This document shows positions 1-35,609 of a DNA stretch of 35,609 nucleotides, piece by piece. Origin of the DNA: Methanobacteriota archaeon (GTDB taxonomy: Archaea > Halobacteriota > Methanosarcinia > Methanosarcinales > Methanosarcinaceae). Numbering within the stretch: position 1 is the first letter of the stretch; each line of letters starts with the position of its first letter. The stretch is taken from assembly GCA_016841625.1 (NCBI GenBank), contig JAENYU010000012.1, positions 1 to 35,609 on the forward strand. The letters are read 5' to 3'. The notes beneath the pieces are model-generated. The model saw nothing but the letters and a program-made list of their open reading frames with translations. It was not told the origin of the DNA and ran no database searches. Made by a program: the position numbers and the translations under genes.

Positions 1-78
1 TTGATTCACTTCATGCGGCGCTTCAGGGAGATCCGCCGATACCTGAATAATTACCAAAAAGTTATATCAAAAAGTTAA
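1..78 (+). CDS. C-terminal end of a plus-strand gene (partial)
   Basis: Frame 1 is open from the window edge to a TAA at 76-78 and would encode about 25 residues, basic and aromatic (RRFREIRRYLNNYQK), which look like a protein C-terminus. A hairpin follows at 82-108 and the next gene converges from the other strand, which suits a gene end. A second frame is also open for 48 bases, so the reading is uncertain. The family cannot be named. Confidence 0.35.
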   Translation: MIHFMRRFREIRRYLNNYQKVISKS

Positions 79-81
79 GCT

Positions 82-108
82 CGGAGGAATTTCGACAATT
101 CCCTCCGA
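82..108. terminator. Hairpin between convergent gene ends
   Basis: CGGAGGAATT and AATTCCCTCCG form a near-perfect stem (one unpaired base) around a 5-nt loop. It lies just after the stop of the left-edge frame and about 100 bases beyond the stop of the minus-strand oxidoreductase. It could mark the 3' end of either transcript. T-rich sequence follows on the plus strand. Confidence 0.45.
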
Positions 109-168
109 TCTCTCTACGCACCTTCTTTCCTTGAACCTATTTTCCCTGCACCTGTTTTTTTTCTCTGC

Positions 169-210
169 GTTTCCGTTTCAATGTTTCTGTTTCAACGTTT
201 CCGTTTCAAT
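169..210. repeat. 14-bp tandem repeat, three copies
   Basis: Three consecutive 14-bp units (GTTTCCGTTTCAAT, GTTTCTGTTTCAAC, GTTTCCGTTTCAAT). The last unit contains the stop codon (206-208) of the oxidoreductase gene, so the repeat straddles a gene end. Confidence 0.8.
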
Positions 211-3200
211 GTTTCTTTATGTACTCGATCATCTGTGGGGTCAGCAGGGGGATGATCTGGGGCAGCATGTTCGGCATCAGGTTTTCCATGGCTTTTGGCA
301 TGAGGTCCGGGAGCTGCTCTCTCATGTAGTCGGGCATCGGGACTCGTCTTTCTACGGCTTTGAGCATGTCCGGCATGACTTTGGGCATGACCGAGGGCAT
401 GAGCCTGGGCATCATAACCGGCATCATGGGCTTCATCATGGCGTCCATGCCGGGCACGTACTTGACCATTTTCATCATGGACTGCAGGGGTGCTGGCATG
501 GCAGCCATCATCTCGGGCAGGAGTTCTACCATCAGGTCGGCCATGTTTTCGGGCTGCATGAGGTCGATCATCTTTTCGAAGGGAGCCCATGACTGCAGGG
601 CGAAGTTTGTCGTGTCCGGGATGTCATAGCCGAGGCTTCTGGCCACAAGAGCACCGAGGTCCTGGGACTCTATGTTCATGTTGTTTTTCTCGGCTGCGAC
701 ACGGAACTGGACCGTACAGCAGGGACACAGAGCCGCAATGATGTCCGCGTTCACATCTGCAGCTTCCTGAAGCCTCATACCTCCAAGTTTATATGCAACC
801 GGAGGCTCGGCAATCAGGCTAACCACCGAACCGCAGCAGTGGGCCCGTTCCCTGTTGTGTTCAAGCTCCCTGAACTGGATGCCCGGGATGGCCTTCAACA
901 GCTCTCTCGGAGGTTCGTAGACTTTGCCTCCGGCTCTTCCCAGGTGGCAGGAGTCATGCCAGGCAACCACTTTATTCAGAGGTATCTTGAATTTGGGCTT
1001 AAGCACGTCCAGGCGTTCAACCAGGACTTCGGAATAGTGCTTTGTCTCAAGCCCGTATTCGATTCCTAGTTTTTCCGCCCACTGGGGATAGACGGTGTGC
1101 CACATGAGCCAGCAGGCAGGACAGGAAGTAATCACGGTTTTTACGCCTTTCTTCTTCATGTTCGAGACATTCATCCGCATGATCTTTTCAAAGACGTCCC
1201 ACTTTCCGGCAACGAGCATGGGAATCCCGCAGCACGCTTCTTTGTCAAAAAGCCCCGTGAATTCAACACCGGCATCGTCGAGCATGCGGACAGCCCCTAC
1301 AGCCACGTCTTTTTCCACAAAAGAGGCGGTGCAACCCGCAAAGTAGGCGTACTCAGCTTCGTCCTTCATCTTTGCCCGGATATCGTCCGGAATCCATTTG
1401 TCCCGGTCTTTCATGTAGTTTGCCCAGATGTTTCGCTCTTTCAGGAGGCTTGCGGCCATGATCTCGAAGGGCGGGAAGGTCATTTTCTTCTCTTCTTCAA
1501 CCAGCTTTCCGCGCATGGTCATCCAGGCATGTTCGATTGGCATGTCCAGTTCACAGCGGGAGTCACACATCTGGCAGGTGGTGCAGGCAAGGAAAGTGTT
1601 GGTCTGCCTCTGGTCAAGCTTTTCCCGGCCTGCCAGGTATTCCTTGATGAAGAACCATTTTCCCCGGGGGGACTGGGACTCCCAGCCCCTGCCGTAGTAC
1701 TGGTCGCATTCGCTCACACAGTAGCCGCACTGGGAACAGGAGTAGGCAAGTTCCGCGACCTCTGCCGGGATATCCTTTTCGTCTTTGAAGGAAACTTCTC
1801 CTATCCCCGACATGTTCCCGACGATCCTGCCGATGGGTTCGAAAGAAGAACCCATGGAAACGGTGGTGTTCAGGACCCCTTTACCTTCCAGGGTCTCAGG
1901 GTTCATGATCTCGTTGGGATCGAATTCTTTCCTGAGGGCTTCGATTTCCGAAAGCCGGTCACCAAAGACGCTCTTTTTCTTGGAGGCGAAGAAGAGACCG
2001 GAGGAATAAGCTCTGCCCCCGTTTTCTTCTGCAATCTTCAGGATGCTCAGGGAAAGAGCAAAAGCCGTGTTGAAAAGGACGGAGCGCTCGGAGTGGCGCA
2101 TGAAACAGAGGAGTACGACGTTCCCGTCCCTGATCACCATCCCTTCGGTAAGCACCGGGAGTTTGATTTTCTTTTTGATTTCTTCAAAAACGCTGTCCAT
2201 TTTTTCAAGCGGCACCAGGACCTCTGCCGGGATAAAGGAGGGGCCAAGCCTTTTAACCTTCATGGACTTGAACCATTCTTCGGTTTCGTGCTTTGCGATT
2301 TCTTCGGGAAGAACCGTGCCTCCTGCGCTTTCGATTGCTTCTTTTAAGCCGGAGACGTCCCTGGAAGCAGGGTACATGAAGGTGCAGACGTAAGCTGTGG
2401 GGAGTACGGGCCTGTCCCTGTCCACGACTTCCCCGTAATGGAGTTTCCTGGGTGCTTTGTTCTTCATGTCTGCCCATTCGGGGTTCAGGAAAGAGATTGA
2501 CCAGAGGGGTATGTCCTTTTTCCTTATGGTTTCGACCGCTTTTTTCATGGCCGAAGCGTCAGGGAAACTTGCGGAAACAGCCTTTCTCTCTTCAAGTTTC
2601 TGGACCTTCAGGGTTATTTCAGTGATGATGCCCGTGGTCCCCATGGTCCCTATTAGCTTCTTGAGTTCGGGGCCTGAAAATTCCTTTATTTTTCCGTTCG
2701 GGAGGACAACCCGGGCTTTTTCCATGCTCTCGTAGCCCCAGCCGAACTCATAACTTCCGTATCCTGCTCCGCTTTGCATGAGCCAGCCCCCTACGGTTGA
2801 GGAAGGGGCGCTTGAAGGAATCGCCCTGACCGAGAGTCCCTCCTCGTTCAGCTCTCTTTCTAAGTTTTCCCAGATTATCCCGCTCTGCACAACAGCTGTC
2901 TCTGTTTTCGGGTCAATGCTGACAACCCTGTTCAGCAAGGTGACATCAGCAACGATCCCTCCTTTTGTCGGAATTACCCCCCCGTATCCCGAAGACGCCC
3001 CTGCGCGGGGGACCACCGGAATTTTCTGCCTGTTCGCAAATTCCAGGAGTTTGACAGCATCTTCTTCACTCCTTACTTTTACGACCGCAGCAGGATCGGT
3101 ATTCCCTATCACCTTCTTTACAAGAGGCGGCAGGGCTCCTATGTCGTGATTGTAGTAGTGGCGTTCGCGTTTGTCAAGATTGACGTACTCCCCGAAGAGT

Positions 3201-3253
3201 TTGGAAAGTTCCGTTTTCTGGGCGGCTGAAAGTTCCGAGACACGGCCTGTCAT
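206..3253 (-). CDS. FAD-linked oxidase fused to HdrD-like Fe-S domains, Met-rich tail
   Basis: Large (1015 aa) redox protein. Residues about 50-190 form a PCMH/GlcD-type FAD-binding domain (VPRAGASSGYGG, then TMGTTGIITEITLKV near 205) and about 225-460 an FAD-oxidase C-terminal domain. A ferredoxin module follows near 505-590 (CSQCGYCVSEC and CTTCQMCDSRC), then two CCG/HdrD-like domains (ACCGIP, CPAC, HDSCHLGR, HCCG, CPCC). These resemble D-lactate/glycolate dehydrogenases joined to heterodisulfide-reductase-type cluster domains. The substrate cannot be read from sequence. The last about 121 residues contain about 28 Met and 19 Pro, many as MP steps, which is not part of the known families. 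The start is an ATG with GGAGG 8 bases upstream. No signal peptide is seen, so it is probably cytoplasmic or peripheral to the membrane. A 21-bp repeat array lies upstream, then a membrane Fe-S protein that could be a redox partner (inference). Confidence 0.9.
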   Translation of the reverse strand: MTGRVSELSAAQKTELSKLFGEYVNLDKRERHYYNHDIGALPPLVKKVIGNTDPAAVVKVRSEEDAVKLLEFANRQKIPVVPRAGASSGYGGVIPTKGGIVADVTLLNRVVSIDPKTETAVVQSGIIWENLERELNEEGLSVRAIPSSAPSSTVGGWLMQSGAGYGSYEFGWGYESMEKARVVLPNGKIKEFSGPELKKLIGTMGTTGIITEITLKVQKLEERKAVSASFPDASAMKKAVETIRKKDIPLWSISFLNPEWADMKNKAPRKLHYGEVVDRDRPVLPTAYVCTFMYPASRDVSGLKEAIESAGGTVLPEEIAKHETEEWFKSMKVKRLGPSFIPAEVLVPLEKMDSVFEEIKKKIKLPVLTEGMVIRDGNVVLLCFMRHSERSVLFNTAFALSLSILKIAEENGGRAYSSGLFFASKKKSVFGDRLSEIEALRKEFDPNEIMNPETLEGKGVLNTTVSMGSSFEPIGRIVGNMSGIGEVSFKDEKDIPAEVAELAYSCSQCGYCVSECDQYYGRGWESQSPRGKWFFIKEYLAGREKLDQRQTNTFLACTTCQMCDSRCELDMPIEHAWMTMRGKLVEEEKKMTFPPFEIMAASLLKERNIWANYMKDRDKWIPDDIRAKMKDEAEYAYFAGCTASFVEKDVAVGAVRMLDDAGVEFTGLFDKEACCGIPMLVAGKWDVFEKIMRMNVSNMKKKGVKTVITSCPACWLMWHTVYPQWAEKLGIEYGLETKHYSEVLVERLDVLKPKFKIPLNKVVAWHDSCHLGRAGGKVYEPPRELLKAIPGIQFRELEHNRERAHCCGSVVSLIAEPPVAYKLGGMRLQEAADVNADIIAALCPCCTVQFRVAAEKNNMNIESQDLGALVARSLGYDIPDTTNFALQSWAPFEKMIDLMQPENMADLMVELLPEMMAAMPAPLQSMMKMVKYVPGMDAMMKPMMPVMMPRLMPSVMPKVMPDMLKAVERRVPMPDYMREQLPDLMPKAMENLMPNMLPQIIPLLTPQMIEYIKKH

Positions 3254-3308
3254 GTCCTTTTCCTCCTGTATTTGTGTCTGGGTTCCCGCAAACCTTAGAA
3301 ATGTAAGT

Positions 3309-3455
3309 GGACTATCGAATCAAGTCAGTTCCAGCTGGAATAACCCCTGGTCCAGCTGGAATAAATTCATACCAAATTTGCATAAAGTCATGTCCAATTG
3401 GAATACAGTCCATTCCAATTTGCATAAAGCCATGTTCAATTGGCATAAAGTCAGG
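3309..3455. repeat. 21-bp tandem array of palindromic units
   Basis: Six consecutive 21-bp units start at 3330, 3351, 3372, 3393, 3414 and 3435, with a decayed seventh at 3309. The consensus is roughly TCCAATTGGAATAAAGTCATG. Several units begin with a palindrome (TCCAGCTGGA, CCAATTGG). The period equals two turns of B-DNA, so a protein could bind all units on one face. The array lies 56-200 bases upstream of the oxidoreductase start, where a promoter or operator is expected. Both plus-strand frames through it encode repeats but have no sign of being genes. Confidence 0.85.
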
Positions 3456-3664
3456 TCTACTTACTAAGGTGTTTCCGGGCTCCCCATATTCTATATTGTA
3501 TATTAACTGATTAAAACATTCTTTTCAGGGCATCATTTTTTAGTCCCTGTTAATCCTGTTAATTCCTGTCAATCCCTTTTTTGATTCATTATTATGTCAA
3601 AGTCTCTTTATGGAAATTAATATTAAAAAAATAAAAAAATAAAATTGGGCAAAAATAAAAATGC

Positions 3665-4306
3665 TCAGAAATGCAGGGCATCTTTGGGGCATGCACTCAC
3701 ACAGCGCCCGCATTTGATGCAGTCGGCTTTTGTCTCGTTCTGGCACACCTTGAGCTGCATCGGGCAGACTTTGTCACATTTCTTGCAGTCGATGCACTTT
3801 TCCTTTTCGAGCTGCAGTGGGTATTTCTTGCCTCCGAGCAGGTTCTGAGCAGTGCCCATCGGACAGAAAGAGCACCAGGCCCTCGGGCTCAGGTAGCTTC
3901 CCAGGAAGACTGCAATTGCAGTGGTCACAAGGCACATGGTGACAAAGACCATGCCTATTTTTTCGAAAATGTTCAGGGTTCCGATCACGCTGTAGATTCT
4001 GAAGCCCATGAAGCCCATGAGCAGGAGAAAGATCGGAAGGCGTACCCAAAGGCTTCTTAAGATGCCGGGTATCTTTCTTTTCATTGAGACTTTGCTGATC
4101 CAGAAGTCCACAAGGCTGCCCCTGGGGCAGAGGTTTCCGCAGAACCAGCGGCCTTTGAAGGGGCTTATCAGGAAGATGGCGGCAAAGATTAGCAACATGA
4201 AATACCCTAGCGCAGGGTACCAGAGCCCTCCGATGGACACGATGAGGACAAGAATCCCCAGATAAGGCGTTATTTTAAGCAAGTTTATCAATCTCCGTTT
4301 TCCCAT
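3665..4306 (-). CDS. Membrane-bound 4Fe-4S protein, NapH/NosR-like
   Basis: 213 aa. About four hydrophobic segments surround two short Cys motifs (CGNLCPRGS near residue 58, CSFCPMG near 145) typical of the NapH/Fer4_5 family of polytopic ferredoxin-like proteins. The C-terminus carries a classic two-cluster ferredoxin (CIDCKKCDKVC and CIKCGRCVSAC). Such proteins pass electrons between the quinone or methanophenazine pool and soluble partners. The partner here is unknown, though the FAD/Fe-S oxidoreductase downstream is a candidate. The gene overlaps the end of the HTH regulator by 19 bases and is probably co-transcribed with it. The ATG at 4306 gives a complete family-length protein. Confidence 0.85.
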   Translation of the reverse strand: MGKRRLINLLKITPYLGILVLIVSIGGLWYPALGYFMLLIFAAIFLISPFKGRWFCGNLCPRGSLVDFWISKVSMKRKIPGILRSLWVRLPIFLLLMGFMGFRIYSVIGTLNIFEKIGMVFVTMCLVTTAIAVFLGSYLSPRAWCSFCPMGTAQNLLGGKKYPLQLEKEKCIDCKKCDKVCPMQLKVCQNETKADCIKCGRCVSACPKDALHF

Positions 4307-4647
4307 TGTTCCAGTTCCTGCCCCAGTCTTTCGGCCCAGGTCTGGACAACGTTCATGATTATGTTTTTAATTTTAGTTCTGGAATGAATTTTGTAGATGA
4401 ATACGTAGCCTCCCCCGTCCAGGTTCTGCTGAGATCTCTTGAGGATCTCTTTTTCGTACAGCTTTTTCACGGAGCGCTGGACAGTGGAGATGTCAAGTTC
4501 AAGGGCTTTTGAAAGAGTGTCAGTGTCAAACCAGTGTTCGGTATCGTTTAAGAAATGCTTCAATACCTTCAGGTCAGCCCTGGTAAGGGTCAGGGCGCAT
4601 TTGATTACGTCTTCTACCTTGAATTCCTTACATGCAAAATCTATCAT
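4288..4647 (-). CDS. Small winged-helix transcriptional regulator
   Basis: 119 aa. Residues about 20-80 form a winged helix of MarR/TrmB type (LTRADLKVLKHFL, then DTLSKALELDISTVQRSVKKL as recognition region and a hydrophobic wing). No ligand domain is visible; a short C-terminal helix may dimerise. The chosen start is the ATG at 4647, with GGAGG 7 bases upstream. The in-frame TTG 15 bases earlier would overlap that ribosome binding site. The gene has a clear TATA box and flanking AGTACT palindromes that could be its own operator. It likely controls the Fe-S membrane gene it overlaps and perhaps the downstream oxidoreductase (inference from position). Confidence 0.85.
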   Translation of the reverse strand: MIDFACKEFKVEDVIKCALTLTRADLKVLKHFLNDTEHWFDTDTLSKALELDISTVQRSVKKLYEKEILKRSQQNLDGGGYVFIYKIHSRTKIKNIIMNVVQTWAERLGQELEQWENGD

Positions 4648-4668
4648 ACCATTGCCTCCCAAATATCA

Positions 4669-4745
4669 CAGTACTGTATTATATCTGCAGTCTTATATAA
4701 ACGCTGACAAGTACTGAATTCTGCTTCTTTAAAGTCGAAGTACTT
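4669..4745 (-). promoter_or_regulatory. TATA promoter with three AGTACT palindromes
   Basis: On the minus strand TTTATATAAG (about 4693-4702) is a strong archaeal TATA box, predicting a start near 4672 and a leader of about 25 bases. GTAC-centred palindromes (AGTACT) occur at 4671, 4711 and 4740: one over the predicted start site and two upstream of the TATA box. This is the arrangement expected for an autoregulated HTH gene. Confidence 0.6.
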
Positions 4746-4819
4746 AAATTTTTTAATTATTATCTCTGCTGCAAAAAGAGTTGAGAAGAGCTTCCAGTCT
4801 TAAAATAAGGAATTATGTT

Positions 4820-4864
4820 AAATTGAGTGACCTGAAATTGGGTGCCCTGAAATTGAGTTGTTTT
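4820..4864. repeat. 15-bp tandem repeat, three copies
   Basis: Units AAATTGAGTGACCTG, AAATTGGGTGCCCTG and a more decayed third at 4850. It lies in the 730-base gene-free gap between the HTH regulator and sufB. Confidence 0.7.
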
Positions 4865-4901
<37 letters not shown>

Positions 4902-5276
4902 CTAAAATTAGAGTAGTTTGAAGTTTATCTGGAGCTGATTATTCTCAAATAAATCAAATCTAGTTGAATATGTAAAAATTTACTTTAAGGGGTGCAAGTC
5001 TTCCAGGGAAAACTTAGTTTTCTATTTGGCCCACATGTGGTCCTTTATGTGGCAATATGGCCCATTTTCCACACTGATTTTTCTACTTTTGTCCAAAAAA
5101 CTTCCCTTAATCTGTCCGCTACAGATAAGTTTTTATATCCCTTATTTAATCTGCAAATTGAGGTTTAATGAGCGGTATATTCTCTCTGGTTTCTCTTCCA
5201 CAAAGAAACCTTTCTTTAGAGTCATACTTCCAGTTCATTTAAATCCACAATACTCCACAAAACTCCACAAAAAGTA
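4902..5276. other. Gene-free interval, no coding signal
   Basis: AT-rich stretch between the microsatellite and the sufB terminator. I see no reading frame with a ribosome binding site and no RNA gene. The 14-mer GTCTTAAAATAAGG occurs at 4797 and again at 5337, 540 bases apart; its meaning is unknown. Confidence 0.5.
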
Positions 5277-5321
5277 ACCGGCAGGTTTTTCCTTTTTCCT
5301 GCCGGTTCCACACTTTTTTTT
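5277..5321. terminator. Strong hairpin with T tract downstream of sufB
   Basis: Perfect 9-bp stem ACCGGCAGG/CCTGCCGGT with a 12-base pyrimidine loop, followed by T8 on the plus strand and a short T run on the minus strand. It starts about 75 bases beyond the sufB stop and most likely defines the 3' end of the suf transcript. Confidence 0.7.
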
Positions 5322-5381
5322 CAACTTATAATATTGGTCTTAAAATAAGGTCAAAAATAAGGTAGACAGATCTCGGGAGTT

Positions 5382-6605
5382 TTACATCCCGAGAGCCGTC
5401 TGGGTTATAGTCTCTTCTATTTCTTTTCTGAGTTCCTCAGGGATGCCTTTTATACCCACGTCCAGGAAACCGCGAACGATCATTCCCACAGCCTCGTCTT
5501 CGGTCAGCCCCCGGGCCATCAGGTATTCAACCTGGTCCTGGGCGATCTTTCCTACGGCTGCTTCGTGGGTCAGTTCTATATCGGCCACGTTTGCTTCCAG
5601 GATAGGGATTGCCCTCTGGCTTCCTTTGTCGCTCAGGACGAGCCCCCTGCATTCCAGGTGCCCTTTTGCGCCTGCCGCGTTTCCTATCATTTCACCTCTC
5701 GCAATAATTCTCCCGCCGGTGGTGATCGTCCTCGAGATGAGTTCGGCCCTTGTGCCCGGGGCATTGAAGATCGCCCTGCTCCCCAGGTCAAGTTCAGAGC
5801 CCGGGTGGGCTATTGCAATGGTGCTGAGCCTGGCAACCGCGCCTTTCCCTTCGAGCCTGACAGTAGGGTAGCTCTGGACCGAACGCACAGGTTTTAAGCA
5901 GATGTAGTTGCTCACAAAGGTCCCGCCTTCTTCCACGCGGACAACAGTCCTGGGGCGGACCCCTATGTTCTCAGCCCAGTTGTGGATCATGGTGAAGTTC
6001 AGGGTTGCGCCTTTTTTTACGTACATTTCGGAAATTCCCAGGTGCAGCCCTTCCTCAACTCCTTTCTGCGTGGTACAGCCGGTGATGATGTCGAGCCGGG
6101 CCTCTTCTTCCACGACCACTATGTTGTGTACGGTCTGGGAGACTTTCTTGCTTCCCAGCATGAGACAGGTCTGGACCGGAAAGACGGTTTTTTTGCCTGC
6201 AGGCGCCCGGATGAAGTACCCGTCCGCATCTTCCAGGTAGCTCTTTGCCGTGTATTTGTCCGCGTCCACAGCCACCAGTTTCCAGGCATAGTCTTTGAGC
6301 CATTCGTGCGTTTCCATGGCTTTTTTGGTGGACATGAGCTCGATGTTCTTATCTTTCAGGGAGGTGTGGGAGATTGCATTGTCCTTCATAAGCAGGGTGC
6401 CGGCCCGTCCTTCCTCGCTCGGGAGGACTCCTACCTGAAGAAGGGTCCTCTGGCTCTCCTCATCCAGTTCCTTCATGTTTTCGATGGGCTCGGAAATCTT
6501 TGAAGCCTCCCCGAATTCCCCAAGCTCGAAATCTTCCCCGAAAGCCGCTTTTTTCCCAACCGCACTTTCAGCTTTCTTCTTCAGGTTTATTTCATCAGCT
6601 TGCAT
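5382..6605 (-). CDS. sufB: SufB/SufD-family Fe-S scaffold protein
   Basis: 407 aa. This is the single SufB/D-type scaffold of the archaeal two-component SUF (SufBC, also called SMS) system that builds Fe-S clusters in the cytoplasm with the ATPase SufC. The C-terminal half shows the family beta-helix and the conserved block HEAAVGKIAQDQVEYLMARG followed by the end signature VRGFLDVG. The protein is shorter than bacterial SufB, as is usual in archaea. The best start is the ATG at 6605, inside the last codons of sufC, with GAGGAG upstream; a GTG 9 bases earlier is less likely. The overlap with sufC indicates translational coupling. Confidence 0.93.
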   Translation of the reverse strand: MQADEINLKKKAESAVGKKAAFGEDFELGEFGEASKISEPIENMKELDEESQRTLLQVGVLPSEEGRAGTLLMKDNAISHTSLKDKNIELMSTKKAMETHEWLKDYAWKLVAVDADKYTAKSYLEDADGYFIRAPAGKKTVFPVQTCLMLGSKKVSQTVHNIVVVEEEARLDIITGCTTQKGVEEGLHLGISEMYVKKGATLNFTMIHNWAENIGVRPRTVVRVEEGGTFVSNYICLKPVRSVQSYPTVRLEGKGAVARLSTIAIAHPGSELDLGSRAIFNAPGTRAELISRTITTGGRIIARGEMIGNAAGAKGHLECRGLVLSDKGSQRAIPILEANVADIELTHEAAVGKIAQDQVEYLMARGLTEDEAVGMIVRGFLDVGIKGIPEELRKEIEETITQTALGM

Positions 6606-7330
6606 TTGACACACTCCTCATACCCTTTTTTCTTGATCTCTTCCAGCATTTCCAGGGGGTTACCCGAACACATGATCGTTCCGTTGCAGAGGATGTAGCC
6701 CCTGTCCGCCTGCACGTAGTCCAGGATCTGGCCGGTGTGGGTGATGATCAGGGCGGATTTTCCTTTCTTGCAGCGTTCCCCGGGACATTCGATTTCCCGG
6801 TTCAGCAATTCACTGATCTTCGTTCCTACCTGTCCTATGCTCACGAGGTCAACTCCGGACTCGGGCTCGTCCAGAAGGTAGAGGTTCGGGTTCTGGGCTG
6901 CAAGCTGCAGGAGCTCGGAACGTTTGATTTCCCCTCCCGAAAAGCCGACGTTCACGTCCCTGTCCAGGAAACGCTGCATGTCAAGGTTTTCGGCAAGGTC
7001 TTCCGGGTCCTTTTCTCCTTTCGCTACCGTGTGCACAAGGTCCCGGAGCTTTATTCCCGACATGTTGGGCGGGCGCTGCATCATTATCCCGAGCCCCCTC
7101 CGGGCCCTTTCGTCCACTGGAAGGTGGGTTATGTCTTCCCCGTTGAACAGGATCCTGCCCTCCACGACTTTGTATTCGCTAAAGCCCATGATAGTCCGCA
7201 TCAGGGCGGATTTCCCGGCTCCGTTCGGCCCGAAGAGCACGTTAGTATAGCCTCTCCCGACTTCAAGGTTGACGTCATGGAGCAGGGTTTTTCCGTTTAC
7301 CTCTACTCTCAGGTTCTCTATTTTAAGCAT
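6587..7330 (-). CDS. sufC: SufC Fe-S assembly ATPase
   Basis: 247 aa ABC-type ATPase. The Walker A is GPNGAGKS near residue 34, the signature is GFSGGEIKR, and the Walker B is LYLLDEPESGVD. The order sufC then sufB, with overlap, is the archaeal minimal SUF operon. No sufD, sufS, sufE or sufU is present here, so sulfur must come from elsewhere. In methanogens the sulfur donor for this system is not settled. The start is the ATG at 7330 with AAGGAG 8 bases upstream; a TTG six bases earlier is less likely. Upstream are an inverted repeat and a 14-bp repeat array that may regulate the operon. Confidence 0.95.
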   Translation of the reverse strand: MLKIENLRVEVNGKTLLHDVNLEVGRGYTNVLFGPNGAGKSALMRTIMGFSEYKVVEGRILFNGEDITHLPVDERARRGLGIMMQRPPNMSGIKLRDLVHTVAKGEKDPEDLAENLDMQRFLDRDVNVGFSGGEIKRSELLQLAAQNPNLYLLDEPESGVDLVSIGQVGTKISELLNREIECPGERCKKGKSALIITHTGQILDYVQADRGYILCNGTIMCSGNPLEMLEEIKKKGYEECVKCKLMK

Positions 7331-7369
7331 CGGCAATTCTCCTTCATTTTCATCCGCACTGTTCCTAAT

Positions 7370-7391
7370 TTATTCCGCATTCCGGAATAAT
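7370..7391 (-). promoter_or_regulatory. Inverted repeat upstream of sufC, candidate operator
   Basis: TTATTCCG-N6-CGGAATAA, a perfect 8-bp inverted repeat in 22 bases, 40-61 bases upstream of the sufC ATG, embedded in A/T-rich promoter-like sequence. The size and position suit a dimeric repressor sensing Fe-S or iron status. The binding protein is unknown. Confidence 0.5.
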
Positions 7392-7410
7392 TATTTTTTC
7401 AAAATACGTC

Positions 7411-7506
7411 ATTCAAAAAGCATCATTAAAGCACACTACTAAAGCTTGTCATTCAATTAGCATAATTCAATGCGTATCATTCAAATCACGTCATTCAACT
7501 CTGCAG
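7411..7506. repeat. 14-bp degenerate tandem array upstream of sufC
   Basis: Units begin at 7411, 7425, 7439 (shortened to 12), 7451, 7465, 7479 and 7493 with consensus CATTCAA-N4-CAT. The array lies 80-176 bases upstream of sufC, just beyond the inverted repeat. Confidence 0.75.
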
Positions 7507-7840
7507 GCAAAAACAGAAGAAATTCCAACATAAAAATTACTTTGTCCAACTCTCCGCTCTCCCCGCAAGAATCCTGTATTATTTTAAGAGGGCATCATAT
7601 TTCTATTATACCTCCGCATCTCTCGCTTTTCCCTGTCTTCTCACTGTAAAAGCAAAGGATTGCTTTGTTGAAAAAATATATTAGACAATCATCTTTATTG
7701 AAAAAAGAAGTAAGGGGTGAATAAGATGTGTATTATTTGAGAGCAGAGGAATTACTAAGGAGCAGGGGAAGGGTGGGGGAATTACTAAGGAGCAGGGAAA
7801 TTCGGGGGTCAGGGATTGAAGAATAATTCATCTTACCTCA
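7507..7840. other. Gene-free interval between suf promoter and IscB element
   Basis: No gene seen. It holds two short tandem duplications: about 31 bp around 7665-7715 (TTGAAAAAA shared) and a 30-bp period at 7748-7800 (see separate entry). Confidence 0.5.
7748..7800. repeat. 30-bp-period direct repeat
   Basis: The block GGAATTACTAAGGAGCAGGG occurs at 7748 and again at 7778 with nearly identical flanks. It lies just outside the probable right end of the IscB element. Confidence 0.85.
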
Positions 7841-7889
7841 GCAGGAGACCCCTTCCTCGACAGCCGAAGGCTGGCAGGTGGGGGAGGAG

Positions 7890-7911
7890 AATGCGTACAC
7901 TTTCCCGCATT
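7890..7911 (-). terminator. Hairpin just after iscB
   Basis: AATGCG and CGCATT form a 6-bp stem starting 7 bases beyond the iscB stop. It may end the iscB transcript or belong to the element end. Confidence 0.4.
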
Positions 7912-7917
7912 ATCTCC

Positions 7918-9261
7918 TTAACAAACTACTTTAGGATCAAGCCAGCAAAATCCTTTGCCGTACTTGATTAGCTTTACTTTTTTTGGCGTTAAACTCTTTT
8001 TTAGCCCTTTGAAGGTTACTGATTTCCCTTTGTTGTGCATTCCTGCGGAATAGTACAACTTTCCTTCAACCTCTACCAAATCCATTGGCTGAAGAGGGTA
8101 TCTCTGTTTCCTGATACTGTAGCGTCCTTTCTTGATTCTTTGTTGCCTGTACTTTCTCAGGTTTTCCGTGTTAAGGTTCTTACTCCTGCAAGTCCGTCCA
8201 GAGTTCAGGTCTTGACCTGATTTGGTAGAGCCGTCTCTTGAATCAATGTACTTCGAATCATAGAATTTCGACAGACTACGGTTATTCCGGCGAATCTGCC
8301 TGATTATGAAAGGTTGATGTCTGATCTGCTTATCCACATTAACGGTGCAGAAAGCATCGTTGGCATGGGTCTTTTCAAGACCAAGGGTTAACCTTCTCAT
8401 TTTGGTCAGGTAACCGTAGGTAGCTTCGACATTCTCATAAGTTTGTTTCAGGATATCGAACACTTTCAGCTTGACCGTGTTCATAAACATAGCGTCCTTG
8501 AACCCTCTCGTTTTTGGCCTCCACGCCAACAGAAAACCCTTATGGTTTTTCGGGGTATGACACCGGGAGCAGAGGGTAATCAGGTTAGCGGGGCGGTCAG
8601 AGCCTCCGTTGCACCGGTAAACGATATGATGAATGTCGAGTCTGCGATATTTCCCGGCAGTGACAGGACAATCAGGATTCTGGCATTTGTAACCGTCCCG
8701 GTGCAGGATGTAGGCACGAAGGTTCTCATAACCCTTTTTTTCGCCTTCCTGATACTGTTTGCCTTTGATATCAGGATTCTTGATTTTCTGGATGTCAAAC
8801 TTGCCAATCTCAACTACAATTTTCGTAATTGGTAGAAGTTTGTACAGTTTTGCAACAAACCTCACATGACTGTCAAGCTTATGCCGGATCGAAGGAGCAA
8901 ACCAACCTTCCTTATTGGTGTTCTGGTCAAATCCCGGTTTTCGGTGTCTTAACCTGTTTCTCCGAGTCCTCCGGTACATTGTTCTTTCCTGGTTTCTCTC
9001 CACCATTCCGGTAAGAAGCTGGATTTCTCCCGCTATCAATTCCTCCTTCTTGGTAACTGCCGAAAACCCGATATTGGAGTAGCCGGTATCAATTCCGAGA
9101 GTGATTGGCTGAGTAGCATTCCCGGCAGGATAGAGTAACCTAATGGTAAATGGGATTCTTTGCACCACTTCCGCCTTGCCCGATTTTAGCAAAACTCTTG
9201 CCTTTCTCGGTGTGGTCGGCATCAATGGGTTTCCGTTATTGTTTATGACAAATACTTTCAA
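7918..9261 (-). CDS. iscB: IscB, RNA-guided HNH/RuvC nuclease
   Basis: 447 aa. The N-terminal PLMP domain (NNNGNPLMP, residues about 7-15) marks IscB. A split RuvC nuclease follows: RuvC-I GIDTG with Asp near 58, an Arg-rich bridge helix (RRTRRNRLRHRK) near 96-108, RuvC-II VVEIGKF with Glu near 151. Inserted next is an HNH domain with Zn-type Cys pairs and the catalytic DIHH near 209-212, then RuvC-III HANDA with His near 299 and Asp near 302. All catalytic positions are present, so it should be active. IscB proteins cleave DNA guided by an omega RNA encoded just upstream and are ancestral to Cas9. The best start is TTG at 9261: GGAGG lies 8 bases upstream and the protein then begins at the PLMP domain as in relatives. 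A GTG 39 bases earlier would put that ribosome binding site inside the gene. Confidence 0.92.
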   Translation of the reverse strand: MKVFVINNNGNPLMPTTPRKARVLLKSGKAEVVQRIPFTIRLLYPAGNATQPITLGIDTGYSNIGFSAVTKKEELIAGEIQLLTGMVERNQERTMYRRTRRNRLRHRKPGFDQNTNKEGWFAPSIRHKLDSHVRFVAKLYKLLPITKIVVEIGKFDIQKIKNPDIKGKQYQEGEKKGYENLRAYILHRDGYKCQNPDCPVTAGKYRRLDIHHIVYRCNGGSDRPANLITLCSRCHTPKNHKGFLLAWRPKTRGFKDAMFMNTVKLKVFDILKQTYENVEATYGYLTKMRRLTLGLEKTHANDAFCTVNVDKQIRHQPFIIRQIRRNNRSLSKFYDSKYIDSRDGSTKSGQDLNSGRTCRSKNLNTENLRKYRQQRIKKGRYSIRKQRYPLQPMDLVEVEGKLYYSAGMHNKGKSVTFKGLKKSLTPKKVKLIKYGKGFCWLDPKVVC

Positions 9262-9300
9262 AGTTTTGTCCTCCTGAATGGAGTTAGTCCACTTCGCCAC

Positions 9301-9502
9301 TGTTATACTGGCTTGTCAGTAACCCTTCCACTTCTCCTACCTCTCAGAGATGTTTAGTCGGGTCGAAATCTCCGTGGACGTGTGGAGTATCCACGAATAT
9401 CGTGACCAGTATAACGTACTTAGGCTAATCAACTAGGGCTTTTGCAAGCCCCTTACTCTAAAATCTAAGCCATACGGCTTAGATTTTAGGGAGGGGTAGT
9501 TG
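9301..9502 (-). ncRNA. Candidate IscB omega (guide) RNA
   Basis: In known IscB loci the omega RNA is encoded immediately 5' of iscB, with the guide at its 5' end. Here that region is strikingly structured. A long-range 10-bp stem (9302-9311 with 9406-9415, GTTATACTGG/CCAGTATAAC) encloses small hairpins at 9392-9404 and 9382-9394 (mutually exclusive). Further 5' in the RNA, a junction closed by TCAACTA/TAGTTGA (9428-9434 with 9496-9502) holds a 6-bp hairpin (9435-9450) and the 14-bp hairpin 9457-9488. No open frame crosses it. The strand, extent and guide position are inferred from the family. Confidence 0.55.
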
Positions 9503-10163
9503 ACTCTAATTCAAGGCTCATCCCGGCTCTGATTTCCAAATATTCTGTCTGGAACAGCTTTTTTATTTCTTCTTTATGGGTTGTGCAGTGCCCGGCTGCA
9601 ACAAGTTCCAGCCCTTCAAGCCTTTCGAATTCCTTGCTGTCGTGCAGGCCTCCGATAATTCCCTTTACCTTTCCAAAGTTAAGGGCAGAGTCCATGATTG
9701 CTGAAAGACCAGGGTGGGTGCAGCCGGTCAGCACATAAAGTCCCTTCCCGGAATCGAGGAGGAGGGACTGTTCTTTGATTTTATTTCCCAGTTCCCCGGT
9801 ACTCCTGACTCCGGGGATTATTTCCCGGCTTTCCCTAATTTCCACAAGCCTGGCTCTTTTTGCAATTTCAGCCCTGATGTTTTTTGAAAAGGAAGCGGGA
9901 ACATATACCGTAATTCCGGGACTTGCCCGGAGGACTTCGGGCACCCCTCCGATGTGGTCCCAGTGCTGGTGGGATAGGACAAGTTTCCGGATGCTTGTGG
10001 GTTCGATCTCCAGTTTTTTAAGGTTTTCAAGAAGGAGCCCGCCGTCCCATCCGGTATCAAAAAGGAGCGTCTCTTCTTCAGTTTCAAGCAGGGCTGCAAA
10101 GCCCCAGCTCCCGGTGAATCCCGGTTTTGCCTCGTTGTCGTATACTATGGTCAGTCTGAGCAA
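9486..10163 (-). CDS. Metallo-beta-lactamase-fold hydrolase
   Basis: 225 aa. The metal-binding motif HQHWDH is near residue 65, followed by further family positions (TGCTHPG near 165, GGLHD near 190, GHCTTH near 211). This group includes proteins annotated as dihydropterin ribofuranosylaminobenzene phosphate synthase-like hydrolases; the substrate here is unknown. The only available start is TTG at 10163, with GAAGG upstream and a stop shortly before it in frame. It lies 20 bases after NrpRI and is likely co-transcribed. The last residues (ESTTPP) and the stop are encoded by the palindromic left end of the IscB element, so the native C-terminus has probably been replaced by a few residues. 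Confidence 0.85.
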   Translation of the reverse strand: MLRLTIVYDNEAKPGFTGSWGFAALLETEEETLLFDTGWDGGLLLENLKKLEIEPTSIRKLVLSHQHWDHIGGVPEVLRASPGITVYVPASFSKNIRAEIAKRARLVEIRESREIIPGVRSTGELGNKIKEQSLLLDSGKGLYVLTGCTHPGLSAIMDSALNFGKVKGIIGGLHDSKEFERLEGLELVAAGHCTTHKEEIKKLFQTEYLEIRAGMSLELESTTPP

Positions 10164-10183
10164 GCTTCTGCCCTTCTTCTATC

Positions 10184-11158
10184 TCAGAGTTCGGACATGC
10201 TGCTGTATTCCAGCACCGTTGAGATTGGGTCGGTAATAATCTCGATCCCGGTTTCTTCGAGGGCACAGATCCCGTTGATCCCGCCTACCACTGCAATTCC
10301 GAACTTTCCTATTTCAACGGGAGCCCCATACAGATACTCGTCAATGTCTCCCAGAGGAAGGCAGCCTTTTAAGCCGGCTTTTTCTGCCTTTTCAATGATT
10401 TCCTTTACTATGCCATATGCCGAAGCATTTACCTGGCGCATGTTTGCAAGGATTTTCCCGTTCCCGTGTTCAAGCACTTCGAGTACCGAGGTCGGTTTCC
10501 TGGCCATGAAGACTTTTATCGGGTCGATGGATGTCCCGCTGTAGGATATCAGGTCCAGGAAGTGGGTAGGTGAGTTGTTTTCGATCTGCATGACCCCCCC
10601 GTAAGCAGGTTCTACAGGTATCCCCGCTTTTAGCATGAGCCCGTCAAAGGTAACGCTGCAGACGGTAGCAATTCCTATTTTCCCGGGGGGAAGGGTGATT
10701 TCCGTATCCGTATCCTCTTCAAAGATCCTGACCATCGGGCTTATTGTGTACCCGGAATTTGCCGTATAAGAAAGCACGTCACTGACGGTTTCGAAATCGT
10801 CCTTGTCAAAATATGAAACGTTTACTACCACATCGCCTTTGTTGGTCTCGGGGTTGTACGTGGTCCTGAACGCCATTTCTTCGATCCGGGAGATCACAAA
10901 ACCGAAACGGTCTCCGATAAGGGCGTCGTGCATCTCGCTTTCCCCAAGTTCCGTAAGCGTGCGCCCTGCATACCCGTGCTTGTGTGTAAAACCTCTCTCG
11001 TCCAGGATCCTAAGGTGGTAGCGGACTGCCCGTTCCCCTATGTCATAGCCCCTGCTGTTCAGTTCGTCGGCTATGGCCCGGGCACCTATGGGCTTGTCAC
11101 TTTCGTGAATTACCCTCATGATCTCTATGAGTTTTCGCTCTATTTGCGGATCCATCAT
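10184..11158 (-). CDS. nrpR: NrpRI-type nitrogen repressor
   Basis: 324 aa. Residues about 5-70 form a winged helix (GARAIADELNSRGYDIGERAVRYHL). The remainder is one NrpR (DUF128) effector domain. NrpR represses nif, glnA and related genes and is released by 2-oxoglutarate. In Methanosarcina the function is split: NrpRI carries the HTH and one NrpR domain, NrpRII only NrpR domains. This architecture fits NrpRI. The start is the ATG at 11158 (or the adjacent one at 11155); the 34 codons upstream begin with TTG and do not resemble the family. No nif or gln genes are nearby. Confidence 0.9.
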   Translation of the reverse strand: MMDPQIERKLIEIMRVIHESDKPIGARAIADELNSRGYDIGERAVRYHLRILDERGFTHKHGYAGRTLTELGESEMHDALIGDRFGFVISRIEEMAFRTTYNPETNKGDVVVNVSYFDKDDFETVSDVLSYTANSGYTISPMVRIFEEDTDTEITLPPGKIGIATVCSVTFDGLMLKAGIPVEPAYGGVMQIENNSPTHFLDLISYSGTSIDPIKVFMARKPTSVLEVLEHGNGKILANMRQVNASAYGIVKEIIEKAEKAGLKGCLPLGDIDEYLYGAPVEIGKFGIAVVGGINGICALEETGIEIITDPISTVLEYSSMSEL

Positions 11159-11433
11159 GTTAAACACCGTTGTACCCTGTATGTAAAATCGTGATCTTCG
11201 CGGGTTTTCGCGAGAAAAACTGTGGAATATATGAAAATGTTCCTGAAAATGTAAATTCAAGTATGTTGATGATTTTGATTCAATGCTGGTCTTAAATATT
11301 CAATTATAGTAAATCTTTTAGTACTTAAATAAGTTTGTCTCCTATGCCGCCGGGGACAGATTTTTACCTGACCGGAGCGAAACAATTTTACGGGTTTGGA
11401 AGGACGTTTTTTTCCGGGGTTTCCCTCTCTCTG
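11159..11433. other. Gene-free interval upstream of nrpR
   Basis: AT-rich; contains A/T-rich stretches that could serve as the nrpR promoter (around 11285-11335) but no clear single TATA box and no convincing gene. Confidence 0.45.
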
Positions 11434-11496
11434 GATAATGAGTACTTACACAATTTTTATATTTTCCTGAGGGATGAGAACTTACACCATTTTTAT
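11434..11496. repeat. About 37-bp tandem duplication spanning a gene end
   Basis: Two near copies, 11434-11460 and 11471-11496, sharing ACTTACAC-ATTTTTAT. The second copy covers the last codons and stop of the Zn-ribbon gene, so the sequence GTGTAAGT with its TAA is present twice. Confidence 0.8.
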
Positions 11497-12000
11497 CATC
11501 CCTCTGGCAGGGGAATAAACTTCTCCTGTCTCCTGAAGCTTTTTGAGGGTTTCGTCGAATTTTTCCGGGTCCAGGTCTTTTTCAAGGACATTTTCCCTGA
11601 GTTCTCCGGTTTCCATTTCCCCTCCGGCTGCTTCAAGGACTTCGAGAATTACTTTTCGCGAATCTTTTTTCCCGGCTACGGGTTTTGAAGACCTTCCGGC
11701 AGTTTGTCCCGGTAATTTCCCTCTGGTCCTCCTCCCGAAATCCGAATTTCCGCTTTCCTGAGAACGGTCTCCTGTAAATGGTCCTTCCTCTTTCCCCGAG
11801 ATTTTGGCCTGCAGGCGGGTCCTGGCAGCCACGGCTTTTTCAAGCTCTTCGGAAGAATAGAATACCCGGAGTTTCCTTACCCGCAGGCTGGCTCCGCAGT
11901 GCTGACAGCTTACGGTTTTTATCCCGGTCTCGATGATCTGGGCATGTTCCCTGCACCTGGGACAGACTACCACAGAGTAGCGAAGTTCTTCCGGGCTCAT
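11482..12000 (-). CDS. Zn-ribbon protein with C-terminal winged-helix-like domain
   Basis: 172 aa, function unknown. The N-terminus holds a zinc ribbon (CPRCREH, then CQHCGASLRV, residues about 13-40). A Ser/Gly/Lys-rich linker (about 65-110) follows, then a predicted small helical domain (KVILEVLEAAGGEMETGEL to the end) like a winged helix. This suggests a nucleic-acid-binding protein. The ATG at 12000 is 16 bases after the stop of the prenyltransferase homolog, whose final codons supply GGGAGG, so the two are likely one operon. Confidence 0.75.
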   Translation of the reverse strand: MSPEELRYSVVVCPRCREHAQIIETGIKTVSCQHCGASLRVRKLRVFYSSEELEKAVAARTRLQAKISGKEEGPFTGDRSQESGNSDFGRRTRGKLPGQTAGRSSKPVAGKKDSRKVILEVLEAAGGEMETGELRENVLEKDLDPEKFDETLKKLQETGEVYSPARGMIKMV

Positions 12001-12018
12001 GCCAAATTCCAGGCTGGT

Positions 12019-12693
12019 TCACCTCCCGTACCTTCTCTGCCGCTTCTGGAAATCCCTGATAATCCTTAGCAGGTCTATTTTTCGGACTTCCTTCCAGTTT
12101 ACGTCCGTGAAATAGAGTTCCGAGTACACGGACTGCCAGACCAGGAAATCCGAGAGTTTCTGGCCCCCTGACCGGATCATGATGTCGGGTTCGTGCTTGA
12201 CAAGCAGGCGGGATTCCAGCTCCTTTTCATCAATCTCTTCGGGTCTGACGCTGCCCTGTTTCACGTCCTTCAGGACTTCCAGCACCGCCCGGGTTATTTC
12301 TTCTCTCCCTCCTAAACCAAGAGAGACATATACAAAGAAATCTTTTCCTTCGCGCCTGGCTGTAACTTCTCCTTCCTGCCCGTAGATCCCATATCCTGTC
12401 TCGGGAGGTAGGTTAGAAAAGCTTTCTTCCAGCCGGGACGCAATTCCGGCCACAAGCTCCGTTTTTAATGCAGGGTCATCCTTGAGGATGTCCACGTAGA
12501 TGCTCACAAGTTCTACCCTGAATTTTCTGAATTCGAGGAATGCCAGCCGGAGTTTTTCCATACTTTTTGAGTCCAGAAGGTCTGTTTCCTTGAGAATTAC
12601 TGCCACATGCTTCGGAGTCGTTGAGGGGTATTTGGATATCTGCCAGGTCAGGTACCTCTCGTAGACTGGATAGCCGAATGAAAGCAGGTTCAT
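12019..12693 (-). CDS. Cis-prenyltransferase homolog lacking the catalytic motif
   Basis: 224 aa. The C-terminal half matches undecaprenyl diphosphate synthase-type enzymes: GLGGREEITRAV, DIMIRSGGQKLSDFLVWQ, YSELYFTDVNW, and the ending IRDFQKRQRR. The N-terminus aligns at PKHVAVI, but the DGNxRWA catalytic motif expected next is replaced by LKETDLLDS, and the following HxxG region is missing. Loss of the catalytic Asp suggests it is not a full enzyme on its own. Eukaryotic cis-prenyltransferases use a comparable non-catalytic partner (NgBR/Nus1), so a subunit role is possible (inference). The start ATG at 12693 has GGGAGG about 11 bases upstream and follows ychF by 46 bases. Confidence 0.85.
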   Translation of the reverse strand: MNLLSFGYPVYERYLTWQISKYPSTTPKHVAVILKETDLLDSKSMEKLRLAFLEFRKFRVELVSIYVDILKDDPALKTELVAGIASRLEESFSNLPPETGYGIYGQEGEVTARREGKDFFVYVSLGLGGREEITRAVLEVLKDVKQGSVRPEEIDEKELESRLLVKHEPDIMIRSGGQKLSDFLVWQSVYSELYFTDVNWKEVRKIDLLRIIRDFQKRQRRYGR

Positions 12694-12739
12694 CTGGAAA
12701 AGCTCCTCCCTGTGGATACTGCAAAAAGGTCCGGGGTTC

Positions 12740-13924
12740 TTACTTTGCGGTGGATACGATCTTGATTACGTCCCCGTTCTTAAGCTCGTGCTTTTCCCCG
12801 AGCCTGAGCCTGGTCCTCGCGTCCACTGCGTAGAGGAAACGGTCCCCTATTTCGGTGTGGATCTGGTAGGCAAGTTCGTGACAGGTCGAACCACGTTTCA
12901 TGAGATAGGCGTCAGGAAGCATGTTCTCGTTCTTGTCGGTCCATTTCCCTTCGTCTTCTACGGGATAGACCACTATCATGTCAAGCAGTTCGAAGACTGC
13001 CCTGTTGATGCATTCCTGAACTCCGCTTCCTTCCAGGTGCTCAAGCACCTTTTTGATAGCTTCAAGCCCTTTTTTCTGGGCTGTTGTCAGCTCCTGGGCA
13101 AGTATCTCGAAGCTCTCGTTTCCGGGGGTATATTTGATTGCCCCACTTTTGGCGGCGGATTTAAGGGCAAGTTCTGCGGCAGCACTTGTGGACACGACAA
13201 TCCTGTCGAGTTCCTCCAGCTTATCCAGGTTCTCCCTGGGAGCCACGTCTGACTTGTTTGCGGCAATTATCAGAGGTTTGCTGATTTCCCTCATGGTATC
13301 GCAGAGCCTTACCATGTCTTCTTCACTCCACTTCAAGTGATCCACCCGGAAAAGCCCTGTTTCAATCAGCGCGGCATTCACGTTGGATTCACTGATCCCT
13401 GCCCCTGCCAGCTGCTCGGCGATCACGAGTTCTATCTTGAGCCCTTCTGCCTGGATTTTTCTGGAAAGCCTGAACCAGTTCCTTTCCAGGATCCCGTAGA
13501 GCCACATGGTGATCTCCCTGTTCAGGAACGCAACATCTTCGAGGGGGTCGTGCTCTCCGATCTCCACGGGATTGCCTTCGGAGTCCGTTCCCCCCGAGGC
13601 ATCGACAACATGGATGATTACCTGAGCTTGCCTGAGTTCGTCCAGGAAGGTATTTCCAAGCCCTCTCCCTTTGCAGGCGTCAGGCACAAGCCCTGCCACG
13701 TCAATAATGTCTATCGGGACGCGCCTGACTCCTTCCACGCATTTCCCGCAGGTTTTTTGCTTCTCCCCGCAGGGGCATTCGACCTGGACATAGGTGATGC
13801 CGTGGTTGGCATTGATGGTTGTGAATGGATAATTTGCAATTTCGACATCTGCAAGGGTAGCAGCTTTGAAAAAAGTGGATTTCCCTGCATTGGGTTTTCC
13901 TGCAAGTCCTATAGTCATCGACAT
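12740..13924 (-). CDS. ychF: YchF-family GTPase/ATPase
   Basis: 394 aa Obg-related TRAFAC P-loop protein. G1 is GKPNAGKST (residues 8-16), G3 lies in DVAGLVP, and G4 is NKSD near 225. A TGS domain forms the C-terminus ([22 protein letters not shown]). A four-Cys insertion ([13 protein letters not shown]) near 50-62 is typical of archaeal members. YchF proteins act around ribosomes and stress; the exact role in archaea is not defined. Two ATGs (13924 and 13918) are possible and no ribosome binding site is visible, so a leaderless transcript is plausible. It heads a run of minus-strand genes. Confidence 0.93.
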
Positions 13925-14055
13925 AAATTATAAAAACGAGCTAGTTGCATTTAATCTTTATTGGTGGGGATGCCGGAGAAACAGGTTTTTCCCGAAAACC
14001 CCCCTGAAATTCCCAAAGGGGTCACAAGCTGATTTCCGGAATTCCGGCGATAAAC

Positions 14056-14062
14056 TTTATAT
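14056..14062 (+). promoter_or_regulatory. TATA box of the tRNA-Arg gene
   Basis: CTTTATATC lies about 45 bases before the mature tRNA, giving a predicted transcript start 15-20 bases upstream of it. Confidence 0.55.
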
Positions 14063-14104
14063 CGTTGAATGTTCTTATGGAGAGGTGCTCGTTGCGTACA
14101 ATGC

Positions 14105-14176
14105 GTCCCGATAGGGTAGCGGATATCCTTGAGGCCTGCGGAGCCTTAGACCTGAGTTCGAGTCTCAGTCGGGACG
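14105..14176 (+). tRNA. tRNA-Arg (GCG)
   Basis: The full cloverleaf can be drawn. Acceptor GTCCCGA/TCGGGAC (7 bp); D arm beginning GGGT with AGCGG loop; anticodon stem GAGGC/GCCTT with loop CTGCGGA and anticodon GCG at 14138-14140; short variable loop; T arm CTGAG-TTCGAGT-CTCAG; discriminator G. CCA is not encoded and there is no intron. Anticodon GCG reads CGC and CGT (arginine). Confidence 0.92.
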
Positions 14177-14181
14177 TTAAC

Positions 14182-14251
14182 TTCTTTTTTGTTTTTGATT
14201 TTTGTTTGACTTTTACGATTTTTGTTTGGTTTTTGATTTTTTTTATTCTGC
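14182..14251 (+). terminator. T-rich tract after the tRNA
   Basis: About 70 bases made mostly of T runs with a repeated TTTTTGATTTTTGTTTG motif directly follow the tRNA. This is the usual U-rich signal for archaeal termination. Confidence 0.65.
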
Positions 14252-14401
14252 AAACCGGGGTTCCCATTTCTCTTTGCTCAAGAGGATTTTGTATTAATGT
14301 TCCCAGTTACGAATGGGTGGAAATCTGGCCCTTACAACCGTTATGTCCTATGCCCTGGATCAAAAAATGGATAATTGAATATAAGAAGTGGGAACATATA
14401 G

Positions 14402-14411
14402 ATTATAAAAA
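14402..14411 (+). promoter_or_regulatory. TATA box of the lipoprotein gene
   Basis: GATTATAAAA lies about 95 bases before the ATG, predicting a start near 14433. Between this and the gene, the block GAATACAAAA occurs three times (14441, 14468, 14504), the last copy being the start of the coding sequence. Confidence 0.5.
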
Positions 14412-14501
14412 CCTGGAGCTATACGAATCAATAAATTCAGGGAATACAAAAGTCTATCAAAACAAGTGAATACAAAAGTCCATGGAATTCAGGGTATACT
14501 T

Positions 14502-14912
14502 ATGAATACAAAAATTTTGGTTTTGTTTTTGGTGCTCGCGTCACTTTTTATCTCCGGCTGTGCGGAGGAGGATGCAGGGCCAGTTGAGACTGATGAGGCC
14601 GGGGTTTCGGAATCAGGTGCCGAGGAGCAGGATGAAAGCTTGCCTGTCGGACCTACCGAAGAGCATATCGTTCGCCTGGAGTATTATGGAGTGATGACTC
14701 CTCCGGAAAGGGAGATCAACCGGGGAGATACGATTGCCTGGTGGAGCGATAAAAGGCAGGGTAACTACGTCCTTGTCAGTGAAGACGGGCTGTTTCCGAA
14801 TGAAGAACTTTCGTACAGGGTTCCTTTTAAGTACACCTTTAACGAGCCCGGAACTTACCTGTTCACGGTGGAAGATGTCCAGGAAATGAACCTGACCGTT
14901 ACGGTGAACTGA
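14502..14912 (+). CDS. Cupredoxin-like lipoprotein
   Basis: 136 aa. The signal peptide is MNTKILVLFLVLASLFIS followed by a lipobox Cys (SGC), so the protein should be exported and lipid-anchored. A long acidic linker (about 22-48) leads to a beta-rich domain ending YTFNEPGTYLFTVEDVQEMNLTVTV, the layout of plastocyanin-like or Ig-like folds. The full set of Cu ligands (His, Cys, His, Met) is not present, so copper binding is unlikely. It is one of the few plus-strand genes here. The ATG at 14502 has AGGG upstream; a GTG 36 bases earlier would add residues before the signal peptide. Confidence 0.75.
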   Translation: MNTKILVLFLVLASLFISGCAEEDAGPVETDEAGVSESGAEEQDESLPVGPTEEHIVRLEYYGVMTPPEREINRGDTIAWWSDKRQGNYVLVSEDGLFPNEELSYRVPFKYTFNEPGTYLFTVEDVQEMNLTVTVN

Positions 14913-14991
14913 ATTTATTTCCCGGGGTCCGGGAATCCCTGCAACAAAAAAAGTTTTCCGTTTTCTCTGATTATTTTTTGATAAAAAATAG

Positions 14992-15025
14992 ACTGCCTGT
15001 CATTCTTTCAGGAATCACAGGCAGT
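14992..15025. terminator. Hairpin after the lipoprotein gene
   Basis: ACTGCCTGT/ACAGGCAGT, 9 bp, with an inner ATTC/GAAT stem. It lies 80 bases after the lipoprotein stop, between convergent genes. Confidence 0.6.
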
Positions 15026-15034
15026 TCCCCTGGC

Positions 15035-15066
15035 ATCAGGGGGCGGGATGTTTTTGCATCCCTGAT
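15035..15066. terminator. Hairpin after the protease gene
   Basis: ATCAGG-GGATG pairs with CATCCCTGAT around a T-rich loop, with a small bulge. It lies 62 bases beyond the protease stop and likely marks its 3' end. Confidence 0.5.
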
Positions 15067-15127
15067 CATAATTTTTCCGGGGTTTGATTTTTGATATTTT
15101 TTCAGGAAGCCAGCTATTTTTTCGGGT

Positions 15128-18100
15128 TTAAGAAACGGTTATGTATGCGTATTTTGTTTCCGTATCCGTCCCTTCAGGATTGCTAACCGTAAGTGCTACG
15201 GCGTAGCTCCCCGCCCTCTTATATATGTGGTAAGGGGCTTTTCGGGTTGATGTGTATCCATCTCCAAAGTCCCATTTCCAGGCGCTTGGATCCCCTACAC
15301 TGTTGTCTTTAAACAGGACTGTCAGGGGCGCGCTTCCGGATCTCCTATTTGCGGAAAAATCAGCCCTCAAAGACCCGGTTGATTCTTCCACGCTTATATA
15401 TCCGTACTTTATCTCCGTGTCCGTCCCGGCTGAATTGCTTACTGTAAGCTTTACTGCATATGTCCCTGCTTTTTCATATGTGTGTTCGGGGTTCTGCCTG
15501 GTTGATGTGTATCCATCCCCGAATTCCCATATCCAGGCTGTGGGAGTTCCGGCACTTGTGTCTGTAAACCTGACCGTTAGTGGGGTCTGTCCTATCCTCC
15601 TGTCTGCAGAGAAATCCGCTTCCGGGGAATTAGGGGTGTCTTCCACGTTTATGTACCCGTACTTTGTCTCCGTGTCCACACCTGCCGAATTGCTTACCGT
15701 AAGCTTTACTGTGTAGCTTCCTTCTTTTTCATATGTGTGTTCGGGATTCTGGAGGTTTGATGTGTATCCGTCTCCTAATTCCCATTTCCATGCTGTTGGG
15801 GTACCTGTACTTTCATCTGTAAATTTCACAACCAGCGGCGCCTCTCCAGTTCTCCTGTCCACGGAATAATCTGCTGCCGGGAGTGCTGCTGATTCTTCCA
15901 CATTAATGTATCCGTACCTTGTCTCCGTGTCCGCACCTGCCGAATTGCTTACCGTAAGCTTTACTGTGTAGCTTCCTTCTTTTTCATATGTGTGTTCGGG
16001 ATTCTGGAGGTTTGATGTGTATCCGTCCCCGAATTCCCATTTCCAGGCTGTTGGGGTACCTGTACTTTCATCGGCAAAACTGACCTTTATCGGGGCTTTT
16101 CCTTCTGTGAAGTCCGCGGAAAAGGCCGCATTCGGGGATTCAATACTGTTCCCAACGTTAATGTAAGCGTACTTTGTCTCCGTGTCCGTCCCCTCTGCAT
16201 TGCTCACGGTAAGTTTTACTGTGTAGCTTCCATCATTCTTGTAGATATGGTAGGGGGTTTTCCTCGTTGATGTGTATCCGTCCCCGAATTCCCATTTCCA
16301 GGCTGTCGGGGTTCCGGTACTGGTGTCTTTATACAGGACTGTAAGGGGTGCGCTTCCTGACATCCTATTTGCGGAGAAATCGGCATTCAGGAGTCCTGCT
16401 GATTCTTCCACACTTATGTACCCGTACTTTATTTCCGTGTCCGTTCCTGCCGAATTGCCTACTATAAGCTTTACTGTATAGCTTCCTGCTTTTTCATATG
16501 TATGTACAGGATTTTGCAGGTTTGATGTGTATCCGTCCCCGAATTCCCATTTCCAGACTGTGGGAGTTCCGGTACTGGTGTCTGCAAACCTGACCGTTAG
16601 TGGGGTCTGCCCCTCCTTCCTGTCTGCAGAAAAGTCCGCTACCGGGAGACCGGGGGAATCTTCCACGTTTATGTACCCGTACTTTATCTCCGTGTTCTCT
16701 CCGGCTGAATTGCTTACTATAAGCTTTACTGTGTAGCTTCCTGCTTTTTCATATGTGTGTGCAGGGTTCTGCTGGGCGGAAGTATATCCGTCTCCGAATT
16801 CCCATTTCCAGGTCGTTGGATTTCCTGTGGATTCGTCCGTAAACAGGACCGTAAGCGGAGCCTGCCCCATTCTTTTATCTGCAGAGAAGTCAGCAACAGG
16901 TGGATCTATTGTCGGATAGGGGTTGCTGCCGGTGGTTGTGAAGGCTTTGATACATACGTTAGAATTCGTGTATCTTTTTGTGGCATCTGTCCAGAATTTT
17001 CCGTCCGAACTGATGTAACTCTCTCCTGGATTTGCCGTGGCTTTACTGCTCCAGCCGGTGACTGGTGACTCAAGGGCAATCGGGTAGAAATAGCCGGGGG
17101 TAGCAAGCTTTATTGCTACTGAAAATTTCTGTCCTTTGCGGAGTGGGACTCCGCTTTCCAGATGCACGGTGTGGTAACCGGCAGCAGGGATTGTTCCGCT
17201 TGCCGTGTAAACCGGGCCTGCAGAGTTAACGGGTCCGTTTGCAGGGTCTTTGTAGACATAGAGTGTGTAATCCGTGTTTGAGTCCGTTGTATAGAAACTC
17301 ACAGCTTCCAGGGTTTCATCGGCTTTTGCACTGAAGATGTTTGCGCCCCAGGCACTGCTTGTTCCGTAACCGGCTGTCTTTACCCAGCCAAGGGGGTCGT
17401 ACTGGTAAACTCTTTCATAATTGCCTGTTTCTTCGGCAGTAAAGACGGCATTGTTCCTGCCTATTTTCGAATCATAGTAGGAAATGTAGAAGTATCCTCT
17501 GTCCCCCCAGTAGGATCCCCAGGTATTCTTTATTATAAATGCCCCGTCTCCCGTGGGTGTCCGGGAGAATTTGTTCCGGTCGTAAGAATCGTCCCAGCCC
17601 ACAATGGCTACTGCATGGTTGGCAGCCGAGGAGCCTGAATAGTAATAACTGTCTGTCACGGAGTTGTAGTAGCTGCTGCTATAGTACATTGTTGTGTACA
17701 GTGCTCCGTAGTTCTGGACTGCCCATTTTATGTCTTCGTTGTCCAGTGCACCGGCCCTGTTGGGCAAAAAAAGGACATCCTGGACATGTTTCTTCGCTGG
17801 CAGGTTGGTTGGCGAGTATCCGGAAATGGCAGAGTAAGGGTCATCACTTTCGTCAACAGGCCCACTCCAGCGGGCTAGATAGGCAGTTGACTTGAAATGG
17901 TTTCCTCCGTCATCATGCTCACGGTCGAGACCTTCCGGATACGCTGAAGAAAGCAGGTTTTTCATGTTATTTTCCGAAAAGTCCCTGGTTTCTTCCGGTT
18001 TCAGGTATGATTCAAGGGATGAGTAGGTGGTGAATGCCCAGCAGACTCCTGCAGACCCCTGGCTCTTTACGGGGGTGACCCTGTCTAGGGTGCGAAGGTC

Positions 18101-18532
18101 GTAGTAGGAAGGGGTTCCGACGTCTTCAGAATTGGTATATATGACCATCCCTTCCACTTCTACCGGGCTTTCTTCCAGGGAATTTGAGATGTCCGCCAGG
18201 TGGGAAAGGTCAACAGGAGCAGGAACTAGGCCGGTGGGGGGTTCAGGGGATAAACCTTCAAGAGTATTGTAAACGTACTCTATTGGGACAATTTCTTCTG
18301 TAAAAAGCCTGACCTGATTTTCTTTTTTTACTCTTTCCTGATATTCTGAAAATTCGGGGTTGTGTGGTGCGAGAGTGGATCCGTCTGCTGTATTTTCTGC
18401 GTCAGAAAAACCGGACAGGTCTTTTATCTCTGTATTTTGTAAAAGAAGGTCTGAATCTGCCGACGCCGTTAAAGGCCCCGGGAAAAGGCAGATTATCAGA
18501 AGTATACTTAGGGTTTTTAATACATTTTTCAT
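15128..18532 (-). CDS. Secreted papain-like protease with seven PKD domains
   Basis: 1134 aa. A signal peptide (MKNVLKTLSILLIICLF, residues 1-26) precedes a peptidase C1A domain with the active-site block SQGSAGVCWAF (Cys near 164), His in NHAVAIVGW (near 306) and Asn in KNTWGSYWG (near 336), all intact. A beta-rich lectin-like domain spans about 385-535. Seven PKD repeats of about 85 residues (255 bp) then run to the C-terminus, each with WKWEFGDGYTS-type cores. It should act outside the cell as a surface or secreted endopeptidase. Start: the second ATG (18532) has GGAG six bases upstream, formed by the codons after the first ATG at 18544. PKD units 2-3 and 6-7 are most alike as pairs, suggesting block duplication. 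Confidence 0.92.
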   Translation of the reverse strand: MKNVLKTLSILLIICLFPGPLTASADSDLLLQNTEIKDLSGFSDAENTADGSTLAPHNPEFSEYQERVKKENQVRLFTEEIVPIEYVYNTLEGLSPEPPTGLVPAPVDLSHLADISNSLEESPVEVEGMVIYTNSEDVGTPSYYDLRTLDRVTPVKSQGSAGVCWAFTTYSSLESYLKPEETRDFSENNMKNLLSSAYPEGLDREHDDGGNHFKSTAYLARWSGPVDESDDPYSAISGYSPTNLPAKKHVQDVLFLPNRAGALDNEDIKWAVQNYGALYTTMYYSSSYYNSVTDSYYYSGSSAANHAVAIVGWDDSYDRNKFSRTPTGDGAFIIKNTWGSYWGDRGYFYISYYDSKIGRNNAVFTAEETGNYERVYQYDPLGWVKTAGYGTSSAWGANIFSAKADETLEAVSFYTTDSNTDYTLYVYKDPANGPVNSAGPVYTASGTIPAAGYHTVHLESGVPLRKGQKFSVAIKLATPGYFYPIALESPVTGWSSKATANPGESYISSDGKFWTDATKRYTNSNVCIKAFTTTGSNPYPTIDPPVADFSADKRMGQAPLTVLFTDESTGNPTTWKWEFGDGYTSAQQNPAHTYEKAGSYTVKLIVSNSAGENTEIKYGYINVEDSPGLPVADFSADRKEGQTPLTVRFADTSTGTPTVWKWEFGDGYTSNLQNPVHTYEKAGSYTVKLIVGNSAGTDTEIKYGYISVEESAGLLNADFSANRMSGSAPLTVLYKDTSTGTPTAWKWEFGDGYTSTRKTPYHIYKNDGSYTVKLTVSNAEGTDTETKYAYINVGNSIESPNAAFSADFTEGKAPIKVSFADESTGTPTAWKWEFGDGYTSNLQNPEHTYEKEGSYTVKLTVSNSAGADTETRYGYINVEESAALPAADYSVDRRTGEAPLVVKFTDESTGTPTAWKWELGDGYTSNLQNPEHTYEKEGSYTVKLTVSNSAGVDTETKYGYINVEDTPNSPEADFSADRRIGQTPLTVRFTDTSAGTPTAWIWEFGDGYTSTRQNPEHTYEKAGTYAVKLTVSNSAGTDTEIKYGYISVEESTGSLRADFSANRRSGSAPLTVLFKDNSVGDPSAWKWDFGDGYTSTRKAPYHIYKRAGSYAVALTVSNPEGTDTETKYAYITVS

Positions 18533-18544
18533 AATGAGCTCCAT

Positions 18545-19383
18545 TTTTTGTTTTCAAAATTATGGCTTTTTCAGGGGGTTTCTTCCTGAGTTGGATTTCT
18601 TTTTGAGCTGGAGTTTTAAGTTTACTTTTTTAAGTTGCTTTATCTCAAATTCGGGACTTCCCAACACTTATAACGGTTTCATAATGTAAAACAGTCAAAT
18701 ATTTATTTACATTATTAAAAAAATCTTCATCATATTTATAAATTATTGATTAACTTGTTCAATTTTATTTCAAAGGTTATTATTAATATATTTTTTCTGT
18801 TTTCACTTATTCTCCCGGCTTCTGAAAGATTTTCAATCCCCCCTCATTTTTTCCGTTCTAACCTTTCCGGTCGTGGGGGTCAGTTACTGAAACTCGTAAG
18901 CAGAGGAATGGCACTCAAATCTGGTCAAAAGCGGCAAATGTGCCCGTTTTTTCAGATTATATCAATAACTCAAGGATACGGCCACCTTTCCGGGAAGAAG
19001 TAGAATTTAATCCATGTATGCAGAAACAGTATCAATAGAGCTGAAAAAAGTAGACTTCGTCGGATCTCTGGAAATTGCTGTTTTTCCCTATGTAGGGAGC
19101 TTTTTCCGGGAAATTTTCAAAAATTACTGTTTTGATGTGGATATATTTTTACTAGTAACGGCGTTACTAAATAAATTAATTATTGGTCACTGATACTAAA
19201 AATTATAGAAATGTTCTGGATTTTGGGTAATGGTCTTATGACTGGAAAACGTATTCGTGTAAAAAACTCCATACAGTTGAGTTTTTTTAAAAGCGAAACC
19301 CAAAGCAAGTTTTCTGGTTAAAAAAATTGGAAGTGGGGCATGATTCTCTTCCGGGAAACAGAGGAAAGCTTGAAGACTTAATT
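18545..19383. other. Gene-free interval upstream of the protease
   Basis: About 840 bases, very AT-rich from 18680 to 18800, with TATA-like sequences for the protease on the minus strand (TTTATAAATATG near 18735, GTTATAAG near 18668). No convincing reading frame or RNA gene is seen. Confidence 0.5.
19153..19169. promoter_or_regulatory. Palindrome TAGTAACG-G-CGTTACTA
   Basis: A perfect 8-bp inverted repeat with a single central base, in AT-rich sequence about 215 bases past the end of the first FilR1 regulator. It looks like a protein-binding site, but no nearby gene start explains it. Confidence 0.3.
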
Positions 19384-20172
19384 TCAAACCCTGGTTATCG
19401 GCCTTGCCACATTCTTGTAGTGATCGAAAAGGTCTCTGCCCCATTTGAGTGCGCTGTCGTCGAAGCTTACCAGATTGTGGTTATAGTAGATGCCGCTGTT
19501 GCAAAAGAGGGAAATTGCCATGAACTTTTCAGTAACAATGCTTGAGGCAATTTTCATGTTATTGTTGTTGCAGACGTAGAGTTTTGTATATTTCAGGTTC
19601 AAGAAGTGTTCAAGCTCCCGCCTGTAGTCGTTAAGCATCCTGTCATAGACGTATTCCGTAAACACCAGGGAAATTTCCGTCCCCTTGGCGGCAAGTTCTA
19701 TACAAAGAGACGGGTAGATTGGCAGGAAAAACGAGGAAGTGATCATCACTTTCCCTGATTCTGCCAGGTGGTTCACAACTTCTTTCGGGTATTCAAAAAC
19801 GTGGTTTCGGTCGGGGTTTACCTCGAGATAGTCTCCAAGTTTCCCGATTTCGTCCAGAAATCCCGGTGGGATCGAGTTCATGTCCTGGTTTACCCAGTAC
19901 TCATGGTTTTTATCAAAAACATTGAAAGTTTCGAGGATGTTTTTCATTTTGGGAACAAGGATTTCTCCTATACTGGACAGTTTGTAGAGCCTGTTATTTT
20001 CAACTATAAGGTCATGCTTCATCAGGATTTTTATCTGGGTCATTATCGGACTTGAGCGGACATTAAGCGTACTTTTTATTTCTTCAATGTTCTTGGGTCC
20101 GTCAAGTAGCAGTGTAAGGAGGCTTTTTCTTTTTTCCGAAAGAAAGAGTACGTCCAGTAATGATGACTCCAT
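19384..20172 (-). CDS. FilR1/Msr-type methanogenesis regulator, copy 1
   Basis: 262 aa. The N-terminal ArsR-like winged helix (residues about 1-75: SEKRKSLLTLLLDGPKNIEEIKSTLNVRSSP) is followed by the FilR1 (DUF1724) effector domain. This family includes the Methanosarcina Msr proteins, which activate methanol methyltransferase operons. The gene is paralogous to its upstream neighbour and lies on the same strand as mtaCB, so it is a likely mtaCB regulator; the specific Msr type cannot be decided from this window. The start is the ATG at 20172 with GAGGGA six bases upstream. TATATAAATA (about 20217-20229) gives a predicted leader of about 20 bases, so it has its own promoter. Confidence 0.9.
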   Translation of the reverse strand: MESSLLDVLFLSEKRKSLLTLLLDGPKNIEEIKSTLNVRSSPIMTQIKILMKHDLIVENNRLYKLSSIGEILVPKMKNILETFNVFDKNHEYWVNQDMNSIPPGFLDEIGKLGDYLEVNPDRNHVFEYPKEVVNHLAESGKVMITSSFFLPIYPSLCIELAAKGTEISLVFTEYVYDRMLNDYRRELEHFLNLKYTKLYVCNNNNMKIASSIVTEKFMAISLFCNSGIYYNHNLVSFDDSALKWGRDLFDHYKNVARPITRV

Positions 20173-20216
20173 TAAGATTCCCTCTCTCTTATAAATCACC
20201 TTATTTATATTCAAGG

Positions 20217-20229
20217 CTATTTATATATC
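20217..20229 (-). promoter_or_regulatory. TATA box of FilR1 regulator copy 1
   Basis: TGATATATAAATAG on the minus strand, about 45-57 bases before the ATG at 20172. Confidence 0.6.
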
Positions 20230-20277
20230 AATGCCTGCGCGTCCTGCAGTCACGACCTGTCAATTCTGAAATTTCCG

Positions 20278-20341
20278 CTTCCTGTGGGATGGAAGCTTTG
20301 GGGTTCTTTCCCTCTACTTCCGGTGGGATGGAAGTTTTGGG
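20278..20341. repeat. 39-bp-period direct repeat with CTTCC/GGAAG dyads
   Basis: Two copies, 20278-20302 and 20317-20341, share CTTCC-GTGGGATGGAAG-TTTGGG. Each contains the inverted repeat CTTCC-N8-GGAAG. They sit 50-110 bases upstream of the TATA box of regulator copy 1, where an activator site would be. Confidence 0.75.
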
Positions 20342-20440
20342 ACTGAAAACATACTTGAAGTTTTATTTTATGTCAACAAATTACTACTATAAAATATATA
20401 ATTATTTTTCATTACTTTTTTATATTGGTTCTCTGGAAAA

Positions 20441-20520
20441 GCCATTTTATGTATAATTTCTGTAATTTTTCAAGAGTGCCGCCATTTTATGCATAGTTTT
20501 TGAAATTGTCCCAGAGTGCC
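20441..20520. repeat. 40-bp tandem duplication
   Basis: Units 20441-20480 and 20481-20520 match at 33 of 40 positions, both beginning GCCATTTTAT and ending AGAGTGCC. It lies in the gap between the two FilR1 regulators. Confidence 0.9.
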
Positions 20521-20638
20521 AGCGATAGAGTACCAATCGTGAAGCTACTATTTTATTTTAATGCCATTATGGGGTTAATATGATTTGTTCTCGCTCCAAA
20601 ATCTGTCTTTTTATTTAGTAAGTTGATCGGATCCTGTT

Positions 20639-21424
20639 TCAGATCTTGTTAACCTGTTTGGACAGGGTCTTGAAATAATCATACAATTCCTGGCCCCAGC
20701 GAAGGGCTCTGGGGTTAAAGCTCATTATGAACTGCTGGTCGAATTTCCCATTTTTATCAAAAAGTCCGAGGAGCATGATTTTATCGGTAATTGTGATCTC
20801 TGTTGGTTTTGTCCCTTCTCTGGAAACGTAGAGGCTCACATTTTCCATTTCCATAACTTCTTTTATCATATCGGAATGTTCGCTTGAGAGGTGGTCCCAG
20901 ACTGACTGCGTAAAGTTCAGGGAAAGTTCGACTTCTTTTCTTCCGAGTTCCACGTACAGGGGCAGGTAAGATGGGTTGAAATAAGATGCAAAGGTTGCCA
21001 CACGCTTTGAGTTTGCCATATTGTCAATGATTTTCTGGGCCGGCTCGTAAATATGGTTCAGGTCCGGTTCTATCAGGATGCAGTCTTCGAGTTCGGAGAT
21101 CCTTTCCAGGAGGTTGCGGGGAAGTGCGTTCAGGTCATGTCCTGTCCAGTAATTATTGTTCTGTTCCACTACGTCAAGGGCGCTGATCAGCGGCTTGACC
21201 TTCTTGACAATGAATTCCCCCAGCAAGGTCAGGCTGTACATCTTATCTTCCTGGACAATCAGGTCACTATCTATCAGTTTCTTGATCTGGGGGAGGATTG
21301 ATGTGGCTGTGACATCCAGTTCTTTCCTGACCTCGTCAATACTTTTTGACCCACTTTCAAGTAGCAAGAGCAGGTTTTTTCTTTTATCGGAGCGGAAAAC
21401 CAAATCAACCAGTGAAGATTCCAT
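20639..21424 (-). CDS. FilR1/Msr-type methanogenesis regulator, copy 2
   Basis: 261 aa. Same architecture as the neighbour: winged helix (SDKRKNLLLLLESGSKSIDEVRKELDVTATSI) then FilR1 domain, ending in the shared motif ALRWGQELYDYF. The two are clearly a tandem duplication that has diverged throughout. Methanosarcina methanol operons are known to be controlled by pairs of such proteins. The ATG at 21424 has AAGGAG close upstream. It follows the second HyuA-like gene by 185 bases. Confidence 0.9.
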   Translation of the reverse strand: MESSLVDLVFRSDKRKNLLLLLESGSKSIDEVRKELDVTATSILPQIKKLIDSDLIVQEDKMYSLTLLGEFIVKKVKPLISALDVVEQNNNYWTGHDLNALPRNLLERISELEDCILIEPDLNHIYEPAQKIIDNMANSKRVATFASYFNPSYLPLYVELGRKEVELSLNFTQSVWDHLSSEHSDMIKEVMEMENVSLYVSREGTKPTEITITDKIMLLGLFDKNGKFDQQFIMSFNPRALRWGQELYDYFKTLSKQVNKI

Positions 21425-21609
21425 GTCTCCTTACTTCCTGTGCCGTTATTTCTAATATGTACAGCCGATTTTTCGGCTTGGTGGTGATTCCAGACCGGTC
21501 TTTTTGCGCAGCAGGCCAATTCCTCGTCTTCCTTTCAAATTCCAGTGCTTTTCCTGCCTGCCAGGTGAATTTTTCGGTCATGTATCCGGTGTTCTTCATA
21601 ATCTTCAGT

Positions 21610-23541
21610 TTACGTGTCGTCTGAAAATCCCGGAGCGCAGATCCCGACAAAGGTCATTTTAGTTTCCATGGGGGTGTGTTTCCATTCCGGGAGGGTCAGG
21701 TATTCCACGCTGGTGTTTATCTTTATCGAACCTTCCGGGAGGCCGAAATTTTTCAGCGAATTCTGAATAAGTTCTTCTCCTGTTTTCTGGGCATATTCCA
21801 CCGCGACCCTGTACTGATCGAATTTCTTCCTCCCGAGTGGGGAAAATACCAGGAAATTCTGGTCCGGTTTATCCATGGATGCGGGCCTGATCATTATTTC
21901 TATCCGTTTGATGCCTTTTCCTACGAGAGCCCCCACTGCATTGCCTACCTGGGCATATTCCGGGACTATGATCTCAGCATCGATCAATTTCTTAAGTTCC
22001 CCGTAGTAGGTCTTTACGGGCCCCCCTAGCATGACTATGGGGATTTTCAGCTTATACTGGGCAGGGATTTCCCCTTCAAGCATCTTTTTTATCCCGTCTT
22101 TCCCCCTGCCTTCCATGACAAAGGACATCAGGCTGTATGCCATGTTCCTGGCCATTTGCTGCTTTACTTTTTTGCAGAAGTTGTGGGGGTCCAGGTGTGT
22201 AAAGCGGGCAAGTTTTCTGGCTCCTATCTGGGCAGTCTCGACATCCCATTCCGTGTAGTCCCCGAGGACATGGAGGGCATCTGTGGGGGTGAAGCCGATT
22301 ACCTGGATCACCCGTTGCTTGATTAAAGAGTCAAGGACTGCGGGGGAAGGGAATCTTTTCATTCTACTCAAAATATCATTAACGGAGAGGGGCTCGTCTC
22401 CTATCACTTCAAGTAATTTTTCCTCCCCTTCCGTGGGGTTTATTGGCAAATTCCCGGTCCTTACAAAGAACTTGGTGGGCTGGATATGTTCGTTGAGCAT
22501 TGTCCTCAGAGGCACCGGGTTCTTTTCCAGTTTTTCCCTGAAACCCGGATAATTTTTAGCAGCCACGCAGAGAGGCATGACTCTCCTTGGCCCTATCCGC
22601 GTATATTTTTTGAACCATACGTGGCTGTCTCCCCCACTGGCGGATGTTTCCATTTTAATTGCCTTTACCCTGGTCTGCCAGTCTCCTACGATAGCACCTC
22701 TCTCACAAAGCTCAGGAACCCCGTTTTTTATGATGGATACGTCGGTACTTGTCCCTCCAACGTCGATTACTGCGCAGGTATCAAGCCCGGAGAGGTGGGA
22801 TGCACCCATGATACTGGCGGCGGGGCCTGAAAAGATGGTTTCTATCGGGCGCAGTTTCGCTCCTTTTATATCTATTACCGAGCCGTCGCACTTCAGCATG
22901 AGCACTTTCGCATCAAGTTTTCTTCCCTTAACTTCGGCAATTATGGAGTGGATGAACTGGTAGGTGATGGGGATGAGCTGGGCGTTCAGGACTGCGGTTG
23001 CTGCCCTTTCGTAAGCTCCAAGTTCCTGGGTCAGCTCATGCCCGCAGACCACGGGATGCCCTGTGAGTTTAAGGAGCACTTCTTTTATCCTGAGTTCATG
23101 TTCCGGGTTCCGGGTGCTGAAATAGGCCGAAACGGCAAATGCGGACACTTTCTTTTTCATACTCAGGGCAAACTGTTCCACTGCATTGATGTCCAGGGGG
23201 TGGAGTTCATCTCCGTTGCTGTCATGCCCCCCTCTTAGGGTGATGCAGTGTTCTGCGGGAAGCTCTTTTGGAATCGTGTAGTCCCCCACAAGGATCAGGC
23301 CCACAGGGTACCCTGTTTTTTCCAGAATAGTGTTGGTTGACAGCGTTGTGGAGACGGACACAAGTTTTACTTTCTTCAAGTACTTCGGATTCAACTTATC
23401 GATAGAATTTCGAATCCCGGTCATCAGGTCCGGATAGGTGGTAAGTGCTTTCCCGGAATCAAGGATCTTACTGTCGGAATCCCTTAAGATCACTGTATCG
23501 GTGTAGGTGCCACCCGCGTCAATACCCAGACTATATTGCAT
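21610..23541 (-). CDS. HyuA-like ASKHA ATPase, copy 2
   Basis: 643 aa. It belongs to the hydantoinase A/oxoprolinase family with an actin-like ATPase fold. Phosphate 1 is GIDAGGTYTDTVI (residues 6-18), the FSGPAAS block is near 235, and phosphate 2 is VIDVGGTSTDVSI near 257. A predicted winged-helix-like segment (about 365-410) follows. No HyuB partner gene is present, unlike true hydantoinase or acetone carboxylase loci, so the substrate is unlikely to be a hydantoin. It is very similar to the next gene upstream and has its own TATA box (AAATATATATCAC near 23625). Given the mtaCB neighbourhood, ATP-driven activation of a corrinoid protein is a possible role (inference). Confidence 0.85.
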   Translation of the reverse strand: MQYSLGIDAGGTYTDTVILRDSDSKILDSGKALTTYPDLMTGIRNSIDKLNPKYLKKVKLVSVSTTLSTNTILEKTGYPVGLILVGDYTIPKELPAEHCITLRGGHDSNGDELHPLDINAVEQFALSMKKKVSAFAVSAYFSTRNPEHELRIKEVLLKLTGHPVVCGHELTQELGAYERAATAVLNAQLIPITYQFIHSIIAEVKGRKLDAKVLMLKCDGSVIDIKGAKLRPIETIFSGPAASIMGASHLSGLDTCAVIDVGGTSTDVSIIKNGVPELCERGAIVGDWQTRVKAIKMETSASGGDSHVWFKKYTRIGPRRVMPLCVAAKNYPGFREKLEKNPVPLRTMLNEHIQPTKFFVRTGNLPINPTEGEEKLLEVIGDEPLSVNDILSRMKRFPSPAVLDSLIKQRVIQVIGFTPTDALHVLGDYTEWDVETAQIGARKLARFTHLDPHNFCKKVKQQMARNMAYSLMSFVMEGRGKDGIKKMLEGEIPAQYKLKIPIVMLGGPVKTYYGELKKLIDAEIIVPEYAQVGNAVGALVGKGIKRIEIMIRPASMDKPDQNFLVFSPLGRKKFDQYRVAVEYAQKTGEELIQNSLKNFGLPEGSIKINTSVEYLTLPEWKHTPMETKMTFVGICAPGFSDDT

Positions 23542-23622
23542 ATTAAAACAGCCCCATTTTTACATTTCTTTCTCAGGCGATCCAGGTTCTTTTTTTAGCT
23601 GGATTCATGGAATTCTTATTCA

Positions 23623-23636
23623 AGTGATATATATTT
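23623..23636 (-). promoter_or_regulatory. TATA box of HyuA-like copy 2
   Basis: AAATATATATCAC on the minus strand, about 85 bases before the ATG at 23541, so the two HyuA-like genes are likely transcribed separately. Confidence 0.55.
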
Positions 23637-23739
23637 ATCTTTTTATTTTAACTTCAGTCTTAAATTGTTTTTAAGTTGTTTTTAAATTTTTTATTTTGCC
23701 TTCTTATTTTGCTTCTTGCCCTGATTTCTTTCCTTTTTC

Positions 23740-25746
23740 TCAAGCTGCTATGGAATTTTTCGGGATTCCCACACCTACGTAAACAAGCTTCGTTTCCATT
23801 GGTGGGCCTGTCCATCCTTTGGGTGCAAGATTTTTTTTGCTGACTTCTATCCTTATATCTTCTTTTTCGAGTCCCGCATTTTGCATATAATCCATAACAA
23901 GCTGCTTTCCGGTTTTTTCTGCGTATTCCAGGGCTTCTGGATGTTTTTCGAATTTTTCCCTGCCCAGAGGGGAAAAGACGATGTAGACGTTTTTCCTTTC
24001 CTGATTCAGGGTGTCCCTTATAATCTCGCTTTCGGCTCCTCCTTCGGAACTGCCTGCCGCCAGTTCTTCGGATTTCGGGACAACTTTTGTTTTTATGAGA
24101 ATCTCAATCCTCTTGATGCCTTTCCCTACAAGGGCTCCTACGGCATTTCCAACGTCGGCATGTTCCGGGACCCTGAAATCGGCATCAATGAGTTTTTTCA
24201 TGTCTTCGGCGTAAGCCCCTACAGGTCCTCCCAGGAGGATGACCGGGATCTCTATCCTGAAGCGGGTAAAGTGGCTGTTCGAAAGTACCCTGTCAATTTC
24301 GTTTCTGGGCATTCCTTCCACGAGATAGGCAATAAGGTCCTGGGCAATGTTAAGCGCAACCTTTTGCTTCACTTCCGCACTGAACTTTTCAGGGTCCTGT
24401 TTCAGCAGTCTTCCGAGCAAGGATGCCCCAACCTTTGCAGCTTCGACATCCCAGTCTGTATATTCTCCCAGGACGTGCAGGGCGTCTGTGGGGGTGAAGC
24501 CTATTGCCTGGATCAGCCTTTTCTGGATAAGGGAATCCAGAACAAAAATGGACGGCCTCTTTTTCAGTTTCACGATAAGGTCATCGTAGGAAACGGGTTC
24601 CTTTCCGATATGCCTGTAGACCTCTCTTTCCCTATTCGTCAATTCGATGGGCTTGAAATCAGTCCTTATGAAAAATTTGGTTGACTGGACGTTTTCGCCC
24701 AGGTGGCTTTTGGAGACCCTGTTCTTTCTCAGTTTGTCCAGAAAATTAGGGTACATTACGGATGCCCTGCAGAGGGGAATGACCCGGCGGGGGCCCACGT
24801 GGACTCTCTCATGCTTTACCCATATGTGACTGTCTCCTCCGGTGGCTGAAGTCTCCATACGGATGGCTTTCACGCGGGTCTGCCATCCCCCGACGACCGC
24901 CCCTGAACTGCTGAGTTCCGGGAGCCCGTTTTGCATCATTGCAACATCCGTACTCGTACCTCCAACGTCGATTACTGCGCAGGTCTCAAGCCCCGAGAGG
25001 TGGGATGCCCCAACAAGGCTTGCGGCGGGTCCGGAAAAGATGGTCTCGATGGGTTTTTCCAGGGCTTCTTCGATTCCCACCACCGAGCCGTCGCATTTCA
25101 GCATTAGCATGTTTGCTTCGATCCCCCGGATTTCGCACTCCTCTATGATGGACCTGGTGAATTTGTGGGTGATGGGGATGAGCTGGGCGTTTAAAAAAGC
25201 GGTAACTGCCCTTTCATAGGCACCGAGGTCCTGGGACAGTTCGTGCCCGCAGACAACGGGGTGCCCCGTAAGTTCTTTCACTGCCCTCTTGACAGTGAGC
25301 TCATGCTCCGGATTGCGGGTGCTGAAATAAGAAGAAACGGCAAAAGCCGAGACCTTATCTTTTATCTTCAGGGCAAATTCTTCAACGGCTTCCAGTTCCA
25401 GGGCTTTTAGCTCTTCCCCGTCGCTGTTATGTCCGCCCTCCACGGCTATCCAGTAGTCGCTGGGGAGGTCTTTGGGAATCACGTAGTCCCCCACCATGAT
25501 CAGCCCTACGGGAAAGCCGGTCTTTTCCAGAATGGTGTTTGTTGAAAGGGTGGTTGAAACGGATACCAGTTTTATATTCTTTAGATACCCCGGGTCCAGT
25601 TTGTCAATGGCGTTCTTCATTCCCGGGAGGGGATCGGGGTAGGTGGTAAGCGCTTTGCTGGAGGCGACTACCACTCCGTCAGAATCCCTCACTATGACCG
25701 CATCCGTATAGGTCCCTCCGGCATCGATTCCCAGGCTGAATTGCAT
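23740..25746 (-). CDS. HyuA-like ASKHA ATPase, copy 1
   Basis: 668 aa, with the same motifs as copy 2: GIDAGGTYTDAVI, FSGPAASLVGA, VIDVGGTSTDVAM, METSATGGDSHIW, and the shared stretch IGFTPTDALHVLG. The main difference is an insertion of about 20 residues near 575 (Ala/Glu/Ser-rich). The conserved end METKLVYVGVG matches METKMTFVGI in copy 2. The pair are a tandem duplication. The ATG at 25746 has GAGGT about 10 bases upstream and a strong TATA box 35-45 bases upstream. No HyuB gene is nearby. Confidence 0.85.
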   Translation of the reverse strand: MQFSLGIDAGGTYTDAVIVRDSDGVVVASSKALTTYPDPLPGMKNAIDKLDPGYLKNIKLVSVSTTLSTNTILEKTGFPVGLIMVGDYVIPKDLPSDYWIAVEGGHNSDGEELKALELEAVEEFALKIKDKVSAFAVSSYFSTRNPEHELTVKRAVKELTGHPVVCGHELSQDLGAYERAVTAFLNAQLIPITHKFTRSIIEECEIRGIEANMLMLKCDGSVVGIEEALEKPIETIFSGPAASLVGASHLSGLETCAVIDVGGTSTDVAMMQNGLPELSSSGAVVGGWQTRVKAIRMETSATGGDSHIWVKHERVHVGPRRVIPLCRASVMYPNFLDKLRKNRVSKSHLGENVQSTKFFIRTDFKPIELTNREREVYRHIGKEPVSYDDLIVKLKKRPSIFVLDSLIQKRLIQAIGFTPTDALHVLGEYTDWDVEAAKVGASLLGRLLKQDPEKFSAEVKQKVALNIAQDLIAYLVEGMPRNEIDRVLSNSHFTRFRIEIPVILLGGPVGAYAEDMKKLIDADFRVPEHADVGNAVGALVGKGIKRIEILIKTKVVPKSEELAAGSSEGGAESEIIRDTLNQERKNVYIVFSPLGREKFEKHPEALEYAEKTGKQLVMDYMQNAGLEKEDIRIEVSKKNLAPKGWTGPPMETKLVYVGVGIPKNSIAA

Positions 25747-25780
25747 TTCTTATAAACCTCTTCCATTAGTTGGATTGTTG

Positions 25781-25792
25781 ACTTTATATATG
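25781..25792 (-). promoter_or_regulatory. TATA box of HyuA-like copy 1
   Basis: CATATATAAAGT on the minus strand predicts a start about 13 bases before the ATG, giving a very short leader. Confidence 0.65.
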
Positions 25793-26115
25793 CCCGTATC
25801 CAGATTGCTTATTTTCCGGGTTTCTTGTTTCCAGATGACTGATTTTTCTGGTTGCTGGTTTCCAGGTTGCCGACATTTCCTTCCCTGACTTGCTATTTTC
25901 CAAACCCGGAGTCCGTTTATTTTTATGCTTCTTTTTTCTTTTCGATTGATTATTAAGTTTTGCCATGTTCTGGAAACGTGTGCGTATTTATGGAGCTCTC
26001 GGCGGTGATTTTTTCCTCTTACTGCTCCGATTTCTTCTTAATTTCCTCTATTTCTTCTTAATTTCCTCTTATAGTGATTGAGGTTTATCTCTGCTATCAT
26101 ATCTACGTTATTATT
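25793..26115. other. Gene-free interval with short duplications
   Basis: Contains an approximate 31-bp duplication (about 25818-25880, sharing GTTTCCAG) and a 20-bp tandem repeat at 26031-26070. A 60-codon minus-strand frame here is Lys-rich, follows the duplication and has no ribosome binding site; I do not call it. Confidence 0.55.
26031..26070. repeat. 20-bp tandem repeat, two copies
   Basis: TTTCTTCTTAATTTCCTCTA followed directly by a copy differing only in the last base. It lies 45 bases beyond the end of the CDF gene. Confidence 0.9.
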
Positions 26116-27108
26116 TTAATTTCTGGATATAATTGGTATTAATTTTTTTATATTAAGTTTTTCCCTATTCTTTTCAGGGGACCTGCTTATTTTTCTGAAG
26201 GGGCAATTCCTTCCCTGATCAGGTTCCGCTTTAATCAGGGTATAAGTTTCTTCCCCATACGCGGCTTTTAGCCTCTCTTCCACCCTGCCCGATATTCCGA
26301 CTGCTTCCCGGATGTTCAGGGAGTCTTTAACGCTGATGGAAACATTAATGGCAATGTCCTTCCCGATTCTCCGGGTCTTGAGCCCGCGGCAGGATATAAC
26401 GTCTTCCGTTTCGCTTATTATTTTCCTGATGTTCCGGTTGTTTTCCTCGTCAAGGGAAGCTTCTATCAACTCATCGGCAGTTCCGTAAAGAACCCTGCCC
26501 GAAGCTTTCAGCACTAAGAGGCTCAGGAAGACCGCTGCAAGGGAATCGGCGGCTGCCCATCCCCTTCCCGGGAGGAACGTGCATCCTATGCCGAGGAGCA
26601 CGCACCCTGAGAAGAAAATCTCCTCCCGGAGGAAACGGTATTTTGCAGGGCTCCTGCCGCCTGGGTAAAGCTGCCCGTTTTCCTTCTCATTGTAACGCAG
26701 AAGGAACCCCTTTGATAAGGGGGAAAGTGCAGCTGCAAAAAAAGCAGAGATCCCGGGAGTTACCGGGTCCTGGCCCTTTATGAGTATAATAAGCTCTCCC
26801 GTACCCCGGGAGAGGATCTGAAACCCTGCCAAGAGCAGCATAACTGCCCAGGCACCCATAAAGAGGGTCGCAACTTTCCCGTGCCCGTAGTTGTGGGACA
26901 CGTCTTCGGGTTTGAGGGCGATGTGATGGTCCAGGAGTTTCATGGACCCGGCTGCGAAATCCTAAAAAGAGCGGACTGCATCCGCGAGGAGTGCCGTACT
27001 GTTTCCGAAAAATCCTGCGCCCAGTTTGAAAACAGCCAGCATCAGGTTCAGGAGCAGGTCTTTGCCATGCATGCCCTTTGCTTTCTCTAATGTATCTTCC
27101 GCTCTCAT
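26116..27108 (-). CDS. CDF-family cation transporter with an in-frame TAG
   Basis: 330 codons with a TAG at codon 49 (26962-26964). Before it the frame reads a CDF first helix and start of the second (LMLAVFKLGAGFFGNSTALLADAVRSF). After it the family continues without a shift (DFAAGSMKLLDHH, SHNYGHGKVATL near 65). The TAG falls in the conserved SLxD stretch of helix 2. Further helices and a cytoplasmic domain (IRKIISETEDVISCRGLKTRRI) follow. CDF proteins export divalent metals; here the expected His/Asp metal ligand of helix 2 is Arg. In Methanosarcina TAG encodes pyrrolysine, so the gene may be read through. None of 24 other checked genes in the window uses TAG as stop. Alternatives are a nonsense pseudogene or a sequence error. 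The start ATG at 27108 is the best guess; a GTG lies 12 bases earlier and GGAGGAGG is farther upstream. Confidence 0.75.
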
Positions 27109-27295
27109 TTTTGGATGCACCAGTCCGTTGAATTAATTCCTCCTCCTTTGCGAAGCGGAGTTTTCTTGAGTGGGTAGGCAGCAGGGAATGGTTATTTGTA
27201 AAAAATTTGGGGTTGAAGTGAATTGCTGGCAAATAAACCGTTTACATAAAGGATGCACGGTTTTTGTCCATAAGGAAATAATCGAAACGAGTAAC

Positions 27296-27390
27296 AGGTA
27301 TTTTCAGGTTCAGAGATTTTGAATTATAGGTATTTACAGGTTCAGAGATTTGAATTATAGATATTTCCAGGCTGAGAGAGTTGCAAATAA
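27296..27390. repeat. 32-bp tandem repeat, three copies
   Basis: Units at 27296 (32 bp), 27328 (31 bp) and 27359 (32 bp) with the core AGGTATTT-CAGGTTCAGAGATTTGAATTAT; the third is more decayed. It lies in the gap between the CDF gene and the acetate-transporter-family gene. Apart from this array and the following hairpin, the 390-base gap holds nothing recognisable. Confidence 0.9.
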
Positions 27391-27394
27391 ATTG

Positions 27395-27426
27395 AAAACA
27401 CAGATCCCGGAACCTGTGTTTTTTTC
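27395..27426 (-). terminator. Terminator hairpin of the SatP-family gene
   Basis: AAAACACAG/CTGTGTTTT, 9 bp around a 10-base loop, with T tracts on either side. It starts about 75 bases after the SatP-family stop. Confidence 0.65.
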
Positions 27427-27497
27427 ATGCGGTTGGATTGATAGGGTTAGTCACTTTCCGTTTTTAACCGGGGTCTTCTGTAGTATGCTGCTTATTT

Positions 27498-28082
27498 TCA
27501 GATTGGGGCCACCGTCTTTCCAAAGATTTCATTCAGTACCATGGCAAGAGCAGTGTACAGGGCTCCAAGGCCCATAATAAGTCCAACAATGCCGGCAACT
27601 GAGAGCAGCCCGGTGCTTCCGGTTGCGTTTACAACTGCCAGCATCATAAACAATGTAAACAATGTAACAAATACAAACTGGATCGCCCTGACTCCGATCT
27701 TCATCGTAGCAATCAGCATGACAAAGGTGTAGACACCCCAGATAAAGAGGTATGCAGCCATTGCGGTTGCGGAGGGTGTTTCAACCCAGCCCAGTGCAGG
27801 CATGATAATAAGTCCTGCAAGGGAGAACCAGAACAGTCCGAAGGCTGAAAATGCAGTGCCTCCAAAGACATCGCCTTTTTTCCAGGCCATCATCCCTGCA
27901 AATACCTGTGCAAAACCTCCCAGGAATATCGCCATGGATACGATCATGGATCCTACCGGGTAAACCCCGATGTAGCTCAAACTCAACAGGACAGCAGACA
28001 GGCCAAGGCCTGTGAACCCTAGAGGAGCGGGGTTCGCTGTCTTGTCTATAATTAAAGTTGCAACTCCTTCGTTTTCGGTCAT
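27498..28082 (-). CDS. SatP/AceP-family acetate transporter
   Basis: 194 aa membrane protein of the GPR1/FUN34/YaaH (AceTr) family, with the signature NPAPLGF near residue 17 and six predicted transmembrane helices. Family members carry acetate, succinate or related acids, or ammonium in some annotations. In an acetate-using methanogen, acetate uptake is the natural reading. The start is the ATG at 28082 with GGGG upstream; a TTG directly before it is less likely. It follows mtaB by 65 bases across a T-rich tract and may be expressed by partial read-through from mtaCB. Confidence 0.88.
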   Translation of the reverse strand: MTENEGVATLIIDKTANPAPLGFTGLGLSAVLLSLSYIGVYPVGSMIVSMAIFLGGFAQVFAGMMAWKKGDVFGGTAFSAFGLFWFSLAGLIIMPALGWVETPSATAMAAYLFIWGVYTFVMLIATMKIGVRAIQFVFVTLFTLFMMLAVVNATGSTGLLSVAGIVGLIMGLGALYTALAMVLNEIFGKTVAPI

Positions 28083-28108
28083 CAATATACCCCTGAAGCC
28101 ATTTTTCC

Positions 28109-28138
28109 AAAATAAAAATAAAAATAAAAATAAAAGAA
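28109..28138 (-). terminator. U-rich terminator after mtaB
   Basis: Five AAAAT-type units on the plus strand give a run of TTTTA repeats in the mtaCB transcript direction, starting 10 bases after the mtaB stop. This is a typical archaeal termination tract. Confidence 0.65.
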
Positions 28139-28147
28139 GTTTAGGGC

Positions 28148-29533
28148 TTAGAGCCCGTAGTTTTCAGTTCTGAAAACTGCAACTTCTTCCTTGTATTTTG
28201 TTAGGCAGTCGCTCATGAACTTGTCGCTGTCATCGGTGAGGCCTTCGAGGTCGGCCTTGACCTTTGCAAGGGCGTTTGTTTCGAACCTTGTGAGTTTGAG
28301 CTTACCGGATGCGACACCTTCTCCGACAATGTTGCAGCACTCGATGGCTGCGTTCTTGGCACGGAGGTAGTTGTCCTCTCCGTCCTTGACAATTGCCTGG
28401 CCCACCCTGTAGGCGTTGTCGTAGGCAAGCACGTAGCCCTGTGGGTCTCTGTACTTGTCAGAGAGTGTGAGGATGTCTCTGAGGTCCTTTGCCTTCCCGA
28501 GTTTCAGGGAAGTGTTCATCATTGAACAGTCATAGGCGAGGGTCTCGACCCAGCACTGTACGGTGGTACCGCCGAATTCCCCGTGGTATTCAACGGATTC
28601 GTTGGACCAGAGGTCACAGCACTGCATGGTCAGGTTACCCATGACGTCAGAGTGTGCACAGGTTGAGGTCTTACCTTCCTGAGAGATCGGGACCCCTGAG
28701 ATGGACTTGATGATGGTGTTCTCGTATCCGCAGTCCTTACCCGGACCGGTTGCACCGGCTTCGTATGCACAGAGGGACCTTCCTGCAGCAATTGACCTTG
28801 CAACGATTGCGGTGGTGTGGGCAAGGTTCTTGTCGAGCAGTCCGCCTGCGATGAACATTGCGGTGTTTGCCTGGGCACAGTCTGTGTCACCTGCTGCTAC
28901 TACGCCGTTCTTCTTTGCGACGTCGGCAATGTCGGACCAGATCATTTCCATGTCCATGGAACCGAGCACACCGATACCGAAGAGGATACCTGCTGTGTCG
29001 TTTCTCAGGATAGAGTAGTCGAAGACTTCCTTACCACCCATGCTTTCTACGGAAAGCAGGTCTGCACCGTTCTGGGCGCACTGTTCGAAAGCTTCCATAA
29101 AGACGGAGTACTTGTCTCCTCTGAGCTGGAGGTAGTCACGGTCTTCACGGATGTCACCGATGGTGTGCCGCAGTGCGCACTTGATGCCGTATTCATCGTG
29201 GTACTCTTCCATGATGGTCTTCTGGGCGTGAGCCACAGCGCCTCCCCACTCGGGGTTGTTGGACATCTGTTCCACGTGTTCGGTTTCAAGCACAACGGAA
29301 GGTGCACCGATCTGGACCATCCTTGCCATTGCGTCGGTGGTGATCCTCTCATATTCCTTGACAAGCTTTTCCTTGGACTTGCCTGCCTGGGGTCTTGGGG
29401 CGTAGTTAAGTTCGGGGGTTGCGTAGCCTGCACCGATCTCGAGACCAAGGCCTGCCTTTACGGGGAATTTACAGTTCCCGAAAAGCATGTCGTCTGCTTT
29501 AGCATAAGCCATTGAAGTGTATTTCTTTACCAT
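28148..29533 (-). CDS. mtaB: MtaB, methanol:corrinoid methyltransferase
   Basis: 461 aa. MtaB transfers the methyl group of methanol to the corrinoid of MtaC, the first step of methanol-dependent methanogenesis in the cytoplasm. The zinc ligands known from M. barkeri (Glu164, Cys220, Cys269) are present here as Glu163 (SVESMG), Cys219 (DTDCAQ) and Cys268 (KDCGYEN), a one-residue offset, so the enzyme should be active. Length matches the family. The ATG at 29533 has GGAGG 8 bases upstream. It follows mtaC by 15 bases and the two form one transcript. Smooth codon use suggests high expression. Confidence 0.98.
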   Translation of the reverse strand: MVKKYTSMAYAKADDMLFGNCKFPVKAGLGLEIGAGYATPELNYAPRPQAGKSKEKLVKEYERITTDAMARMVQIGAPSVVLETEHVEQMSNNPEWGGAVAHAQKTIMEEYHDEYGIKCALRHTIGDIREDRDYLQLRGDKYSVFMEAFEQCAQNGADLLSVESMGGKEVFDYSILRNDTAGILFGIGVLGSMDMEMIWSDIADVAKKNGVVAAGDTDCAQANTAMFIAGGLLDKNLAHTTAIVARSIAAGRSLCAYEAGATGPGKDCGYENTIIKSISGVPISQEGKTSTCAHSDVMGNLTMQCCDLWSNESVEYHGEFGGTTVQCWVETLAYDCSMMNTSLKLGKAKDLRDILTLSDKYRDPQGYVLAYDNAYRVGQAIVKDGEDNYLRAKNAAIECCNIVGEGVASGKLKLTRFETNALAKVKADLEGLTDDSDKFMSDCLTKYKEEVAVFRTENYGL

Positions 29534-29548
29534 TATTGCTCCCTCCGA

Positions 29549-30325
29549 TTAGTGCTTGTGGAATTCCTCTCTTAATTTCTCTATATCGTCTCCGCCGCCT
29601 ACAATGAAGTTTGCAATCTTCACTGCGTCAGAGGCTTCTTCACCATAGACTCCGAGGTCATACTGGGACACGAAGTCCTGGTTCACAGCACCGCCACCAC
29701 ATGCGAAGGGGAGCTTGATGCCCTTCTCGAGGAGCTTGTCGTTGATTTCCTTGAAGGCATACATGGTTGTTGTCATGAGAGCAGTACCTGTTACCATCAG
29801 GGGTTTCTCTTTCTCGACTGCTTCGATGACTTCGTCAACAGGACAGTCCCTGCCGAGGTCGACTACTTCGTAACCGCTTGCTCTCAGGAGGGCAGCAACA
29901 ATGTTCTTACCGATGTCGTGAACGTCACCTTCTGCGACGTGGCAGACAATCTTGCCCCTGGGTTCAGGCACTTCAGTGGTCTGTGTCTTACAGAATTCTA
30001 TACCATCCAGCATAGCGTCTGCGGACATCATGACGTTGGGGAGGAAAATGATCCCGTCATCGTAGAGTTTGGATACAACACCCATCCCTGTCATAAGGGC
30101 TTCGTTGATAAGGGCGATCGGGTCTTTGCCTGCGTCGATTGCGGCTTTGAGCCCATCAATCACATCGTCTTCTTCACCCTCGTAGATTGCCTTTGCAATC
30201 GGGTAGATCTGTTCATCCTTCGGGTAAAGCTCTTCTGCAGCTTCGTCAGGAGTCATTTCCTTTTCGAGGGCGACGTTATAGCGTACTAATATGCCATCGA
30301 TGTCTTCCAGTTTCAAATCCAACAT
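29549..30325 (-). CDS. mtaC: MtaC, methanol-specific corrinoid protein
   Basis: 258 aa. An N-terminal helical methyltransferase-partner domain (about 1-115) is followed by a B12-binding Rossmann domain with DVHDIGKNI, where His136 matches the known cobalt ligand. It carries the methyl group from MtaB to MtaA. Oxidation of its cobalt inactivates it, so an ATP-dependent reactivation factor is needed. The start ATG at 30325 has GGAGG 7 bases upstream. Upstream is a 1.16-kb region without genes, consistent with a long, regulated leader as I recall for mtaCB transcripts. Confidence 0.98.
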   Translation of the reverse strand: MLDLKLEDIDGILVRYNVALEKEMTPDEAAEELYPKDEQIYPIAKAIYEGEEDDVIDGLKAAIDAGKDPIALINEALMTGMGVVSKLYDDGIIFLPNVMMSADAMLDGIEFCKTQTTEVPEPRGKIVCHVAEGDVHDIGKNIVAALLRASGYEVVDLGRDCPVDEVIEAVEKEKPLMVTGTALMTTTMYAFKEINDKLLEKGIKLPFACGGGAVNQDFVSQYDLGVYGEEASDAVKIANFIVGGGDDIEKLREEFHKH

Positions 30326-31021
30326 ATTTTAACCTCCAATATGAAAGAAGATGATCTCAGATTCGCTCAAATCCTCGATCCAGTAATTTGCTGTCCCGGA
30401 TGCCTCCGTTTTCTCCCTTCTAAAAAATGTGAATGAATTCGAAAACCTCCATAATCGAATTCTTCCACATTACAAGAGAGTTGGACAACCACATGGCGCT
30501 GTGTTTTACAGCACCTTTGCGCTGAATATTAAGGCCCGCTTCATTTCGTTTTTCAGGCACCTTGAAACAACATATCCCGTTTTTTTGCACCTTTGCAGTA
30601 TACCCATTTTTCAGGTGCTTTTCAAAGTATTCTCCGGGGGTTTTCATATCCCGGATAATTTCTGTTTCTGGTGCCTTTCGGGCTTTCTCTTCCCAGTGAT
30701 TTACAGGGGTGTATACTCCCTGCTTATTTGGGAACGTACTTGCAAAAAACAGTTGGATTTATTTGCTTATACCTTAACCGATGCTAATTTTTCGGCATCG
30801 ATAATTTTATAATTCTATGCAGAATTTTTCGTGCATATGATTTTATTAAAAAAGAGTTTTTTTTTGTTGGCATTGATATAATTAATGCCTTTAAAATTTA
30901 CCGGGCAATTATTTTTCTGTTTTTCATCCCCCGGCTGTGCAGGGTGAGAAATTCGCCAATTTCTTCCGGATTTTAATATAACTCAAGTGAATTTGTCTTT
31001 TATGGAATATTCAAATGTTCC

Positions 31022-31046
31022 AAAACAGATTTTATATGTCTGTTTT
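31022..31046 (-). promoter_or_regulatory. TATA box inside an inverted repeat, mtaC promoter candidate
   Basis: AAAACAGA-N9-TCTGTTTT, a perfect 8-bp inverted repeat whose spacer holds CATATAAAA on the minus strand. A start near 31005 would give an mtaC leader of about 680 bases. A regulator bound here would directly cover or flank TBP. Confidence 0.45.
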
Positions 31047-31379
31047 TCCGGATTTATTAAAGTTAAATGAATCTTTGCAGCAAAGTTTATGAAACTTTCT
31101 ATATTTTATCTCTGCACGGAAAAAACAGGCCGATAATTTAAAAGTTTATTTCAGGGAATTACCTCTGCATTCAGAGTTACCCAATTATCTGTCTTTTTTC
31201 TGCCGTTTTTTAATTTTTTTCGAACATTGCCATCCAGGGTTATTATGGCTTTGTCCTGATTTTTTCCTCTGTCTTAAACCCGCTAGACAGTTAATTCCAT
31301 CCGGTCCGCTGTCCGGATTTTTGAGTCTCCATTCCCGGAAGGAATGTCTTTTTGAGACGGTGGCGATTACCGTATTATG

Positions 31380-31389
31380 TTATATATAC
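31380..31389 (-). promoter_or_regulatory. Second TATA candidate after the CobW gene
   Basis: GTATATATAACA on the minus strand is a strong box with no gene within 1 kb downstream except mtaC. It lies just past a GC-rich palindrome (CCCCCCGGGGGG at 31401-31412) that may end the CobW-gene transcript. Confidence 0.4.
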
Positions 31390-31483
31390 ATTTCGCAAGG
31401 CCCCCCGGGGGGAGCCAAATCCGGAAAACACGCGGCTTTTCACCGCCCTTAATTTTCCGGGCCTGCCTGCCTGCCTGATCTTC

Positions 31484-32521
31484 TTAGTGGTGGTGTCCGT
31501 GATGGCCTGCACGCTCCGTCTTTTTGAAAGAAAGCTGCTGGTTATCGAGCTGCCCGCAAACAGCCGTATCCACAGCCCTGACAAGCTCTTCCCGGGGCAC
31601 TGCGGTCAGAGCGGAGAGGACCTTTATTTTCGACCGTGTGTTCCCGGTTTTTTTAAGGACTTCGATTTCCGGTTTTTCCCGTGCAGAGGTCACGCTCCCC
31701 TTTACCAGGGTTCCCTGCTGGGTGAAGGAGAGCTTTATATGCCCGATAAACTCCGGGTTCAGTTCCCTTGCCCGGTTCCTTATTTCTTCCAGAATCCGGC
31801 CTGAAACCGAGACCGTTGTTTCAAGGGAGAGTTCCGGGGACGTGAGCTCGAATTCCGAGGAGTAAGCCGATACCCCTGATATGTCAATGGAATTCCTTCT
31901 CTCAGGTGCCGATTTTGCACGGCTGCTTTCTCCAAGCATTCCCAGCAGGGTGTCGAAGGAGTCCCCTCCTTCCCGGGCTGAGAAGTGGAACATCCTGGCT
32001 TTCAGGTTGAGTTTGCGCAGGAAAACACAGATTTCAAGAAGTCTTTCCTGTTTGACGATGTCAACTTTGTTGATTCCCAGGATCTCAGCTTCTTCAATCT
32101 GGTTCCTCATGAAATTCTGAAGCTCTTCCGGGTCAGTGCTGAGGCGGCTGGCGTCCACGAGGTTTACTACCGGGGCAAAGGAAAGTCCCCGAAGATCCAT
32201 TTTTTCGATATTCCCTTTTATCTGTTTTGGGAAAGCTATCCCGGTAGGTTCTATTATAATAGTATCCGGCCTATAATCGGACATCAGGCTTTTAATGGTG
32301 TGTTCCATGCTGATCCTGAGGGTACAGCAGACGCAGCCGCTTGTGATTTCCCTTGTCTCGACTCCACTTTCCGAAATCGTATCCCCATCAATTCCTATTT
32401 CCCCGATCTCGTTGACGATGATGGCCGTTTTTTGTCCCTGTTTTCCCAGGTATTCCACAAGTTTCCGGATTGTTGTGGTCTTCCCGCTTCCCAGAAAGCC
32501 GCCGATTATCATGCACTTCAT
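31484..32521 (-). CDS. CobW/COG0523-family GTPase with His-rich tail
   Basis: 345 aa G3E GTPase. Walker A is GGFLGSGKTT (residues 7-16), the metal-binding CxCC motif is GCVCCTL near 62-68, Walker B is IIIEPTG near 90 and the base motif is NKVD near 152. Residues about 205-335 form the CobW C-terminal region. The protein ends in HHGHHH, a metal-holding tail. COG0523 proteins act as metallochaperones or insertases for Zn, Co or related metals. Here it lies upstream of mtaC on the same strand; both the zinc of MtaB and the cobalt of MtaC are possible clients (inference). The ATG at 32521 has GAGGAAGG upstream. Confidence 0.88.
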   Translation of the reverse strand: MKCMIIGGFLGSGKTTTIRKLVEYLGKQGQKTAIIVNEIGEIGIDGDTISESGVETREITSGCVCCTLRISMEHTIKSLMSDYRPDTIIIEPTGIAFPKQIKGNIEKMDLRGLSFAPVVNLVDASRLSTDPEELQNFMRNQIEEAEILGINKVDIVKQERLLEICVFLRKLNLKARMFHFSAREGGDSFDTLLGMLGESSRAKSAPERRNSIDISGVSAYSSEFELTSPELSLETTVSVSGRILEEIRNRARELNPEFIGHIKLSFTQQGTLVKGSVTSAREKPEIEVLKKTGNTRSKIKVLSALTAVPREELVRAVDTAVCGQLDNQQLSFKKTERAGHHGHHH

Positions 32522-32560
32522 GGTTTTTACCTTCCTCTGTAAAGCTTCGTCTGCAAGAAA

Positions 32561-32599
32561 TGAAAAATCAATTTGAAAAATTAATTTGAAAAATTGACA
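32561..32599. repeat. 13-bp tandem repeat, three copies
   Basis: TGAAAAATCAATT, TGAAAAATTAATT, TGAAAAATTGACA, directly upstream of the CobW ribosome binding site. On the mRNA this gives an unstructured A/U-rich leader end. Confidence 0.85.
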
Positions 32600-32628
32600 T
32601 TATTTATCTCTTTATCCCCCTCTGATCG

Positions 32629-32709
32629 GGATAGTGCCCCTTTCACTCTCGGTGGCCCGGGGTGAAAGACTTCCCAATCCATTGTGTTTCAGGTCTTTCG
32701 ATACTATCC
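32629..32709 (-). ncRNA. Predicted three-way-junction leader RNA of the CobW gene
   Basis: In 81 bases three stems close without conflict: P1 GGATAGT/ACTATCC (7 bp, 32629-32635 with 32703-32709), P2 GAAAGAC/GTCTTTC (7 bp, 32664-32670 with 32693-32699) and P3 CCCC/GGGG (32637-32640 with 32659-32662). Junction linkers are 3, 1 and 1 nt. An alternative stem TTTCAC/GTGAAA (32641-32646 with 32662-32667) competes with P2 and P3. It starts about 108 bases upstream of the CobW ATG, the position of a leader regulator. It matches no riboswitch class I can recall with confidence. Confidence 0.45.
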
Positions 32710-32786
32710 TTCCCGGTAAATGGCAAAACCGGTTTTAAGAGAGTATCTTTCCCTGACTTTTTTACGGTTCAGGTGTCCCCTGTGGC

Positions 32787-32817
32787 GTCCGGAGCTTATA
32801 GGCTTCGGGCACCGGAC
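32787..32817 (-). other. Stem-loop upstream of the three-way junction
   Basis: GTCCGG/CCGGAC, 6 bp around a 19-base loop, in the same probable leader. A TATA-like sequence (CTATATCC near 32905) lies upstream. The rest of the 535-base gap (32522-33056) shows no gene. Confidence 0.4.
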
Positions 32818-32999
32818 CTTTTTTGTCTCTTGTTTTCGGGCCGGCATTTCCCCTTAAAAATGGAGAAAACGGGTTGAACCGGCCTTCTTGAGATGTTTTG
32901 TGGATATAGACTGTCCTTTCATAGGCACATTAAAATGGCAAATATGTGCCTTCCGGGTAAGGCGTTGCAGGTCTAACTCACTTCCTGGGGGATAGATGA

Positions 33000-33033
33000 A
33001 CAATGCCCATGAGAGAGGGATTTAAGGCATTGT
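33000..33033 (-). terminator. Hairpin after the chaperonin gene
   Basis: ACAATGCC/GGCATTGT, 8 bp around an 18-base loop, starting 24 bases beyond the chaperonin stop. Confidence 0.5.
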
Positions 33034-33056
33034 CATCAGCGTGATTAATTTTTTGT

Positions 33057-34664
33057 TCAGGCTTTCGGGATTATCTCGTCAATCCTGAGCACGTTTCTAG
33101 CTGTTTCTGTTGCCGAGACCAGGGCAAGTTTCTTGATCGTTGCCGAATCGTAGACTTTCGGCCCTTTATCCGTAACCTTCCTGGAGAGGTCTATCCTCGC
33201 CTCAACTCCTCTTACGTAGGCGTTTCTCATTTCCACCATCGCATCGATGGTTTTCATGCCTGCGTTTCTTGCAAGGGTTTCGGGAATCTTTTCCAGGGCT
33301 TCTGCATATGCCAGGACAGCCAGCTGTTTCTTTCCCTGCTGGGTTGCTGCAAAGATCCTGACCATGTGCGCCAGTTCAAACTCAATTGCCCCTCCTCCGT
33401 TTACTATTTCCCTGTTTTTCATAAGGAAGGCGGCGTTATTGAGTGCGTCGTCCACGGCTTCTTCCACCTTGTCCAGGCCGTACCTTGCGGGCTCCCAGAT
33501 CAGGATCGTTGAGATCGGCTTTCCCTTCACTGTTATAAAGACAAAGTTTTCCCTGTTCCTCTTTTCGAGCTTAATCCTGTCGGCTCTACCCAGATGCCGG
33601 GGCAGGATCTCATCTTTCTGGCTCATCAGGGTTGTACCCACGGCTTCCGCGAGCTTTTCCAGGTCTTTCATCTTCAGCTTCTTGAAAGCCAGCATATTAC
33701 TGTCCCGAAGCAGGGTCTCGATGTAGGGGTCTATGTCTCCCTCACAGAAGAGGACGTTTGCGCCCGAATTGATGATTTTTTCCGCGATTTTCCTGCACAT
33801 CTCCTTTTTTCTCTCCTCAAAGAGCAGAGCCGTTTGGACGGAGTCCATTCTCAGGTTGTGCTGGGGGTTGAGGTATCCGCTTTTAATCTTCAGGTCGTAA
33901 TTGATAATGAGCACCGAGGGGTTTTCGAAATCCTTTGGCATATCCGTCCTTGCCGGGTTTTCGTCCATTATGAGTCCTTCCAGGGCAACTATCTCGGGCC
34001 CTCCCACTTTCTTCATGACCTTCACGTTCCTGTTAAGGTCGAGGCGGCCTTTTTGGGTTCCGTCCAGGTGCTCGATAACTTTCAGTACGATGTCCGTTAT
34101 CTCTTCTGCCTGCTTTCTTTCCACCCCTTTCCCTGTGGCAGAGCATGTAATTGTGGTCCTGACATCTTCTTCCCTTGCCTGCCTGATGCTGTACTGGAGC
34201 ATCTCATAGGCTTTTTGCAGGGCAAGTTCGTAGCCTTCGATTATAATAGTGGGGTGGACTCCTACCCTAATCAGCTTGACTGCGTTTTTGATCAGGTTGC
34301 TTGTCAGGATCACTGCGGTTTTCGTCCCGTCCCCGCAGGTCTTGTCCATGGATTCCGCAAGTTTTTTGAGGGAAGTAACGATCGGGTGAAGCACATCCAT
34401 TTCCTTCAGGATCACTTTCCCGTCGTTTGTGACGAACACATCATTTACCTGGTTTATTACTATCTTGTTCATCCCTTTCGGGCCAAGGGATGATGCAAGG
34501 AGCTCATCGATTTCCGTTGCAGCCCTCTCGAGCTGGTCGATAAGTCCATCTTCTTTTACCGGCTCGTTGATGAGAATCTTATCTCTTATGGTCCGGGCCA
34601 GTTTTGCCATTCCGTCCTGGCTCTCCAGACCTGTTCCGTTAGGTATTTTTAGTTCGCTTGCCAT
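33057..34664 (-). CDS. Divergent group II chaperonin (thermosome-type) subunit
   Basis: 535 aa. Group II chaperonin framework: SSLGPKGMNKI (about 59-68), DGTKTAV (about 112-118), GANVLFCEGDID in the apical domain, NGGGAIEFELA, and the terminal ATETARNVLRIDEII. It departs from canonical thermosome subunits: GDGTTT is GDGTKT, the usual VvaGGGApE is IVNGGGAIE, and the C-terminal nucleotide-contact region is strongly changed (TDKGPKVYDSATIKKLAL). Methanosarcina species carry extra, diverged Hsp60 subunits besides the main ones, and this fits that group. The start is the ATG at 34664 with GGGGA six bases upstream; 32 more upstream codons do not resemble the family. Confidence 0.88.
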   Translation of the reverse strand: MASELKIPNGTGLESQDGMAKLARTIRDKILINEPVKEDGLIDQLERAATEIDELLASSLGPKGMNKIVINQVNDVFVTNDGKVILKEMDVLHPIVTSLKKLAESMDKTCGDGTKTAVILTSNLIKNAVKLIRVGVHPTIIIEGYELALQKAYEMLQYSIRQAREEDVRTTITCSATGKGVERKQAEEITDIVLKVIEHLDGTQKGRLDLNRNVKVMKKVGGPEIVALEGLIMDENPARTDMPKDFENPSVLIINYDLKIKSGYLNPQHNLRMDSVQTALLFEERKKEMCRKIAEKIINSGANVLFCEGDIDPYIETLLRDSNMLAFKKLKMKDLEKLAEAVGTTLMSQKDEILPRHLGRADRIKLEKRNRENFVFITVKGKPISTILIWEPARYGLDKVEEAVDDALNNAAFLMKNREIVNGGGAIEFELAHMVRIFAATQQGKKQLAVLAYAEALEKIPETLARNAGMKTIDAMVEMRNAYVRGVEARIDLSRKVTDKGPKVYDSATIKKLALVSATETARNVLRIDEIIPKA

Positions 34665-34780
34665 GTTTTTTCCCCAATTGCGGTTATCCTGACCTGCTGG
34701 GCGGTCTGCTATGTTTCCTTTTGCAGGAATTTTCTCCCTACTTGTGCAGGACTTGTCCATCCGTGTCGGTTAAGTCTGCA

Positions 34781-34790
34781 TTTTTATATT
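34781..34790 (-). promoter_or_regulatory. TATA box of the chaperonin gene
   Basis: AATATAAAAA on the minus strand, about 120 bases before the ATG, predicting a leader of about 90 bases. Confidence 0.5.
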
Positions 34791-34858
34791 TTTTTGGTTA
34801 ATTTTTTATGTTTTGCCTGGAAGTTTTACCGGACTTTTTTTGGGCATTCAGGTTGGAA

Positions 34859-34913
34859 GTTTTAGTTGAAGTTCAGTTGGAGTTCAGTTGGAGTTCAGTT
34901 GGAGTTTAGTGGA
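34859..34913. repeat. 11-bp tandem repeat upstream of the chaperonin
   Basis: GTTCAGTTGGA is repeated exactly at 34871, 34882 and 34893, with degenerate copies on both sides. The period is about one helical turn and the array lies 70-130 bases upstream of the TATA box. Confidence 0.9.
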
Positions 34914-34993
34914 GGTTTTAGTTGGGCATTTAGGCTGGAAGTTTTTTATTGTAGCTTTTTTGATGGAAGTTTTTTGATGATGCCAAAAAGGTT

Positions 34994-35377
34994 TCAGGAA
35001 GCATTTCCTTTCTTTAGAAGTGTCCGTAAGCGCATTCTCAACTGTCCTGACTTTTTCGGTGCAGGTTCCTTTTTCCTTTCCGGTTTCGGGATGTCTGCGG
35101 ATTCGGAATGCTCCTGAATGCTTCCGAGATAAGCGTAAGGGGCTTCCATTGTAAGGCTTGTTTCAAAAGGCAGCTCGGAATGCACAGGATATGCGTACGT
35201 CGTGAATGCGAAATCCTGAGTGAGTTCATAGTTCACAGGATCTGCTTCAATATCCGAATAATGGAAGAAAATCCTCTTAGATGAGTGGCTCGGCTCTTGC
35301 TCATAGGCAGCAGGACAACTTTCAGGAATCGGATGGATATGTTTTTCTTCAGGTTCGGGTTTTCTCTGGGATTTCAT
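34994..35377 (-). CDS. Hypothetical protein, 127 aa
   Basis: No family recognised. The protein is polar, with an acidic, Pro/His/Glu-rich N-terminal part, a middle with many Tyr/Phe (HYSDIEADPVNYELTQDF) and a basic tail (PERKKEPAPKK ... RMRLRTLLKKG). No signal peptide or membrane segment is seen. The start at 35377 has a good ribosome binding site (GAGGTGA, 6 bases upstream), the best reason to call it real. It overlaps the end of the repeat-containing open frame by 29 bases. It may be a lineage-specific gene. Confidence 0.6.
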   Translation of the reverse strand: MKSQRKPEPEEKHIHPIPESCPAAYEQEPSHSSKRIFFHYSDIEADPVNYELTQDFAFTTYAYPVHSELPFETSLTMEAPYAYLGSIQEHSESADIPKPERKKEPAPKKSGQLRMRLRTLLKKGNAS

Positions 35378-35609
35378 CCAGTCTCACCTCTTTCCTAAAA
35401 TAATTAAAAAAGGCTCTTCGCCATTTTTTCTGCAAACAGCTAAATACTTTTTTTCGGTTTGCTAAGTTTTTCTGTTTGTTTTTTAATTCGTTTTTCTGAT
35501 TGTTTTTCGATTCGTTTTTTAATTCGTTTTTTAATTCTTTTTTCGATTCTTTTTTCGATTCTTTTTTCGATTCTTTTTTCGATTCTTTTTTCGATTCTTT
35601 TTTCGATTC
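35349..35609 (-). CDS. C-terminal part of a possible gene with ESKK repeats (partial)
   Basis: A minus-strand frame is open from the window edge to a TGA at 35349-35351. The 12-bp repeat translates as tandem E-S-K-K tetrapeptides (about six), then related ELKN/ESKN units, then a basic tail ending VRLDEIPEKTRT. If real, the protein has a lysine-rich repeat tail. Because 12 is a multiple of three, the repeat alone would keep a frame open, so this may also be a non-coding microsatellite. Confidence 0.35.
   Translation of the reverse strand, partial: ESKKESKKESKKESKKESKKESKKELKNELKNESKNNQKNELKNKQKNLANRKKVFSCLQKKWRRAFFNYFRKEVRLDEIPEKTRT
35544..35609. repeat. 12-bp tandem repeat running off the right edge
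   Basis: CGATTCTTTTTT repeated at 35544, 35556, 35568, 35580, 35592 and 35604, with decayed copies from about 35470 on. The array continues past the window. Confidence 0.95.

Follow-up and report, generated by a model that had tools for sequence, protein, structure and literature searches.

Pyrrolysine (Pyl) is catalytic, and conserved across phyla, in the methyltransferases MtmB, MtbB and MttB. An archaeal code in which all TAG codons are read as pyrrolysine has reportedly been described by Kivenson et al. in Science in 2025, and Heinemann et al. in PNAS in 2009 are said, going by the title of their paper, to put the in-frame TAG of Thg1, the tRNA-His guanylyltransferase, down to neutral evolution. 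This in-frame TAG, carried by the Thg1 of some Methanosarcina, is named in PMC8211752 and in PMC4153887. According to the former, a review of 2021, no Pyl proteins other than transposases and Thg1 were known apart from the methyltransferases, and the latter, a study of 2014, predicted 16 more in Candidatus Methanomethylophilus alvus, one of which was labelled a transporter family protein. The words "transporter" and "cation" are absent from the main text of a 2013 study of Pyl candidates (PMC3639795), and a literature search which combined pyrrolysine with cation diffusion facilitator (CDF) found no paper, the newer subscription papers lying outside its reach.

The stretch of DNA which we analysed, called the window in what follows, comprises 35,609 nucleotides from a member of the Methanosarcinaceae. 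It contains on its minus strand (27108-26116) a CDF-family gene which, when one TAG is read through, encodes 330 residues and ends at TAA. The features of this gene are the following:

26116..27108, minus strand: CDF-family gene (Cation_efflux and ZT_dimer), 330 codons with a TAA end, identified by translation through the TAG, profile match and purifying selection before and after this codon
26962..26964, minus strand: in-frame TAG at codon 49, predicted pyrrolysine (in Methanosarcina Ser, encoded by TCG in the nearest orthologue), identified by translation and orthologue alignment
26941..26943, minus strand: ATG codon 56, 7 codons 3' of the TAG, possible re-initiation site in a rival model

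A preliminary description of this DNA had claimed that the frame is broken by one TAG alone and that the similarity to the family extends to either side of it. Both statements were borne out: in the translation of 27108-26116, codon 49 is the sole TAG and there is no frameshift, while the Cation_efflux profile (PF01545) matches residues 18-214 of the read-through product, a span which includes the TAG, and ZT_dimer (PF16916) follows at residues 219-296. The scores of the CDF profiles exceed the curated cut-offs (82.2 bits against a cut-off of 26.6 for PF01545, 133 against 82 for TIGR01297). The TAG is therefore placed, as in a Pyl protein, inside a continuous conserved coding frame. An AlphaFold model (three sequences) had a mean pLDDT of 42, too low for use in fold searches.

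The identical TAG is present at codon 49 in all four genomes of the genus, in a frame which is otherwise open and at a locus which is syntenic in the four; the CDF genes of the other three genomes show 83-85% identity. The presence of a TAG at one and the same codon in four genomes far exceeds chance. It does not amount to four independent gains, since the four genomes inherited one event. A sequencing error was ruled out as the source of the TAG by the four separate assemblies, one of which (G001, closed) is a single contig of 4,211,468 bases, and a recent decay was ruled out by the fact that the TAG is common to four syntenic genomes. We searched 112 genomes of the family for orthologues at a threshold of E <= 1e-70 and found them only in the genus itself, in 15 genomes of a second genus, which we take to be Methanosarcina, and in a single genome belonging to a third. 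The comparison of orthologues which the preliminary description had proposed gave a clear partition: TAG49 is found in all four genomes of the one genus and is confined to it, and the 16 orthologues outside, those of Methanosarcina included, all have Ser at this position. The codon of the nearest orthologue (G069) is TCG, which differs from TAG in a single base. Such a sense codon, together with a patchy distribution of the TAG, is the mark of an acquisition of the Thg1 type.

The preliminary description had also wished to see the genome checked for pylT and pylS. All four genomes possess pylS, which encodes PylRS, with the tRNA-Pyl gene pylT (anticodon CTA) directly upstream of it, that is, the tRNA-Pyl(CUA) and the PylRS which the host of a Pyl protein must have. 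In G000, the ORFs which come after pylS can be recognised as pylB, pylC and pylD, names which rest on gene order and sequence, not on a profile search. As positive controls we used the methyltransferases: MtbB and MttB genes with a single TAG occur in all four genomes, and such MtmB genes in three of the four. The CDF gene resembles them in having one in-frame TAG, in the same genomes and with the same pyl machinery, but its predicted Pyl is limited to one genus and stands in place of a Ser. One MttB copy appears to have, in two genomes (L075 in G001, L076 in G002), a TGA besides its TAG.

How rarely TAG serves as a stop was estimated on 17 stretches of 20 kb of the closed congeneric genome G001, in which ORFs of at least 180 aa were considered. 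Four out of 177 end with TAG, the share of TAG among the TAG, TAA and TGA triplets of the sample being 18%. One of these is mtmB, a true Pyl gene, and another is pylB; the third is an ORF which by eye looks like a transposase, and the fourth is a gene disrupted by an insertion. TAG is almost never used as the end of a gene in this genus. In the window, none of the other long ORFs ends with TAG, as the preliminary description had stated for the 24 other genes which it checked; it had seen there the TAG avoidance of pyrrolysine-using Methanosarcina, and in this the avoidance of TAG as a stop holds, whereas the genome collection places the organism and its relatives in a genus of their own. In a scan of the sampled stretches for further TAG-interrupted genes, the candidates examined, mtmB and the CDF gene aside, were by eye antisense shadows of genes. 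The TAG at the end of pylB is found in two genomes (L065:9868-9870 and L063:11022-11024, both on the plus strand), and the next ~15 codons are alike, which probably reflects an overlap with the start of pylC.

For the four genomes of the genus we then estimated omega with a codon model fitted by maximum likelihood. Omega is 0.38 for codons 1-48 (omega=1 rejected, P 4e-5), 0.18 for the TM1-TM2 core, codons 18-57 (omega=1 rejected, P 7e-8), and 0.25 for the codons 3' of the TAG (omega=1 rejected, P 4e-18), and a model with one omega for the two sides could not be rejected (P 0.12). In the absence of selection, about 12 nonsense mutations would be expected over the four-genome tree; beyond the TAG, none is present. 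The constraint on both sides and the lack of any further nonsense mutation point to one protein with a codon in its middle, not to a decaying gene. Hence, we concluded that the CDF gene is, with high probability, an intact gene and not a broken one.

The gene belongs to a block with the order thermosome-cobW-mtaC-mtaB-yaaH-CDF-oxoprolinase-oxoprolinase-Msr-Msr, which is nearly unchanged in the eight Methanosarcina genomes looked at. Its neighbours in the window are:

29549..30325, minus strand: mtaC, corrinoid protein, cluster neighbour
28148..29533, minus strand: mtaB, methanol:corrinoid methyltransferase, cluster neighbour
27498..28085, minus strand: GPR1/FUN34/yaaH-family membrane protein gene, upstream, in the conserved cluster
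23740..25746, minus strand: hydantoinase/oxoprolinase-like gene, downstream, cluster neighbour
21610..23541, minus strand: second hydantoinase/oxoprolinase-like gene, cluster neighbour
20639..21424, minus strand: FilR1_middle-domain regulator (Msr type), cluster neighbour
19384..20214, minus strand: second FilR1_middle-domain regulator, cluster neighbour

Between the window and the eight Methanosarcina genomes, the CDF protein is 49-57% identical; for mtaB, yaaH, the oxoprolinases and the Msr genes, most identities lie at 78-93%. Between G000 and G001, omega is 0.28 for the CDF gene, and in ten other genes of the window it amounts to 0.04-0.16. The CDF gene is the loosest of the genes compared in the cluster, and yet it is constrained. 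Other features of the region may be mentioned. The Methanosarcina genomes which we inspected also have two tandem oxoprolinase/hydantoinase-like genes beside mtaCB. An RRXRR and HNH protein of the IscB type (7918-9300 and 9283-9504, minus strand) has a HEARO RNA directly upstream, and G001 lacks the segment ~7770-9500 at its syntenic locus, as if this had been inserted. Likewise absent from the syntenic place in G001 is the gene at 15128-18544 (minus strand) for a papain-like protease of 1138 aa with lectin-like and seven PKD domains.

In FieF/YiiP the ligands of site A include D47, D51 and H155. Residue 49 of the CDF protein, placed by alignment to FieF/YiiP, falls on A50 of the Shewanella protein, between D47 and D51. 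The preliminary description, which had put the codon next to the metal site, was therefore right as to its position. In this alignment, site A of the CDF protein reads Arg46, Asp50, Phe159 and Glu163: it has neither the Asp/Asp on TM2 nor the His/Asp on TM5. As these pairs are a trait of the zinc-exporting members, their loss speaks against an ordinary zinc exporter and not against CDF homology. The match to FieF/YiiP (PDB 5vrf, 8f6k) covers residues 22-298, ZT_dimer included, and the Asp, His and His of the TM2-TM3 loop (D69, H72, H76) are kept; the difference lies in D47 and H155 of site A, to which Arg46 and Phe159 correspond. Position 46 is Arg in every Methanosarcina orthologue examined and His in the outlying G004, and the position of His155 is Phe or Ser in the subfamily. 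Judging by these alignments, the loss of the canonical site A is old and common to the subfamily, with Arg46 as a subfamily trait, and the protein is probably no ordinary Zn/H antiporter. The Arg at the metal site, in which a hint of decay had been seen, is ruled out as a mark of decay by its conservation in the intact Methanosarcina orthologues. With the canonical site already lost in the subfamily, a catalytic role of Pyl is unsupported.

A different in-frame TAG was found in the same gene in two Methanosarcina species (G081, L023; G108, L083). It is located in the C-terminal domain (YG-TAG-GIYTLIKAEP), at a site which is Gln, Glu or Lys in the relatives (in G033 the codon is CAG) and after which the residues are conserved. 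Both species have pylS, and in the tree they are on a branch separate from the genus of the window. This other place and this separate branch mean that the CDF gene gained a TAG at least twice, and the occurrence of a TAG elsewhere in two Methanosarcina orthologues suggests tolerance rather than a site-specific role. The case is similar to that of Thg1, whose gene likewise encodes no methyltransferase, has one TAG, occurs where pylT and pylS are present and fits a change of a sense codon in one step; it differs in that Thg1 is a soluble tRNA enzyme, while the CDF protein is a membrane protein with a second, independent TAG in other species. It can also be compared to AGI86346.1 of Ca. Methanomethylophilus alvus (PMC4153887, Table 7), which is annotated as a transporter and whose Pyl was likewise predicted from sequence alone. 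However, AGI86346.1 is known from one species, has 289 aa and is not described as a CDF protein, whereas the CDF TAG is found in four species of another order and is accompanied by a selection test.

We consider it likely that the gene produces a full-length CDF-type membrane protein with a predicted Pyl49, its TAG being tolerated and of near-neutral origin. The TAG would have arisen once, before the split of the four species, probably by the change of one base from TCG (Ser) to TAG, and its decoding by pyrrolysyl-tRNA(CUA) would yield the full-length protein with Pyl in the middle of TM2. It would be tolerated because the whole Pyl machinery is present, because TAG stops are rare and because the CDF gene is the fastest-evolving of the cluster genes compared. 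The likeliest reading of the sequences is that the inserted residue would be Pyl, that read-through would be efficient and that Pyl would bring no new function. A codon derived from Ser in one step, a gene under loose constraint and a second TAG elsewhere in it fit a near-neutral acquisition better than a role at the metal site, and Pyl probably arrived at residue 49 by chance. We infer from the omega of the gene itself that a single codon would often stay unchanged over the four-genome tree without any selection for Pyl; hence, the conservation of the TAG alone is no sign that Pyl is needed. The possible pyrrolysine of the preliminary description finds support in the conserved TAG, in pylS and pylT, in the rarity of TAG stops and in the constraint on both sides of the codon. 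We looked 3' of the TAG for a consistently stable RNA structure (PYLIS) and found none (z-scores -2.3, -1.4 and 0.0); this downstream element has been described as not obligatory (PMC4153887).

It is unlikely, in our opinion, that Pyl is read through and useful, be it as a long reactive side chain of TM2 beside D50 or as a switch tying synthesis to the supply of pyrrolysine. The TAG has indeed lasted in four species, codon 49 does lie between the equivalents of the site-A ligands D47 and D51, and the gene is part of a methylotrophy cluster. Against this, the subfamily has already lost the canonical site A (position 46 is Arg, and His155 is replaced by Phe or Ser), the Methanosarcina orthologues work with Ser, two of them have their TAG elsewhere, and the retention of one codon would be expected from the omega of the gene even if Pyl were not selected for. 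We find it quite improbable that Pyl49 was recruited as a functional residue of TM2 or as a supply switch; if it was, this would be the first case of natural Pyl playing a role in a membrane protein.

One could also take the TAG for a true stop. A peptide of 48 residues would then end there, re-initiation at ATG codon 56 would give a protein of 275 residues, and the products would work as a split or shortened protein. A long frame is open from this ATG, and Met is found at codon 56 in the four genomes of the genus and is absent from the other orthologues. We nevertheless hold this to be very unlikely: TM2 would be halved, codons 18-57 (omega 0.18) are as constrained as the rest, no clear ribosome-binding motif is seen by eye at the usual distance 5' of the ATG, and TAG hardly serves as a stop in the genus. 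A pseudogene with a premature stop, the alternative which the preliminary description had taken seriously, could be suspected from the stop inside a conserved frame, from an evolution faster than that of the neighbours and from the Arg which replaces a metal ligand. It is hardly credible in view of the purifying selection before and after the TAG and of the four genomes which show no second lesion where ~12 nonsense mutations are expected, the Arg being shared with intact orthologues.

With the CDF protein, a membrane protein whose Pyl is predicted is added to the short list of natural Pyl proteins outside methylamine metabolism, and it comes with conservation in four species and a selection test on either side of the predicted Pyl codon. 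A TAG gained twice at different places makes this gene a good natural case of how Pyl-decoding cells let stop codons drift into their genes. Finally, it must be noted as a warning that annotation may present genes of this kind as pseudogenes or as truncated.
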